In this document: positions 1 through 64,000 of the stretch, one piece after another
Layout: the number at the start of each line of letters is the position of its first letter
Numbering within the stretch: position 1 is the first letter of the stretch
NCBI GenBank assembly: GCA_016125225.1
Contig: WGME01000013.1
Span: forward strand, 124,001 to 188,000
DNA from: a bacterium
GTDB lineage: Bacteria; Planctomycetota; Planctomycetia; Planctomycetales; Planctomycetaceae
DNA length: 64,000 bases
Direction of reading: 5' to 3'
Notes under the pieces: model-generated
What the model was told of the DNA's origin: nothing
What the model saw: only the letters and a program-made list of their open reading frames with translations
The model's database searches: none
Translations under genes and position numbers: made by a program

Positions 1-1858
1 GCAGTTCCACCCGGCGATCGAGATTGCGGGGCATCCAGTCGGCACTGGAGATAAATAGCCGTTCGTCGCCGCCATGCAGGAAATAGAGAAGCCGGCTGTG
101 CTCGAGGAAGCGGTCAACCACGCTGGTGACGGTGATGTTCTCGCTCAGTTCCGGGACACCGGGCCGCAGGCTGCAGACGCCTCGGATGTTGAGCCGGACC
201 CGAACCCCCGCTTGCGACGCCCGGTACAACGCCTCAATCATTGTCTCGTCGAGGAGGGCATTCAGTTTGATGAGAATGCTGGCCCGCTTGCCGGCTTTCT
301 TGAAGTTGATTTCGGCTTCAATCATTTCGAGCAGCCGTTCGCGTAAACCAATCGGGGCGGCTTCGATTTTGTGGAACCGCTGCGGTTGGGAGTACCCGGT
401 GATGGCGTGAAAGAACGCGGTGGCATCGCCGCCGTACTCATCATCGCAGGTCATCAGGCTGGCATCGCTGTACAGCCGTGATGTCTGTTCGTTGTAGTTG
501 CCAGTGCCAAAGTGGACATACCGCATGAGGCCCTGCGGTTCACGGCGGACCACCAGGCAGATTTTGGCATGCGTCTTGAGGCCTTTCACACCATAGATGA
601 CCTGCACGCCATTGCGTTCGAGTTCGCGGGCCCATTCGATGTTGCGGGCTTCATCGAAACGGGCTTTCAACTCGACCAAAGCCGTCACATACTTGCCCCG
701 TTGAGCCGCCTTGCGGAGTGCAGCAATGATCGGGCTGCGGGCACTGGTTCGGTACAACGTCTGCTTGATCGACAAGACATCCGGATCTTCGGCGGATTCT
801 TCGATGAACCGGACCACCGGCTCGAAACTCTCGTAGGGGTGGTACAGCAGAATATCCCCCTGAGCGATGTTTTCGAACATGGTTTTCGTGGTGTCGATGC
901 GCGGGTTGGCGATCGGCGGCCATGGCTCATACCGTAACTGATCGAAGCCCTGCGAATCGGTCAGCCGCATCAATCCGGCCAGATCGAGCGGTCCGGGAAT
1001 TTCGAACACAAATTCATCGCGCACCTGCAGGTGAGTTTGCAGGAACGAACGCAATTCAGGACTGGCTTCGCTGGAGATTTCCAGCCGCACGGCGGAGCTT
1101 TCCTTTCGGGCTTCAAGGACTTCCTGAATTCCCGAAAGGAGGTCGGACGCGAGGTCTTCCCGCAATTCCAGGTCGGCATTCCGTGTGATCCTGAACAGCG
1201 CGGCATCCAGAATTTTCTCGCCCGGAAAGAAGCGGTTCAGATGTAACAGCACAGCGTCTTCAAGGAACAAAAAACCCTGGCCATCGTCACGCGGCAACGT
1301 AATGAACCGCTGCAATTGCCGACCGAAAGGGATGACGGCGAACCGTGGCAGCCCCCCCGCAGTCGAAGGAGTTAAGCGCACGGCGACATGCAATGTCAGG
1401 CTACCCAACAGCGGGAAGGGCTGCTCTTCGTCGATCGACATCGCCGAGAGGACCGGGTAGACCTCGTTCTGAATGACCGACTCAACCACGCGTGCCTGCC
1501 GCTCATTCAATTCCGTCGCCTTGACGGGGTGAATGCCGGCAGCCGCTAATGCCGGCAGCAATTCCTGCATCAGGCAGGCATACTGATCGGCGACAAATTG
1601 CCGGGTCCGTTGCAGCACGGTGACCAGCATTTCCGGAGTGGCTGCGGTCAGGGCTGAGTCATCGTCATCGGGGTTCCGACTCGCAAGCTGGAGGCTGCCG
1701 ATCCGCACGCTCACGAATTCATCGAGGTTGCTGCCGGTGATGGCCAAAAATTTCAGCCGTTCCAGCAAAGGCAATGCGGGCTGATGCGCTTCGTCAAGGA
1801 CGCGCTGGTTGAATTCGAGCCAACTGAGTTCACGGTTGAAAAAACGAGGTTCGGTCAC
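1..1858 (-). CDS. ppk1: polyphosphate kinase 1 (3' end cut by window start)
   Basis: Reversibly transfers the gamma-phosphate of ATP onto inorganic polyphosphate. The minus strand translates to a PPK1 N-terminus (NRELSWLEFNQRV), the phosphohistidine motif KTHAK (His codon about 569-571), the second essential His in FLEHSRLLYF (codon about 98-100) and the ADWMPRNLDRRVE motif just before the window edge. About 619 codons are visible; the family is usually about 700, so only the extreme C-terminus is missing. The start is GTG at 1858, overlapping the TGA of the upstream ppx gene by 4 bases (GTGA), which implies translational coupling. Polyphosphate synthesis and degradation are thus co-expressed. 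Identification is firm; the gene is partial only because of the window. Confidence 0.95.
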   Translation of the reverse strand, partial: MTEPRFFNRELSWLEFNQRVLDEAHQPALPLLERLKFLAITGSNLDEFVSVRIGSLQLASRNPDDDDSALTAATPEMLVTVLQRTRQFVADQYACLMQELLPALAAAGIHPVKATELNERQARVVESVIQNEVYPVLSAMSIDEEQPFPLLGSLTLHVAVRLTPSTAGGLPRFAVIPFGRQLQRFITLPRDDGQGFLFLEDAVLLHLNRFFPGEKILDAALFRITRNADLELREDLASDLLSGIQEVLEARKESSAVRLEISSEASPELRSFLQTHLQVRDEFVFEIPGPLDLAGLMRLTDSQGFDQLRYEPWPPIANPRIDTTKTMFENIAQGDILLYHPYESFEPVVRFIEESAEDPDVLSIKQTLYRTSARSPIIAALRKAAQRGKYVTALVELKARFDEARNIEWARELERNGVQVIYGVKGLKTHAKICLVVRREPQGLMRYVHFGTGNYNEQTSRLYSDASLMTCDDEYGGDATAFFHAITGYSQPQRFHKIEAAPIGLRERLLEMIEAEINFKKAGKRASILIKLNALLDETMIEALYRASQAGVRVRLNIRGVCSLRPGVPELSENITVTSVVDRFLEHSRLLYFLHGGDERLFISSADWMPRNLDRRVEL

Positions 1859-3435
1859 GGTCTCAACTTCCGCAGCGTGACCGGCAAGCCGAAGGTTTCT
1901 TCAAACAGCGAGCCGGTTTGTCGTAACGCCAGGTTTTCCAGGGAAAGGTCATCAATGTGAGGCACGGAAATCACCAGCCGGCCTCCTTCGCGTGAAAAGC
2001 GAAACTCCTGCAATCGCTGACTGTGCGACGCGTCCAAGGCATCGGCCACCCGCAACAGGGCGGCCATCTTGGCGATGGCAATGCGGCGATCGCGGTCCAA
2101 AGCGGTATACACAGGATGCGTCGGCTTTGGTGAGGACTTGCGGTGATACCGTGCCGTTAATGCCACCAGTTGCACGTCTTTCTGCGACAGGCCGAAGATC
2201 TCGCTGTTCGCAATCAGATACATGGTGTGTTTGTGATAGCTGCCCGTGCTCACGTACAGGCCGATCTCGTGCAAGAGTGCGGCTACTGTCAGCAACAGCT
2301 CATAGGACGGTTCCAGATGATGCAGTTCCCGCAGATTCTGGAACAGAATGCGACAGAGTTTGGCGATGTGCCGGGCATGCTGCTCATCAAAGTCAAACTT
2401 CCGGCCCAGATCGATGGCAGAACGAACCACCTGATTGACGAAATCCTGGCTCCAGGCACCGCGCGTTGCCATCTCGGTGAGCAGACCATCGCGGAGATTG
2501 ACGTTGCTGACTACCACCTGATTCAGTTCAAAGGCTCGACAGAGATGCACATAAGAGAGCAGGGCCGGTCCGATGGTGGCGGCGTCGGGAAAAGGAATCC
2601 GGTACTTGTGAACCAGTTTGTCTTCGTTCATACCCAACACGATGTCGGTCAACGCCTCCAGTCGGGAGAGCGGCAACCGGACCACTTGCTCGGGAGTCCA
2701 GTCGGGAATGATCTGTTTGGCGGCAAACCGGAGATCGCCCCCCAGGCTGACCAGTTCCTGCACGGCTTCGCTGGGCAGTTGCTGGGTCATCTGTTCGATG
2801 ATCCGTTGAATCTGCTGGTCCATGATTTTGCGAGATGACGATTGCGGCGCACGAAACGCTTCGAGCTGTTCCCGCAGACGCAACGAGCCGAGTCGGTAAG
2901 AATGGCTGAAAATCACATCGGCGTTGTTGACCAGCAACAATTCCGTGCTGCCACCGCCGACTTCCGCGACGACGGTATTCCGGTCTTTGAGTTCCGGGTC
3001 TTCTTTCAGCAGGGGTTGAATGCCGAGGTAAGTCACACGGCTGACTTCGGCTTCATCGATCGGCTGAACCGAGATGCCGGTGGCCGAGTAAATGCGGTCG
3101 ATAAAGGCCAGACGGTTCTGCGCTTCCCGCACGGCGCTGGTGGCAACGCAACGCAGTTGTTCCGGCCGATCGAGACTGTGTTCACTGAGCACCTGACGAT
3201 AGCTGAGCAGAATCCGCACGCAATCTTCGATCGTGCTCTTCTCGATAATACCCCGGCTGAAGGTGTCTTTGCCGAGGTTCACCGATTGCGACAACGCGGC
3301 CAGCGGACGGATATTTCCTTCACTGGAAATTTCGGCAACGGCCATGCGGATGGCTGTCGTGCCGATATCGATCACGGCGACCGTTTGATGACTGGCCGTT
3401 GAGCGGGAAGGTGCGGCAATGGCCTCTGTCGGCAT
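1855..3435 (-). CDS. ppx: Ppx/GppA family exopolyphosphatase with C-terminal HD domain
   Basis: Predicted to remove terminal phosphates from polyphosphate (or the 5'-phosphate of pppGpp). The 526-residue protein starts the ASKHA-type phosphatase fold with VIDIGTTAIRMAVAEI at about residues 20-35. It carries the second phosphate-loop-like EVGGGSTELL and ends with an HD-type region (ALLHEIGLYVSTGSYHKH, then ARYHRKSSPK). This long architecture matches bacterial Ppx rather than short Ppx1. It is immediately upstream of and overlaps ppk1, a classic polyphosphate operon in reversed order. Ppx and GppA activities cannot be separated from sequence; the ppk1 neighbour favours Ppx. Confidence 0.9.
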   Translation of the reverse strand: MPTEAIAAPSRSTASHQTVAVIDIGTTAIRMAVAEISSEGNIRPLAALSQSVNLGKDTFSRGIIEKSTIEDCVRILLSYRQVLSEHSLDRPEQLRCVATSAVREAQNRLAFIDRIYSATGISVQPIDEAEVSRVTYLGIQPLLKEDPELKDRNTVVAEVGGGSTELLLVNNADVIFSHSYRLGSLRLREQLEAFRAPQSSSRKIMDQQIQRIIEQMTQQLPSEAVQELVSLGGDLRFAAKQIIPDWTPEQVVRLPLSRLEALTDIVLGMNEDKLVHKYRIPFPDAATIGPALLSYVHLCRAFELNQVVVSNVNLRDGLLTEMATRGAWSQDFVNQVVRSAIDLGRKFDFDEQHARHIAKLCRILFQNLRELHHLEPSYELLLTVAALLHEIGLYVSTGSYHKHTMYLIANSEIFGLSQKDVQLVALTARYHRKSSPKPTHPVYTALDRDRRIAIAKMAALLRVADALDASHSQRLQEFRFSREGGRLVISVPHIDDLSLENLALRQTGSLFEETFGLPVTLRKLRP

Positions 3436-3501
3436 GATCCATCGACCCGAGTATGAGGGGAACCTCTAACGCCAGGACTCAGCTCTCACGACTTCAATGG
3501 T

Positions 3502-4479
3502 TCAACTGCTAGACTTGGACGACAGGACCTGTTTTGCCCAGGCAGCACTCCCCATGACACCGGCATCATCACCGAGCTTGGCCACGGAAACTTCGTAACT
3601 TTTCTGGTAGGCCGGCATCACGCGGTGCTTGAGTTCATTCTGAACTTCATCGAGATAGATTTTTGGCAAGGCTTCCACCAGGCCTCCCCCCAGCACCAGC
3701 TGATCGGGAAGCAGGACGTTGACCATACCGGCGAGAGCGGCACCCAGCACGCGGGCACTGTGACGCACGATCTCTTCGACGATGCTGTCACCCGCTTCAA
3801 TGGCTTCGGCCAGACTGCCGCTGCGAATGTTGGCGAGATCGGTCCCTGCGACGCGAAGGAGATGTGGGGCTTGCCCGCGATAGGCCGCCTTCGCAATTTC
3901 CGCAGAAATCGCCAGGCGGCTGGCCACGGTTTCCAGGCATCCCCGCCGACCGCATCCGCATGGTGCCCCATGAGGATCGATCGGAAAATGGCCGATTTCG
4001 AGGCAGGAAGAATGTTTCCCGCGAAAGATCTGGCCTTCATAAATCAGGCCACCGCCAATGCCGGTTCCGGGAAAAACTCCGAGTGCCGTCCGGGCACCAC
4101 GCGCGACACCAAATGTGTATTCGCCGAACAGTCCCGCGTCGACATCGTTACAGACGGCGACGCGGCAACCGAGCTTCTTTTCCAGAATCTGCTGCAGAGG
4201 CACATCTTTCCAACCCAGGTTGGGGGCACCGATGATCACGCCCGATTCCATATCGATCGGCCCGGGCACACCGATCCCCATGCCCTCCAACTGAGACGGA
4301 GAAATCTTGGCCTCATCACACAGCTTCTCGATGATACCGACAATGCGGTCGACCCCCGCGTCGCCCCCTTCATGACCGCGTGTCTTTTTGCGGCGTCGCG
4401 CCAGGGGCTGCCAGTCGCCGTCAAAGATGACGGCGTGCATCTTGGTCCCCCCCAGATCAAACCCTAGCCATGAACCCAT
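3502..4479 (-). CDS. ROK family sugar kinase (glucokinase-like)
   Basis: A cytoplasmic ATP-dependent sugar kinase of 325 residues, the normal ROK length. Visible features are the N-terminal phosphate loop LGFDLGGTKMHAVIFD (residues 5-20), catalytic Asp in CNDVDAGLFGE (Asp112), the second loop FPGTGIGGGLI (136-146), and the ROK zinc site EIGHFPID with His164 plus CGCGRRGC (Cys174, Cys176, Cys181). It lies 66 bases upstream of ppx on the same strand, so it may head the operon. Glucose is the likeliest substrate, but N-acetylmannosamine, fructose or allose kinases share these motifs. There is no DNA-binding HTH, so it is a kinase rather than a NagC-type repressor. Confidence 0.85.
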   Translation of the reverse strand: MGSWLGFDLGGTKMHAVIFDGDWQPLARRRKKTRGHEGGDAGVDRIVGIIEKLCDEAKISPSQLEGMGIGVPGPIDMESGVIIGAPNLGWKDVPLQQILEKKLGCRVAVCNDVDAGLFGEYTFGVARGARTALGVFPGTGIGGGLIYEGQIFRGKHSSCLEIGHFPIDPHGAPCGCGRRGCLETVASRLAISAEIAKAAYRGQAPHLLRVAGTDLANIRSGSLAEAIEAGDSIVEEIVRHSARVLGAALAGMVNVLLPDQLVLGGGLVEALPKIYLDEVQNELKHRVMPAYQKSYEVSVAKLGDDAGVMGSAAWAKQVLSSKSSS

Positions 4480-4715
4480 GCTGCTTGTTCCACGTCACTG
4501 GAAAATGGTTGGCTTGTTCCGCCCGTTGTCCGACAGGGTAACACAAATAGATTTCCCCTGAAACTCGCCCCTATGAACTGAAAATAGTTCTTACAGTCAG
4601 AATCAACCGCTTGTCTCACCGACAGGCATGGTCACTCCAGTGGCAGATATGCTATTCTGTTGATCTATTCCTTGGATGTTGTTTTCCAGTGTTTGTTCAG
4701 CGGAATTCCTTCGGC

Positions 4716-7700
4716 ATGAACAGTCGTTGTCTGCAGTTCATCTTGGTTTTGTGTGGTGTTGGATCGGGCTTTTCGGAGATGCAGGCCGCCGAGCCCGATT
4801 TCAATCGGGAAGTCCGGCCGATTCTGTCGAAAGCCTGTTTCAAGTGTCACGGACCCGATGACACGTCGCGTGCGGGGAACGTCCGTCTCGATTTGCGCGA
4901 CACCGCTGTTGGCAGCGGAGACAGCGGACTGCGGGTGATCGTGCCGCATCATCCGGAAGACAGCGAACTGCTGCGGCGGATCACGACAGACGATCCCGAT
5001 GTGTTGATGCCCCCGCCGGCCACTCATCTGAAACTCACCGCGGCCGAGAAAGACATTCTGCGGCGATGGATTGCCGCGGGGGCCACCTATGCCCCGCACT
5101 GGGCCTTCGTGAAACCAGAGGCCGGCGAGTTGCCCGTGGTCTCGAAACCGGAGTGGGTTCGCAACGCGATTGATGCCTTCATTCTGGCGCGACTCGATGC
5201 CGCACAATTGCGACCGCAACCGGAGGCCGACCGGTACACACTTATTCGCCGGGCCTCTCTCGATCTGATTGGCTTGCCCCCCAGTTCTGAGGCGGTCGAG
5301 GCGTTCCTGCAGGACACTCGGCCCGATGCCTATGAACGGTTGGTCGATGAACTGCTGGCGTCGCCACAATATGGAGAACGCTGGTCGCGGGAATGGCTTG
5401 ACCTGGCCCGCTATGCCGACACCAACGGCTACGAAAAAGACCGTCCGCGTTCGGTCTGGCCCTACCGCGATTGGGTGATTGAAGCGATCAATGCCGACCT
5501 GCCGTTTGATCAATTCAGCATCGAACAGTTGGCAGGTGATCTGTTGCCGGACGCGACCGCCGAACAACGAATCGCCACAGGCTTTCATCGGCAAACCATG
5601 CTGAATGAAGAAGGGGGCATCGACCCGTTGGAGTTTCGGTTCCATGCAATGACTGATCGTATTGCGACCACGGGGGCCGTCTGGCTCGGTATGACAGTGG
5701 GCTGTGCCCAGTGCCACACCCACAAGTACGATCCCATCTTACAGACCGATTACTACCGGATGATGGCGTTTCTCAATAACGCCGATGAACTCGATTACGA
5801 GGTGGCCTCGCCAGCCATCACCGCTCGTCGAGCGGTCTTGGAAGCGGAGATCGCCCACCGGGAACGTGAACTCCCTTCCCGCTTTCCACCGCTGGATGCC
5901 TGGACCTGGCACGTGCCCCGCGTGGTCTCCGTCGCCTCGGCTCAAGGGGCGACGTTGACCGTGCAGGACGACATGGCGATTCTCGTCTCGGGCAACAGCC
6001 CCGAAACCGATACCTACACCATTACCTTGGAGTCCGATCAACCCGAGATCGCGGCCATTCAAGTGGAAGCCCTCACCGATGGTTCGCTGGGTCAACAGGG
6101 ACCGGGGCGGACTCCATATGGCAACTTCGTCGTGACCGAATTGCAGGTCGATCATGTCAGTGAAGCCGGTCGCGCGGAACCTTTGAACTTTCAGATGGCG
6201 ATGGCCGACTTCGCTCAGGACAAGTTCCCTGCCGATCATGCAATCGATGGCCAGCCCAACACCGGTTGGGCCATCAGTGGTCAGGGGAAATGGAATGTCC
6301 CGCGCACGCTCACGGCCCGCTTTACCCGCCGGGTGCGTCAATCCGGCCCCAAATCCTGGACTATCCACATCGAGCAATGGCATGGCGGACAGCACACGCT
6401 CGGCAAATTCCGCATTCGCTTCGGCCACATCACTGACCAGCGACCTGCTCGCGTGCGTCAGAAGGCTCACCTCGAACAGAAATTCACCGCGTGGTTGCAG
6501 ACCCATGAACAACAGTCCGTCGATTGGACCGTTCTCAAACCGCAGGCTTGGAAAACCACGCTGCCCAAGCTGGAACTGTTGGACGATGGTTCCCTGCTGG
6601 CCTCTGGCGATCTCTCCAAACACGATGTCTATGACCTGACGTTCGGCCCCGAGCTAGTCGGAGCTACGGCGATTCGGATTGAAGCTCTTCCTGATGATCG
6701 CTTACCGAAACATGGGCCCGGTGCTGTCTATTACGAAGGTCCCAAGGGGGACTTCTTCCTCAGCGAACTGCTGTGCTCTCCCGTGGGACAAGCCCCCGTG
6801 GCCTGGCAGGGAGCGGTGCACAGTTACGCCAATGGCAAGCAGGTTTCGGCGGGGGCGATTGATGGCAACCCACTCACCGGCTGGTCGATCGACGGCGGAC
6901 AAGGTCAGCCGCATGTCGCGATGTTCCGTTTTGCCGCTCCGTTGTCGGCTGCCGATTCCTATCAGCTGCGGATGATCTTCGAACGCTATTACGCGGCGGG
7001 ACTCGGTCGCTTCCGGATCGCCATGACGACCGATCCCAAGGTGTTGACCGCCGAATCAATTCTGCTACCGGAGCTCGAAGCCGTTCTGCGAATACCAGAG
7101 GTTCAGCGGACCTCCGACCAGCAAGCGCAGTTGCTGCAGGAATTCTGCCGCATGGCTCCGGAACTGGCGAAGGAGCGCACGGCGATCGAACAGTTGCGGA
7201 ATCAGCTTCCCGAACTGCCCACCACGCTGGTCTTTCGGGAACGTCCCGCCGATAACCCGCGCATGACGCACCGACATCATCGCGGTGAATTTCTGCAGCC
7301 CAAGGAAGAGTTGTCGCCCGGTGTGCCGGACTTCCTGCACGACTGGCCAACCAATGCACCCACGAACCGCCTCGAATTTGCCCGCTGGCTGGTCAGCCCG
7401 GACAATCCGTTGGTGGCCCGCGTAGTGGTGAATCGCCATTGGGCGGCGATCTTTGGACGGGGCCTTGTTCGCACCACGGAAGACTTCGGCTATCAGGGGG
7501 AACTACCGACGCATCCGGCATTGCTCGATTGGCTGGCGGTCGAATTCATGCGGCAAGGCTGGTCGGTTAAGTCGCTGCATCGTCTGATTGTTACCAGCGC
7601 CGCGTATCGGCAGGCGTCATCGTTAACCCCCGAAAGCCTGGAGCGTGATCCGCAGAACCGCCTGCTCAGTCGCGGAGCACGTGTGCGGCTCGATGCCGAA

Positions 7701-8285
7701 CTCATCCGGGATGCGCTCCTGCAAATGGCGGGTCTGCTGTCGGACAAGGAACTCGGCCCCAGCGTCTTTCCGCCGCAACCGGCGAGCATCACGACGGAAG
7801 GGGCTTATGGTCGGCTGAACTGGACCGTCAGCACAGGCGAGGACCGCTACCGCCGTGGACTGTATACCTTCGCAAAACGGTCGGCCCCTTATGCCATGTT
7901 CAATACCTTTGATGCCCCGAGTGGGGAAAGCTGCGTCCCGCGACGCGACATCTCGAATACCCCGCTGCAGGCACTGACGTTGTTGAACGACGCTGTTTTC
8001 GTAGAAGTCGCTCAGCACCTGGGACGCGAGTTCGCGGCACAGGAAGGGGAACTTGCTGACAAACTGCAGCGGCTGTTCCAGCGCTGTCTCACGCGCCAGG
8101 CGACGGCTGACGAACTGGCTGCCTTGACGGACTTTTATGCCAAGCAAAAGAGCCGGGCCGAGGCACAGGAACTCGATGTGGTGGCACTATCGGGCGAGTC
8201 ATCCGCACAGTCTGCCGATGCCGCCGTCTGGACCGCTGTGGCCCGCGTCTTGTTGAATCTCGATGAAACTATCACGAAAGAATGA
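4716..8285 (+). CDS. planctomycete PSCyt1-DUF1549-DUF1553 protein
   Basis: A large exported protein of about 1189 residues, start taken at the ATG preceding the signal peptide MNSRCLQFILVLCGVGSG. Order of parts: PSCyt1 with a haem-c type motif CFKCH (residues 41-45), DUF1549/PSCyt2 with GCAQCHTHKYDP, a long middle region with two similar beta-rich segments, then DUF1553/PSD1 (RHHRGEFLQPKEELSPGVP, FARWLVSPDNPLVARVVVNR). The family is massively expanded in planctomycetes and nearly always adjacent to a DUF1501 gene, as here. Biochemical function is unproven; roles in polysaccharide or sulfated-glycan breakdown have been suggested. An upstream in-frame TTG at 4611 is less likely to be the start because it precedes no export signal. 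Confidence 0.9.
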   Translation: MNSRCLQFILVLCGVGSGFSEMQAAEPDFNREVRPILSKACFKCHGPDDTSRAGNVRLDLRDTAVGSGDSGLRVIVPHHPEDSELLRRITTDDPDVLMPPPATHLKLTAAEKDILRRWIAAGATYAPHWAFVKPEAGELPVVSKPEWVRNAIDAFILARLDAAQLRPQPEADRYTLIRRASLDLIGLPPSSEAVEAFLQDTRPDAYERLVDELLASPQYGERWSREWLDLARYADTNGYEKDRPRSVWPYRDWVIEAINADLPFDQFSIEQLAGDLLPDATAEQRIATGFHRQTMLNEEGGIDPLEFRFHAMTDRIATTGAVWLGMTVGCAQCHTHKYDPILQTDYYRMMAFLNNADELDYEVASPAITARRAVLEAEIAHRERELPSRFPPLDAWTWHVPRVVSVASAQGATLTVQDDMAILVSGNSPETDTYTITLESDQPEIAAIQVEALTDGSLGQQGPGRTPYGNFVVTELQVDHVSEAGRAEPLNFQMAMADFAQDKFPADHAIDGQPNTGWAISGQGKWNVPRTLTARFTRRVRQSGPKSWTIHIEQWHGGQHTLGKFRIRFGHITDQRPARVRQKAHLEQKFTAWLQTHEQQSVDWTVLKPQAWKTTLPKLELLDDGSLLASGDLSKHDVYDLTFGPELVGATAIRIEALPDDRLPKHGPGAVYYEGPKGDFFLSELLCSPVGQAPVAWQGAVHSYANGKQVSAGAIDGNPLTGWSIDGGQGQPHVAMFRFAAPLSAADSYQLRMIFERYYAAGLGRFRIAMTTDPKVLTAESILLPELEAVLRIPEVQRTSDQQAQLLQEFCRMAPELAKERTAIEQLRNQLPELPTTLVFRERPADNPRMTHRHHRGEFLQPKEELSPGVPDFLHDWPTNAPTNRLEFARWLVSPDNPLVARVVVNRHWAAIFGRGLVRTTEDFGYQGELPTHPALLDWLAVEFMRQGWSVKSLHRLIVTSAAYRQASSLTPESLERDPQNRLLSRGARVRLDAELIRDALLQMAGLLSDKELGPSVFPPQPASITTEGAYGRLNWTVSTGEDRYRRGLYTFAKRSAPYAMFNTFDAPSGESCVPRRDISNTPLQALTLLNDAVFVEVAQHLGREFAAQEGELADKLQRLFQRCLTRQATADELAALTDFYAKQKSRAEAQELDVVALSGESSAQSADAAVWTAVARVLLNLDETITKE

Positions 8286-8326
8286 ACCACGGATGTCATC
8301 TATCTTCCCCATCAGCGATCGTGCTT

Positions 8327-8501
8327 CAAGCCCCCTCTCCACCGTTAACGGGAGAGAGGGTAGGGGTGAGGGGGGCGATCCGACTCAAGACATTGAGTGT
8401 CGAACGCCAAAAATTGGTCACAGTCTGCCTGCACTTAGCCATCAACTCACAATCCATTCAACCCCTCACCCTGGCCCTCTCCCCTGCAAGGGGCGAGGGG
8501 A
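8327..8501. repeat. REP-like inverted pair of GC-rich hairpin elements
   Basis: The left half contains CCCCTCTCCACCGTTAACGG then GGGAGAGAGGGTAGGGGTGAG; the right half, near 8460-8501, contains CCCCTCACCCTGGCCCTCTC then CCCTGCAAGGGGCGAGGGGA. Each half can fold, and the halves are near reverse complements of one another around about 90 bases of spacer. This is the layout of REP/BIME doublets, short palindromic elements mobilised by REP-associated tyrosine transposases. It lies between the DUF1553 stop and the likely DUF1501 start. It is accidentally open in frame, which would add about 80 spurious residues to DUF1501 if the longest open frame were used. Confidence 0.7.
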
Positions 8502-8502
8502 C

Positions 8503-9945
8503 ATGCTGGGGCCGCCCTCCTCGACTAACATCGCCCGTCGACACTTCCTGCAGGATTGCGGCGTCGGTCTCGGCAAAATCGCCCTCGCCGGATTAATAAC
8601 GTCCGCTTCCAGCCGCCATGGCTCAGCGGCGGAGTTGGCTGCAACGAATCCGCTCGCACCGCGTGATCCCCATTTCGCGCCGAAAGCGAAAGCCGTCATT
8701 CATCTCTTCATGGCCGGGGCACCGAGCCAACTCGATCTTTTCGACTACAAGCCGAAGCTAGTCGAATACGAAGGCAAATCGATTCCGCCGGAAATCATCG
8801 GCGGGCAACGTTACGCTTTTATCCGGTCCGACGCGGCCTGTCTCGGCCCGCGATTTCCCTTCCAGAAGTATGGTCAATCTGGCGCGGAACTCTCCGAGAT
8901 GCTGCCGCATCTCTCAAAAGTGGTCGACGACATCTGCCTGGTGAAATCGATTCGGACCGATCAGTTCAACCATGCCCCGGCACAAATCTTCTTCAACACC
9001 GGCTTCTCGCAACCCGGTCGGCCGAGCATGGGGTCATGGGTCACTTATGGTCTCGGGGCGGAAACGAACAATCTCCCCGCGTTCGTGGTGATGTCGACCG
9101 GGGCGGGCATTAGCGGTGGTGCGGCCAACTGGTCGAGTGGGTTTCTGTCGACCGTGCATACCGGCGTCCGCTTCCGCAATGAAGGTGATCCCATTCTCAA
9201 TGTCAGCAGCCCGGACGGTATCGATGCCCGGCTGCAACGCGACTCGCTCGATCTGGTTGGCTCTCTCAATCGACAACGACTGGCCGTGCAGCAGGACCCG
9301 GAAATTGCCACGCGGATTGCGTCTTATGAAATGGCGTTCCGCTTGCAGACATCGGCTCCCGAACTGATGGACCTCCGCAGTGAGACGCAGGAAACGCTGG
9401 ATTTGTACGGCGTCGACCCCGATAAACCCTCGTTTGCCCGGGCGTGTCTCCTGGCCCGGCGAATGGTGGAACGCGGTGTGCGGTTCATCAACATTTACAA
9501 CGAAGGCTGGGACGCCCATTCCGATGTCGCGGGCAACCTCAAAAAGAACTGTGGGGCCACCGATCAAGCTTCCGCAGCTTTGGTGACCGACCTTAAACGT
9601 CTCGGCATGCTCGACGAGACGCTCGTGGTCTGGGGCGGTGAATTCGGTCGCACGCCGATGGTCGAAACCAACCCGGCCCTCGGCCGTAGCTTAGGCCGCG
9701 ATCATCACCCACAAGCCTATACCATGTGGTTCGCCGGCGGCGGTTTCAAAGCAGGAATGACCTACGGCCAGACTGACGACCTGGGTTTCCACATCGTCGA
9801 AAACCCGGTCCACGTGCATGATGTCCAGGCCACGATTCTCAATTGCCTCGGCCTCGATCACGAACGCCTCACCTTCACTTATCAGGGTCGCCAGTACCGC
9901 CTAACCGACGTGCATGGGCACGTGGTCAAAGATTTGCTCATATAA
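8503..9945 (+). CDS. DUF1501 family Tat-exported protein
   Basis: A sulfatase/alkaline-phosphatase-fold protein of about 480 residues exported through the twin-arginine path. The N-terminus holds the Tat motif ARRHFLQDCGVGLGKIAL. The body has the DUF1501 hallmarks HLFMAGAPSQLDLFDYKP, NEGWDAHSDV and VVWGGEFGRTPM, and a C-terminal metal-ligand-like DHHPQAYTMWFAGGG. The start at the ATG of 8503 is chosen because it gives a normal Tat leader length; the open frame upstream runs through the REP-like repeat. It follows the DUF1553 gene by about 220 bases and is almost certainly its functional partner. The reaction is unknown; arylsulfatase-like hydrolysis is plausible from the fold. Confidence 0.9.
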   Translation: MLGPPSSTNIARRHFLQDCGVGLGKIALAGLITSASSRHGSAAELAATNPLAPRDPHFAPKAKAVIHLFMAGAPSQLDLFDYKPKLVEYEGKSIPPEIIGGQRYAFIRSDAACLGPRFPFQKYGQSGAELSEMLPHLSKVVDDICLVKSIRTDQFNHAPAQIFFNTGFSQPGRPSMGSWVTYGLGAETNNLPAFVVMSTGAGISGGAANWSSGFLSTVHTGVRFRNEGDPILNVSSPDGIDARLQRDSLDLVGSLNRQRLAVQQDPEIATRIASYEMAFRLQTSAPELMDLRSETQETLDLYGVDPDKPSFARACLLARRMVERGVRFINIYNEGWDAHSDVAGNLKKNCGATDQASAALVTDLKRLGMLDETLVVWGGEFGRTPMVETNPALGRSLGRDHHPQAYTMWFAGGGFKAGMTYGQTDDLGFHIVENPVHVHDVQATILNCLGLDHERLTFTYQGRQYRLTDVHGHVVKDLLI

Positions 9946-9963
9946 CTTGCAGGGGTGACTTGG

Positions 9964-10434
9964 TTGAATGCTCTCCTGATCTCATCTGCCATTAGCGGCA
10001 GCTTGTTACTAGGCCTGCTGTTCATCTTTGGTATCCGGGCCGTGGTCCTGAGTGACACTCGCAAGGCCGCATGGGCGGAAGGGATCGCTCATGGTGGCAC
10101 GGCGCTTATGGCGATCAGCATGGCATGCTTCCTGGTGTCCGCCATGAAGAAGCTGCTCGAGAATTTCGATACGGAACTGCCCGCGCTGACGATGCTGATG
10201 ATTCAGCTCTCGGACATTGTCATCAATTTCTGGTACATCGTCCTGCCCTTCGGACTGGTTCCCGCCGTTGCGGTGGATGTGCTGATCTTCCGGTATTTCC
10301 ATCGACATCCGGAAACCCGGTTCGCCGCGCGGGTCATGTCTCTGGTGATTTCTCTGCTGATGCTCGGTCAGGTGGTCATCGCGACGCTCGGTATCGCGCT
10401 GGCGTTTACGAAGCTGCTGAATACGCAGGCGTGA
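9964..10434 (+). CDS. small four-helix membrane protein, unknown function
   Basis: About 156 residues with four hydrophobic segments: LLISSAISGSLLLGLLFIFG near the N-terminus, GGTALMAISMACFLVSAM, FWYIVLPFGLVPAVAVDVLI, and a C-terminal VISLLMLGQVVIATLGIALA. The TTG at 9964 is preferred because AGGGG (9951-9955) lies at proper spacing; a GTG at 9955 in the same frame overlaps that site. The gene begins about 20 bases after DUF1501 and may be co-transcribed with it. No recognised family motif or catalytic residue is visible. Its stop is followed closely by a palindromic repeat. Confidence 0.65.
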   Translation: MNALLISSAISGSLLLGLLFIFGIRAVVLSDTRKAAWAEGIAHGGTALMAISMACFLVSAMKKLLENFDTELPALTMLMIQLSDIVINFWYIVLPFGLVPAVAVDVLIFRYFHRHPETRFAARVMSLVISLLMLGQVVIATLGIALAFTKLLNTQA

Positions 10435-10452
10435 TCTCCATGGTGGCATTTG

Positions 10453-10545
10453 TCTTAGCCCCCGGTGAGTCACCGGGGGCCGTCTGTTTGAACGATGTCA
10501 ATCCCGTAGAGCATTCGACCACCGGTCATTGACCGGTGGCTAAGA
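10453..10545. repeat. two-hairpin palindromic repeat, copy 1
   Basis: The 93-base element opens with CTTAGCC and closes with GGCTAAG. It contains two hairpins: arms GCCCCCGGTGA (10458-10468) and TCACCGGGGGC (10470-10480), then arms CCACCGGTCA (10519-10528) and TGACCGGTGG (10530-10539). A second copy with the same arrangement lies at 40266-40353. The composition, inverted termini and placement directly after genes match REP/BIME-type elements; transcription termination would be a secondary effect. Confidence 0.8.
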
Positions 10546-10728
10546 CCAGTCACCAGCAAGGTGAACGCTCCCGCAAAGTTTGCCAAGTTTTACGAACTCC
10601 GGGTGATCAGTAGTCGCGTCGGGGGCGAGTCGTTAGCATGTCCATCCCCATGCAGCGGACGGACACGCTGGGACTGCCGGCAGGATGCTTGATCTCTTTC
10701 CCCTCGACTTGCCGACAGGACACCGCGG

Positions 10729-11517
10729 ATGTCTGTGACCACGACCGTTCCGGAATCGGAAGCCCAACTCGTCGAACGCGCTCAAATCGCCGTCAGTCGC
10801 TGCAACTGGGAAGTCGGCGAATGTGCCGCATTGTGGACCAAACGGTTTGCCAAAGGCCGCACCGACGCCGATTTTGCTCAGTTGGTCGGTCTATCGCCCG
10901 ATCAGGTCTATCAACGGCGGCGGGTCTGGGAAACCTTTGGCGATGTCTACGGTCAATACAACGGGCTGAAGTGGTCGCATTTTTACTCTTCGCTCACTTG
11001 GGATGACGCCGCCGAGTGCCTGCAATGGGCACAGGATGTCGGGGCCACCGTTGCCGAGATGCGGGCCTGGCGACGGGCTCAACGTGGCGAAGACCTGAAC
11101 ACCGCCGCCGATGACGAAGCCTTCAACTGGATGCCGATGGAACCCTCGGAAGTGCGGATTCCGGGTGCATCTGCCGTTGGGATGTCGGAATCCGATGGAG
11201 AATCGACACCACGGGAACGTGATCCCAATGCGGCTCCTGTGGCGGCGGGGTTTGCCCGGGAATCGACACCGGGCCCCGATGACTATGCGCCGTTTCGTCC
11301 CGATGCGATGACGCCGCCGACCCCTGTCTCGGAAAAGCCCAAGCCAGTGCTGTCGGCAGAGCAACTGGTGCGGCGTCTGGCCACCACGATTGAACGCTGT
11401 GCCGCCGCGATGAACGATGACTTTGTACGTCAGTTCGATGACGTTGCCGAAAAGGAACGGCAGCGATTTTTGAAAGCGGCTGCGGTTTTGGCTGAGAAAG
11501 TGGACCAACTCGGTTAA
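10729..11517 (+). CDS. unknown protein with possible N-terminal helix-turn-helix
   Basis: A soluble 262-residue protein without signal peptide or membrane segment. Residues 1-120 are helical and aromatic-rich (CNWEVGECAALWTKRFAKGR, then FAQLVGLSPDQVYQRRRVWE), with spacing like a helix-turn-helix. Residues 125-205 are low-complexity and Pro/Asp-rich, probably disordered; the last 50 residues look like an amphipathic coiled helix. A sensing or DNA-binding role in planctomycetes is a guess; no family name can be given. It stands alone, 52 bases before the HtrA-like protease on the same strand, so it could share a transcript with it. Confidence 0.7.
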   Translation: MSVTTTVPESEAQLVERAQIAVSRCNWEVGECAALWTKRFAKGRTDADFAQLVGLSPDQVYQRRRVWETFGDVYGQYNGLKWSHFYSSLTWDDAAECLQWAQDVGATVAEMRAWRRAQRGEDLNTAADDEAFNWMPMEPSEVRIPGASAVGMSESDGESTPRERDPNAAPVAAGFARESTPGPDDYAPFRPDAMTPPTPVSEKPKPVLSAEQLVRRLATTIERCAAAMNDDFVRQFDDVAEKERQRFLKAAAVLAEKVDQLG

Positions 11518-11568
11518 CATACGGGCACCGCCTGGTTTCAGACCATATGACCGTATGAGAGTTGCGTC

Positions 11569-12780
11569 GTGAGTTCTGACGCCCCGACACCGCCGGATGA
11601 GACGCCGCGTCCTGTCGCCGGTGACGTGGTTCCCATGACGGATATCCCCGTCAGTCCCGCATCACAGTCGACTGGGCCACATGCCGTTAATGGCTGGTTG
11701 GTGGTGGTGCTGCTATTGGCCGTTTCCGCGGTGATGCTGCGTAACGCCGGAGTCGGCAGTTGGTTCTGGCGGTCGGCTTCCACGCAACCCCGAGCCGTGC
11801 AGCCACGTGGCGATCTTGCGGATGATGAGAAATCAACCATTTCCATCTTCAAGTCGGCTTCACCTGCGGTGGTGCACATCACCAGTCTCGCGTTGCGGCG
11901 CGACTTCAGCATGAATGTCTTCAGCATCCCCGAAGGGACGGGGTCTGGATTCATCTGGGATGAGTCGGGTCATGTGGTCACGAATTTTCACGTGATCGAA
12001 TCGGCCGATTCCGCGGCGGTGACGTTGCAGGACGGCACCATTCTGGAAGCCCGCCTCGTGGGTGTGGAACCCGATAAAGATCTCGCGGTCCTCAAGATCG
12101 ATTCCCCATCATCCGTATTGCAACCGATTCCCGTGGGTACTTCTTCCGATCTGGAAGTGGGGCAGAAGGTCTTCGCGATTGGTAACCCGTTCGGTCTCGA
12201 TCAGACATTGACCACCGGCGTGATCAGTGGCTTAGGTCGTGAGATTCAATCGCGTACAGGCCGGAGAATCGAAGGGGTTATTCAGACCGACGCGGCGATC
12301 AATCCAGGAAACTCTGGCGGTCCATTGCTCGACAGTGCAGGGCGGCTGATCGGCGTGAATACCGCGATTTATAGCCCTTCAGGCACCTATGCTGGGGTGG
12401 GGTTTGCCGTGCCGGTCGATATCATCAACGAAATCGTACCTCTATTGATCCGTGATGGGCGGATCGAGCGAGCGGGCTTGGGAGTGGGGTTAGCCGACGA
12501 TGCTTTGTCGCGCCGGTTCGGTGTGAAAAATGGCGTGATAGTCACCTCGGTCATCCCCGGCAGCTCCGCAGCGGCGGGAGGAATTCTGCCACCGTATCGC
12601 GATCGTTCGGGTCGCTGGCATTTCGAGGTCATTGTCGCGGTCGATGGTCAGTCGGTCCGTGACCGGGAAGATGTTTTGAGTGCGTTAGATCGCAGGAAAG
12701 TGGGAGAAACTGTGCAAGTTACCTTGCTCCGCGGGGAAAAACAGGAGACGATCAGCGTGACTTTGCAAAGTCTCGATTGA
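11569..12780 (+). CDS. HtrA/Deg-type membrane-anchored serine protease
   Basis: A periplasm-facing quality-control protease of 403 residues. After a Pro-rich N-terminal tail there is one transmembrane helix (about 42-57). The trypsin-like domain has the triad His141 (VVTNFHVIES), Asp171 (PDKDLAVLKI) and Ser249 (NPGNSGGPLL). A single PDZ domain follows from about residue 295 and ends with VRDREDVLSALDRRKVGETV. One PDZ rather than two is DegS-like. The start is a GTG at 11569 with GAGAG seven bases upstream. Substrates are not inferable; the STAS gene downstream is only 66 bases away and may be co-transcribed. Confidence 0.92.
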   Translation: MSSDAPTPPDETPRPVAGDVVPMTDIPVSPASQSTGPHAVNGWLVVVLLLAVSAVMLRNAGVGSWFWRSASTQPRAVQPRGDLADDEKSTISIFKSASPAVVHITSLALRRDFSMNVFSIPEGTGSGFIWDESGHVVTNFHVIESADSAAVTLQDGTILEARLVGVEPDKDLAVLKIDSPSSVLQPIPVGTSSDLEVGQKVFAIGNPFGLDQTLTTGVISGLGREIQSRTGRRIEGVIQTDAAINPGNSGGPLLDSAGRLIGVNTAIYSPSGTYAGVGFAVPVDIINEIVPLLIRDGRIERAGLGVGLADDALSRRFGVKNGVIVTSVIPGSSAAAGGILPPYRDRSGRWHFEVIVAVDGQSVRDREDVLSALDRRKVGETVQVTLLRGEKQETISVTLQSLD

Positions 12781-12846
12781 CACAGCCCGTATGAAGGCGG
12801 GAATATCGGCTTGTCCGTAGTACTCTTCACGCAGGTTTGGCGAGAC

Positions 12847-13221
12847 ATGGCGACATCACCACTCGTTCAAGTTCAGCAATCGGGGTCGATTTCGATTATT
12901 TCGTTGACGTCTCGTTGCGAAATGATCGAGGACGCACTGCTGGAACCTCTGGGGCGAGAATTACTGGCCGCCGTTCAGGCTGCACCATCGCCTCTGGTGG
13001 TTCTCGATTTGTCCGCGACCCGGTTCTTCGGATCGGGGTTCATTGAACTTCTGCTAAGGGTCTGGAAGACCCTGCAACTGCGACCGGATGCCCGCATGGC
13101 CGTGTGCGGTCTGCAGGAGTATTGCCGCGAAGTTCTGCAGATCACTCATCTCGACCAGTTGTGGCCGATGACCGCCACGGCAGCGGAAGGCGTGGCTGCC
13201 ATCTCCGAACCCGCAGCCTAA
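12847..13221 (+). CDS. STAS-domain protein (anti-anti-sigma factor-like)
   Basis: About 124 residues forming a single STAS domain: SISIISLTSRCEMIEDALLE, then PLVVLDLSATRFFGSGFIEL, where the serine of FGSGF sits at the position phosphorylated in SpoIIAA-type proteins. The family acts by partner switching with anti-sigma kinases. No kinase or phosphatase partner is adjacent, so the target is unknown. The ATG at 12847 is chosen over an in-frame TTG at 12811 because the domain begins immediately after it. Confidence 0.8.
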   Translation: MATSPLVQVQQSGSISIISLTSRCEMIEDALLEPLGRELLAAVQAAPSPLVVLDLSATRFFGSGFIELLLRVWKTLQLRPDARMAVCGLQEYCREVLQITHLDQLWPMTATAAEGVAAISEPAA

Positions 13222-13248
13222 GCTGAGTCTGCAGAACCGGCACTGTGG

Positions 13249-13419
13249 TTACCGCGGACGTAACGGCCGGCCCTGCGGTTCGTTTTGGCGAGCCGGGGCT
13301 GAACCGTCGTCCGTACAGACTTTCACGGTAACTTCATCACCATGAATCTCGACGATCATGACCGTGTGCTCACCCACGTGAATGATGTCCCCAACCGTGA
13401 GGTCAAATTCCAGTCGCAC
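13249..13419 (-). CDS. small beta-rich protein, superficially CsrA-like
   Basis: A 56-residue protein. Its GTG start at 13419 has a strong AGGAG seven bases upstream, which decides the start over an in-frame ATG at 13446. The first 35 residues (MRLEFDLTVGDIIHVGEHTV, then MIVEIHGDEVTVKV) alternate like short beta strands and recall the CsrA pattern of a G-E/D-x-I turn. The typical CsrA residues (MLVLTR start, C-terminal VxVHREEI) are absent. The tail is Arg/Pro/Gln-rich. It is a plausible real small gene of unknown role, possibly nucleic-acid binding, downstream of glnD on the other side of a short spacer. Confidence 0.55.
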   Translation of the reverse strand: MRLEFDLTVGDIIHVGEHTVMIVEIHGDEVTVKVCTDDGSAPARQNEPQGRPLRPR

Positions 13420-13566
13420 ACTCGGTCTCCTGACGCCACCATCCATCCGTCGATGCGGGGCGAGCGGGAGTTATACCAAGGATCGGTTTCGCACAGCAAT
13501 TGGACTTTCGCCGGGGTAGGTCACAGGAAGAATGTCACCTTGATTTCCGAGTCGCGAGCCGGTTTC

Positions 13567-16236
13567 TCAACCGTTGCTGAGCGATCCGTCCCGTGTGGTC
13601 TCCTCAAACTGTTCAATGTGTTGCCGGAGAACCTCGCGGATGGTCCGCAGCCGCTGGCCATCCACGATCTTTCGACCCTTGCTGTCGGTGACATAGAACA
13701 CATCGACAACCTGATCGAAGTGGGTCGAAATCTTGGCCAGAATCACGGAGAGATCCAGCTCGAACAGGCAACGGGAAATGCGGTAGAGCAGACCAGAGCG
13801 GTCATGCGCGAAGATATCGACGACGGTGCAGCGATCGGAGGATTCGTTGTCGACCAGCACGCGCATGGGCAGGTTGGATACGGGGCCTTGAACGGCATTC
13901 GGGGAAAATCTCAGTCGGGAGCGGAACAATGTTTCGACATCGATTTCATTCCGAAGGGCTTTACGCATCAGCTCCGCGACTTCCTGCAGGCGGAATTCGG
14001 GAACCGCGTATTCGTGGTCGTAGTCTCGCACACGAAAACTGTCGATAATAATGCCATCCGGGTAGGTGCAGATCTGTGCGTTCAGAATCTCCATCCGCTT
14101 GGCCGACAGGACGCCCGTCAACTTGTGAAAACAGCCGACCCCCATCGCTTCCGACGTGATCACGCGGTATTCGACGGTTGAGGTTTCGCTGTCGTAATGA
14201 CCTTCGATCGAGATGTCGTCGCTGGTCCTGCCGCTAATGATTTCCAGGTCTTGGGCAATGCGTTCGGGGCGTGTTCCGATCAGGTAATGCGGCGGGGCTG
14301 TCTGCAGACGCTGCAGCACGGCCGGATCGTCCTTGAGGGCTGCAGGCAACTGGTTCAGCACCAGACCGGTGTTTTTTTCCACGCGGACCGGTTCCTGAAA
14401 GAGATCGCTTTTACCACTCAGCCAGACCATCGAGCGGTCGTAAAACAGCGTCAGCAGTTCGGCCTTCCAGTCGTTCCAGACGCCGGGACCCACGGCTTCA
14501 ATGTCGGCTGCCGTCAGCACAAACAGTTTCCGCAAGATGTTTGCGCTGCCAACTTCATGATTGAACTTCAAGAGCACTTCGGGATCGGAAATGTCTCGAC
14601 GAAACGCCAGTGTCGCCATCAACAGATGGCGGTGCACCAGAAACACCACGATATCGCGCTGATGATCGGGCAGGCCAAGCCGCACGGCGGCCTCCTCGGC
14701 CAAGCGTTTCCCGACCTCCGAGTGATCTTCTTCGTACCCCTTACCGGCGTCGTGCAACAGCAACGCGAGATGCAAGAGTTCCTTGTGATTGACTTCACGA
14801 TAGGCACGGCCGATGGGCCCTGGATCTTTTAGCCGGGCTTCGCAGGCACCAATCGCTCGCAGAGTATGTTCATCCACAGTGTATGAGTGGTACTGATTGA
14901 ACTGCAGCAGGCAGCGGACATGCGACATCGCAGGCAGAACGCATTCCAGCACACCCGTATCGAACATGCTGCGGAGGACCGGTTCCAGATGACCGGGCCG
15001 CTTCAGCAGTTTGAGGAAGGTCTGTTGGGCCACCTCGCTTAACGATTCTCTGGGATAGTTCGCAGCATGGGCTTTGATCTCTAAGGCCAATTGAGGATGA
15101 GGCAGCTTACCCAGCGTGGCCGCCGTGTCGTAGAACTCCAGTGCCCCTTCGAGAGTCCGGCAGGTTTCATCACGATGCCGGGCGATTACATCGAGGTATT
15201 CCAGGCCGACTCGGTACTTATTGTCGACCCGATAGCTCATGACGAAATTGGCGACCTGACGCAGCACGGGATGCTGACGGTTCCGGGCGACGAAGTCCGA
15301 TGAGATTTCGGCAATCGCCAGACTGTGCTGGAAATACTCCTGCATGAACCGTTCGACGGATCGTTGCCCGGGGGTCTCGGGAATCCGACGTTCCTCGGAG
15401 ATGCGCAATTGTTCGTCGCGTGTCAGAATGTCTTGGGGACGTCCCGCAGACAGGTGCAGATTGATCCGCACGCTCATCAGATAGTCATGAGCCAGCACGA
15501 GACGACGGACATCTTCCTGCGAGAGTGCGCCCTGCAGTTTCAAGGAGTTCAGATCACTCACGCCATGTCGTGCAAAGCCGACCCATCTGAGCAGGTGCAG
15601 ATCGCGGAGTCCGCCGAAGGACCGCTTGATGTCGGGCTCCAACTGTAAGACCGCAGCGCCATGTTGGGCTCGTTCCTGAGCACGCGACGATACGCATTCT
15701 TCAATGAACGAACCAATCCGCGATTCGACCACTTGCCGCTGAAATCGGTGGGTCAGTTCCTGCACCAGATCCTGAGATCCCCAGAGGCAGCGGGTATCGA
15801 CCAGTGAGGTCGCGAACTGCGTGTCCTGGCGGGCCATCTTGATGGTGTCGGGGAGCGTGCGGACGCTATGGCCGAGTTTCAGGCCAGCATCCCAGCAGTC
15901 TCGAACTATTTGTGAGACGACCGTGTGGAATTCGGGGGGAGCGCCGCGTCCCTCGAGGAACAGCAGGTCAACATCCGAGTAAGGGGCATAATCGCCGCGC
16001 CCCGAACCACCGACCGCGATCATCGCCGAAGTGGCGGCGAGAGCATTCCGTGTCGATTCGGGATACGGAGCCAGTGCCTGGGTGTTCAAAGAGTTCAGGA
16101 ACTCGTCGGTCCACTGGCAGATTGATGCGGCAATTTGCAGACCGGTGGCATGCGAGGCCATCCGCTTTTGAGTCAGTTCACGCACGCCCTCCACCTGTTG
16201 ACGGAGCTGAGAAATCCGTGTCGTGGTGGCAGGCAT
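13567..16236 (-). CDS. glnD: P-II uridylyltransferase / uridylyl-removing enzyme
   Basis: Senses glutamine and attaches or removes UMP on Tyr51 of P-II proteins. The 889-residue length is typical. Parts in order: nucleotidyltransferase with GGSGRGDYAPYSDVDLLFL at about residues 76-94, a helical linker (LKRSFGGLRDLH-type GlnD signature PDIKRSFGGLRDLHLLRW at about 201-218), HD hydrolase with His457, then LLLHDAGKGYEEDHSEVG (His495-Asp496), and two ACT domains for glutamine binding near the C-terminus. The start at 16236 is preferred because upstream extension to 16278 lacks family residues. It sits downstream of three P-II genes, its presumed substrates. Confidence 0.95.
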   Translation of the reverse strand: MPATTTRISQLRQQVEGVRELTQKRMASHATGLQIAASICQWTDEFLNSLNTQALAPYPESTRNALAATSAMIAVGGSGRGDYAPYSDVDLLFLEGRGAPPEFHTVVSQIVRDCWDAGLKLGHSVRTLPDTIKMARQDTQFATSLVDTRCLWGSQDLVQELTHRFQRQVVESRIGSFIEECVSSRAQERAQHGAAVLQLEPDIKRSFGGLRDLHLLRWVGFARHGVSDLNSLKLQGALSQEDVRRLVLAHDYLMSVRINLHLSAGRPQDILTRDEQLRISEERRIPETPGQRSVERFMQEYFQHSLAIAEISSDFVARNRQHPVLRQVANFVMSYRVDNKYRVGLEYLDVIARHRDETCRTLEGALEFYDTAATLGKLPHPQLALEIKAHAANYPRESLSEVAQQTFLKLLKRPGHLEPVLRSMFDTGVLECVLPAMSHVRCLLQFNQYHSYTVDEHTLRAIGACEARLKDPGPIGRAYREVNHKELLHLALLLHDAGKGYEEDHSEVGKRLAEEAAVRLGLPDHQRDIVVFLVHRHLLMATLAFRRDISDPEVLLKFNHEVGSANILRKLFVLTAADIEAVGPGVWNDWKAELLTLFYDRSMVWLSGKSDLFQEPVRVEKNTGLVLNQLPAALKDDPAVLQRLQTAPPHYLIGTRPERIAQDLEIISGRTSDDISIEGHYDSETSTVEYRVITSEAMGVGCFHKLTGVLSAKRMEILNAQICTYPDGIIIDSFRVRDYDHEYAVPEFRLQEVAELMRKALRNEIDVETLFRSRLRFSPNAVQGPVSNLPMRVLVDNESSDRCTVVDIFAHDRSGLLYRISRCLFELDLSVILAKISTHFDQVVDVFYVTDSKGRKIVDGQRLRTIREVLRQHIEQFEETTRDGSLSNG

Positions 16237-16573
16237 AGCGTTTTGTTTTCTCCTGGCTGCCGGCGGACCAGTGTCCACTCAGGCCAGCCTGTCTTCCCCG
16301 TGAGATTGCGCCGAACAAGAGACATGAGGTCTGCGGAGCGCTTCGCAGACCTGCATATCACCCTGGCGCGAGGGGCATGATACCTCTGCAGAAGAAAAAA
16401 AATCACGCCCAGGGAGACAGATAACAGAGTTGGTCAATCATCAGTTGGTTCCATTCTGCGACGTCGGGGAGCGCATGCCCGACGCCGTGCAGTGACGGAG
16501 CGCCACCGCCAAATTTCAAACCGGTGACGCTGCAGGCGTTCTCGCTCGCCTGCAGCATGCCACCAGAGTCGCG
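16237..16573. other. spacer between the P-II cluster and glnD with two strong dyads
   Basis: No gene is seen. The spacer contains two inverted repeats: 16327-16352, a palindrome with arms AGGTCTGCGGAGC and GCTTCGCAGACCT, and 16529-16556, with arms GCTGCAGGCG and CGCCTGCAGC around an 8-base loop. Neither is followed by a clear T-run on the minus strand. A glnD promoter must lie here if glnD is not read through from the P-II genes. Confidence 0.6.
16529..16556 (-). terminator. hairpin just downstream of the P-II cluster
   Basis: A perfect 10-bp stem (GCTGCAGGCG / CGCCTGCAGC) with an 8-base loop starts 17 bases after the stop of the last P-II gene in its direction of transcription. No T-run follows, so it could equally stabilise the 3' end or be a regulatory dyad. 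Confidence 0.4.
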
Positions 16574-16966
<393 letters not shown>

Positions 16967-16977
16967 TCAGGCGACCA

Positions 16978-17346
<369 letters not shown>

Positions 17347-17382
17347 CTAAATTGAGTAATTCCGTCGATGTCACTGGGGCAG

Positions 17383-17721
17383 TTATAAGGCGTCGTCACC
17401 GGTCTCGCCCGTGCGGACCCGCACGGCTTCATCGAGCGGCATGACCAGTACGCAGCCATCTCCCACTTCGCCGGTACGAGCCGCCGTAACGATGGTCCGG
17501 ACCGTATGCGAGCAGTCGATATCCGCAACTGCGACTTCGAGCTTAATTCGAGGAGTAAAGTCGACGGCGTATTCCAGTCCCCGATAGACTTCGGTATGGC
17601 TGGGCGTATGACCGCTGCCGCGGACTTCACTGACCGTGATGCCCTGCACCCCAAGAGTCACCAAGGCATTCCGTACCTCATCAAGTTTGTGATAACGGAT
17701 GATGGCTTCGATCTTTTTCAT
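17383..17721 (-). CDS. divergent P-II-like protein, paralogue 3
   Basis: The promoter-proximal member of the P-II triplet, 112 residues, with start ATG 17721 aligned to the paralogues. The fold and Tyr51 (YRGLEYAVDF) are retained. Three ligand residues differ: the Gln39 position is Thr in GSGHTPSHTE, Lys58 is Arg in FTPRIK, and Lys90 is Cys in GEVGDGCVLV. In characterised P-II proteins these residues bind Mg-ATP and 2-oxoglutarate (established knowledge), so this copy may be uridylylatable but have altered or no 2-oxoglutarate sensing. Heterotrimers with its neighbours are possible (inference). Confidence 0.9.
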   Translation of the reverse strand: MKKIEAIIRYHKLDEVRNALVTLGVQGITVSEVRGSGHTPSHTEVYRGLEYAVDFTPRIKLEVAVADIDCSHTVRTIVTAARTGEVGDGCVLVMPLDEAVRVRTGETGDDAL

Positions 17722-18059
17722 GGTCAGCACCACATTTCGGTGACTTGGTAACTCGCTGAATGCTGGCGACAAGTGACTGTATAGAAAACGGTGTGCCGCG
17801 AATACATAAAAAGATTTGATGCATTTTTGTGTTTGTGTAACCTGTTGTTTTGTCTCTGGTTACGAGATTGGCCAAGTATTCGGCGTTCAACTCCCGAAAT
17901 TGATCCTCTGTGTGTATGGCTGTGACACCGAGCCATTTCCCGAGGGAGATCGGGATGGAAAACGTTATTTTCCAGTTAGAAATGTGCATGTCACACAAAC
18001 GTGACAGCAATTCCTATGACTGTGGCGCGCCTGGCTTCTGTCTGAGTGCCAGCGGCCGG
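17722..18059. promoter_or_regulatory. intergenic control region upstream of the P-II triplet
   Basis: No gene is seen in this comparatively AT-rich stretch. It contains a perfect dyad TGTCAC-N6-GTGACA (17989-18006) and a smaller one, GTAACC-N15-GGTTAC (17837-17863). On the minus strand near 17783-17798 there is a GGCAC box followed at roughly sigma-54 spacing by TTTTC, a weak partial match to the -24/-12 consensus. It must hold the P-II promoter unless the upstream regulator gene reads through. Confidence 0.45.
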
Positions 18060-19463
18060 TCAGCGAAATTGCTCGCCATCCAGCTTGTGGTTCTTCATCA
18101 AACGGTACAACGTGCCACGGGGGAGTTCCGCTTCTTCGGCTGCGGCTTTCACATTGCCGTGATGTTTCGCCAGAAGCTGGGTGAGATACTCTGCTTCAAA
18201 GCGTTGAACACAAAGTTCGCGCTGAGCGAAAAAACCGCGAGCGGCATTCGTGGCATCGTGCCCCGACCGGTCCGCGGGTTCTCCCGCACTGGCGATCAAT
18301 TCATCCGGCAGATCATCGAGCGAGATCATGGAACGCTGGGTCAGGGCAATTCCGCGTCGGATGACGTTCTGCAGTTCGCGAATGTTGCCGGGCCAGCGGT
18401 AGTGCGACATCACGTTGTAAGCCTCAGGGGAGAGGCCGACCACTTGCTTCCCCATTTCCCGGCTGAAACGCTGAGAGAAATGTTCCGCGATCAGGCCGAG
18501 ATCATCGCCCCGGTTGCGTAACGGTGGTAAATCAACGCGGACGACATTGATCCGATAGTACAAGTCCTCGCGGAACAGCTTCTCGCGGATCATCTGTTCC
18601 AGGTCACGAGCAGTCGCTGCGACAATTCGCACGTTGACTTTGATTTCTTCCCGACCGCCGACACGTCGCAGTTTTCGCTCCTGGAGAGTTCTCAAGAGCT
18701 TCGCCTGCAACATCAGCGGGAGTTCGCCCACTTCGTCGAGGAAGAAGGTGCCGCCGTCCGCATATTCGAGCAGGCCAATGCGCCGACTGTCCGCCCCGGT
18801 AAAGGCTCCTTTTTCGTGGCCGAAGAATTCACTTTCAAGCAGGTTTTCCGGAATCGCCCCGCAATCGACTGCCACAAAAGGATGCTGGGCACGGCGACTG
18901 CGGTGATGAATCGAGCGGGCGACTAATTCTTTTCCGGTCCCCGTTTCCCCACGGATGAGGATATCGACGTCGGTCGGAGCGACCTGGTTGATCGTTTCAA
19001 ACACCTTGCGCATCTGAGGACTGCTGCCGACAAAGTCGTCGAACTGATGGGGCAGTTCCCGTTGCCGTCGTAAAATGTCGGCTTCAAGCGTGGTGCGTCG
19101 CAACGACAACAGCTGTTCGATGGCCGCCCGCAATTCGCCCGTGGCGATGGGTTCCAGCAGGAGATCTCCGGCCCCCAGCCGCAGTCCGCGTGTGGCGAGC
19201 GTGACATCGGCTGACTGAGCCACCAGTAACACCGGCAGTTCTCGGTCGACCTCGCGAATGGTCGCCAGATGCTGCAGCCCATCGCGATCGGGTGGGCGAT
19301 GCGCGATCACCAGAAGATCGGGCCAACCGGCTTCAATTCGTTGGTCGGCCGTCTCGGCATCGGCTACGTGCTCAATTTCCCAGGACTCGACCGCCTGCAG
19401 GTCTGCCAGCCAGGGTTCCGCAGCATGCGGGTCATCGACGATCAGGATGCGGGCCGATTTCAT
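18060..19463 (-). CDS. NtrC-family sigma-54 activator with degenerate receiver domain
   Basis: A 467-residue bacterial enhancer-binding protein. The AAA+ domain has Walker A GETGTGKE (172-179), the sigma-54 contact loop GAFTGA (219-224), Walker B TFFLDE (239-244), and the family WPGNIRELQN. A Fis-type helix-turn-helix closes the protein (GNVKAAAEEAELPRGTLYRL). The N-terminal 120 residues look like a receiver and keep the acidic pair Asp10-Asp11. The phosphoacceptor position is Ala54, the Thr/Ser position Ala82 and the Lys position Glu104, so phosphorylation is unlikely. It lies upstream of the P-II genes on the same strand with no histidine kinase partner. Confidence 0.9.
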   Translation of the reverse strand: MKSARILIVDDPHAAEPWLADLQAVESWEIEHVADAETADQRIEAGWPDLLVIAHRPPDRDGLQHLATIREVDRELPVLLVAQSADVTLATRGLRLGAGDLLLEPIATGELRAAIEQLLSLRRTTLEADILRRQRELPHQFDDFVGSSPQMRKVFETINQVAPTDVDILIRGETGTGKELVARSIHHRSRRAQHPFVAVDCGAIPENLLESEFFGHEKGAFTGADSRRIGLLEYADGGTFFLDEVGELPLMLQAKLLRTLQERKLRRVGGREEIKVNVRIVAATARDLEQMIREKLFREDLYYRINVVRVDLPPLRNRGDDLGLIAEHFSQRFSREMGKQVVGLSPEAYNVMSHYRWPGNIRELQNVIRRGIALTQRSMISLDDLPDELIASAGEPADRSGHDATNAARGFFAQRELCVQRFEAEYLTQLLAKHHGNVKAAAEEAELPRGTLYRLMKNHKLDGEQFR

Positions 19464-19646
19464 AAGCGATCGTCGATGAAACTCCTACGAGGTCAGAAGC
19501 TGCTATCTTACCGCCGCTCTGTCGTGGCTGTCGATTCGTATTCGTCCTCGAATTGTGGCTTTGCGGACTTTCGGAAGGGGGCATGGGTCGCTTAGGCTGT
19601 CGCTGCAAAGGCAGGGCACCAGTTACGAGCAAGATCGAGTTTCGGC

Positions 19647-20564
19647 ATGGCAGCGTGGATTATCGGACTAGCGGGTCTGTTCGGCGGGTTGGCTGCCTAT
19701 TGGCTGGAACGTCGGATTGCCTGGGAACGACGCGGCCTGGCCATGCCGGTGTCCCCGACTTGGCTGATCCGGCTGCGTCCGGTGCTGGTGACGCTCGCCA
19801 TCATGGGGCTGTCAGCAGCCACACTCACGGCGGAATGGCAATTCCAATCGTTGAACACCCCGGAAGTGCAGCCTTCTGAGCATGGACGTGTGGCTCGAAC
19901 GGTCTATCATGTCGTTCTGGTAGCGTTGTTGGTGCTCGGAACGGTGATTGACCTGGATTGTTATCTGCTTCCCGATGCGATCACGATGACGGGGCTCGCG
20001 ATGGGTGTGCTGGGAGCGGTGATCTTTCAGGAATTGCAGATTGCCCACCTCTGGGTTGATTGGGTGTATGCCGTTCCACAACTGCGAGGGCCATATATTC
20101 CAGTCTGGTACGACCAATACCGCTGGTTGCACGCGCTGCTGTGGTCGGTCACAGGAGCTACCTGTGGAGCCGGGGTGACGCAAGGTGTCCGCTGGCTCAG
20201 TCGGCGAATTCTCGGGCAGGAGGCTATGGGCCTGGGTGATGTCACCTTCATGGCGATGATCGGGAGCTTCCTAGGCTGGCAAGCGGTCCTGATCATTTTC
20301 ACCGTGGCACCTCTGACGGGCCTCTGCTTTGCCATCGCGGGGCGACTGCTGGCGAATCGGCCGTACTTGCCGTATGGCCCCTGTCTGGCTGCCGCGACCG
20401 TGATCGTCTTATTTGGATGGTCGTGGTTTTGGGCAGAAACCCGCTCGCTGTTCAGCGACCTGACGGGACTGGGGATCATCCTCGCCGCTGCCCTTGGGAC
20501 ATTGTGCCTGCTGTTACTCGGGCTGAGAGCCTATCGCCAGATCCCTACCGGGATTTCGACTTAG
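19647..20564 (+). CDS. prepilin peptidase (A24 family aspartic protease)
   Basis: A polytopic membrane protease of 305 residues that cleaves type IV prepilin and pseudopilin leaders. The two catalytic regions are visible: TVIDLDCYLLPDAIT (about 99-113, Asp102/Asp104) and the GxGD motif MGLGDVTFMAMIG (Asp198). It has about seven or eight hydrophobic segments. The N-terminal zinc/methyltransferase region with two CxxC pairs found in GspO/PilD is missing, so it may cleave without N-methylating. Its likely substrates are the pseudopilins encoded at 51395-53899. It is transcribed divergently from the NtrC-like gene. Confidence 0.9.
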   Translation: MAAWIIGLAGLFGGLAAYWLERRIAWERRGLAMPVSPTWLIRLRPVLVTLAIMGLSAATLTAEWQFQSLNTPEVQPSEHGRVARTVYHVVLVALLVLGTVIDLDCYLLPDAITMTGLAMGVLGAVIFQELQIAHLWVDWVYAVPQLRGPYIPVWYDQYRWLHALLWSVTGATCGAGVTQGVRWLSRRILGQEAMGLGDVTFMAMIGSFLGWQAVLIIFTVAPLTGLCFAIAGRLLANRPYLPYGPCLAAATVIVLFGWSWFWAETRSLFSDLTGLGIILAAALGTLCLLLLGLRAYRQIPTGIST

Positions 20565-21071
20565 ACGGAGAACTGCTTACCAGGCCACGGAGGACTCAGG
20601 AGAGAGGGCCGGAACTACTTCCAGAAAATCTGCAAGCACCTCCGCCCCTACCCCTCTCTCCCAAGTACGCCGTGTTCTCTCTCGCCGGCTGGCGATATTC
20701 CGCCATTTGGTGAACGGAAACTATTACGGAGTCGTAATCGCATTGTGACAACCAGATTTTCCAATCTGCGAATCTCGACTCAGATTTTCCGATGAAGGCA
20801 AGCCGATGCGGGAAATCGCTTTGCGCGTTCCCTGGGCAGAGCCTGACCAAATGACCGACACGAGGGCAATCCGGGCGGCATCCGTCCATGCCATCAGCCG
20901 GTCAGGAAAATGCCGTCCTTAGCGGGGTTTTGAAAGAAACGTCCCACACAGGCCGAAAGTTTTCTGGAAATTCACACCGTGGCATATCCGTTGCTCATTC
21001 GACGCTATTGTCCCACCCCAGCCAGAAAATCGTCCTGCAAACTGGTTACGCCCCATCCAAGGATCGGGTCA
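20565..21071. other. 507-base spacer with a degenerate REP-like inverted repeat
   Basis: No credible gene is seen here. Near its start GGAGAGAGGG (20599-20608) pairs with CCCTCTCTCC (20652-20661), and the right side, CCCCTACCCCTCTCTCCC, closely resembles the reverse complement of the left REP-like arm at 8350-8372. It probably is a decayed copy of that element, though it could act as a bidirectional terminator. The remainder shows nothing recognisable. Confidence 0.5.
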
Positions 21072-21401
21072 ATGGCATCCGTCATCTCACCGCCGACGTC
21101 TAGCAGCGTGGTATTCGACTACCTCGTGCTGGGCGATCTGCGCGAGTTGCTGGATCAGTCGAACGACACGTGCCATTGCCGGTGGCTGATTGCGGTCCTG
21201 GACCGTCTTTTGACGGACCGTCCCACGTTAGATCAGGTGGTGCTGCTGACAGGGGGACGCAGCGAGCAGGCCGACTCCGACTTCTACGCCAAGCTGCAGC
21301 GTCTGCGGGACCGCGTGGCTCACCGTAAGCCGTATCTCATTCTGGCCAATGAAATTCGGTGCGATTTGCAGGCCCTGTTCGGCCCGAGTCTGCGGTCCTG
21401 A
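21072..21401 (+). CDS. small unknown cytoplasmic protein
   Basis: A 109-residue protein starting at the ATG of 21072 (MASVISPPTSSSVVFDYLVL). It is Leu/Asp/Arg-rich and predicted helical (LRELLDQSNDTCHCRWLIAV, then LDRLLTDRPTLDQVV), without signal peptide, membrane segment or recognised motif. The open frame extends upstream to 20979, but that part is Arg/Ser-rich and unlike a domain. Coding quality looks real, with third-position GC bias like its neighbours; function unknown. It converges with the Ser/Thr kinase gene 52 bases away. Confidence 0.55.
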   Translation: MASVISPPTSSSVVFDYLVLGDLRELLDQSNDTCHCRWLIAVLDRLLTDRPTLDQVVLLTGGRSEQADSDFYAKLQRLRDRVAHRKPYLILANEIRCDLQALFGPSLRS

Positions 21402-21453
21402 GTCCCTCGTGACTCTCTGCTCAGCATTCCCGCTTGGCGGCCAAATCCCGCTA

Positions 21454-23082
21454 CTATTGCTCACTGCGTCGGCCGCGTCGGGTCGCTTCGAGTTGTTCGC
21501 GGGCATGGTCGACAAATGTGCGGAGTTCCTGATTGTCGGAGTACAAGGTGACCACACTGTTCCAGATGGTCCGCGCTTCAAAGACTTTGCCTTCGTCAGC
21601 CGCGGCGTCGGCCCGGGCTAAGGCCTGTTCGATGATCTGCACGCGATCGAGCTTGTCGCCCCCCGCCACCGTGATTTCCGCGATTTTCTGCTTCGCCAGC
21701 AGCACATAAACCCGCTCATCCGGCCGATTGGCCAGCAATTCGACCATGCTTTCGTAGACTTCCAGGGCGGAGACACGATCTTCGATACCCCCCGAAAGAT
21801 ACTTCTGGGCTTCGAGGAAGAGCCGCTCTCCCTCGGACTTCGCGGGGCGCGGGCCACGGTTACGGGCCTGCTGCTCGGCAAAGTACATATCGGCTTTATC
21901 CAACAACTGCTGGGCTTCAACAGCATGAGTTCCCTGCGGAAAGCGTTGCAGCAATTCCGGCAGATACTTGTTCTTGGCATCGACCCAGCGTGTGGGGTCT
22001 TTCTCGGCCATCAGAGCCTGAGCCCGCGACCATAAATAACCTTCGCTGGGATAGAGAGCCCGTTGGATCTGCCAGGCGATCAACCCGACGACGATGGTCA
22101 GGCAAGCCGCGAGAAACCAGAGCTTCTCGTAGATTGGCACCTGTTCCTGCTTCTTTTTTTTCTTCTTCTTTCGGGTGGGGTCGAGTTTCGTTGTTCCGTC
22201 AACACCCGCCGTTTTCGTGACTCCGCCAGCTAATGTTTCGCCCACCAGACTGGCCTGGCGCGAAACCTTCTCGATGACGTCGTCAATGGCGACCTGCAGG
22301 GCCAACGCATCGAAAATCCGCTCTTCGGGGTCTTTTTCCAAGAGCCGATCGACCAGTTCTTCCAGCCAGATAGGAATGTCGGGGGCGAGTGAACTGACCC
22401 GTGGCGGATCGTCTTGCAGGTGTTTGACCAACAGCTCCCCCGCGTTGTCGCTGTCGAACGGTGTTTCTCCCGTGAGCATTTCGAAGAGAACGCAACCGAG
22501 GGCGTAAAGATCGGTTCTCCGATCGACCGGGGGCTTGCCACGAATCTGTTCGGGGGCCATGTAGGCATAGGTGCCGACAGTCTTGCCCGCAGCGGTCAAA
22601 GCCGTCGCGGTGGTATCACGAGCAATCCCGAAGTCGGTGAGTTTGACCTGGCCATCAGGACTGAGAAGCAGATTGGCCGGTTTCAAATCGCGATGAATGA
22701 CCCCCGCGGTATGAGCATGTTCCAAAGCTTCGGCGACCTGGCGGGCAATGCCAATGGCTTCTTCCCAAGGCAACCGTTTTCGCTGTTTAAGGACACCCTC
22801 CAGCGACCCGCCCTGGACCAACTCCATGGCATAGAACCGCTGTGTTCCCACTTTCCCGCCACCAAAGTACCGGACGATATGGGGGTGCTGCAGTTTTTTG
22901 AGGATGGCGATCTCACGTTCGAACCGCTGCTGCACCTGCGGCGAATCGTTGACATCGGGGGAGAGAACTTTAATGGCGCACGGGATGCCCGTTTTGGTGT
23001 AAGTGGCTCGATAGACCACGCCCATGCCCCCGGTGCCAATTCTGTCACCGAGTTCGAACGGACCAATCATCCGCTTCGACAT
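21454..23082 (-). CDS. membrane-anchored eukaryotic-type Ser/Thr protein kinase
   Basis: A 542-residue Hanks-type kinase. The N-terminal catalytic domain has the glycine loop RIGTGGMGVVY (14-24), ATP-binding Lys38 (CAIKVL), catalytic HRDLKPAN (130-137), DFG (150-152) and APEQ (176-179). A run of seven lysines (305-311) precedes a single transmembrane helix at about 321-337, so the kinase faces the cytoplasm. The extracytoplasmic part is about 200 residues, helical, with TPR-like spacing (YLPELLQRFPQGTHAVEAQQ). This layout is common in planctomycetes. The substrate is unknown. Confidence 0.92.
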   Translation of the reverse strand: MSKRMIGPFELGDRIGTGGMGVVYRATYTKTGIPCAIKVLSPDVNDSPQVQQRFEREIAILKKLQHPHIVRYFGGGKVGTQRFYAMELVQGGSLEGVLKQRKRLPWEEAIGIARQVAEALEHAHTAGVIHRDLKPANLLLSPDGQVKLTDFGIARDTTATALTAAGKTVGTYAYMAPEQIRGKPPVDRRTDLYALGCVLFEMLTGETPFDSDNAGELLVKHLQDDPPRVSSLAPDIPIWLEELVDRLLEKDPEERIFDALALQVAIDDVIEKVSRQASLVGETLAGGVTKTAGVDGTTKLDPTRKKKKKKKQEQVPIYEKLWFLAACLTIVVGLIAWQIQRALYPSEGYLWSRAQALMAEKDPTRWVDAKNKYLPELLQRFPQGTHAVEAQQLLDKADMYFAEQQARNRGPRPAKSEGERLFLEAQKYLSGGIEDRVSALEVYESMVELLANRPDERVYVLLAKQKIAEITVAGGDKLDRVQIIEQALARADAAADEGKVFEARTIWNSVVTLYSDNQELRTFVDHAREQLEATRRGRRSEQ

Positions 23083-23300
23083 GGAACAACCTATCCCGCG
23101 ATGTGGCTGTGAAAAGGAACTGCGCTAGGACCTGTAGAACGGTAGCCTGTAGGTGAGACGAGGATGAGGGGGCAGCATCGTCTGAAACCCGGAACCGGCG
23201 TGTCGTACTGCGAACTATCTTATTCTGATTGGCCCGATATCGCGACGCAACGCCGTTCTCGGCACTCAACGGGAAACTGCTGGAAGTCTGCACACCTGGG

Positions 23301-24908
23301 TTACTGCACCAGCGGGGCAAAACGACGGACAATCTCACGGGCACTCCGTAACCCATCGACTGCGGCGCTCACAATTCCTCCGGCGTAACCTGCCCCTTCT
23401 CCCACGGGGTACAGGCCGGAAATTGTCGGACATTCGCGGGTCTCAAGATCACGGTCCATGCGAATCGGTGAACTGCCCCGCATTTCTGGACCGACGAGAA
23501 TGGCCTGCTTCAAAAAGTCTCCCTTGAGTTTGCCATCCATGATCGGCAAAGCCTGACGCAGAGCCGCAACGACGACCGGTGGTAGAACAGCGTCTAACGC
23601 CAGGGGAGACTGCCCGCGTTGATACGAACAGTCGTACTGAGTTCCCGGAGCGGGAGCACGCGCTGCAAGGAATTCTCTCGCGGACTGCACCGGCGTGAAA
23701 TAATTCCCCCCCGCCAACTGAAACGCGGCGGCTTCATACCGGCGTTGCAGAAACATGCCAGCTAAAGGATGGTCGCTGCCAAATTCTTCTGGATTGAGCG
23801 TCACCATCACGCCACTGTTAGCGAAGGGCGTATCGTGCCGGGAGTTGCTCATGCCGTTCGAGCAGAAACAGTCGGGTTCAGAAATGCTGGGGATAATGAT
23901 GCCTCCGGCACACATGCAGAAGGTGAAGACATCGCGCGAGCCCCGAGCCTGCAGCGTGTAGTCCGCCGCGCCCAGCAGTTGTTCGTAGGCGGGTTTGCCA
24001 TACTTGTGGTGATTGATCTGCCGCTGCGGTTGTTCGATCCGCAATCCCAACTGAAAGGCTTTCGGCTGAATGGGCACCTGCAAGCCGTGCAGTATTTCGA
24101 TCGTGTCGCGGGCACTATGACCAATGGCCAGCACGACCAGAGAACTGGCCAGAGAACCGCAATTCGTCTGCACACCCACAACGCGGCCGTTCTGCAGGTC
24201 GAGTCGTTCCAATGCACATCCAAAACGATACTCGCCGCCGAGCGCTTCAATCTTGCGACGAAAGTTACGGCAGATCATCGGGAGCTTATTGCTGCCGAGG
24301 TGAGGACGGTTCTCGTACACGATCGAGGCTCGGCCGCCGCATTCCACGAATCGCTCAAGCACCCAGTCGACATCGGGGCCTTCCAGTCGGCAAGTCAGCT
24401 TGCCATCGCTGAAGCACCCGGCTCCGCCTTCGCCAAACAGGTAGTTGTTATGCAGTTCAAACGGACCACCGGCATCGAACGCACGGACCGCAGGCACGCG
24501 TTCTTTCACCGGTTGCCCACGTTCCAGAATGATGGGACGATACCCCTTCCAGGCGAGGTAATAACCCGCCAACAGACCGGCTGGCCCTGAACCGACGACA
24601 ATGGGACGGTTTTCGAGGGCAGCCGGGCCCGGTTCCGGATCATCGAATATCGGGGCCACATACGGCTGCACGTCGCCATGCAACTTTGCCTGCACGCGGG
24701 GCGACTGCAGCACTTCGGTGGGAAGGTCAACCGTAGCGGAATAGACGAATTGCAGATCACGAGCCGAGCGGGCGTCGAGACTCTTTTTCAGAATACGCCA
24801 GCGCAAGAGATCGTGGGGCTGCACACCCAACCGGCGTGCCGCCAGTCGTGGCAACTCGGCTTCGGGCGCCTCAACGGAGAGTCGCAGATTCGCAATACGG
24901 AGTGACAT
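23301..24908 (-). CDS. NAD(P)/FAD-dependent dehydrogenase, COG2509-like
   Basis: A 535-residue flavoprotein. After about 100 N-terminal residues typical of uncharacterised FAD-dependent dehydrogenases (MSLRIANLRLSVEAPE), the dinucleotide-binding loop is VVGSGPAGLLAGYYLAWKG, followed by the signature NNYLFGEGGAGCFSDGKLTC and a later FAD loop ending YPVGEGAGYAGGI. The catalytic substrate is not known for this family. The ATG at 24908 is chosen because the conserved N-terminus begins there. It is a single gene, 38 bases downstream of the AAA+ regulator on the same strand, so the two may form a unit. Confidence 0.85.
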   Translation of the reverse strand: MSLRIANLRLSVEAPEAELPRLAARRLGVQPHDLLRWRILKKSLDARSARDLQFVYSATVDLPTEVLQSPRVQAKLHGDVQPYVAPIFDDPEPGPAALENRPIVVGSGPAGLLAGYYLAWKGYRPIILERGQPVKERVPAVRAFDAGGPFELHNNYLFGEGGAGCFSDGKLTCRLEGPDVDWVLERFVECGGRASIVYENRPHLGSNKLPMICRNFRRKIEALGGEYRFGCALERLDLQNGRVVGVQTNCGSLASSLVVLAIGHSARDTIEILHGLQVPIQPKAFQLGLRIEQPQRQINHHKYGKPAYEQLLGAADYTLQARGSRDVFTFCMCAGGIIIPSISEPDCFCSNGMSNSRHDTPFANSGVMVTLNPEEFGSDHPLAGMFLQRRYEAAAFQLAGGNYFTPVQSAREFLAARAPAPGTQYDCSYQRGQSPLALDAVLPPVVVAALRQALPIMDGKLKGDFLKQAILVGPEMRGSSPIRMDRDLETRECPTISGLYPVGEGAGYAGGIVSAAVDGLRSAREIVRRFAPLVQ

Positions 24909-24946
24909 GGGCGATCTATGTGTGAGCACAGTTCTCTAAACGTGGC

Positions 24947-26374
24947 CTAAGATGGCGGTTTTGCGGGGTCGGAATCAAGTCGCTCTCCCGACGAGTCTGG
25001 GGTTCTCAAGCCCAATTGATCCATTCGTCGATACAATCGCGCCCGCGGAATCTGCAGCCATTCTGCTGTCTGCGTGATGTGGTTTTGAGTGTCTGCTAGA
25101 GCCTGTTGAATCAGATTCCGTTCGGTTTCCTCTAGAATCTGATCGAGCCCGCGCGAGGGAACCCGCACTGGTCCCAGACGCTGAGCATCTTGTCCCGCCC
25201 GGAAGCGAAACGGCAGGTGCACTAGCGAGATTTGTCCTGTCGTGCAGGCCGCATGAGCTTCCTCAACCACCTTGCGAAATTCATCCAGATTGCCGGGCCA
25301 GCGATACCGTTCCCATTGGGTCCAGACATCATCGGCCACGCCATTTACGTGTTGTGGCTGATTACGATTGCACTGTTCCACAAAGAATTGGCCAAGGGTT
25401 TTGATGTCGGTTCCTCGTTCGCGCAGCGGCGGCAATTCGATCGTCAACGCGGACAGGCAGTACCACATGTCACGCGAGAACACATCTTCAGCGATCAATG
25501 TCTCGATTGGAGCCGATGTGGCGGCAATGACACGGACGGTTGACTCGTTCGACGAACGCTGCAGCAGCGTCAACAAGCGTTCCTGCAGATCGGCGGGGGC
25601 AGCGTCAATGTCATTCAGATACCAAGTGGTGATGGTGGGAGCGTCATCTTTCTCGGGCCTCGACTCCGTTTCCAGCGCTCGCTTGATGAGTAGCTTCAGT
25701 TCATTCGTCGGGGTCAAGCGGCAATCGAACCATTGAAACGTGGCGGTGGCTGGCATTCCGGTTTGATGAATCGACCGGGCCAGGTGTTCTTTACCAGTCC
25801 CCGGTTCGCCACGCAGGCACACGGGCGAGCGGGTTTGCCGGGCCAGTTGAGCCTGCGTCAAGACTCGCAGCATCGCGGGGCAGCGGCCAATCACCGACTT
25901 CTCGCCGAAGCGGCGGCGATGTTCATAGCGTAACGCCGAGAGTTCGGCAGAGAGCGATGGAAAAATGTCGGGCACGGGGAGATTGGCCGACCAGGGGGGC
26001 TCCAATTCGATGATGCCCAGTATCGCCAATAGACCGTCCGCGTCTGTCCCACGAATGGGCCAAAACTGAATGACTCTGGATTCCGGTGCGGCTCGCTGAT
26101 GCGGCCAGGTGATGCGGCAACGCGCCGCTTGGCCCTGCCAGACGACGTCGGGCGGGTTCATCGCCGCCAGAAGAGCCTCGACCGTGTGATCATCGGGATT
26201 GGAAAGGCTCAAGGCCTTTTGTCCCAGGACTTCCGCAGCAGGCCAACCCGAGGAGGTTTCGCAGCCATGATTGAACAGCACGACTCGATGCTGAGAATTG
26301 ACCACGAACATCGGGGTCAGGGAATCCCGCAGCCAGACAAGACTCCGAGTTGTGGATGAACGTCGAGTAGTCAT
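24947..26374 (-). CDS. PAS-AAA+-Fis regulator lacking the sigma-54 contact loop
   Basis: A 475-residue protein with the architecture of an enhancer-binding protein but a reduced motor. A PAS domain occupies about 14-90 (LTPMFVVNSQHRVVLFNHGC). Walker A is intact (GEPGTGKEH, 189-197), yet the GAFTGA loop is absent, and the Walker B region reads TWYLNDIDAAP where family members have FLDEVGELP. WPGNLDEFRKVV and a C-terminal Fis-type helix-turn-helix (HITQTAEWLQIPRARLYRRM) remain. The ATG at 26374 has AGGA seven bases upstream. It may act as a DNA-binding regulator without sigma-54 remodelling (inference). It could be co-transcribed with the flavoprotein gene. Confidence 0.85.
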   Translation of the reverse strand: MTTRRSSTTRSLVWLRDSLTPMFVVNSQHRVVLFNHGCETSSGWPAAEVLGQKALSLSNPDDHTVEALLAAMNPPDVVWQGQAARCRITWPHQRAAPESRVIQFWPIRGTDADGLLAILGIIELEPPWSANLPVPDIFPSLSAELSALRYEHRRRFGEKSVIGRCPAMLRVLTQAQLARQTRSPVCLRGEPGTGKEHLARSIHQTGMPATATFQWFDCRLTPTNELKLLIKRALETESRPEKDDAPTITTWYLNDIDAAPADLQERLLTLLQRSSNESTVRVIAATSAPIETLIAEDVFSRDMWYCLSALTIELPPLRERGTDIKTLGQFFVEQCNRNQPQHVNGVADDVWTQWERYRWPGNLDEFRKVVEEAHAACTTGQISLVHLPFRFRAGQDAQRLGPVRVPSRGLDQILEETERNLIQQALADTQNHITQTAEWLQIPRARLYRRMDQLGLRTPDSSGERLDSDPAKPPS

Positions 26375-26737
26375 GCAATTCCTGATGGCAAAGTCACGCC
26401 AGATTCCTACATCAGATAAGTGATCGGCAACAAGTTTCCGAATTTTTGCCGAACTGTGTTTGTTCGGTGACAATAAGCTGTCACCGCAAATCGCGAAAGT
26501 AGAACAGGTGTGCTTCAAACATTCTGAAACAGTAGTCGTGGAGTTAGCCAGACCCAAGGGCTGATTCTATTCGTTCCAGCGGAGACAAGGTTTCTATCTG
26601 TGAGTGGCCAGGAGATGGTCATGCTTACCCGGGTGGCGAACTTGGTTTCGAAAAGAAGTGTCTGAGGCAAACTCAATTCTAGGAATCTGGCAGGATATTG
26701 GTCGTCGATTGTGAATATAGGAGCCTTCAGTAGCGCG
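26375..26737. other. divergent promoter region between the PAS regulator and the zinc-ribbon gene
   Basis: Neither strand shows a gene with family features. The minus frame continues open upstream of 26374 but the peptide is Cys/His/Ser-rich without domain character. The region must hold promoters for both diverging genes; none is convincing by eye. Confidence 0.4.
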
Positions 26738-27043
26738 ATGCCATCGAATGAACCGGTGATGGCTGCTTGGCTTTATTGCCCCCGCTGCGGGCGGAGCGTG
26801 AGTTTCGGCAAGAGTTTGCAACAGGATTTGGTCCGGGTTGCCATCCAACTACAAATCCAACGCATCGGGACACAGATTCAATGTCGTAACTGTCGCTCAT
26901 CGTTTGTGTTACGTGAAATGCCCTGGGGTGATCCTTCGCCAGGGTCGGAAAACCTGGACGACGAGGAATCCCGGCAGGCGACCTCCAGCCCATCGGACCT
27001 TGAGGAGTTCATCGACTCGGCGGAACTGGATGACGAAGATTGA
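26738..27043 (+). CDS. small zinc-ribbon protein, unknown function
   Basis: About 101 residues. The first half carries a zinc-ribbon pair, LYCPRCGRSVSFG and IQCRNCRSSFVLREMPWGD, and the second half is very acidic (DLEEFIDSAELDDED) and likely disordered. This small ribbon plus acidic tail style is frequent in planctomycetes (zinc-ribbon regions also occur at 53923-55056 and 57198-58958). The start could be ATG 26738, ATG 26759 or GTG 26711; the ribbon is included in all. Role unknown; nucleic-acid or protein contact is a guess. Confidence 0.6.
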   Translation: MPSNEPVMAAWLYCPRCGRSVSFGKSLQQDLVRVAIQLQIQRIGTQIQCRNCRSSFVLREMPWGDPSPGSENLDDEESRQATSSPSDLEEFIDSAELDDED

Positions 27044-27389
27044 GGGTGGCAGATTCTGCCGATCTCGCACCAATCCCAGGCGACATCACCTCGATTCGTT
27101 CCGTGTGCTGAGGATTTCCTCAAGCTCGACTTGGCAATTTCTGCCTCTCTCGCTAAAACCCTCGCCGGTGTCGGCCCGGATGGTCGCGGTGGCTCATTCG
27201 CCATCCCTCCAGATTGGCCACACTCTCCCAATCTCCTGATCTCACATCTCGTTGGTTTGCCCGTTGACTCAAGGACCGTCTGGTCTCAAGGTCATCGTCT
27301 CGTCTCACATCCGCCGCTTCACGGTCGATGTCACGAGTACGGTTCCGTACGTCATCACGTCAGTAAATGGGCAGTTCCTGGAGCGATCG
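27044..27389. other. 346-base spacer upstream of the OmpA-like gene
   Basis: No gene is seen. A perfect palindrome GTACGG-TT-CCGTAC lies at 27337-27350, 39 bases before the OmpA-like start, and is a possible operator. A longer open frame reading in from 27252 is judged to be untranslated leader because it lacks any domain and precedes the lipoprotein signal. Confidence 0.4.
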
Positions 27390-28220
27390 ATGACTTGGAC
27401 AACGCGTCATACAAGTCGACTATTAGCAAGCTGCATGATTTGTGCAGCCATTCCGGCTTGCCAGTCGCCCTATCAGCGCCAACTGGCCCACAGCCAGATG
27501 ATGTCGCGGCAAATGTACATGCAGAATCAGCAGTTGGCCGCTGAGCATAACGGCCTCAACGGTACATTAGGGACACTGGCTGCCGACAAGCAACGGTTGG
27601 AACAGGAAAACCAGTCGCTTAAAGCGAATCTCGATCTGGCCAACCAGCGGATTCAAAATATGTCCGCCGCCAATAATCAACTGGCGGACAAGTATCGCGA
27701 CTTCTTGACCAGCAGTACCAACACCAACCCGTTGAGCCAGGATCAGACCCGACGCCTGGAAGAATTGCGCCAGAAGTATCCTGAATTCGAGTTTGATCCG
27801 CAGACCGGCGTGAGCAAGTTCAGCACCGATTTGCTCTTCACATCAGGCAGCGATCAGATCACCCCACGGTCTCTGGAGATTCTGCGGGAATTCTCCAACA
27901 TCGTGAATCAACCCGATGCGGAAAGCCTGAAAGTGCTCGTCGTCGGCCATACCGATGACCAGCCGATTGCCAAGGCTCGAATGCGGCATGCCACGAACTG
28001 GCATCTTTCCACCAACCGGGCTTGTTCGGTGGTCACCGCATTGCGAAAGCATGGGATTGCCGAGGGACGGATGGAAGCTGCGGGGTATGGCGAAACACAG
28101 CCTCTCACGCCGAACACCAGCGATGCGGCCCGGGCGAAGAATCGCCGCGTGGAAATTTTCCTGCTGGCACCGGATATGAGCTTTACCGCTTGGGATGCCA
28201 GTGGTCCGCATCTGAAGTAG
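27390..28220 (+). CDS. OmpA/MotB-domain lipoprotein
   Basis: An outer-envelope protein of 276 residues that is expected to bind peptidoglycan. The ATG at 27390 has GGAG seven bases upstream and begins a lipoprotein-type signal (SRLLASCMICAAIPACQ; lipidated Cys most likely Cys24, Cys15 possible). A Gln/Asn-rich coiled-coil follows (LAADKQRLEQENQSLKANLD). The C-terminal OmpA domain runs from about residue 150 with LVVGHTDDQPIAKARMR, the MotB-like NWHLSTNRACSVVTALRKHG and AKNRRVEIFL. The YdcF gene follows directly. Spacer-tether between outer membrane and wall is the likely role. Confidence 0.88.
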   Translation: MTWTTRHTSRLLASCMICAAIPACQSPYQRQLAHSQMMSRQMYMQNQQLAAEHNGLNGTLGTLAADKQRLEQENQSLKANLDLANQRIQNMSAANNQLADKYRDFLTSSTNTNPLSQDQTRRLEELRQKYPEFEFDPQTGVSKFSTDLLFTSGSDQITPRSLEILREFSNIVNQPDAESLKVLVVGHTDDQPIAKARMRHATNWHLSTNRACSVVTALRKHGIAEGRMEAAGYGETQPLTPNTSDAARAKNRRVEIFLLAPDMSFTAWDASGPHLK

Positions 28221-28241
28221 TTGACCACGAAAGCCAACCGC

Positions 28242-29012
28242 ATGTACGGCGTGTTGCTCCATCTACTGCAGCCGTATGGCTTAGGTCTGTGGGGACTCAC
28301 CATCAGTTTGCTGTGGGTCTACTGGCGATACCGGGAATATCGCCGCTCATTACGTTGGCCGGTGATTTGTCTCGCCATCGTCTTGATCGACTCGCTACCG
28401 ATCAGCGTCTGGTGTACCAATACGATTCTTGAGCGGCAATTCCCACGTGTGACGGAGCGGCCGGCGGAATTGCGGGCGATTGTAGTGCTCGGGGGCGGTG
28501 CGATTCCCCCGCGATCCGAACAGGATGTCACCCGCCCCGGTCTCTCATCATTGCTTCGAGCCTTGCGTGCCGCGGAGCTCTATCATCAGGGACCACCCTG
28601 TCTGGTTGTCGTCTCCGGGGGCTGGCCCGATCCTGAAGGCGGCATGGCGAGTGCCGGTGCCACGATGGTCGATGTGCTAGTTCAGAATGGTGTGTCGGTT
28701 GCTGATATCGTGCTGGAAGAACGCTCGCGAAATACGTCACAGAATGCGGCCTTTTCCGCGGAGATTTTGCGGGAACGTGGCATCACCGACCATGTCGCCT
28801 TGGTCACTAGTGCGGCTCATCTGTGGCGATCCGAACGGCTATTTCGCCGGGAGAAGATCGCCGTGACTCCAGTCGGATGTGATTACCATACCGACAAGCT
28901 GGAGACCGGTGTGTGGCTGTTCTGGCCCGCAGGTGACGCGGTTTCCATGAATCAGGACGCGTTCCACGAGTACCTGGGCATGGTTGCCTACGCGTGCCTC
29001 GGTCGCTTCTGA
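28242..29012 (+). CDS. YdcF/DUF218 family (ElyC/SanA-like) membrane protein
   Basis: About 256 residues with two N-terminal hydrophobic helices (GLTISLLWVYWRY; RWPVICLAIVLIDSLPISVW) and a DUF218 domain: AIVVLGGGAIPP, CLVVVSGGWPDPEGG, VLEERSRNTSQNAAFSAEIL and ALVTSAAHLWRSERLFRREK. E. coli ElyC and SanA of this family influence envelope biogenesis, while the catalytic reaction is unsettled. A TTG at 28221, abutting the OmpA-like stop, is an alternative start in the same frame. Tight placement after the OmpA-like lipoprotein gene suggests a shared envelope function. Confidence 0.85.
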   Translation: MYGVLLHLLQPYGLGLWGLTISLLWVYWRYREYRRSLRWPVICLAIVLIDSLPISVWCTNTILERQFPRVTERPAELRAIVVLGGGAIPPRSEQDVTRPGLSSLLRALRAAELYHQGPPCLVVVSGGWPDPEGGMASAGATMVDVLVQNGVSVADIVLEERSRNTSQNAAFSAEILRERGITDHVALVTSAAHLWRSERLFRREKIAVTPVGCDYHTDKLETGVWLFWPAGDAVSMNQDAFHEYLGMVAYACLGRF

Positions 29013-29013
29013 A

Positions 29014-29577
29014 TTACTTGGAAAGTAGCGACTTTAAGGGCACGCTCCATCCCGGTAGCAGTGAGGCGAACTCCAACACGCTGTCGGCTGCAACCAGTTG
29101 CACGGGTTCATCACTGCGAAAAATCTGTGCGAGTTCGCGTTCCGGATCAATCACACAGACCGTGTTCACGCCCACGGTTAAAAGTTCAGAGACCTTCTTC
29201 AACAGATCGGTCCAGCGATCGGATGGCGATTTCACTTCGAAGACTAGGTCCGGTGGGACTTCGGGATAGCCTTCTGGCGATTGGTCTGTTGGCAACTTCG
29301 TAAAACTGTAGTAGGCGACATCGGGGCCGCGCACGGTATCCGGATTTCGTTCGGTGATAACACCCGAGTCGTTACTGATGACCCGACCAGACCTGTTCGT
29401 TCTGAGATAGAAACCCAATTCGATAATAATTTGCGCGCAAACTAAACCGTGCAAAAACCCTGGCGAAGGCATTTCGATCACCCTCCCGGCAATGAGTTCG
29501 GAATGGGGGTGAGCCGATTTCAGCGTGCGGAATTCTTCGGCGGAGATGAACCGCTGAGGAACGGTTGCCGTGGACAT
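29014..29577 (-). CDS. Uma2 family (DUF820) PD-(D/E)XK nuclease-fold protein
   Basis: 187 residues of a Uma2-type restriction-endonuclease fold: SAEEFRTLKSAHPHSELIAG, then the core GPDVAYYSFTKLP and PDLVFEVKSPSD (Asp, Glu and Lys of a PD-D/E-XK site) and VIDPERELAQIF near the end. The family is hugely expanded in cyanobacteria and planctomycetes, mostly of unknown biological role. It converges with the YdcF gene, the stops being one base apart. No toxin, transposase or methylase lies next to it. Confidence 0.88.
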   Translation of the reverse strand: MSTATVPQRFISAEEFRTLKSAHPHSELIAGRVIEMPSPGFLHGLVCAQIIIELGFYLRTNRSGRVISNDSGVITERNPDTVRGPDVAYYSFTKLPTDQSPEGYPEVPPDLVFEVKSPSDRWTDLLKKVSELLTVGVNTVCVIDPERELAQIFRSDEPVQLVAADSVLEFASLLPGWSVPLKSLLSK

Positions 29578-29620
29578 CGTTTGTTCCTCCCTCGCTGTTG
29601 CTTCAGCCTCGGTTGCGACG

Positions 29621-29650
29621 GAAGCCCCGAAGAATGATCTTCAGGGCTTC
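29621..29650 (-). terminator. hairpin downstream of acetolactate synthase gene
   Basis: Arms GAAGCCCCGAAGA (29621-29633) and TCTTCAGGGCTTC (29638-29650) pair with one C/A mismatch around an ATGA loop. It begins 33 bases after the ilvB stop in its direction of transcription. No T-run follows, so intrinsic termination is uncertain. Confidence 0.5.
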
Positions 29651-29683
29651 CCATCGGCATCCATTATTTGTTCAAAGTCGCTG

Positions 29684-31483
29684 TTATTCGACGATGATAT
29701 CTTTCACGGTGTGGCCGCTCGGGATCATCGGCAGCACGTGTTCCTGATACGGGCAGATCACGTCGAGCAGGTAAGGCTGATCGGAGTTCAACATTGCTTC
29801 CAGAGCTTTGGGGAACTCTTTCTTGCTGCGCACCTGCTGAGCTTCCATGCCGAAGCCCCGTGCGATCTGCACGAAGTTCGGATAGGTCTCTTCATAGTGA
29901 CCCCCCGCCCCCTGACCGACCGCTTCGGGATGATCCACCGGCCCGAGATACGTATGGGCACGGTTGCCATCGTGGAAGCGATCTTCCCACTGCATCACCA
30001 TGCCGAGGTGCTGGTTGTTGAGCAGCAGGATTTTCACGGGCAGGTTTTCACATTTCAGGGTCGCGAATTCCTGCACGTTCATCAGGATCGAACCGTCGCC
30101 GTCGATATCGACCACGAGGGAATTCGGATGTTGGGCCTGCACCCCCATAGCAGCGGGCAAACCAAAGCCCATTGTGCCCAGGCCAGAACTGCTGAGCCAG
30201 GTGCGTGGTTTGTTGAACTTGTAGAACTGGGCCGCAAACATCTGGTGCTGGCCGACCCCCACGGTGATGTAGGTGTCGCGTTCTTTTGTCATCTGCCAGA
30301 GTTGATCGATGGCATACTGCGGCAGGATGAAATCGCCAGCATCCTTGTACTTCAGCGGATACTTGTCACGCCATTCGTTGATCTGCTTCCACCACGCCGA
30401 GATTTCCGGCACGTCTTCATCGGCGACCAAAGCATTCAAGCCCTGCAGCACATCTTTGATGTTGGCCACCACGGGCAGGTGGGCCTTCTTGTTCTTGTTG
30501 ACTTCCGAGGGATCGATGTCGACATGCACGATCTTGCCATGCTTGGCAAATTCGGTCAGCTTACCAGTCACGCGGTCATCGAAACGCACACCGAAAGCCA
30601 ACAGCAGGTCGGCTTCATTGATTGCATAATTCGAGTAGACGGTGCCGTGCATGCCGAGCATGTGCAGCGATTGCGGATCGTCGCCGGGGAAGGCCCCCAG
30701 ACCCATCACGGTCATCGCGACGGGGATATTGGTCTTCTTGGCGAACTTGGTGAACTCTTCCGCGGCATCGGACTGAATGATGCCCCCGCCGATGTAAAAA
30801 ATCGGCTTCTTCGATTCCTTGATGGCAGCGAGAATCTGACGGATCTGGTTCGGATGCGGCTTCCGCACTTCCGGATGGTAACCGGGCAGGTTCATCGGCG
30901 GATCGAGGTCGGGCTCTTCCGCGAACTTGGTGAGCTGGACATTCTTCGGCACATCGATCAGCACCGGGCCCGGGCGACCTGTGTTCGCAATGTAGAACGC
31001 CTCTTTCACAATGCGTGGAATTTCTTTCGGGTCGGTCACCAGATAATGGTGCTTGGTGATCGCCCGACAGATTTCGATGATCGGCGTTTCCTGGAACGCG
31101 TCGGTGCCGATGACCGTGGTTGGCACTTGGCCGGTGATTGCGACCAGCGGGATGCTGTCCATCTTGGCATCGGCAATGGCGGTCACCAAATTGGTAGCAC
31201 CGGGACCGCTGGTACCCATGCAGACACCCACCTGGCCGGTGGTGCGGGCAATCCCTTGAGCAGCAAAGGCCCCGCCTTGTTCGTGCCGCGGCAGAATCGT
31301 GCGGATCTCATCCCGGTGATAGGTGAGGGCCTGATGCAGTGGCATGGTACAGCCACCGGGGTAGGCGAAAATCAGGTCGGTGCCCTGCCGAATCAGCGCC
31401 CGGACCAGTACCTCGGCCCCGTTCAACTCGGCAGGTTGAGTGGTTGGAGCGGTACACGGTTGGGGTTGCGTAGCGACAGACAC
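29684..31483 (-). CDS. ilvB: acetolactate synthase large subunit
   Basis: A thiamine-diphosphate enzyme that condenses two pyruvates (or pyruvate and 2-oxobutyrate) in branched-chain amino-acid synthesis. The 599-residue length is normal. Motifs: [13 protein letters not shown], catalytic Glu in [30 protein letters not shown], the FAD-region [13 protein letters not shown], and the ThDP-binding [15 protein letters not shown] ending [15 protein letters not shown], which marks the biosynthetic AHAS class rather than catabolic AlsS. The start is GTG at 31483 with AAGGA upstream. No ilvN regulatory-subunit gene adjoins, so it must be elsewhere. Confidence 0.95.
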
Positions 31484-31725
31484 GGGAGCTTTCCTTCTGA
31501 ACAGACACAGATTCAGGAACAGGGCAGGTCGACAGATTCGGCCTGCAAAAAATGTTTCGGCGCACAGTCGCGCCAGTCAACAGTTTAGACTTCCGACACG
31601 GCTGATTCGAGTCCGGTTCGTTCACTTCGTCTCGCAAATGCGGAAATCCCCGGTGAGACAACCGGATCGACTCAAAACGGCCGTCGATGCCGTAAACTAT
31701 TGTTGGGGAAATGGATACGCATCTG

Positions 31726-34095
31726 TCAGCCCGACAGTTGTAGCGGTTTTTCGGGCGGCCAAGCGGAATAAGCCGTCGCTGTTTTTGTGCCGCGTTGCCA
31801 GTTCTGAAAGAGAACTAGAATGAGGACCGCCGTGGCAAAGCAGAGCCCCAACAGGGCGGGCTGATACCGGAGGCCATCGCTGTCGACCAGAAAGAACCAG
31901 TCCCAGAGCCCCCCTTGCGGGACGTGCCCCCCGTACTTATTTCGGACCAGTTCCAGCCCGTTGTAAGCAAAATGGAAGGCGATGCCGGGGAACAGACTGC
32001 GGGTGCGGACGGCAACCAGCCCGAGCACCAAGCCCAGCAGCGAGGCATTCAGCACCTGCTGCGGAATCATGTGAATGATGCCGAACGTCAGGGCGGATAA
32101 GACGATCGCCAGCCCTTCGCGGCCACCCCGTTTGAAGCCGCTGAGCAGGAAACCCCGGAAAGCAATTTCTTCGCAGATGGCCGGTGCCACGGCGAAGGCC
32201 AGTAATGGCATCCACCAACTGAAGTCATCGCGGGCAATGGTTGACAGAACTTCCGTCACGCTTTCGGGCAAGGGGGGGAAGAACCAGCTCATGCGGGCTG
32301 CGAATTCGAGCGACAACGGATGCAGCACGACTGCCAGTACCATTGCCAGGGGAATCGCAAACAAGCCCGGCCATTTCAGGCGGAATGTTTCCCCGACGCT
32401 CGATGTCAGCATCACCCCCATGAACAACGGCGGCGTCGCCACGATGACGAGTTGTTGAATGATGAGCAGTTGCATCATCAACACGCCGCGCTGATCCGGC
32501 GTGGCTCGCTGCAACGGTGTTTGAAAGACTTTCATCGCTGCAAACTGCAGCAGCATGATCAGCACAAAGCAGAACATCGCTTCAGAGAACGACGGGGTCG
32601 CTTCTTTGTCTCGCAGCAGGTGCCGCAGCCACAACCGCACATCAAAGCGTTCGGCTTCTCGGAACAACACGTCTTCGCTGCCGAACTGATCGATGGCCCA
32701 CCATAACGCCAGAATGCTGTAACCGAACGAAGTACACAGCACTGGCAGAATGTAGACCGTCATGGATGACGCCGTTGGCGACAGCAGGCCTTTCAGCAGT
32801 AGCGCCGGTCCCATCACCGGCATCACGCTGTAAAACGGCTGCATTTCGACGGCAGGCGACAGACAGAAAACTGTGAGACCTAATGTCACCATCAGCAACG
32901 GCGTCAAATAATACTGGCCTTCTTTGCTGCTGCGGGCGAAGGTCGCAAAGGCGAGACACAATGCACTGAATAACGCCGACAACGGCACCAGCATCACCAC
33001 CACCCACATCAGCGCAGTGACTGGCGGCAATGCTAAATCGACCATCCGTGACATCGCCCCGGATTCGGCGAGCGAGACCATGTATTTGCCGGTGAAGCCC
33101 AGGCTCGACAGATTGAGAATGGCCGTTGCCGCGCTGAAGAGTTGCACGGTGAGGAACTTACCCAGGACGATCTCGGTCCGTGACGCCGGGCAGATGAGCA
33201 GCGTTTCCATCGTGCCGCGTTCTTTTTCCCCGGCTCCTAAATCGATTGCTGGGTAGAACGCACCCGTGAGCGACATGATCACCAGGAGCGCGGGAAAGAG
33301 TTTGCTCCAGACATTCGCGGCCAGTTCTTCCTGCCGTGCGAGATCAATGGCATCGGCATGGACCGGTTCCGGCAAACTGGCGGGGAGACCCACTTCTTCC
33401 AAGGTCTTCCGCAGAATGGCCCGTTCCCAGTTGTCGAGCACGTGCTGCACGCGGTTGGCCGCAATCAGCGACTTCTCGTCGGCACTGTTCTGCAGCAAAG
33501 CCGGGCGGGGATAGTCGAACGCGGCGGCTTGATCACCGCGCTGCAGAACTTCCGCTTTCATCCGTTCCAGGTTGTTCGCGAACCCTTCGGGGATCACGAT
33601 GAGCACCTGCATTTCGCCATCATTAAATCGTGTGCTCAAGTCGTCTGTGAGCTGTGTCGCCTGCTCTTTCAGACGGGCCAGCGAGGCCACATCGCCTGCC
33701 TGTTGAGCCGTGAATATCTGCGAGGTCAGTACTTCCCGTTGTGCCAGCAGCTCTTTCATGGGTGTCGCAACCGCGAGCAAGGCCTGCTGGCGGGGCGTGT
33801 CGGCATGGCTGTCGGTGATCACTTCCAGTTTGCTGGCATCGGCCGGATTGCGGAACCATTCTTCCGCAAAGTGATGATCGGCAAGTAACGGTGGATCGTC
33901 TGGGAGCGAAGCCGTGCCCAGCACCACCACGGTGCGTGGCTGTTCCGAGAACAGCACCGTCAGTTGCACCATGCCGATGCCCAGCGCGGGATACAGCAGA
34001 ATCGGCAACACGGCGATCATGAACAGCGTCCGGCGATCGCGGAGCTGATCGAGCACTTCCCGGCGGAATATCAGGCCAACGTTACGCCAACGCAT
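31726..34095 (-). CDS. ABC-2 type permease fused to CPBP intramembrane protease
   Basis: 789 residues. The N-terminal two thirds resemble NatB-type exporter permeases: GLIFRREVLDQLRDRRTLFM, a long extracytoplasmic loop, GAGEKERGTMETLLICPASR, and further membrane segments. The C-terminal third is a CPBP/Abi (type II CAAX prenyl endopeptidase-like) domain with EEIAFRGFLLSGF, the second motif FGIIHMIPQQV and the third HFAYNGLELV. Both catalytic glutamates and histidines of the CPBP motifs are present. Its partner ATPase is at 34953-35717. The two genes are separated by the chimeric lipoprotein gene, whose first codons duplicate this gene's 5' end. Substrate unknown; NatAB export Na+. Confidence 0.9.
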   Translation of the reverse strand: MRWRNVGLIFRREVLDQLRDRRTLFMIAVLPILLYPALGIGMVQLTVLFSEQPRTVVVLGTASLPDDPPLLADHHFAEEWFRNPADASKLEVITDSHADTPRQQALLAVATPMKELLAQREVLTSQIFTAQQAGDVASLARLKEQATQLTDDLSTRFNDGEMQVLIVIPEGFANNLERMKAEVLQRGDQAAAFDYPRPALLQNSADEKSLIAANRVQHVLDNWERAILRKTLEEVGLPASLPEPVHADAIDLARQEELAANVWSKLFPALLVIMSLTGAFYPAIDLGAGEKERGTMETLLICPASRTEIVLGKFLTVQLFSAATAILNLSSLGFTGKYMVSLAESGAMSRMVDLALPPVTALMWVVVMLVPLSALFSALCLAFATFARSSKEGQYYLTPLLMVTLGLTVFCLSPAVEMQPFYSVMPVMGPALLLKGLLSPTASSMTVYILPVLCTSFGYSILALWWAIDQFGSEDVLFREAERFDVRLWLRHLLRDKEATPSFSEAMFCFVLIMLLQFAAMKVFQTPLQRATPDQRGVLMMQLLIIQQLVIVATPPLFMGVMLTSSVGETFRLKWPGLFAIPLAMVLAVVLHPLSLEFAARMSWFFPPLPESVTEVLSTIARDDFSWWMPLLAFAVAPAICEEIAFRGFLLSGFKRGGREGLAIVLSALTFGIIHMIPQQVLNASLLGLVLGLVAVRTRSLFPGIAFHFAYNGLELVRNKYGGHVPQGGLWDWFFLVDSDGLRYQPALLGLCFATAVLILVLFQNWQRGTKTATAYSAWPPEKPLQLSG

Positions 34096-34097
34096 GG
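34012..34097. repeat. 86-base direct repeat, copy 1 (5' end of permease gene)
   Basis: This 86-base segment covers the first 28 codons of the permease gene plus a few bases upstream. It recurs in the same orientation at 34803-34888 with a single base difference (G at 34021, A at 34812). The two copies bracket about 705 bases containing the lipoprotein coding region. Confidence 0.95.
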
Positions 34098-34100
34098 AAT

Positions 34101-34892
34101 TTACCGATTGGATGAGTTGGAAACCGGATTAGCTTGATCATCCAATCCTTTGTCGTGTGATTCCCATTCCAGCCATGTCTTTACAGTCATTGCATCTATT
34201 GGTATCGCTTCAAGGAGTTCACTAATGCTAGTCGCACCGCGAACTTGGTCTGCTTGTGACTCGGTCAGAAGAGCATGAACTCCAATTAGATGTTTTCCCG
34301 GCTTCAATTTAGATTCCGAGATGCTACTTGTTCTTGCTAGGAGATCATGTGGTGCATTAACTGCTGCAAAGTACCTAGTGCCAACTTCGCCATCATGGAC
34401 CAAGTTGTCGCGCGAAATTTGCGCATTTACATAAGCAGTGAACTGGTCAGGGTGTGTAAATGCCTCGCCGAAGACCAAGTTCGATGTGAGTACCCCAGCA
34501 GCATTACTGTCCTCCGAAGACCAAAGGGCAATCTCGTCACATATTCCTAACTCTTGATGATCTTGCTCAACGACAGTGTATATTTTCAGTGATTTGATGT
34601 TGTCGGCGGAAAAAATCCATGCCCGTTCCCAGTGTTGCAGGGTTGTGTGCAAAGGTTTGATGTGCAGGTCACGTTGAGCGGCCTCTTGGACAGCAGCTTC
34701 GACTACTTGGCTCTGGACTGTTCTGTCTTCAGAGTTGATTCTTGGCTTTGCAGAGTCAACCACGGATGAATTTTCGTCAGCGCAACCAGACAGTATCAAC
34801 AAGGCGATCATAAACAGCGTCCGGCGATCGCGGAGCTGATCGAGCACTTCCCGGCGGAATATCAGGCCAACGTTACGCCAACGCATGGTCAT
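34101..34892 (-). CDS. chimeric lipoprotein carrying the permease N-terminus
   Basis: 263 residues. The start MTMRWRNVGL continues with the first 28 residues of the neighbouring permease, then changes at the end of the 86-base repeat to LLILSGCADENSS, a lipobox (Cys37), so residues 25-36 act as the hydrophobic stretch of a lipoprotein signal. The mature part is an unrecognised soluble domain (WERAWIFSADNIKSLKIYTV, FTAYVNAQISRDNLVHDGEV). An internal ATG at 34811 would give only nine residues before the lipid Cys. The body is visibly AT-richer than its neighbours. The stop TAA is five bases upstream of the permease ATG. It was probably inserted between natA and the permease gene. Confidence 0.75.
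   Translation of the reverse strand: MTMRWRNVGLIFRREVLDQLRDRRTLFMIALLILSGCADENSSVVDSAKPRINSEDRTVQSQVVEAAVQEAAQRDLHIKPLHTTLQHWERAWIFSADNIKSLKIYTVVEQDHQELGICDEIALWSSEDSNAAGVLTSNLVFGEAFTHPDQFTAYVNAQISRDNLVHDGEVGTRYFAAVNAPHDLLARTSSISESKLKPGKHLIGVHALLTESQADQVRGATSISELLEAIPIDAMTVKTWLEWESHDKGLDDQANPVSNSSNR
34803..34888. repeat. 86-base direct repeat, copy 2 (5' end of chimeric gene)
   Basis: Identical to 34012-34097 except for one base. This copy keeps the original upstream context next to natA, including ATGACCATG, so it is likely the ancestral site of the permease start. The downstream copy begins after the lipoprotein stop and has no obvious ribosome-binding site. Confidence 0.95.
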
Positions 34893-34934
34893 TCAGCGGA
34901 ATTCAGAAGGCGGAAAGCGGAGGGCCAGCCTCTG

Positions 34935-34969
34935 GCTTTCTGCTTTGAGCTTTCAGCTTTTCGCTCCCT
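34935..34969. repeat. imperfect heptad tandem repeat over the natA stop
   Basis: Five consecutive 7-base units on the plus strand (GCTTTCT, GCTTTGA, GCTTTCA, GCTTTTC, GCTCCCT) share GCT at the same phase. The natA stop codon (34953-34955) lies inside, so the repeat encodes the last residues QGAKS and runs into the spacer. It looks like a small slippage-prone tract. Confidence 0.6.
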
Positions 34970-35717
34970 GTAACAGCTCATCATGCCGGTCTATCAATTC
35001 AAAAAACAACGCTTCCATATCGGTCTTGGCGTACTGGTCCTGCAACTCGGCGAGCGACCCGATCGCCAGAATCTGACCCTTGTAGATGATACCGATCCGG
35101 TGGCACAACTTCTCGACTTCACGCATGATGTGGGTCGAATAAATGATACACTTGCCCTGATCGCGTAAGGCCCGGATCTCTTCAACAACGGTCCGGGCCA
35201 CCAGCACATCCAGGCCCGATGTCGGTTCATCGAAGATCAGCACCGGCGGATCGTGGACGATCGTTCGGGCAATCGACACTTTCTGCTTCATGCCGGTCGA
35301 CATCTTCGACCCGAGCACATCACGGATCTCCTGCATGTTCAGCCGATCGAACAGATGGTCGATCCGCGGCTGCAGGATGTTTTCTGGAATGCCGTATAAC
35401 CGACCGAAGTAGGCCACCATTTCATAAGCGGTCATGCGGTCGTAGATGCCAGTATTGTTCGACATGAAGCCGATACGAGACCGGACTTCTTCCGGATGCG
35501 TGGCGACATCGTAACCAGCGACCATCGCCGTGCCGCTGGTGGGGCGTAGCACTGTGGAAAGAATTCGCAGGCAGGTCGTTTTGCCCGCCCCGTTCGGTCC
35601 GAGTAATCCGAAAATTTCGCCCGGTTGAACATGAAAGCTGACGTGGTCGAGGGCCGTAAATCCCCCGTCAAGCCGCAAATCGGCAAACCGCTTCGTCAAC
35701 TGTTCAACATGAATCAT
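34953..35717 (-). CDS. natA: ABC exporter ATP-binding protein (NatA-like)
   Basis: A cytoplasmic ATPase of 254 residues. Walker A is [15 protein letters not shown], the ABC signature region [20 protein letters not shown] and Walker [13 protein letters not shown], followed by [14 protein letters not shown]-type switch ([18 protein letters not shown]). The pattern is typical of NatA, and the downstream ABC-2 permease supports pairing. ATG 35717 is the start because the domain begins [11 protein letters not shown]; a longer frame upstream runs through a TTAGCC repeat. The gene name is by family resemblance; the exported substrate is not shown by sequence. Confidence 0.9.
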
Positions 35718-35722
35718 AAATA

Positions 35723-35768
35723 TTAGCCGCGAAGCGCAAGCCGAGCGCGAAGGTTCGCCTTCCTCGAT
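35723..35768. repeat. half copy of TTAGCC-type palindromic repeat
   Basis: TTAGCCGCGAAGCGCAAGCC followed by GAGCGC closely matches the left arm of the inverted repeat at 37938-38001. A short GAAGG-TTCG-CCTTC hairpin (35749-35762) follows, but the matching GGCTAA end is missing. It sits between the natA start and the mqnC stop. Confidence 0.6.
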
Positions 35769-35812
35769 CGACATCGGCACAACCACCGACGATCATCGCG
35801 GGAATCTCGGTG

Positions 35813-36985
35813 TTATGCCAGCACGGGCAGGGCGGTACGGTGCGACGACGCCACTTCGAACGCCTGTGCCGCGGGTTCCGGTTCGTCCAGATATTCGTAA
35901 TAGACGTTGCGTTGACGGGGAATGTAGCCCGCATCGCGAATCAGCCGCCGGATCGTCTCCAGCGTGAGGTGATAGACCGTCCCCGCCTGAGCGACCACGT
36001 TTTCTTCGATCATCAGGCTGCCCATGTCGTTCGCTCCAAAGAGCAGGGCGAGTCCACCGATCTTATCGCCTTGAGTCACCCACGACGATTGAATGTTCGG
36101 CACATTATCGAGGTACAACCGGGCCACGGCTTGCGTCTTCAGGTATTCGAAGGCTCCCGCTTCCGGCATGGTTGACATGTCGACTCCGTCACGGCGGTTA
36201 TCGAACCAGGGGGCATGCGTCGGTGGTTGGAAGGTCCAGCAAATGAATGCCGTGAACCCGCCGGTTTCATCCTGCAGTTCCCGGATGCGGCCGAGATGTT
36301 CGATGCGTTCTTCCAAGGTTTCGACATGGCCGAACATCATCGTCGCGCTCGATTTGCCACCGAGCTTGTGCCACTCACGATGAACGTTGAGCCAATCATC
36401 GGTGAGGACCTTGCCCCGGGTGATCATCGAACGGACACGGTCGACCAGGATCTCGCCGCCGCCACCAGGCAGGCTGCCGAGACCAGCCTCTTTCAACCGC
36501 TCTAAAACAACGGGCAACGGTTGCTTGGCGATCTTCACAAAGTGATGGATTTCCGGCGGGCTGAAGCCGTGGACATTCACCTGCGGAAAATGCGATTTGA
36601 TGGTCCGCAGCAGATCTTCATACCATTCAAACGGCAGCGTGGGATGCAGGCCGCCCTGCATCAGAATCTGATCGCCGCCGAGGTCGACCGTTTCCTGAAT
36701 CTTCTGCAGAATCACTTCCGTCGGCAGCACATAGGCTTCGTCGTGCTTGAGGGGCCTGTAGAACGCACAGAAATCGCAGACCGCCGCACAGACGTTCGAG
36801 TAGTTGATGTTCCGGTCGATGTTGTAGGTGCGATACGGTTCCGGATGGAGGTGGCGCGTGACGGCATCGGCGGCCTGGCCAATCGCAACGAGATCGTGCG
36901 ATTGCAGCAGTTGCAGCCCTTCCTGCGGGGTCAAACGTTCTCCGGCGACGGCTTTATCCAGCACGTGCGATACTGCTGAAGACAA
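35813..36985 (-). CDS. mqnC: cyclic dehypoxanthinyl futalosine synthase
   Basis: A radical-SAM enzyme of the futalosine route to menaquinone that cyclises dehypoxanthine futalosine. The 390-residue protein has the cluster motif NVCAAVCDFCAF with Cys66, Cys70 and Cys73, then QILMQGGLHPTLPFEWYEDL, PGGGGEILVDRVR and ATMMFGHVETLEERIEHLG, all typical of MqnC rather than MqnE or CofH. The start at 36985 overlaps the end of mqnA by 32 bases. mqnA and mqnC together are diagnostic of the pathway; mqnB/mqnD/mqnE are not in the window. Confidence 0.93.
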   Translation of the reverse strand: MSSAVSHVLDKAVAGERLTPQEGLQLLQSHDLVAIGQAADAVTRHLHPEPYRTYNIDRNINYSNVCAAVCDFCAFYRPLKHDEAYVLPTEVILQKIQETVDLGGDQILMQGGLHPTLPFEWYEDLLRTIKSHFPQVNVHGFSPPEIHHFVKIAKQPLPVVLERLKEAGLGSLPGGGGEILVDRVRSMITRGKVLTDDWLNVHREWHKLGGKSSATMMFGHVETLEERIEHLGRIRELQDETGGFTAFICWTFQPPTHAPWFDNRRDGVDMSTMPEAGAFEYLKTQAVARLYLDNVPNIQSSWVTQGDKIGGLALLFGANDMGSLMIEENVVAQAGTVYHLTLETIRRLIRDAGYIPRQRNVYYEYLDEPEPAAQAFEVASSHRTALPVLA

Positions 36986-37793
36986 GGTCCACTCCTTCCG
37001 GCGCGAGTCCGTTTCGCGCGGCTAACTGATGAAACAATCGCAACCCCGTCCGTTCCGCCGAGCCGAGACGGAAATGGAGATTCTGCGTGAGATAATGCAT
37101 GGTAGTCGGCAGCGGCAGCCCCAACAACGGAGCTTCTCGCCGAGCAATCTCGTCTGCGTGGTTCACGCCATGATCACGGGCTTCGCTGAGCGCGGCTTCG
37201 ATCGGTTCCAGATCAAGACCCGGCCGGGCGACCCACATCGCAAAGACGAACGGTAAACCGGTCCAGTGAAACCATTCTTCACCCAGATCCCACGTGACCG
37301 CGAACTGTTCTTCGGTGGGATACATGGCCCGGTCACCAATCAACAGGATGGCATCGGCCTGAGTATCGTTGAGGGAGCAGGTCAGCGGCAGTGGTTCCAC
37401 GTCCGGAGTGACACCATAACGCTCGGCCAGCAGAATCCGTGCGAGCGTGGCACTGGTGCGTGACCCTTCATCGAGGGCCAGCGTGCGGATTTTACCCGGC
37501 AGCACCCGGCTGTAGAGCTTAACGCTCAAGACTGGTCCGCGAGCCGCGACACAGGCGTCAGACACGATTTCGTAGTTCTGCTGGAATCCACGGAAGTATT
37601 CGACCGACGGGATCAGTGCCACATCGAGTTGACCCGCGGCGAGTTGGTCGGCCAACCGGCTGGGATAATCGAGCCGGATATCGGCATCGGGCAGCAGCAC
37701 CGCCAGGTCTTCCAGCAATGGCTTGGAGTTCAAATAACTGACGACGCCCAGACGCAACGGCTGATCCCAGCGAGTGTTTGGTGAATAATGCAT
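36954..37793 (-). CDS. mqnA: chorismate dehydratase
   Basis: A 279-residue periplasmic-binding-protein-fold enzyme that converts chorismate to 3-enolpyruvyl-benzoate, the first step of the futalosine menaquinone pathway. The N-terminal RLGVVSYLNSKPLLEDL is the MqnA signature, followed by DVALIPSVEY, RTLALDEGSRTSATLARILL and AILLIGDRAMYP and the WTGLPFVFAMWVARPG block. No signal peptide is present, as expected. It is the first gene of the pair with mqnC on the same strand. Confidence 0.93.
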   Translation of the reverse strand: MHYSPNTRWDQPLRLGVVSYLNSKPLLEDLAVLLPDADIRLDYPSRLADQLAAGQLDVALIPSVEYFRGFQQNYEIVSDACVAARGPVLSVKLYSRVLPGKIRTLALDEGSRTSATLARILLAERYGVTPDVEPLPLTCSLNDTQADAILLIGDRAMYPTEEQFAVTWDLGEEWFHWTGLPFVFAMWVARPGLDLEPIEAALSEARDHGVNHADEIARREAPLLGLPLPTTMHYLTQNLHFRLGSAERTGLRLFHQLAARNGLAPEGVDLVFSSIARAG

Positions 37794-37937
37794 GATTCAT
37801 TCTGCCCGCGTTTGTACGGGTCGGTTTCTCTATTGAAGCATCATTGGCATGATCTTGCGAGTCTCATTGCAGATCACCGCGGTGCTGCTTACCATCCTCT
37901 CTGCAAACTACCGGAAAACGGGTTCGAGGATTAACAC

Positions 37938-38001
37938 TTAGCCGCGAGACGCAGTCGAGCGCTGGGTTGGAATGCAGCGCTCGACTTCGTCTCGCGGCTA
38001 A
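37938..38001. repeat. long-stem TTAGCC...GGCTAA inverted repeat
   Basis: Left arm TTAGCCGCGAGACGCAGTCG then AGCGCTG (37938-37964); right arm CAGCGCTCGACTTCGTCTCG then CGGCTAA (37975-38001). The 27-base arms pair with one mismatch around a 10-base loop. It ends directly before the homoserine dehydrogenase gene and after the mqnA 5' region. The shared TTAGCC ends link it to the two-hairpin repeats. Confidence 0.85.
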
Positions 38002-38015
38002 CGATGGATTTTTGT

Positions 38016-39332
38016 ATGTCTTTGCCTGCGTTGAATTTGGCGATTGTTGGCTTGGGGAACGTCGGGACCGGGGTGGCCCGGATTCTGACGGAACATCCCG
38101 AGCGCATCGTCCGTCGGGCCGGGCGACCGGTGGCGATCAAAAAGGCGGTTGTGCGTGACCTGACGAAACCGCGGGATGTGCAGCTGCCAGCTGGTGTGTT
38201 GACCGCCGATCTCGACAGCGTCATCAAGGACCCGGAGATCACCGTCGCGGTGGAACTCATGGGCGGACTCCATCCGGCCCGCGAAGTGGTGCTGGCGTTG
38301 CTCGCCGCCGGTAAGGATGTGGTCACCGCGAACAAAGCCCTCTTGCACGAATATGGTGACGAGATTTTCGCCGCGGCTCGCGAACATGGCCGGACGATTG
38401 CCTTTGAAGCCGCGGTGGCTGGGGGCATCCCGATCATTGCCGCTGTCGGGCAGTCGATGTCCGCCAATCAGATCGTCGGACTGCAGGCCATCCTCAATGG
38501 CACCAGCAATTACATTCTGTCAGAAATGCTGCTGCATCAGAAATCGTACCAGTCGGCCCTCTCGCAGGCTCAGGCCTTGGGCTATGCCGAAGCCGATCCG
38601 TCCCTCGATGTGAATGGGACCGATGCCGCCCAGAAGCTCGGCATCCTGGTGCAACTGGCCTTCGGGACGAAAGTCCCCACGGCGGCGTTTCATGTCTCGG
38701 GAATCGACAAGCTCGAACAGACCGATATCCAACAGGCGACGGCCTTGGGTTATGCCATCAAACTGCTCGCGACGGCAAAGCTGGTCGACGGCAAATTGCA
38801 GATGAGTGTGCGGCCCACCTTGGTGCGGAAAGACCGCCCGCTCGCACAAACGCATGGCCCCTTCAATGCCGTGTTGCTGGATGGCGATGTCGTCGGCAGT
38901 GTGTGGTATTCGGGCCGCGGGGCAGGGCAGTTGCCTACGGCAAGTGCTGTGACGGCGGACATCATCGACCTCGCGATCGGCCGGGCACAACTGACCTTCA
39001 AGCAGCTCGATTTATGGGGCGAATCCTCTGCGGTGCCGGTGCTGCCGGAGTCGGAGACCTACAGCCGATATTTCATGCGGTTGATTGTCGAAGACCGCCC
39101 GCATGTGATGGCCGATGTCACCGATATCCTAGGCCGGAACAACATCAGTCTCTCGTCCGTGATTCAACCCGAAGCTCCGGAAGTCGAAGCGACAGCGGGG
39201 GTTGCCCAGGTGGTACCGTTGATCATCATGACCCATCGCGCGACGACGGGTCAGATTGCCTCGGCGGATGCGGAGTTGGCCAAGTTATCGACGGTGCGAC
39301 CGGGACGCGTGTTATTGGCGGTGGCTGATTGA
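38016..39332 (+). CDS. hom: homoserine dehydrogenase
   Basis: Reduces aspartate semialdehyde to homoserine in the threonine/methionine branch. The 438-residue protein starts MSLPALNLAIVGLGNVGTGV (NAD(P) loop), then VTANKALLHEYG, the substrate region FEAAVAGGIPIIAAVGQSM, GLQAILNGTSNYIL and GYAEADPSLDVNGTDAAQKL, followed by a C-terminal ACT domain (FMRLIVEDRPHVMADVTDIL) that permits feedback control. An ATG at 38004, immediately after the palindromic repeat, is in frame and would add four residues. Confidence 0.95.
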   Translation: MSLPALNLAIVGLGNVGTGVARILTEHPERIVRRAGRPVAIKKAVVRDLTKPRDVQLPAGVLTADLDSVIKDPEITVAVELMGGLHPAREVVLALLAAGKDVVTANKALLHEYGDEIFAAAREHGRTIAFEAAVAGGIPIIAAVGQSMSANQIVGLQAILNGTSNYILSEMLLHQKSYQSALSQAQALGYAEADPSLDVNGTDAAQKLGILVQLAFGTKVPTAAFHVSGIDKLEQTDIQQATALGYAIKLLATAKLVDGKLQMSVRPTLVRKDRPLAQTHGPFNAVLLDGDVVGSVWYSGRGAGQLPTASAVTADIIDLAIGRAQLTFKQLDLWGESSAVPVLPESETYSRYFMRLIVEDRPHVMADVTDILGRNNISLSSVIQPEAPEVEATAGVAQVVPLIIMTHRATTGQIASADAELAKLSTVRPGRVLLAVAD

Positions 39333-39394
39333 TACGCTAGCGAGCGGTGGGCGTAAGCCCAGTGATTGTGCGTCCGAATGACTGGTGATTCCGA

Positions 39395-39595
39395 ATGTCG
39401 CTGTGCGAGACGTGTCGTCATTGCCGCGTCATTACCACACCGAAGGGGTCTCGGTTTTTGATGTGCCAGCTTGCTCAGCGGGACTCCCGATACCCGAAAT
39501 ATCCCCCGCAGCCAGTGCGACACTGCACGGGCTATGAATCAACAGCAACGTCCGCAACCAAGCACGAAACTCCGAACCTGAAGCCTGACCCCTGA
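39395..39595 (+). CDS. small Cys-rich protein of unknown function
   Basis: A 66-residue protein with a probable metal-binding core: CETCRHC, then RFLMCQLAQRDSRYPKYPPQ and VRHCTGYE. The cysteines and the Pro/Tyr stretch look constrained, while the last 20 residues are simple. It lies ten bases before maf on the same strand, so the two are probably co-transcribed. A zinc-ribbon or knuckle is the likely fold; no family name can be given. Confidence 0.6.
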   Translation: MSLCETCRHCRVITTPKGSRFLMCQLAQRDSRYPKYPPQPVRHCTGYESTATSATKHETPNLKPDP

Positions 39596-39605
39596 TCCCT
39601 TTGCC

Positions 39606-40271
39606 ATGCCTGATACCTCGCTGCGATATGTTCTGGGATCGCGTTCGCCACAGCGGTTGACGTTGTTGTCGCAACTGGTGCCGGCGGAGTTGATCGATGT
39701 CGTGCCACCAGCGTCTTCGACAGAGCTGGAATTTGACGGTCTGGCCACCTGGCCGGAAATTCGGCAGCGGTTGATCGATATCGCGGATGACAAGTCGCGG
39801 CAGGTCCTAGATCAATTGGGTTCACGACGAGAACGGTCGGTTGTGATCACGGCAGACACCACGATTGTCGTCACAACATCACGACAGGAAGTTGCAACCA
39901 CTGCTGAATTAACGGACACCGTGGGACCGGTTCGGGCGTTGGGACAACCCCCCACTGATGACCGGTATCCTGACACCGTGCGGATGTGGTTTCGTGATCA
40001 CTATGCGGGGCAAACGCACTGGGCGGCGACGGCTTGGCAGGTGGTCTCGCCGGATGGATTGGTGGCGAACGATGTCATGACCACGGCCATCACCATGCGG
40101 GCAGATGCCGATTTGCTCATCGACTGGTATATCGGTACCGGAGAACCGCGGGGCAAAGCCGGCGGCTACGCGATCCAGGGGGCGGGGAGCGTGTTTGTGA
40201 CATCCATCAACGGCAGCCTAAGCAACGTGATCGGGTTGCCGTTGGAACAGTTGATGGTCGCGTTGTCTTAA
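39606..40271 (+). CDS. maf: Maf-family nucleoside triphosphate pyrophosphatase
   Basis: House-cleaning enzyme that hydrolyses non-canonical or methylated NTPs. 221 residues with the family motifs YVLGSRSPQRLTLL near the N-terminus, VVITADTTIVV (general base region), IDWYIGTGEPRGKAGGYAIQ and NGSLSNVIGLPLEQL at the end. It has a longer middle section (about residues 87-120) than minimal Maf proteins. Its TAA overlaps the edge of the second two-hairpin repeat. Substrate (dTTP/UTP type against 7-methyl-GTP type) cannot be fixed by eye. Confidence 0.9.
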   Translation: MPDTSLRYVLGSRSPQRLTLLSQLVPAELIDVVPPASSTELEFDGLATWPEIRQRLIDIADDKSRQVLDQLGSRRERSVVITADTTIVVTTSRQEVATTAELTDTVGPVRALGQPPTDDRYPDTVRMWFRDHYAGQTHWAATAWQVVSPDGLVANDVMTTAITMRADADLLIDWYIGTGEPRGKAGGYAIQGAGSVFVTSINGSLSNVIGLPLEQLMVALS

Positions 40272-40353
40272 CCCCCGGTGAATCACCGGGGGCCGCATGC
40301 TTCAAAAGATGTCGATGGTCAATCGGCCCCCGGTCATTGACCGAGGGCTAAGA
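40266..40353. repeat. two-hairpin palindromic repeat, copy 2
   Basis: Reads CTTAACCCCCGGTG-AA-TCACCGGGGG, a spacer, then GCCCCCGGTCATTGACCGAG and GGCTAAG. Layout, hairpin sequences and the closing GGCTAAGA match 10453-10545. It overlaps the stop of maf and lies between maf and the convergent dapF, so it may also act as a bidirectional terminator. Confidence 0.8.
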
Positions 40354-40363
40354 CGGCCATGGT

Positions 40364-41239
40364 TCAAAGCGGCCAGTCGCCGGTGAAGACTTCGGTGGCG
40401 GGGCCGGTCATGTAGACAGGATCGGTCTCCCGGCCGGACCATTCCAGTTCGAGATCACCGCCAGGCAAATGGGCCAGCAGTATCTCGTTGGTCCGTTGGG
40501 TCAGCACCCCCGCGACGGCGACCGAACAGGCACCAGTACCGCAAGCGAGGGTGATGCCACTGCCCCGTTCCCATGTCCGCATGGTGACTTCATTTGGCGA
40601 ATGAATCTGCACGAAATGGACATTGATGCGGCGGGGAAAGGCCGCGTGATGTTCCAGCACCGGGCCGATGGTTTCCAAGGGTAATGCGGCGACATCCCGG
40701 CAGTAAATGACGATGTGCGGATTGCCCATCGAGACGCCGGTGAGTCGGGCATCGACGCCGGTCGTCTCGAATTCTTTCGCAAACTGGGTGGCGACATCGG
40801 TCATCAACGGGGCATCAATCACCCGATCTGTCGTGAAGGTGGTCGGAATCTCGCCGGCGGGCAGGATCGGCGTTCCCATATTGACCCGCACCTTGGCGGC
40901 TTTCCCCTGAGCATCGGGGAACATCTGCAAGGTCAGCACGCCGCGACCGGTCTCGATCGTCAGTTCCGGCTTGGTTGCGATGCCGTGGTCGTAGACATAC
41001 TTAGCGACACAGCGGACCCCGTTGCCGCACATTTCCGATTCGCTGCCGTCGGCGTTAAACATCCGCATGCGGGCATCGGCGACTTCCGTGGGACAGATGA
41101 GAATCAGGCCGTCAGCACCGATGCCGAAGTGGCGATCGCTGACGGCGATGGCGACCTGTGCCGGGTTTTCGACGCGCTCTTCGAAGAGGTTTACGTAAAC
41201 GTAATCATTTCCCAGGCCGTGCATTTTCGTAAAGCGCAT
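40364..41239 (-). CDS. dapF: diaminopimelate epimerase
   Basis: Interconverts LL- and meso-diaminopimelate for lysine and peptidoglycan synthesis. 291 residues with MHGLGNDYVYVN, the first catalytic Cys71 in NADGSESEMCGNGVRC, and the second Cys233 in GSGITLACGTGACS. Both halves of the pseudosymmetric fold are complete. It is an isolated gene convergent with maf. Confidence 0.95.
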   Translation of the reverse strand: MRFTKMHGLGNDYVYVNLFEERVENPAQVAIAVSDRHFGIGADGLILICPTEVADARMRMFNADGSESEMCGNGVRCVAKYVYDHGIATKPELTIETGRGVLTLQMFPDAQGKAAKVRVNMGTPILPAGEIPTTFTTDRVIDAPLMTDVATQFAKEFETTGVDARLTGVSMGNPHIVIYCRDVAALPLETIGPVLEHHAAFPRRINVHFVQIHSPNEVTMRTWERGSGITLACGTGACSVAVAGVLTQRTNEILLAHLPGGDLELEWSGRETDPVYMTGPATEVFTGDWPL

Positions 41240-41579
41240 GATCGCATCAAATCTTCAAGGATCAGAAGGAAGCAATGGAGTCTCGCCGTACATTCTACGA
41301 AACGAGCGGAATCTGGGCGAGTTGGTTCGCTCGCGTTGTCATCCTCGTGTGAGAATGTTCCCCCCGAGACTGTGAACGCTCCGTTAGGCCGACTAAAGTA
41401 CCGCTGGTAGCGTTCGTAACGGTTATAGGGCTCGGGCTGCGAAAAAGCGACAAGGTATTGTCCGCATTTGCCGACATGGTGACGAAATGCAACCCACCTT
41501 TCAACGAGGCGGGGTCGCACATGGCGGCCGAGGCGCCGTAAGCAACCAGAAAGGACTCGAGAACGTGACAGGTTGGAAC
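41240..41579. other. divergent 340-base region between dapF and the antiporter gene
   Basis: No gene is supported, although the antiporter frame remains open upstream to 41487. The sequence must include promoters for both directions. No riboswitch-like or strongly palindromic structure stood out. A GTG at 41565 with AAGGA nine bases upstream is a possible alternative antiporter start inside this stretch. Confidence 0.4.
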
Positions 41580-43175
41580 ATGATCTTACGCACCGCGATA
41601 GTCTTCCTGATTGGACTTTGCGTGACAGGGGTTCAGGCTGTGGAGCCTGTCAGCTCGACACGGGAAATTGCCCAGGCGGATGCAGCGCCGGCGGAAGCCG
41701 CGACCCCCACCGACAATGTTCCCGCAGCCGACGAATCTGCTCCGATGGCTGCCGAACACGCGGCCGAAGAACATGCGGAGGGCGAGCATCATGACGAGGC
41801 GCATCACGATGATGCCGCCCATCATGAGGGCGGGCATGATGATCATGGTCCGAAGCTGGGAACGTTGATCCCCACGGCTTCCATGATTCCCTTTGGCCTG
41901 TTGCTGCTGTCGATTGCGGTCTTTCCACTGGCGAATCCACACTGGTGGGAGCACAACTCCAGCAAGGGCATGATTGCTACGATTCTGGCGGTTCCCACGG
42001 CGATCTATCTGGCGACACTCGGCTCGGCAGGGACGCATGCCTTGCTGCATGCCGCGGAAGAGTATGTGTCGTTCGTGCTGTTACTCGGTTCGTTGTTCGT
42101 GATTTCCGGGGGTGTTTACGTCCGTGGTCGCATGGCCTGCACTCCGGCGATGAACACCATCATTCTGACCATTGGAACGGCCATCGCCAGTTTCGTAGGC
42201 ACCACGGGGGCGTCGATGCTGCTGATTCGTCCGCTCTTACGGGCTAACGAAGTCCGTAACCGCGTGGCTCATATCGTGGTGTTCTTTATCTTCACCGTAT
42301 CCAACTGTGGTGGTTTGCTCACACCGCTGGGTGACCCGCCGTTGTTTCTGGGCTTCCTCAAGGGTGTCCCTTTTGAATGGACTTTCCGCCTGACGCCTCA
42401 ATGGCTGCTGGTCAACGGCATTCTGCTGGCCGCATTCTTTGTGTGGGACACGCTGGTTTACAATGGAGAAAAGAAGCGGGGCGAACTGAAAGTTCTCGAT
42501 GCGGATGGTGCACCGCCGGAATCCTTCGGTCTGGAAGGTGTGCATAACTTCGCGTTCCTGCTGGCCATCGTGGCGATCATTTACTGCAAGGGGAATGGCA
42601 TCGGTTTTGGTGGGAAAGACTGGCCGCCGCTGCTGCAGGAAGGTCTGATGCTGGTGACCGGTGTGGTGAGCTATTTCATGACTTCGAGTGTGATTCGCAC
42701 CAAGAACCGCTTCAGCTTTGCTCCAATCAATGAAGTGGCGATTCTGTTCGCCGGGATTTTCGTCACGATGATTCCCGCCCTTGCCATTCTGAATGTGCAG
42801 GGCAAGAATCTGGGGCTGACCGAAGACTGGCAGTTCTTCTGGGCCTCGGGCGTGTTGTCGAGCTTCCTCGACAACGCTCCTACATATCTCACGTTCGCCG
42901 CGACCGCCGCGGGGATTCAAGGGGTCGAACTGGAAGGCAAGTACCTGGCTCAGTACCTGCAACTCGATGGTGCCGTGGCGATCATGTCGGCCATCAGTTG
43001 TGGTGCGGTCTTCATGGGGGCCAACACTTACATCGGCAACGGACCGAACTTCATGGTGAAAGCCATCGCCGAAGAAAACAACGTGCGGATGCCGAGCTTC
43101 TTCGGATACATGGCCTACTCGGTGGCGATTCTGATTCCGATCTTCATCATCATCACCGCCGTATTCTTCCTCTGA
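41580..43175 (+). CDS. nhaD: NhaD-type Na+/H+ antiporter with His-rich N-terminal region
   Basis: An inner-membrane antiporter of the ArsB/NhaD ion-transporter superfamily, about 531 residues. After a signal-like first helix (ILRTAIVFLIGLCVTGVQA) there is an acidic His-rich stretch at 60-89 (ten His), then about 12 membrane segments. Family motifs include FVGTTGASMLLIRPLLRANE and TVSNCGGLLTPLGDPPLFLG, and FLDNAPTYLTFAATA in the second half. Sodium export is inferred from NhaD homologues. A hairpin terminator follows. The NatA-like exporter upstream in the window is another possible sodium-efflux system, without proof of linkage. Confidence 0.88.
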   Translation: MILRTAIVFLIGLCVTGVQAVEPVSSTREIAQADAAPAEAATPTDNVPAADESAPMAAEHAAEEHAEGEHHDEAHHDDAAHHEGGHDDHGPKLGTLIPTASMIPFGLLLLSIAVFPLANPHWWEHNSSKGMIATILAVPTAIYLATLGSAGTHALLHAAEEYVSFVLLLGSLFVISGGVYVRGRMACTPAMNTIILTIGTAIASFVGTTGASMLLIRPLLRANEVRNRVAHIVVFFIFTVSNCGGLLTPLGDPPLFLGFLKGVPFEWTFRLTPQWLLVNGILLAAFFVWDTLVYNGEKKRGELKVLDADGAPPESFGLEGVHNFAFLLAIVAIIYCKGNGIGFGGKDWPPLLQEGLMLVTGVVSYFMTSSVIRTKNRFSFAPINEVAILFAGIFVTMIPALAILNVQGKNLGLTEDWQFFWASGVLSSFLDNAPTYLTFAATAAGIQGVELEGKYLAQYLQLDGAVAIMSAISCGAVFMGANTYIGNGPNFMVKAIAEENNVRMPSFFGYMAYSVAILIPIFIIITAVFFL

Positions 43176-43216
43176 GAACAACGCGGTCAGATTTGACACG
43201 TCGTTAAGAAAACGAA

Positions 43217-43246
43217 GTAGCCCACCCAGTCATCTGGGTGGGCTAC
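43217..43246 (-). terminator. strong hairpin between convergent nhaD and alpha-glucan phosphorylase genes
   Basis: A perfect 13-bp stem (GTAGCCCACCCAG / CTGGGTGGGCTAC) with a TCAT loop lies between the two convergent stops. On the minus strand it is followed by TTCGTTTTCTT, a good intrinsic-terminator tail for the phosphorylase gene. It may serve both directions. Confidence 0.85.
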
Positions 43247-43275
43247 TAGCTTATCTACCTGGAACGGTAAGCGGC

Positions 43276-45450
43276 TTAGCGCTTCATCTGACAGATCACA
43301 CCGCCCGCTGCCGGGACATAACCACTGGTAACGTAATCCATCACCATGCGGTCGGAGTTGAACTTGGGGCTCAACGTGATAATGGACCGCATCATCCGGG
43401 CAATCCAGGCTTGAGGCAGATCATCATTGTCACGCTCGTAGTAGAGCGGAATGACTTCTTCCAGCAAGGTCTTCATGACGGCCTTGGCGTCGCGTTCGTC
43501 CTGAATTTCCTGGTTGGCATGCGCCCGTCCCGAACCGATGGCAAAGCCGTTGGTGCCATCGTAGGCTTCGGCCCACCAGCCATCGAGAATCGAGCAGTTT
43601 AGCCCGCCGTTGAGGACCACCTTCTGTCCGCTGGTCCCCGAGGCTTCCAGAGGCCGCCGCGGATTGTTCAGCCAGACATCGACTCCCGAAACGAGGTACT
43701 TGGCCAGGTTGATGTCGTAGTCCTCCAGCAGGACGACCTTGCCTTTGAAGTCGGGCTCTTGCGTGAGGTTGTAGATGTTCCGCAGAATCGTCTTGCCGCC
43801 GTTGTCCGCCGGGTGCGATTTCCCTGCGAACAGGAACTGCACGGGGCGCTTGGAATCGGCGATGATCTTGCGGAAGAAATCGAGATCACGCAGGACCAGG
43901 TCGGCTCGTTTGTACGGAGCGAACCGTCGAGCAAAACCAATCGTCAGCGCTTCCGGATTGAGGATGTTCGCCAACGCCTGAATTTCGGCTTCGGGCAGCT
44001 TCAGCCGCTTGGCCCGCCGGATCAATCGATACCGTGCGAAAGCGATCAGGTTGGTCTTCAGGGCTTCGTGGGTTTCCCACAATTCCCCGGGCGACAGTTC
44101 ATTGAGCGGTTCCCAGGTTTTCGGATCGGCCTGATTGGTAGCCCAAGCCGTGGGGAGCACGCGGTTGTACAATTGCTGCATCGGCCAAGCGAGCCAACTG
44201 CCAACATGCACGCCGTTGGTGACGTGACCAATTGGCACTTCTTCTTCGCTGCGCCACGGCCACAAACCTGCCCACATGCGACGGCTGACAACACCGTGCA
44301 GGTTCGACACGCCGTTCGCGGTGCGACTGCACTTGAAGGCCAGTACGGTCATGCAGAACGCTTCATGCTGATTGTTCGGGTCCAGGCGACCCATGCCCAT
44401 GATGCCGCCGGAGCCGATGCCCAGGTCATCGGCGATGGGGCCCAGGTGCTCGTCGATCAGGCCGTAGTCGAACCGATCGTGCCCCGCTGCCACCGGCGTG
44501 TGTGTCGTAAAGCAGCACATCCGGGCGACATCTTTGAGGGCCTCATCAAATGAAAGATGATCGTCGTGCATCCGCATGCGGATGAATTCGAGCGGGGCAA
44601 AAGCCGAATGCCCTTCATTCATGTGCAGCACGTGCGGATCGTAACCGAGTGCCGTGAGGAGCCGAGCGCCCCCCAGACCAAGGACGATTTCCTGGCGGAT
44701 GCGGGTCCGTTGATCGCCACCGTAGAGCCGGGCGGTCAGCTTGCGGTCTTCCGGCGAGTTCTGCTCGATATTGACGTCGAGCAGATACAGCTTCACGCGA
44801 CCGACATCGACTTGCCAGGCTTGTGCGAACATCGGTCCCTGGCGGGTATCAACGCGGACAAAGACGGTTTCCCCCTCCGCATTCTTCACGAGTCGAATGG
44901 GCAACTGCTCATTCTTGACGTGAGAATAGACCTCCTGCTGCCAGCCGGTTTCGTCGATGAGCTGAGAAAAATAGCCTTCGTGGTAGAACAGGCCGATCGC
45001 GACAAGCGGAATGCCGAGATCGGACGCACTTTTCAGATGGTCCCCGGCGAGCACGCCGAGACCGCCCGAGTAATTCGGGAGAGACTCGTGAATGCCGAAT
45101 TCCGCGGAGAAATAGGCGACCGGACGGTGTCCGAGCACGCCGACGTTTTCGGCACCCCAACTGTCTGTCCGGGCCGACTCCATGTATTCCTGCCAGCGGC
45201 GGTAGGCGTAATTCACGCGAGAATACAGCACGGCTTCGCGACCCCGCTGTTCGAGTTGCTCGGGAGAGTATTCGCTGAGAAGCAGGACGGGATTCTGATC
45301 GAGTTCTCGCCAACGCTGGGGGTTCAGTTCGTAGAAGATGACCTGGACTTCCGGGTGCCAGGACCACCAGTAATTGCGGGCCAGGGCCCAGAGTTTTTCA
45401 CCGAACGTCAATTGCAGTGGCGCCGTCGTCGATGGGGAAGCTGTGGTCAT
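43276..45450 (-). CDS. glgP: alpha-glucan (glycogen-type) phosphorylase
   Basis: GT35 enzyme that releases glucose-1-phosphate from glycogen or maltodextrin using pyridoxal phosphate. About 724 residues of the short alpha-glucan-phosphorylase subfamily: [20 protein letters not shown] near the N-terminus, [35 protein letters not shown], the nucleotide/PLP region [16 protein letters not shown] and [20 protein letters not shown]. The ATG at 45450 is chosen because AGGA lies six bases upstream; an open frame to 45681 has no domain character. It probably mobilises storage glucan. Confidence 0.92.
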
Positions 45451-45901
45451 TGACATTCCTGAGTATACAAGTTGAGTCGCTTGAGTCTCTCGGCGGCGGG
45501 GAGACTTCCCCGCTGGATGGGAACGGTCTGGCGTGAGTAAATGTTCACTCCGTCGCGTTGCTCCTGTGAGTATAGCGGGAAGAACCCCGTTGGTTACAGG
45601 CCGCTTCACCCCTATGGAGCAGCGCTTGTGCCGCCGATGAACAAATCTTGAGCAACTGTCAGGTCCATAGAAGGTCCTCACATACCGGAAGCGAGAATTT
45701 GGGGGAATATGCCATCTGCATAGCTTGATGTTAGCGGTTTTCGAATCAGGGTTTGCTGGAGTTCATTGCAGTCTCGCCGGGTTTGTCAGCAGGATCATTT
45801 GAGGCGTCCTTTCCCTCCAGATTTGCAGTTCTGCCGCGAACCGAGAACAATCGGGGAGCGCAGAACGACGTTCCCATCCAGCTATTCAGATTCGGTGATG
45901 C
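45451..45901. promoter_or_regulatory. 451-base divergent control region upstream of glgP and the M24 peptidase gene
   Basis: No gene is supported. A perfect hairpin GCGGGGA-GACT-TCCCCGC lies at 45496-45513, in the presumed leader of glgP about 46 bases upstream of its start. The remainder is rather AT-richer and should include both promoters; none can be assigned confidently. Confidence 0.45.
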
Positions 45902-47077
45902 ATGTTTCCAATTGCAGACATTCAGACGGCGATCCGTGAACTCGGCTTTGATGGCTGGCTGATCTACGACTTTCGCAAGTCGAATCCCTTGGCCCGACGG
46001 GTTTTGCAACTCGATGACGCCGGGCACAGCACCCGGCGATGGATGTATTTCATTCCGGCGACCGGTGAACCCCGGAAACTTGTCCACCGGATTGAATCAG
46101 GGGCACTCGACCATCTGCCTGGTGACAAAACCATCTATCTGCGCTGGCAGGAATTTGAAGCCGGTGTCGAGTCGTTGATCCGCGGATGCTCCCGGATTGC
46201 GATGGAATACACGCCTCGTAACGCCAATCCGTATGTCTCACGGGTCGATGCCGGTACGGTTGAGCTTGTTCGCAGTTTTGGTGCTGAGGTGGTGTCATCA
46301 GGCAATCTGGTGCAGATGTTTGAATCCCGCTGGGATGACGAGCAGTGGCAAATGCACCTGCAGGCGGGTGAAGTGACCAACGCCGCCTTTACTCTGGTCT
46401 GGAAATACATCGCCGAGGAAATCCGCCGTCACGGTCAGACCACAGAGAAGGAGGTTCAGCAGCAAATTCTCGCACACTTCGCCCGGAATGGCGTGGTGAC
46501 GGATCATGCACCAATTGTCGGAGCCAATGCCCATGCGGGCGATCCGCACTATGAAACGGGAGAGACCGCGATCCGTGCCGGAGATCTGGTGCTGGTTGAT
46601 CTTTGGGCCAAGCTGGATCATCCCAAAGGCGTGTTCAGCGATTTGACCCGCATGGGGTTCGTCGGCGAGACCATTCCCACGAAATATGCCGACGTCTTTG
46701 CGATTGTTGCTGCGGCCCGCGATGCTGGAATTCAGTGTGTCCGTGAGGCCTTTGCGGCTCAACGGCCGTTGCAGGGATGGGAAGTGGACGATGCCACACG
46801 CGGAGTCATCGACCGGGCTGGCTACGGGGCGGCATTTGTGCATCGCACCGGTCATAGCATTGGCCGCGAAACCCACGGCAATGGAGCCAATATGGACAAT
46901 CTCGAAACGCATGAAGAACGGCTGGTTCTGCCCGGCTGTTGCTTTTCGATCGAACCGGGAATCTATCTGCCTGAATTTGGTATTCGTAGCGAGATCAACG
47001 TCTTTGTGGGATACGACCGCACGGTACACGTGACCGCGGGCGAGGTTCAAACCGCGATTCAGCCGATTGTGGTCTGA
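45902..47077 (+). CDS. M24 family metallopeptidase (Xaa-Pro aminopeptidase-like)
   Basis: 391 residues with a creatinase-like N-terminal domain (ELGFDGWLIYDFRKSNPLAR) and a pita-bread catalytic domain. The five metal ligands are visible: Asp in LVLVDLWAKLD, Asp in FSDLTRMGFVG, His in HRTGHSIGRETHG, Glu in SIEPGIYLPEFG and Glu in RSEINVFVG. This fits proline dipeptidase or aminopeptidase P; the exact specificity is not determinable. It is 218 bases upstream of the secretion-like operon and is probably transcribed separately. Confidence 0.9.
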   Translation: MFPIADIQTAIRELGFDGWLIYDFRKSNPLARRVLQLDDAGHSTRRWMYFIPATGEPRKLVHRIESGALDHLPGDKTIYLRWQEFEAGVESLIRGCSRIAMEYTPRNANPYVSRVDAGTVELVRSFGAEVVSSGNLVQMFESRWDDEQWQMHLQAGEVTNAAFTLVWKYIAEEIRRHGQTTEKEVQQQILAHFARNGVVTDHAPIVGANAHAGDPHYETGETAIRAGDLVLVDLWAKLDHPKGVFSDLTRMGFVGETIPTKYADVFAIVAAARDAGIQCVREAFAAQRPLQGWEVDDATRGVIDRAGYGAAFVHRTGHSIGRETHGNGANMDNLETHEERLVLPGCCFSIEPGIYLPEFGIRSEINVFVGYDRTVHVTAGEVQTAIQPIVV

Positions 47078-47295
47078 GTGGGCTCCGGAGCAGAATGACC
47101 GTCTCAATTCCTGCATCATGGAAGTGTTCCGGGGAATTTCCGAGATCGATAGACAAATCCCGATGCCTGTTTGTTCTTAACAGCAGCGATTGCCAACCGT
47201 CGGAGATGGGGGGGAGTCGCAGTTGTTCTGCCTTTCTCGAAAACCGTTCTGTTCTGTTCGAATCTGTGTTCATCCGTAGATCACTGTCTACACCG

Positions 47296-48396
47296 ATGGC
47301 GGTTCGGATGAGCGTGCAGGGTATTGCCGTGGCTTCGTTGAATGACCTGCTGGTGATCAACGCCGAAATCGCCGCTCTGGTGCGGGCAGGCATTCCCCTG
47401 GAGTTGGGTCTGAAGCGGCTTTCCACGACGGTCTCGGGCCGATTAGGTGCCCTCGCGGATCGGCTGGTCATCCGCATGGAGTCGGGGCAAACTTTGTCTC
47501 AGTCCATCGCCACGGAGGGAGACACAGTGTCTCCGTTGTATGCCGCCGTGGTGGAAGCCGGGCTGCGTTCCAATCAGTTGTCGGAGGCGTTGGAAAGTCT
47601 GGTGAGTTTCGGGCGGTTGCTGCAGGAAGTGCAGCGCCGGGTGCGGCTGGCTCTTTTGTATCCGATCATTGTGGCCGTGGTGGCCTATGTGCTGTTCTGC
47701 CTGTTTCTCGTGGTTTTGCTGCCCAGCGTGCTTCAGTTGTGGGACGTTTTGTCACCCATGCGAAATGTCTTGCTGCCGGTCTGCTTGACCATTCAGCAGT
47801 GGGCCTGGTGGTGGGTGCCCGGGGTGCCGCTTTTGGCGTATTGTTTGATTCGAATACTGGCGTTTGCAGGACGATCTTGGAGTGATACCAACTTTCTGGC
47901 CCTGGAACCCGGCGGGCGTGGCATCTCGGTGGGGTCGTGGATTCCCGGTGTGTCCGGCGTCTTTCGCGATCTCGATCGGGCACAGTCGGCCCATATGCTC
48001 AGCTTACTGCTGCAACACGAAATTCCTTTGCCTGAGGCCATGCGGTTAGTGGCACGGCTGACCGGTTCGCGAAAACTCTCCGCAGCCTATCAGCGTCTCG
48101 CAGACGGCTTGGAACGCGGGCACTCGCTCGCGGCGGAAGTCCATTTTGAAACCCGCTTGCCGCCGTTGATTTCTCAGTTACTGCGAGCGGGGGCGTTGGA
48201 TCGAGAGCTGCCGGCGGCCCTGGGGATCGCTGCTGATATTTATCGTCGACGCGCCTTGCGACGGGTCGACTGGTTGCGAGCCACATTAGCCCCAGCCTTC
48301 GCTGTGATCATTGGCGGTGGAGCGGCATTCCTGATGGCGTTGGGATTTGGGTTGCCTTTGCGTTGGTTGATTCAGGAACTGATCAGTTACACCTGA
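47296..48396 (+). CDS. GspF/PilC family inner-membrane protein, first of three
   Basis: About 366 residues with two T2SSF repeats: LLVINAEIAALVRAGIPLEL near the start, GQTLSQSI and SQSIATEGDTVSPLYAAVVE, then a second copy LSLLLQHEIPLPEAMRLVAR. Three hydrophobic segments are visible (VAVVAYVLFCLFLVVLLPS, PGVPLLAYCLIRILAFAG, and the last near the C-terminus). The usual short N-terminal cytoplasmic region of GspF is missing. The start could be ATG 47296 or ATG 47308; the long upstream open frame from 47095 is not believed. It heads a seven-gene operon on the plus strand. Confidence 0.85.
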   Translation: MAVRMSVQGIAVASLNDLLVINAEIAALVRAGIPLELGLKRLSTTVSGRLGALADRLVIRMESGQTLSQSIATEGDTVSPLYAAVVEAGLRSNQLSEALESLVSFGRLLQEVQRRVRLALLYPIIVAVVAYVLFCLFLVVLLPSVLQLWDVLSPMRNVLLPVCLTIQQWAWWWVPGVPLLAYCLIRILAFAGRSWSDTNFLALEPGGRGISVGSWIPGVSGVFRDLDRAQSAHMLSLLLQHEIPLPEAMRLVARLTGSRKLSAAYQRLADGLERGHSLAAEVHFETRLPPLISQLLRAGALDRELPAALGIAADIYRRRALRRVDWLRATLAPAFAVIIGGGAAFLMALGFGLPLRWLIQELISYT

Positions 48397-48425
48397 GTGG
48401 ATATTGAATACGGAATCGGTCGATC

Positions 48426-49577
48426 ATGTCCAAGTTTCATTACCAGGCTGTGGATTCCAGCGGACAAGCCGTGGCAGGCACCATCGAGGCGGTGTCGGTC
48501 GATGTGGCTCGTCAACTGCTAGAACAGCGCGGCTTGGTGATTGAACAACTGGATGTCCTGGAAACGCCGGAGCCGTTGGTCGTCACAGAGTTCCTGCCCA
48601 ATGGTCGCGCGACCCTGTCAGTATTGACCAATCTGCGAGCCTTGGGGGAAGACATCCTTCCGAGGCATGCACGGCCAGCGGTTCAGGAGTTGGCCGATCG
48701 AATTGAACGGGGCGAATCGCCATTGATCGCTTTCGCGGCGGTGCGGGAACGCTTGCCGGAACCCTTGCAGATTCTGTTGGAACTGGGGTTGGAACGGGGA
48801 CGGCTCGATCTGCTGTTGTCATCGTATCTCGATCACAATCGGCGGCTGTCCGACATCCGTTCGTCGCTATGGACATCGCTGGCATACCCCGTTTGCCTGT
48901 TTGTGATTGTCATGGGTGTCTGTCTGGGGTTGATGCTCACGATCGTCCCCATGTTTGCCCGGATCTTTGACGATTTTGGTACCGAACTCCCTGCGATCAC
49001 CAGAGCGATCCTGGAATTTTCCTACTTCATGAGCGCGTATGGTATCTGGCTGTTGCTGGGGGGAATCTTTGCTGCCAGCATCATCTGGCTGATCCTGCTC
49101 GCCATTGGCGGGCGTCCCCTGCCGCAGCGCCTATTCCGCAATATCCCCTGTGTTGGTAGCGTGTTTCGCTGGGCCTCTCTGGCCACGGTCAGCGAATTCC
49201 TGGCCATGCTGGTCGAGCTGGAACTTCCCTTACCCGATGCGTTCCAGACGACAGCCCGGTTTGTCGACGACTACAGCATCGCTGCGGGCTTGAAGCAGGG
49301 GGCCACACAACTCGCAGACGGCGTACCCATTCACGATTGCGAATTGGCTGTCCCTCGGGAATTGTCGGCGACGGTTCGCTGGGCCAATCAGCCGGCGGTC
49401 TTTGTTGATGCCTTGCGGAGCAGCAGTCAGGTCTTTTCTGCCCGGTCGCGGGTCGACTTGCATTTGACGCGATGGATGCTGGAACCCATTGCCATTTTCC
49501 TGCTGGCCTTTGGTGTGGGATTGACTGCAATTTCGTTGTTCATGCCTTTGGTCAAACTCCTCAATGATTTGTCGTAG
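48426..49577 (+). CDS. GspF/PilC family inner-membrane protein, second of three (canonical)
   Basis: 383 residues and the most canonical GspF of the three: the N-terminal region KFHYQAVDSSGQAVAGTIEA and ARQLLEQRGLVIEQL is exactly the family start, followed by two T2SSF domains (LVELELPLPDAFQTTARFVD in the second). Three transmembrane segments are seen, with typical LVKLLNDLS end. In type II secretion or type IV pilus systems GspF is the platform protein contacting the GspE ATPase. It starts 29 bases after the first GspF gene. Confidence 0.9.
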   Translation: MSKFHYQAVDSSGQAVAGTIEAVSVDVARQLLEQRGLVIEQLDVLETPEPLVVTEFLPNGRATLSVLTNLRALGEDILPRHARPAVQELADRIERGESPLIAFAAVRERLPEPLQILLELGLERGRLDLLLSSYLDHNRRLSDIRSSLWTSLAYPVCLFVIVMGVCLGLMLTIVPMFARIFDDFGTELPAITRAILEFSYFMSAYGIWLLLGGIFAASIIWLILLAIGGRPLPQRLFRNIPCVGSVFRWASLATVSEFLAMLVELELPLPDAFQTTARFVDDYSIAAGLKQGATQLADGVPIHDCELAVPRELSATVRWANQPAVFVDALRSSSQVFSARSRVDLHLTRWMLEPIAIFLLAFGVGLTAISLFMPLVKLLNDLS

Positions 49578-49604
49578 TGATTGCCTGTAGCTCAGGTCGA
49601 CTTT

Positions 49605-51398
49605 ATGAAAGATTTTTTTCTGTTCTGGATACTCCTCGCCTTCGTCGGGGTTGCCCTGTGGGGCATCGCTGGCGTGGCCTGGGTCCTTATCGGCCGGTTG
49701 ACGCACGGCATGCCTCGCGGCAGCGGCCCGTTTGAAGGCTGGGACAAACTCTTCGGCTGGATGCTGGCCTGGTTGGGAACCCTCTGGCTGATCGGCACGA
49801 CACTGTTTGGCGGTGTGATGGCTGCCGTGAATGATCTGCTGATTACCCCATCGCCAGTGGCGATCCTGGTGTCGATCATGACGACGCTCACACTGGTGGT
49901 AGTCGTTCGCTCGGCCTGGACCATTCGGGAATCGCTGGAAACCGCATCCCTGGCTTTGACCGAAGAGCCGGACGAGGACGGACCACATGCCGTCGTCAAT
50001 TCCTTCCGTCGCTGGGCCATGGAGCCGCTGGGGCTCACATTGTGTAGCGCCCTGGTCTATGCGTTCCTCGCTGCAGTCGTGGCCATTGCCATTCAAATTC
50101 TTGGCGGGGGGGCGACCGAATTGGCGGCTGTGGGATGTCTGATATCCGCAATGATCGGCGAGATTTTCACCTTCTGCGGGCTGTTAATTGTCACGGCGGC
50201 GGAAGTGGTGCGGTTGCCGGAAGAGACCTTATCGCCACTTCAACGCCGTCGCCTGATCGGCATGCTGCGCGGACTGATGATCTCTTTCGGCATCGTGGGG
50301 GCGATTGGCTTCGGCTGGTTCGGCCTGCTGTTTGGCGGTCTGATGGTGGTGATTGTCGTTGGAACGCTAGGCGGGCGCTGGCGAGCCGGACAACTCTCGG
50401 CATTCTGGACGGTGGCCCATGTGCTGCGGTCGGGTCGTTCGATTGAATTGGAATTGCGAGGGCAGGCCCATGTCACCCGCGGTCGCGCCCGCTCGTTGCT
50501 CAATACGGCCAGCTTCTACCTGGAAAAAGGGGAAGCCTTGGACGAAACCTTGTGCCGCAGAGGCTTGGCACCGCAGGCGGTCTGGTTGGAGGTGAGTGCC
50601 GCCACTTCTGCGAACTCGCTGTCGGAAGCCATTCAATTATGTGCAGCCCGCGAGACCGAGAAATTCTCGCGTCAGGGGAATGAATCAACACCACGGATTG
50701 CCTTGGGATATCTCACATCCGTGGTTGTCATTCTACTGCTGACGACATCGTTTATCGGGTATTACATCGTTCCGAAACTAAAAAGGATCTTCGCAGACTT
50801 CGATATGGAATTGCCTCATAGTTCTCAGCAACTGTTTTCGCTGATGGGAGATGGTTCTCTGATGCTCTTCGTATTGCTGGCGCTGTTGGGGCTTGCCGGA
50901 TTGGCGGCGGTGGGTGAGATTCTTGTCAGTTTCTATGGTTGGCAAGGGGCCATGGACCGGCTGGGAATCTTCAGCGGCCGTAGTGGCCGTACCTCCGATC
51001 TGTTACGGGGTTTGCGCTGGGCAGTCTTGCGCGGTCAATCAATTGATGCGGCATTACTTGCCATGTCGCGAGCACCGGTCGGATTTGCCTGCCGTTCTCG
51101 GTTACATCGCGCCGCTACCATTATCGAACAGGGGCATGATCCCTGGGATACCTTGCGTCACACGGGCTGGTTAACCATCCCTCAGGCTGTGTTATTGCAA
51201 ACGGCTCAAGCCGCGGGAAATTTGCCCTGGGCTTTAGAAGCCATGAGTGATGCCATCGTCGCCCGGAGTGAGTACCGACTCAACTGGTGGCTTCAGGTGT
51301 TACACCCCGTATTTATACTCATGGCGGGTGCCGCCGTGGGCTACATTGCCTTGGGGATGTTGATGCCCTTGTTCTCTCTCATTAATGGATTATCATGA
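49605..51398 (+). CDS. large GspF-like protein with extra N-terminal membrane domain, third of three
   Basis: About 597 residues. The first 290 residues have about six hydrophobic segments not found in ordinary GspF (KDFFLFWILLAFVGVALWGI; LVVVVRSAWTIRESLETASL). The second half carries T2SSF features (HVTRGRARSLLNTASFYLEK, then LRGLRWAVLRGQSIDAALLA and QAVLLQTAQAAGNLPWALEA), with a final LMPLFSLINGLS nearly identical in form to the ending of the second paralogue. The ATG at 49605 is chosen over an in-frame TTG at 49581. It overlaps the next gene by four bases. Confidence 0.85.
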   Translation: MKDFFLFWILLAFVGVALWGIAGVAWVLIGRLTHGMPRGSGPFEGWDKLFGWMLAWLGTLWLIGTTLFGGVMAAVNDLLITPSPVAILVSIMTTLTLVVVVRSAWTIRESLETASLALTEEPDEDGPHAVVNSFRRWAMEPLGLTLCSALVYAFLAAVVAIAIQILGGGATELAAVGCLISAMIGEIFTFCGLLIVTAAEVVRLPEETLSPLQRRRLIGMLRGLMISFGIVGAIGFGWFGLLFGGLMVVIVVGTLGGRWRAGQLSAFWTVAHVLRSGRSIELELRGQAHVTRGRARSLLNTASFYLEKGEALDETLCRRGLAPQAVWLEVSAATSANSLSEAIQLCAARETEKFSRQGNESTPRIALGYLTSVVVILLLTTSFIGYYIVPKLKRIFADFDMELPHSSQQLFSLMGDGSLMLFVLLALLGLAGLAAVGEILVSFYGWQGAMDRLGIFSGRSGRTSDLLRGLRWAVLRGQSIDAALLAMSRAPVGFACRSRLHRAATIIEQGHDPWDTLRHTGWLTIPQAVLLQTAQAAGNLPWALEAMSDAIVARSEYRLNWWLQVLHPVFILMAGAAVGYIALGMLMPLFSLINGLS

Positions 51399-51868
51399 CC
51401 GATCCCCTCTCGATCTCCTATGGTCTTGGTCGGTCACGGTGTCCGACCTCCAGGCAAGGTTTCACTTTGGTGGAACTTTCACTCGCGGTCACTCTGGCGG
51501 CAGTGTTCTGCGCGATCGTGGCACCTATTCTGGTGGGCATTGCTCAGCAGCGTCGCACCATCATGCAGGAGCAGTTGGCCTTAGCTCATATGGCCGGGAT
51601 TCTGGAAGACTTGACGTGTTGTCCGCCCGACCAGATCGATGCACGGATCGCCGCGCACCTGGAGGGATTTCCCGAGTCGTTGCAGCGTTTACTGCCCGAA
51701 GCGTTGTTGGAAATTGTCAAGACGACCGAAGCCGGTGAGATTCCTGGTTATCGAATAGCCTGTCAAATCCGCTGGCGAGACCGGCACGGTCAATGGACCC
51801 GCCCGCTCTGTCTGGCTGGTTGGAATCATCAGTCTTCGCCATCGGCATCGGCGGAGGACCAACCATGA
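51395..51868 (+). CDS. pseudopilin-like protein with type IV prepilin leader (GspH/I-like)
   Basis: 157 residues. A leader ends before the canonical processing motif QGFTLVELSLAVTLAAVFCA, with Glu at position +5 and a hydrophobic helix, which is the substrate pattern for the prepilin peptidase. The C-terminal domain is short and unassigned. Its ATG overlaps the preceding GspF stop (ATGA). Minor-pseudopilin role is inferred. Confidence 0.85.
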   Translation: MTDPLSISYGLGRSRCPTSRQGFTLVELSLAVTLAAVFCAIVAPILVGIAQQRRTIMQEQLALAHMAGILEDLTCCPPDQIDARIAAHLEGFPESLQRLLPEALLEIVKTTEAGEIPGYRIACQIRWRDRHGQWTRPLCLAGWNHQSSPSASAEDQP

Positions 51869-52422
51869 AACGCGGGCAACCACCCCATCTGCACGCTTCA
51901 CGAGCTGCCGTAAGCCTGATCGAAATCGTCACCGTTATTGCCCTGATGGGGACCGTGATTATGGCTTGCGGTTTGATGATGCATGGCTTGCTCACCATGG
52001 ATCGAACCGCTCGTCGTGAAGATGAGTTGATGCGGGCAATCACCGAATTATCCCACCAGTTCCGTCGTGATGTGCATCAGGCAACCCAATGGCAGCTCTC
52101 AGACGATCAGCAGACTTTCACCTTAGCGGTTCCAGAGCAGCAAACCGTGGTCTACCAACTGGCGGAGGGCGACGTAACCATCACACGGACGGCAGCAGAT
52201 CAGATGCGGCAACGCGAGGAATTCCATCTGCCGGGTTGCCAGATCCGTTGTGAGTTTGCGCCGGATCTGCCGGGCTGGACGTTGCATCTTCAGCGACCAC
52301 CTGTGGCCCTGCAAGCGGCTGCGACAACCGATCGGCCGTTGATCGACTTCGCCATCACGGCCCGTGCATCCCGGTTTTCCAGTGATGTCTCCACCTCGAT
52401 GACAGAGGGGAGCCAGCCATGA
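51865..52422 (+). CDS. pseudopilin-like protein (GspJ-like)
   Basis: 185 residues starting at the ATG of 51865 inside the preceding stop (ATGA). The N-terminal helix AVSLIEIVTVIALMGTVIMA has the SLIE type IV pilin core, although the usual Gly-Phe-Thr is Ala-Val-Ser. A 120-residue beta-rich domain follows (MRAITELSHQFRRDVHQATQ, VVYQLAEGDVTITRT), which resembles GspJ/minor pilin shape. Most likely a minor pseudopilin processed by A24 peptidase. Confidence 0.8.
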   Translation: MKRGQPPHLHASRAAVSLIEIVTVIALMGTVIMACGLMMHGLLTMDRTARREDELMRAITELSHQFRRDVHQATQWQLSDDQQTFTLAVPEQQTVVYQLAEGDVTITRTAADQMRQREEFHLPGCQIRCEFAPDLPGWTLHLQRPPVALQAAATTDRPLIDFAITARASRFSSDVSTSMTEGSQP

Positions 52423-52895
52423 GATGCGACCGCATGCATCCCCGACGGCCAGTGCATTCCCGTCGTGGAGCGGCTTTGCTGTTTGTTCTGGTGACATTGT
52501 TCGTTGCGTCACTCATCATGGTCACGCTGGCTCAGGGAGTCGTGCGACAACACCGTCAGCAACGCTTGGAACGCGATCATTGGCAGGCAGAATTGGTTGC
52601 CGATGCCGCCGTCGATCGATTGCAGATTCTGCTGGAGAACGCGCCGGCTAGCACGCGACAGACCTGGTCGACGGTCCCCGATGAGACACGCCCCCAGGCG
52701 GTGGCCGAGTCGACGGCCGAAGTCACTTCGACAACTGAAGGTTATCGGCTGACGGTGCTCACCGAATACCCCGCAGGATCACCCTTTCGTATTCGCATTC
52801 GCCGTGAAATCACCGGATGGCAGCCGAAGCTGCCGACGACAACGGCAACAGATCTCCCACCGGTTTCCGCTTTGAATTTGGAGAACGTCCCATGA
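52419..52895 (+). CDS. PilX/GspK-like type IV pilus assembly protein
   Basis: 158 residues: a positively charged start ([20 protein letters not shown]) merges into one long hydrophobic helix ([20 protein letters not shown]), then a soluble domain with a predicted alternating strand region. The [11 protein letters not shown] form is typical for PilX/GspK-type minor pilins that lack Glu5. Overlap with both neighbours is exactly four bases. Function is assigned by position and N-terminus, not by a specific motif in the C-terminal domain. Confidence 0.7.
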
Positions 52896-53899
52896 CGATT
52901 CAGCCCGCATTCCCGCAGGGGGGACGTCTGCGCCCCACCCGCAATCGCTCCGCATTCACCTTGATTGAACTCCTGGTGGTGATTGCGATCATCGCCATTC
53001 TGATCGCGTTGCTGTTACCGGCCGTGCAGCAGGCCCGCGAAGCCGCCCGACGGACTCAATGCCGTAACAACCTCATGAACATAGGTCTGGCGCTGCACAA
53101 CTACATGATGGCTCATGAAGTGTTGCCTCCGGGGACGCAGAATCCCGTGGGCCCGATTGTCAGCAATCCTCCCGGGTTGACAGAGGCCATGCACGCGATG
53201 GCCGCCGGCGACATGGACGGCCTGGATCTGGATGGCGGAATGGGTGGTGCCGACGCCGAAGGCGAACAGGCTGCCTTCGATTTCTCAACGAATTACCACA
53301 TGGGCTGGCTGACACAGATTCTGCCCTATCTCGAACAGCAGAATGCCTATCGCAAAATTGACTTCACTCAATCGGTCTATCAACCCGGGAACTCTCGTGT
53401 TCGCCAACATCAGGTGTCGCTATTTGTCTGTCCAAGCGATTGGCACTCTCAAACCGAGAAAGGTGTTGCCCTCACGAACTATCGCGGTTGCCATCATGAT
53501 GTTGAAGCTCCGATCGATGTCGACCAGAACGGAGTCCTCTACCTCAATAGCGCTGTCAGTTATGAGAGTATCGAAGATGGTAGTTCTTCGACGATTTTTG
53601 CCGGTGAAGCCAAGGGTGGTTGGAATAGCTCGCTAGGCTGGATGGCGGGTACGCGGTCGACTTTGCGAAATGCGGGGACGATGATCAGTCTTGATCAGAA
53701 TCCGCAGCCCAATGGCCAGCCGTTACAGGGAGAAGACCAGGATACCGCGACTGTCGGAGGCTTCAGCAGTGTCCACACAGGCGGAGCCCATTTCCTGATT
53801 GGCGATGGGGCTGTTCGCTTCCTCTCTCAAAACATTAATGTCCCAGTATACAGAGCCTTGGCCAATCGGCATGACGGAGAACTGGTGGACGATTACTGA
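52892..53899 (+). CDS. DUF1559 pseudopilin-like protein
   Basis: A planctomycete-expanded family of about 335 residues. The N-terminal prepilin signal is [20 protein letters not shown], followed by the DUF1559 core [20 protein letters not shown] and [20 protein letters not shown]. The C-terminal hallmark [20 protein letters not shown] is present. DUF1559 genes are normally scattered; here the ATG overlaps the stop of a pilin gene, which places the family in a secretion/pilus operon. It is the last gene of the operon; the next gene is convergent. Confidence 0.92.
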
Positions 53900-53922
53900 G
53901 ATTCGAGAGATCACCGTGATGA

Positions 53923-55056
53923 TCACTCGGGTGATTTCGAAGAATCAGGTTTCATTTCCATCTCCGAGTCCGGAGCCGGGCTGTCGGTCGGCGTGTCGAT
54001 GGTAGCTGGTTCCGTGGGAACGTCGTGAATTTCCTGTTGGCAGGATGTGGTGGTGACTTCCGAGATTTTCACTAGAAAATCCCCGGGAAACGAAGTCTCA
54101 GCGCCTGATAATTTGCGTCCCACGAGGCGGAATTCATGCAGGCCAGATGGCAGCAAGAAGTATAAGGTGCCATCGCTGGTCTCGCGAATACAGCGGTACT
54201 CTCGCTGTTCCGCGATCGCGGCGACATGGTATCCCAAGCCGCGAACCAGCCCCGGTAACACCAGGCGATCACGAAAGCTGGCCGCTTCCTGAATCGATGC
54301 CTGATCATTGTGGATGCGTCGGACGAGTTCCAGAAACTCATGCGTGGCGTCGGTCAGTTCCTTTGCACGGACGGCCTCTAACCGGGCCGATTCCCGCGTC
54401 AGCCAGGCATTCAGATCCGCATGTTGTTGCGTGGAAACACTGTACCAGACGGTTTTCTTGCCCGGTTGTGCGGAAAGCGACAGACCGTCCGCATGACCCC
54501 GAATCTGCACCTGCATCAAGTCGCCCGAGAGAATGATGGGTTCGTACTCCAGCTTCTCCAACAGGTCGGCCAATTCCCGGCTGCCCAGCGAAGACCCATT
54601 GCAGGGGATGATCTGGCTCGGCAAGTCCAGGCTTTCGAGTTCAACGCCGGTGAGCTCGCCGGTCAATGATTCCCAATGCAGCGCACCGCGTCCGAACCAA
54701 CCCAGGACTCCCAGGAAAAGACCAAGGAAGAGGATGGGGATCACCCAGCCTCCGCCCGAACTGTGGCGTTGGCGTAATTTTCTGGCCACTGGACTTCGAG
54801 ACGTCGTGGGCAGACTGGGATTCGGTAGTGATCCAAGCTGATTCTTGACAACTTCGTCGATAGAGACTTCGGGGGGATGAAACGTCGCCAGTTCGACGCT
54901 GCTTGGCGGACGACCGCCCGTGACAGGTTGGGGTTTTCCCGGAGGGAGCGGAACCGGGATTTTGGTTGCACAGCGCGGGCAACGCCCCGATTTTCCCCCT
55001 GCGGAGTCGTCAACTTCAATGGGGGCGGCACAATACGGACAGTAGAACTGGATCAT
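53923..55056 (-). CDS. zinc-ribbon protein with one transmembrane helix, unknown
   Basis: 377 residues. N-terminal zinc ribbon FYCPYCAAPIEVDDSAGG and RCPRCATKIPVP (two CxxC pairs), a Pro-rich linker, one membrane helix near residues 103-120 (WVIPILFLGLFLGVLGWF), then about 250 residues of unknown soluble domain with RIHNDQASIQEAASFRDRLV. The tail is Asp/Ser/Pro-rich. It is convergent with the DUF1559 gene. No family name is offered; a sensing or scaffolding role is a guess. Confidence 0.7.
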   Translation of the reverse strand: MIQFYCPYCAAPIEVDDSAGGKSGRCPRCATKIPVPLPPGKPQPVTGGRPPSSVELATFHPPEVSIDEVVKNQLGSLPNPSLPTTSRSPVARKLRQRHSSGGGWVIPILFLGLFLGVLGWFGRGALHWESLTGELTGVELESLDLPSQIIPCNGSSLGSRELADLLEKLEYEPIILSGDLMQVQIRGHADGLSLSAQPGKKTVWYSVSTQQHADLNAWLTRESARLEAVRAKELTDATHEFLELVRRIHNDQASIQEAASFRDRLVLPGLVRGLGYHVAAIAEQREYRCIRETSDGTLYFLLPSGLHEFRLVGRKLSGAETSFPGDFLVKISEVTTTSCQQEIHDVPTEPATIDTPTDSPAPDSEMEMKPDSSKSPE

Positions 55057-55281
55057 TTCAGCTTATGGGGCAGGCGGGATGATCAATCCGTGGAGCAACA
55101 TCTGCGGCGGGCTGGTGGGCTGGCGAGTGCGGCAACTTAAGTTTAGCGTGTCGTTATCAGATGTAAGCCAAAAATCTCATGACGCCAGTATTTTACCTCC
55201 TATTATTGGGTTTTCTGTGCTCTTGGAGATATCGTTTTCGAAAGTTTCGGTGTCGTCCTGACCACATGGAATTGGCGTAGC

Positions 55282-55653
55282 ATGTCCGATGGTTTACGTA
55301 AAAACCCTCAAATTCTGGTGTTAGAACCGTTACCTTACTGGGCTCCGGCGCTCCGTTGGGAATTGGAGCCTGAGATCTCTGTGTCCACGACGACGCAGAC
55401 AGTCCAGGCAGAGCGTTGGGTGCTTGATCACCCGCGCGGGTTAGTGATCTGGCAACTCGCCGATGATGTTGCAGCGACTGTCCGCTGGCTGACGAGATGT
55501 CTCGCGGCGGATCAGGTTCCCCGGACGATTGTCTGCGGACCGGTGTCTTCTTCGGGATTATCCGAAACATTGCGGATGTTGGGCGTTATGTCGATCAGCG
55601 ACAGCCGTCCCTCGCCTCAGGAACTGGCGGCATATTGCCGTCGAATCTTGTGA
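55282..55653 (+). CDS. small unknown protein, receiver-like spacing
   Basis: 123 residues. Alternating hydrophobic and charged stretches (NPQILVLEPLPYWAPALRWE, RGLVIWQLADDVAATVRWLT, VPRTIVCGPVSSSGLSETLR) follow a Rossmann-like alpha/beta rhythm reminiscent of a receiver domain. No acidic phosphorylation site is evident. The start is ATG 55282. It ends seven bases from the convergent GspE gene. Association with the pilus-like cluster is only by position. Confidence 0.6.
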   Translation: MSDGLRKNPQILVLEPLPYWAPALRWELEPEISVSTTTQTVQAERWVLDHPRGLVIWQLADDVAATVRWLTRCLAADQVPRTIVCGPVSSSGLSETLRMLGVMSISDSRPSPQELAAYCRRIL

Positions 55654-55660
55654 CAGGAAG

Positions 55661-56839
55661 TCAGGGGATCGCGGGGGCGTCTGGCGTTAATGCTTCGTGC
55701 CCCAGCACGCGAATCGCCTCTGCCAAGGTGGTCTGGCCTTGGGCGATCAATTCTTTTGCCCGCTCACTGAGTCGTTTCATGCCCGCTGCTAAAGCCCGGA
55801 TCTGCAGTGAATCGGCGGGAATGATTTGTAGTTCTTCCAGAGAGGTTGGCAAAGATTCGGGTTGCAACCACTCGGCGATCAAGACCCGACCTCGATAACC
55901 CGTCGACCAGCAGGACTCACACCCGGTCGTGCAGGATGGGCATTTCTTCCGCATGAGTCGCTGGCACTGGATTCCCCGCAGCCCTGACCGTAACAAAAAC
56001 GGTTCGACCCCCAGATCACGTAATCGGGTGACTGCCTGAGCGGCAGACCCTGCATGGAATGTGCTGAGGACCAGGTGTCCCGTCAGGCTGGCTTGAAAAA
56101 CGGTCTCCGCCGTCTCGCGATCACGGATTTCACCGACCAGAATCACATCGGGATCTTGGCGCATCAGGGACCGCAATCCCAGCGAATAGGTGAACTCCGC
56201 GGGCCGATTGACCGCCGATTGTGTGATGCCCGGCAGTTCCGCTTCGATGGGGTCTTCCAACGTCACCAGCGATTTTCGACCGGCATGAAGCTGCTGCATT
56301 TCCCTCAGGCAGGTATAGGCCGTCGTGGTTTTGCCACTCCCGGCGGGGCCGGCAAAAATCAGGCAACCTGTGGTTTCCTCCAAGGCACGCCGCAGCAGCG
56401 GCAATTGGTCATCAGCAAGTCCCAGGTCATCAAATGTGTCAAACGACCCGGTTCCCACAAACAGGCGAACAACCCCTTTTTCCCCGTATAACGTAGGGAA
56501 AGTACTAAGACGCATTTCGACTTGCCCGGGGGCCTGCCGCAGCCGTCCTTCCTGGGGCAGATCGGTACGGTAGGTCAGCAGGTCAGCGAGCACCTTCAGC
56601 CGCGAGATGACATTCGGAGCGAGTTCGGCTGGCCAGACACCGATGGAAGAGAGCACGCCATCGAGCCGCCAGGAGAGTTCGAGTCCCTTTCGCGTGGGAA
56701 GGAGATGGAGATCGCTCGCTTGTGCGGTTTGTGCCGCCTGTAACAGTCGAGCCACGGCGTCTGGCACGCTGGCACCATCTTTGGGGGCCAACTCAGAAAG
56801 TGACTGCCGAGCGTCGTGCGATGCAGAAATCGAAGACAT
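55661..56839 (-). CDS. GspE/PilB-type secretion ATPase
   Basis: The hexameric motor of type II secretion or type IV pilus machinery. 392 residues: a short N-terminal domain (SDLHLLPTRKGLELSWRLDG), Walker A GPAGSGKT (164-171), Asp box LEDPIE (194-199), Walker B region MRQDPDVILVGEIRD (226-240), His box HLVLSTFHAG (255-264), and the four-Cys zinc motif CPSCTTGCESC (Cys300, 303, 307, 310). The N1 domain of long GspE proteins is missing. It is on the opposite strand to the three GspF genes, so expression is separate; it is the only motor in the window. Confidence 0.92.
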   Translation of the reverse strand: MSSISASHDARQSLSELAPKDGASVPDAVARLLQAAQTAQASDLHLLPTRKGLELSWRLDGVLSSIGVWPAELAPNVISRLKVLADLLTYRTDLPQEGRLRQAPGQVEMRLSTFPTLYGEKGVVRLFVGTGSFDTFDDLGLADDQLPLLRRALEETTGCLIFAGPAGSGKTTTAYTCLREMQQLHAGRKSLVTLEDPIEAELPGITQSAVNRPAEFTYSLGLRSLMRQDPDVILVGEIRDRETAETVFQASLTGHLVLSTFHAGSAAQAVTRLRDLGVEPFLLRSGLRGIQCQRLMRKKCPSCTTGCESCWSTGYRGRVLIAEWLQPESLPTSLEELQIIPADSLQIRALAAGMKRLSERAKELIAQGQTTLAEAIRVLGHEALTPDAPAIP

Positions 56840-57197
56840 GTGAGTCTCTGGTCGGAAGAACTACCAAGCTGCTGCAGCGGGCAGGGTTTGGTGCTGAAGA
56901 TCCGTCGGCGGGTCCAGATTGTCTAGCGCAATGCAGCGAATCTGCCGATTTTCCGTCTTCGTGCCGGGCTGGAACGGAGAACCGGTGTCATCCGAGGTTC
57001 AGAAAAATTCTCAGCAAAGCCGATTGCGAGATGCCCACGGGTAGGGCCTTTGGTAAATTCAGTAAGGTAAAGTCTGCTGCGGGACGGTCGTATTCCCGAT
57101 CGCCCTGCTTATTTTTCATTGAGTGTTCCGTAATCCTGGTCAGCCCGTCAAGTTTCCGATCGCGCTGCCGGCTCTAGTCGAAGGACCGTGGCGAGCA
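56840..57197. other. divergent spacer between the secretion ATPase and zinc-ribbon genes
   Basis: No gene is supported on either strand; a plus frame open from 57123 into the zinc-ribbon gene is probably leader. Promoters in both directions are expected. No palindrome or tRNA-like fold was found by eye. Confidence 0.4.
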
Positions 57198-58958
57198 ATG
57201 TCGATTTCTATCATTAGTTGTCCGCAATGTCAGGCGATGGTGCTCAGCGATGCGGTGCGCTGTCACGTTTGTGATCATCTGCTCGATCAGCACGGTGAAG
57301 AGGAATTGCCAACCCCCGCGCTGCCGACAGACGAAGCGGTTGCGGACGATCTGGAGGTCTGCAAGACCTGCGGGGAGACGTACCGGACCGGGCTGGTCCG
57401 CTGCTGGAATTGCGGCTCATTTACCCGCGACGACATCAAAGCGGCTTTTGACCGCATGTCCTCCGACCCCGGTCGTGTGGCGGTTCGCGAACAGCAATTC
57501 CCCGAGTTGCCGGAAGTGACGTCACGTTCCGGTCCCTGGAAAATCTCAGCCGTTGCACGGCATGAACAAGACCCACGCGAAAATGCCCCTCTGGTCAATT
57601 CTTCGGGCGAAGAACTAGCCGCCAGCGACGACGATTTCTCCTTTGAACTGGCTGATGACATTCACTTGTCGGATGCACCGGAAGAACCGCCACTTCCAGA
57701 GACCGATGAGACCTACGGCCTGGCTGAGCCGGAAGTCGCTGAGGCTCCTGCACCGACGGTCGTTTACCCTGTCGTGGCGGTAGAGCCTGAGGCTGCACCT
57801 GCCGAAATTCCCCCGTTGGAAACTCCCCAACGATCCGTGGCTCCCGAAGAAAATACCGTCGCTCATTCCGAAGCAACTGCTGGCGATGTGCTGCTGAAAA
57901 TCGCACAGCAGGAAGAAGTCGATATCGCGCAGACGAAAAAGAATTACGCCAGCAAAGTTCGAGGGGGATTCGTCGTCTATTGCCCGATGGGTTGTCGTAT
58001 TCGCGTGCAAGATCGCCATCGCGGCAAAGCTGGGAAATGCCCGAAGTGCGGGTCGGTCTTCTTTGTACCGCGAAAACAACCGAAACCCAAAGTAGACGCC
58101 GTTGCGGCTGAGGCTGCTCCCGTTGCGGCTGCTGTTGAAAAATGGCGAGGTTGGACAGACGACGTCCATCTCCATTCCGTCTTACCGCAAAAACTGCGGA
58201 TCAAGCCCGACAGTCTGCTCAAGGAATTCATCCAGGTCGATCTGGTTGCCTCGGCAGAGGGGCTGCTGGTGATGACGCTGGTCGCCGCTCCGGGATTCAT
58301 GGGAGCCAACCTGAAAAAGAAGCCTGCGATTCGAGCGGCGGCTCAAGAGCATTTGCGGACCGTGGGGAATATCGAAGGGCTGCAGGTGGCCCAGCAGCGC
58401 TGGTATCCGACGGAAATGCTGTCGCAGTTGTCGATTGCTCAACCGTCACCGGCTGATGTTGAATCCCTGTTCGGGAATATCCCGGTCTTCGGGACGGGGC
58501 GGATTGCCGTGCGATTGCCGCGTCTGAGTGACGGTCCGGCGATTGAGTATCTGTCGTTTTCGCTGGGGGGATTCCGGCAATTCGCGGAGGTTCTGTCATC
58601 GGTCTGTGGTGTGAGCGGCTTAGGAAGCAACACCGAGATTCCCCTCTCCGAAACCTATAACACGGTGAAATGCCATTACAGCGACTTCCCCGTCCAGGAA
58701 TTGCTGGGGGTTGAGTACTACCAGAAAGATCCGGCCTTCAAGTTGCAGATTACCGGCTGGCGTTGCGGTGGCTGTGGACTGGTGGTGAGCGAGGACTCCC
58801 GCAAGAAGGAAAAGATTGGCGGCCTCAATGGCAAGGCGATCGCCAAGGCCAAGTGTCCGAAATGTGTCGCCAAATTCGGCCAGCATCCTATGTATGCCGT
58901 CGAAGTCCCCCCCGTTGAGGCAACGGCACCTGCAGAGGCGGAATCGGTTCCGGCATAA
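57198..58958 (+). CDS. multi-zinc-ribbon protein, unknown function
   Basis: About 586 residues, starting at ATG 57198. There are four Cys-based ribbons: ISCPQCQAMVLSDAVRCHVC and VCKTCGETYRTGLVRCWNCG at the N-terminus, CRIRVQDRHRGKAGKCPKCG in the middle, and WRCGGCGLVVSEDSRKKEKI with AKCPKCVAKFG near the C-terminus. A Pro/Glu-rich linker separates the first two from the rest. There is no signal or membrane segment. The core region (VDLVASAEGLLVMTLVAAPG) is not recognised. Planctomycetes contain many proteins of this style; role in RNA or protein binding is possible but unproven. Confidence 0.7.
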   Translation: MSISIISCPQCQAMVLSDAVRCHVCDHLLDQHGEEELPTPALPTDEAVADDLEVCKTCGETYRTGLVRCWNCGSFTRDDIKAAFDRMSSDPGRVAVREQQFPELPEVTSRSGPWKISAVARHEQDPRENAPLVNSSGEELAASDDDFSFELADDIHLSDAPEEPPLPETDETYGLAEPEVAEAPAPTVVYPVVAVEPEAAPAEIPPLETPQRSVAPEENTVAHSEATAGDVLLKIAQQEEVDIAQTKKNYASKVRGGFVVYCPMGCRIRVQDRHRGKAGKCPKCGSVFFVPRKQPKPKVDAVAAEAAPVAAAVEKWRGWTDDVHLHSVLPQKLRIKPDSLLKEFIQVDLVASAEGLLVMTLVAAPGFMGANLKKKPAIRAAAQEHLRTVGNIEGLQVAQQRWYPTEMLSQLSIAQPSPADVESLFGNIPVFGTGRIAVRLPRLSDGPAIEYLSFSLGGFRQFAEVLSSVCGVSGLGSNTEIPLSETYNTVKCHYSDFPVQELLGVEYYQKDPAFKLQITGWRCGGCGLVVSEDSRKKEKIGGLNGKAIAKAKCPKCVAKFGQHPMYAVEVPPVEATAPAEAESVPA

Positions 58959-58987
58959 CAGTCGGCCTGATAGCCCCGATATCAAGT

Positions 58988-59019
58988 GGCGGCCCTGGAG
59001 CGAAAGTTTCAGGGCCGCC
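58988..59019 (+). terminator. hairpin downstream of the zinc-ribbon gene
   Basis: A perfect 10-bp stem GGCGGCCCTG / CAGGGCCGCC with a 12-base loop, starting 30 bases after the stop codon. Only short T content follows, so termination is probable but not certain. Confidence 0.5.
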
Positions 59020-59423
59020 ATCGTTCATAGAGGGTCGCGAACCCCTCTTCAGGGATCAGGTCCAGTGATGGTGAGTTGCCCGCAATCGGATTCCGCTCTT
59101 GATTGTTATTCCGAAAAATCTCAAAAACCATGTGTCTAGCTTGTGTTCGCTTCACTCAATATTCTTCCATTTCGACTCAAGAAATCTCTCGTTGCCGTTA
59201 TGTCACCCATCGCAGCTCTGGGTGAGAAATCGGGCCACGCATCAATAATCTCTTGCGATGGCAGGCAACTCGGTCCGAAAAACTTTTGAACGGAGACGAG
59301 ATTGAGCCGCTTGATCGTGCAGGCACACTCGCTACAATCGGCGTGTCAAGACAACTGATTCGCCAGGGAAAGCTTGGGTCGCGGGAAATTGTCAAGTCCC
59401 GAGAACCCCCTCCTCAAAACTTG

Positions 59424-59447
59424 AGTCCACAGTTTGTGCTGTGGACT
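59424..59447 (+). promoter_or_regulatory. perfect dyad in the primase leader region
   Basis: AGTCCACAG and CTGTGGACT pair perfectly around TTTGTG, 51 bases upstream of the likely dnaG start. It may be an operator, a leader hairpin or a weak terminator (TTG follows). Confidence 0.4.
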
Positions 59448-59498
59448 TTGTCGTTGAGTTTGCGCCGGTCAGTCCTCGTGAAGGATCGTTCGTTGGCG

Positions 59499-61433
59499 AT
59501 GCTGCCGGCTGTCGACATCAAAGAACTCGTCCGTTCCAAAACGGATATCGTCGCGCTCATCGGTGAGACGCTGGCATTACAACCGCGACATGGTGGACGG
59601 TTGTATGTCGGCCTGTGCCCCTTTCATGAAGATCACAATCCCTCGTTCAATGTGAATCCAGAGCGGCAGACCTACCGCTGCTGGGTCTGTCAAAAGGGGG
59701 GCGATTGTTACAGCTACATCATGGAATACGAACACATCGGATTCCGTGAGGCTCTGGAAATGCTGGCACAACGGGCCGGCGTGGAGTTGCCCAAATTCGG
59801 CAGCGGGGGCGACGACCGTAGCCAACGCGATGAAAAAGCCACATTGTACGAAGCGTTGACGTGGGCTCAGCAGGAATTTCATCGGTTTCTGCAGCAAGGG
59901 CACGAGGCCGCCCGGGCGCGTGACTACCTGAAGTCACGCCACTTCCGCGAGGAAACCATTCGCGACTACCAACTGGGTTACGCCGCCGACGGTTGGGACT
60001 GGTTGCTGCAACGGGCCCGGAACCGGTTCAGCCCGGAGCAACTCGCCAAAGCTGGGCTGGCTAAGCCGCAAGATCCGCCACGCACCGGCCATCGCGATGC
60101 CTATGTCGATCGGGTGATGTTCCCGATTCACGACGAGCGCGGCCGCGTGATCAGTTTCGGCGGACGAATTCTCCCCGATTCCCGGATCACGAATACCGGC
60201 AAATACATCAATGGCACCGACACGCCGGTTTTCCACAAAAGTCAGGTGATTTTTGGGTTGGACAAGGCGCGTGAAGCCATTCGTAAGACTGGTACCGCCG
60301 TGGTGACAGAAGGCTACGTCGACTGCATCAAAGCTCACCAAGCCGGAGTACTTAACGCGGTCGGCACACTAGGCACCGCCTTGACCGAAACCCACGTGTC
60401 GATCTTGAAACGGTCGGCCCGTCGCGTGGTCCTGGTGTATGACGGTGATAGTGCCGGACAAATGGCTGCTGTCCGGGCGGTGGAAAAGTTTCTCGCACAG
60501 GATGTCGACTTGCGAATCCTCACGCTGCCGGACGAACTCGATCCTGACGAATTTCTCGATGCGCACGGTGTCGCGGAATTTGAGCAGCTGATCGAACAGG
60601 CTCCGGAGGCTTGGGAGTTTCAGGTCCGGCATGCTTTGCAGATGCACGGGGCCTCGGTTGATGGCCGGTTGCAGGCATTAGAGGAGTTATTAGGTCTGCT
60701 GACGATCGTGCCGGGGATGTCGGGTTCGGTTCGCGAGAATTTGCTCATTGCCCGCATCTCTCAGCGACTGGGGATTCAGGAGGAAGTTTCGCGTAACCGC
60801 TTGCGGGAATTACGCAATGAACGTACGGCCGGTGCGAGACGGAAAGTTCCCGCAGTCGGAGCAGCAACCGCTGATCACCAGACCTCGCGCCGGGAGGCAA
60901 TCGTTTCCCTTCAGCAACGTCCGCAGAAAGACGATTTGCTGGAGACCGAAATTTTGCAAGTCCTCTTTACCGCGCCGCATACAATTGAGCGTGTACGACA
61001 GGAAGTGGGAACGGATGATTTTCAGAACGAGGCCACACGCGAACTGCTCGCCATCAGTTTCGATCTGTGGGAGCAAGGCGATTTGCCAGAGTTTCATCGT
61101 GTGTTGTCGGCCTTGGAATGTCCCCTTCTGAAAAGCCTGGCCGTTTGGATTGACGAGCAGGCAACCGCCAGGAAACTGGCGGATCAATTGGCGCAGGACG
61201 TCGCCGCAAACAGCCTTGGGGCCTCATCGACCGGAGTGTCGAGGGGCTTGGTGGAACAGTTGCTGGTGGACTTGAAATGGCGTCGGGAAGTACAGCGCCA
61301 GCAGGAATTGCGGGGGCAGGTGGCTGAGCAGTTGCAGAACAGCTCAGGGCTGAACCCGGAACTGCGGGAACTGTTAGAACGCCAGACGAGTTTTCATCAG
61401 CAACGAGTGGCGAAGAAAGTCGCGACGCCGTAG
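59499..61433 (+). CDS. dnaG: DNA primase
   Basis: Makes RNA primers at the replication fork. About 644 residues starting at the ATG of 59499 (MLPAVDIKELVRSKTDIVAL), which is the family start; a TTG at 59493 in the same frame has a better-spaced AAGGA. The CHC2 zinc finger has Cys40, His43, Cys61 and Cys64 (CPFHEDHNPSF, YRCWVC). TOPRIM residues are in AVVTEGYVDCIKAHQAG and VVLVYDGDSAGQMAA. A helical DnaB-binding C-terminus follows. It sits 217 bases before rpoD, the usual dnaG-rpoD neighbourhood without rpsU. Confidence 0.95.
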   Translation: MLPAVDIKELVRSKTDIVALIGETLALQPRHGGRLYVGLCPFHEDHNPSFNVNPERQTYRCWVCQKGGDCYSYIMEYEHIGFREALEMLAQRAGVELPKFGSGGDDRSQRDEKATLYEALTWAQQEFHRFLQQGHEAARARDYLKSRHFREETIRDYQLGYAADGWDWLLQRARNRFSPEQLAKAGLAKPQDPPRTGHRDAYVDRVMFPIHDERGRVISFGGRILPDSRITNTGKYINGTDTPVFHKSQVIFGLDKAREAIRKTGTAVVTEGYVDCIKAHQAGVLNAVGTLGTALTETHVSILKRSARRVVLVYDGDSAGQMAAVRAVEKFLAQDVDLRILTLPDELDPDEFLDAHGVAEFEQLIEQAPEAWEFQVRHALQMHGASVDGRLQALEELLGLLTIVPGMSGSVRENLLIARISQRLGIQEEVSRNRLRELRNERTAGARRKVPAVGAATADHQTSRREAIVSLQQRPQKDDLLETEILQVLFTAPHTIERVRQEVGTDDFQNEATRELLAISFDLWEQGDLPEFHRVLSALECPLLKSLAVWIDEQATARKLADQLAQDVAANSLGASSTGVSRGLVEQLLVDLKWRREVQRQQELRGQVAEQLQNSSGLNPELRELLERQTSFHQQRVAKKVATP

Positions 61434-61650
61434 CCGGTCTAACCTGTGAGGGTCCATATTGACCACCAGGTTCCGCGCATGACTCGCGCTGAGACACTTT
61501 GAGTAATAACGGCAAACGAACGATACGAACGATCAAGTAAAGACCATCGCCAGACAGGGAACTTCGGGATCATTGGTCGATCCGAAGCCGCAAGGTCAAA
61601 GACACCATCACCCCGGAGCGGGCCAGCGAGACTTTTAGGAGACAAAGACG

Positions 61651-63303
61651 GTGTATCAACTGGACAACGCACTCAACCAATTGATTGATGTGGGTAAAAA
61701 GCAGGGCTTTCTGACCTTTACCCAGGTCAACAACTATCTGCCGGACGAAGCCGTCAATCCGGAAAAGCTCGACAATCTGCTCATCTCGCTCGATGAACTG
61801 GGGATGGAGATTGTGCCGGACGAGCGGCTGGCCACGTTGGTAGTGGCGGCTCCCACCAAAGGCCGCGGACGCTCCAAGCCGAAAGATCCCACGCCGGACG
61901 AAAAGTCGAAGAAGATCGACGACCCCGTGCGGATGTACCTCACGCAGATGGGCGAGATTCCATTACTCACGCGTGAGCAGGAAATTTCGCTCGCCAAGAA
62001 GATTGAAATCACTCGCAAGCGGTTCCGCCGCCTGCTCCTGGAAAGTGATTTTGCGCTCAAGACCTGCCTCGACATTCTGACGAAGGTCCATACCGGGGAA
62101 TTGCCGTTCGACCGCACGATCAAGGTTTCGGTGACTGAAGGTCTGGAGAAGAACCAGATTCTCGGCCGGATGCCCCACAACCTGCGGACGCTGGAGCACC
62201 TGCGGAAGAAAGCTCAGGCCGACTTCGAGCGGACGATTTCTCCTGAATCCACGCCGGCTGAGGTGAAAGCCGCGCAGCATATGCTCAACGTCCGTCGCCG
62301 CAAGATGGTGACGTTGGTCGAAGAACTGAGCGTGCGGACCCAGCGGTTGCAGCCCACGCTGAAGAAGCTCGATCAGATTTGCCGCCGCATGTGCGAACTG
62401 CAACGGCAGATCGACAGCATGAAGACGCTCCGTTCGGCGAAGGAAGAACGGGCAAATCTGCAGAAAGAACTGCACGACCTGATGTTGATGACCATGGAAA
62501 CGCCCGATTCGCTGCGGAAGCGGATGGACGCCGTCCATGAACGGTTCGCCGCTTACGAACAGGCCATGCGTGACCTGTCGGGCGGGAACCTGCGACTGGT
62601 GGTCTCGATCGCCAAGAAGTACCGCAACCGGGGCTTGAGCTTCCTCGACCTGATTCAGGAAGGCAACACCGGCCTGATGCGGGCGGTCGATAAGTACGAA
62701 TACCGCCGCGGCTACAAGTTCTCGACGTATGCCACGTGGTGGATTCGTCAGGCCATCACCCGCGCCATCGCCGATCAGGCCCGGACGATTCGTATTCCGG
62801 TCCATATGATCGAAACGATGTCGAAACTGCGGAAGGTGAGCAAGAAGCTGCTGCAAGAGAACGGCCGCGAGCCGACCTTGGAAGAGACCGCAGAAGCCGC
62901 GGGCGTGAGCCTGGAAGAGACCCGTCGCGTGATGAAGATCTCGCGGCATCCGATCAGCCTTGATCGCCCGGTCGGCGAAAGCGAAGACAGCTACTTTGGT
63001 GACTTCATCGAAGATGATGCCACCGAAAACCCGGTCAACGCTGCTACTCAGGAAATGCTCAAGGACAAGATTGAGTCGGTCCTGAAGACGCTGACCTATC
63101 GCGAGCGGGAAATCATCAAGCTGCGTTACGGCTTGGGTGACGGTTACACCTACACCCTGGAAGAAGTCGGCCGCATCTTCAAAGTGACCCGCGAACGCGT
63201 GCGGCAGATTGAAGCCAAGGCGGTCCGCAAGCTGCAGCACCCGGTCCGCAGCCGGCAGCTCAAGGGCTTCCTCGATCAGTTGGCCGCTGCCCTGAAGCAG
63301 TAA
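61651..63303 (+). CDS. rpoD: principal RNA polymerase sigma factor (RpoD/SigA)
   Basis: Group-1 sigma-70 factor of 550 residues, GTG start with AGGAG nine bases upstream. Region 1.1 ([20 protein letters not shown]), region 1.2 ([20 protein letters not shown]), a long spacer of about 200 residues, region 2 ([20 protein letters not shown] then [20 protein letters not shown]), region 3 ([20 protein letters not shown]) and region 4 ([20 protein letters not shown]) are all visible. The spacer between 1.2 and 2 is long, as in other primary sigma factors. A textbook terminator follows. It is the housekeeping sigma factor, not an alternative one. Confidence 0.97.
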
Positions 63304-63370
63304 TGATAGAAGCCGAATGAAGCCTGTGGATTTTCAACCAGGGCTTCTGGGATCGATAACTTCTCGAAAG

Positions 63371-63406
63371 CCCGCCGATCGGTGACGATCCGGCGGGTTT
63401 TCTTTT
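63371..63406 (+). terminator. intrinsic terminator of rpoD
   Basis: CCCGCCGATCG, GTGA loop, CGATCCGGCGGG (one bulged base) form a strong GC-rich stem followed by TTTTCTTTT. This is the clearest intrinsic terminator in the window. Confidence 0.9.
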
Positions 63407-63423
63407 GGTTGCATTCGACTTCG

Positions 63424-63457
63424 CCGGGTTCACATCGAGGCCGGGTTCACATCGAGG
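63424..63457. repeat. 17-base perfect tandem duplication over a stop codon
   Basis: CCGGGTTCACATCGAGG occurs twice back to back. The stop codon of the convergent minus-strand gene (63447-63449) is inside the second copy, so each copy carries an equivalent stop in that frame arrangement. Confidence 0.85.
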
Positions 63458-63842
63458 AAATGACGGCTTCGAAATAGTTACGCAGGCCCGCGCTGAGCAC
63501 CGGCCAGTCGGTCTCCCACGCCACGTACTCCAGCGGTCGATAAAACAAAAGAGCCGCAGGCGATTGTTCGATTTGAATCCCAAGGGTGAGGGTCTGCTGG
63601 CTCGCTTGCAGCGCGAACTCGTCCTCGAGCGATGGATCTGGTGCAGCGGGCGTCGCCAGTTCCCGAATGGGGACGGTGCGCGATGTCAGTTCCATAACGA
63701 TCGGCCAGGACAGCGGATAGAAGCAGCACACCGCACAGCCCAAGGTGATCATGGCCAGACGCTGCCACAGCGTCCAACGATGGGGCCAAGTCCATGGTGC
63801 GAACCAGGCAATGCGGTTCGGCAGTGGCGGTGACTCGTGCAT
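63447..63842 (-). CDS. small membrane-anchored protein of unknown function
   Basis: About 131 residues starting at ATG 63842 (MHESPPLPNRIAWFAPWTWP). A Trp-rich N-terminus leads into one membrane helix (LAMITLGCAVCCFYPLSWPI), and the remaining 80 residues are outside or inside soluble sequence with no recognised domain (QTLTLGIQIEQSPAALLFYR). The frame continues upstream to 63899. It converges on rpoD, separated by the terminator. Confidence 0.55.
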   Translation of the reverse strand: MHESPPLPNRIAWFAPWTWPHRWTLWQRLAMITLGCAVCCFYPLSWPIVMELTSRTVPIRELATPAAPDPSLEDEFALQASQQTLTLGIQIEQSPAALLFYRPLEYVAWETDWPVLSAGLRNYFEAVISSM

Positions 63843-63978
63843 GTCGGCGATGTCCTTATTCCTGACATCCGGAATATCAGGCCGCCGAAATGCCGTCAAT
63901 ACGCAGTCTACAACTAGTGACGACGTCGTGATGCGTGCAGCGTCCGCAGCTCCGCCATTCGCCCACGCACAAAGTTCT

Positions 63979-63987
63979 TGCTATACT
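63979..63987 (+). promoter_or_regulatory. possible extended -10 promoter at window end
   Basis: TGCTATACT matches an extended -10 (TG-N-TATACT) for a plus-strand gene beyond the window edge. No convincing -35 box is visible 17 bases upstream, so this is tentative. Confidence 0.3.
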
Positions 63988-64000
63988 GACTGTGGCACGT

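Follow-up and report, generated by a model that had tools for sequence, protein, structure and literature searches.

A lipoprotein gene carrying a duplicated permease start within an ABC exporter operon, probably the product of a single illegitimate insertion

In Acinetobacter natural transformation, double or homology-facilitated illegitimate recombination joins foreign DNA at microhomology, and we know of no host duplication of the length described here among such events. The locus analyzed in this work resembles them in that foreign DNA appears to have been joined into the chromosome at microhomology, but it offers no demonstrable anchor homology. Illegitimate recombination at a 9-bp microhomology has been documented to activate transferred genes in bacteria (PMC11111574), and the same source describes work by Li and Bock (2019) in which transferred genes captured a promoter or start when an illegitimate duplication arose in tandem. 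As in that case, a transferred gene lacking expression signals would have gained them here by a microhomology duplication join and no classical homology. Our locus differs in that the start of a host gene stands on either side of a single foreign body; moreover, the capture takes in coding sequence and a signal peptide, at a natural locus and not in an experiment. Long direct repeats around an insert are also known from IS1549 and IS1634, whose insertions produce long and variable target duplications of 8-514 bp (PMC2266710). The insert studied here is likewise flanked at both ends by a direct repeat (92 nt, 98%) but, unlike these elements, has no terminal inverted repeats and no transposase, and consists of a single copy of one coding sequence.

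The operon is encoded on the minus strand of the window (the whole 64,000-nucleotide stretch that was analyzed), in the order natA-like ATPase (34953-35717), chimeric lipoprotein gene (34101-34892) and permease (31726-34095). The first gene of this exporter operon encodes a natA-like ABC ATPase (Pfam ABC_tran, 1.7e-30) of native-like composition (GC 55%, GC3 69%), with 59-85% identity to its relatives. Its ORF reaches 35786 with a GTG start, and the alignment of the relatives begins around residue 24. The last gene encodes an intact ABC-2 permease of 789 aa fused to a CPBP/Rce1-like intramembrane protease (NF041647, 5e-167; PF12698 and PF02517). Its coding region is complete and starts 5 nt after the lipoprotein stop. 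All 59 genomes searched gave a match to the permease, the closest being full length with up to 63% identity, and the permease N-terminus is kept in relatives as MxWRNVxLIFRREVxDQLRDRRTLFM. The spacer on the natA side (34889-34952, minus strand, ..GAATTCCGCTGAATGA) has the same place beside natA that is seen in relatives' empty sites and is probably the original permease leader; the ATGACC start of the chimera falls within it. Within this spacer (34896-34952) are a AAAGCTGAAAGCTCAAAGCAGAAAGCC stretch that is nearly repetitive and a small palindrome, GCCAGAGGCTGGC.

A preliminary description of this locus reported an 86-base direct repeat at 34012-34097 and 34803-34888. The repeat is real, but the figure of 86 results from cutting it at the first mismatch: its full extent is 92 nt (34006-34097 and 34797-34888, both on the minus strand) with 97.8% identity and a spacing of 791. 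Copy 1 contains the native permease start, whose encoded N-terminus is conserved in relatives, while copy 2 is a duplicated permease start that now forms the 5' end of the chimera, with an N-terminus matching positions 1-29 of NF041647 (E 3.5e-6). The repeat begins two bases ahead of the permease ATG, and no third copy was found in the 6.35 Mb genome. Because the permease N-terminus is conserved and the permease was matched in every genome searched, the permease is the source of the repeat and not its derivative. A repeat of 92 nt at about 98% identity is not a chance match, since nothing comparable was seen in the 864 kb sampled, where all other repeats of similar length were tandem, belonged to protein domains or formed one REP-like flanking pair. 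This last pair lies at L093 (10118-10794; G000:C37:10118-10794), where two 95-nt units that are 96% alike and contain palindromes of the form TTAGCCCCCGGTGAGTCACCGGGGGC...GACCGGGGGCTAAGAC flank a 162-aa ORF (MQHVYGVMVTMTTYGTWLRGDARSW...); this ORF matched no Pfam family and looks like a REP-associated transposase (REPtron).

We can hardly credit that the repeat is an artefact of assembly. The draft genome has 42 contigs, but the repeat and the insert lie deep within a 503-kb contig, the insert is found nowhere else in the genome, and reads are usually longer than the 92 nt of the repeat.

The two mismatches between the copies (34011/34802 and 34021/34812) both fall within the 16 nt at the lipobox edge (34797-34812 in copy 2), and the remaining 76 nt (34813-34888) are identical. 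Two randomly placed changes would both land in a 16-nt edge of 92 nt with a chance of about 3%. Given this clustering, the edge was probably part of the newcomer's signal-peptide code or is microhomology, so that only the 76 identical nucleotides can be taken as certainly duplicated. The resemblance of the edge to the permease would come from the fact that both encode a hydrophobic N-terminal helix. It is also possible that the edge is permease sequence that changed later. With this refinement, the proposal that the lipoprotein gene borrowed its start and part of its signal peptide from the permease is supported. Read in gene direction, the edges are CTGTTcATGATCGCCgTGTTG-CCGATTCTG in the permease and CTGTTtATGATCGCCtTGTTG-ATACTGTCTGGTTGC in the lipoprotein gene. 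At the far end, the body finishes with TAA-ATTCC right ahead of the permease ATG, and the natA side has GAATTCCGCTGAATGACC ahead of its ATG. The junctions of the body would lie at ATGATCGCC and at the TAAATTCC end.

Between the repeats lies a body of 699 nt (34098-34796, minus strand) that starts in the lipobox region (ATACTGTCTGGTTGC), ends 3 nt beyond the stop and holds nearly the whole lipoprotein ORF. Its composition is foreign: GC is 47% and GC3 43%, compared with means of 58% and 67% in the reference ORFs, and fewer than 1% of the 529 reference ORFs are as low. The flanks have a GC of 55-60%, in agreement with the earlier remark that the body is AT-richer than its surroundings, and the codon usage comparison proposed at that time gave a score below those of all 529 ORFs. 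The frame of the body is open for 231 codons, which none of 2000 shuffles reproduced, so the body is very probably a real coding sequence.

The body DNA occurs once in the genome, and the body is an orphan among the collections searched. No credible relative was found in about 170 genomes of the family, close relatives included, in sampled genomes of the class and phylum, in plasmids, phages or PDB, or in pattern scans of GTDB and IMG/VR, which reach close relatives only. The chimeric lipoprotein matched no Pfam or PHROG family, and the body has no NCBIfam relative. Weak matches to the body (L029-L032, E 0.003-0.09) were rejected as being short and in unrelated or implausible frames. A single-sequence structure prediction of the mature protein reached a pLDDT of 39 and was set aside.

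The chimeric gene (34101-34892, minus strand) encodes 263 aa. Its translation confirms that the ORF reads through copy 2 of the repeat into the lipobox LLILSGC (L-S-G-C) with the lipobox cysteine at position 37, the N-terminus of the fusion being MTMRWRNVGLIFRREVLDQLRDRRTLFMIALLILSGC. The predicted signal, RDRRT-LFMIALLIL-SGC, combines a positively charged n-region, a hydrophobic h-region (hydropathy 2.3) and the lipobox Cys, the last two being of good quality. The hydrophobic LFMIALLIL followed by L-S-G-C is what is seen in bacterial lipoproteins, the substrates of signal peptidase II; unlike in usual lipoproteins, the n-region is unusually long (around 25 residues) and derived from the permease. 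The cysteine is at position 37, whereas six lipoprotein-like ORFs from this genome have it at positions 18-33. If translation began instead at an internal GTG (codon 16), which is conceivable, the signal would measure 22 residues, as is usual. Only about 0.4% of 10-residue stretches would contain a lipobox-like motif by chance, and the lipobox therefore probably belonged to the donor gene. The chimera may be expressed, exported and lipidated.

We compared the natA-permease junction in relatives, as the preliminary description had proposed. The comparison covered the 91 related loci where both natA and the permease could be placed, some of which represent the same genome from two collections, so that independent genomes number fewer than 91. 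The gap between the two genes has a median of 57 nt, is mostly 0-150 nt and does not exceed 284 nt in 87 of the loci. Neither a lipoprotein gene nor a repeated permease start was found between natA and the permease in any of the 91. This supports the earlier suggestion of a duplication at an insertion site, that is, an insertion with the start duplicated. The closest relatives, which belong to the same genus, share only about 63% identity in the permease, and the genomes behind the reconstructed empty site are thus fairly distant. Of the four larger gaps, one (L110) is a 568-nt noncoding spacer, and the other three (L123, L143 and L173) hold a second natA. In the latter three genomes, the natA-like ATPase gene stands in tandem duplicate ahead of the permease; in L110, a repeat-like element is found in the gap at this same junction, with CCCGAAGCGT(C/T)AGCGAGGG in inverted copies.

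The pattern of repeat, empty sites, foreign body, in-frame join and clustered mismatches is best accounted for as a whole by one event. We consider it likely that a foreign piece of about 0.7 kb was inserted at the natA-permease junction by a single illegitimate insertion, through template switching or end joining. The piece would span the lipoprotein gene from inside its signal-peptide code to just beyond its stop. During repair synthesis, or during end joining at a staggered break, the first 25-28 codons of the permease would have been copied, followed by a switch to the foreign strand at the 9-nt match ATGATCGCC, common to the permease helix and the signal-peptide code of the newcomer. After copying the body, synthesis would have re-entered the permease at its start codon, about 90 nt upstream, which would explain why the start is duplicated. 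Alternatively, a break whose nicks were spaced by about 90 nt may have captured the fragment, and fill-in and joining would have completed the insertion. In either form, the newcomer would have gained a start codon, an upstream region and most of a signal peptide from the permease, and the fusion would have stayed in frame because the join lies within two stretches that encode hydrophobic helices. The 9-nt ATGATCGCC sits in a 16/18 match between the two hydrophobic segments at the lipobox junction, and microhomology at the re-entry side amounts to only CC, or CCATG at best. End joining is available to this bacterium, whose genome encodes a homologue of the bacterial end-joining factor Ku. Two points sit less easily with this reading: for a random fragment, the insert is a neat fit, its ends lying almost exactly at the lipobox and the stop, and no donor sequence with ends matching the junctions was found in the family, class, phylum, GTDB, IMG/VR, plasmid and phage searches.

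The same ATGATCGCC match could also have guided a local conversion between the two gene starts. In that case, the lipoprotein gene would have settled with its own leader, and the permease start would have been copied over it later by template switching or gene conversion. The 5 nt between the lipoprotein stop and the permease start are like those of a settled operon. However, this history needs two events where one is enough, and its intermediate is absent from the relatives examined; we regard it as unlikely. It is quite improbable that the locus is what was left after the permease, or a unit made of body and start, had been duplicated in tandem and most of one copy lost or replaced. Tandem duplication at a 9-bp microhomology that switches on transferred genes is documented (PMC11111574), but here a whole copy of the body or permease would have had to vanish leaving clean ends, and the spacer shows no remnant of either one in a second copy.

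The term target duplication should not be taken to mean transposition, and we favor refining it to illegitimate insertion at microhomology. Long duplications do exist among transposons and the length of the repeat falls within the 8-514 bp of IS1549/IS1634-like elements (PMC2266710), so that a small element with a long and variable target duplication had to be considered. As noted before, there is no transposase or terminal inverted repeat: the best end-to-end inverted match is 6 nt, with 132 of 300 shuffles as good, and the insert, a single genomic copy, matched no transposase in Pfam or PHROG. A search for IS4-type transposases found only two short, fragmentary DDE_Tnp_1 stretches in the genome and none intact. 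The insert is, moreover, essentially one coding sequence fused in frame. With no inverted ends, no intact IS4-type transposase and no second event in the 864 kb sampled, a transposon is most improbable.

The geometry of the locus also equals that of a Campbell-type integration with an 86-92 nt core, in which a cassette or attachment-site element, as a small circle already bearing the permease start, enters by a single crossover. A foreign circle would, however, need to carry this species' permease start beforehand. The insert holds one ORF only, with no integrase match, the window is without tRNA and the core lies at a gene start; no related element was found in the GTDB, IMG/VR, plasmid and phage searches. 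We think it highly doubtful that the insert arose in this way.

Returning to the single illegitimate insertion, it was probably a one-off event: no second insert bracketed by a copied gene start was found in the 864 kb sampled, about one seventh of the genome. We see only a very slim chance that the locus reflects an unrecognized process of gene gain, such as a small mobile cassette that inserts genes behind host starts with an 80-90 nt start duplication, leaving the newcomer expressed and exported in frame and the host gene whole. The locus is a chimeric gene birth of a known kind and not a new system. It is an unusually fresh and readable case of a bacterium possibly gaining a new exported protein, and its 76 identical nucleotides suggest that the event was recent. 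An orphan foreign gene would have been made potentially functional in one step, the start codon and a membrane segment of a host gene being duplicated and the host gene itself left unspoilt. Since simple recombination between the repeats could revert the insert, its persistence in the population would be evidence of its usefulness.
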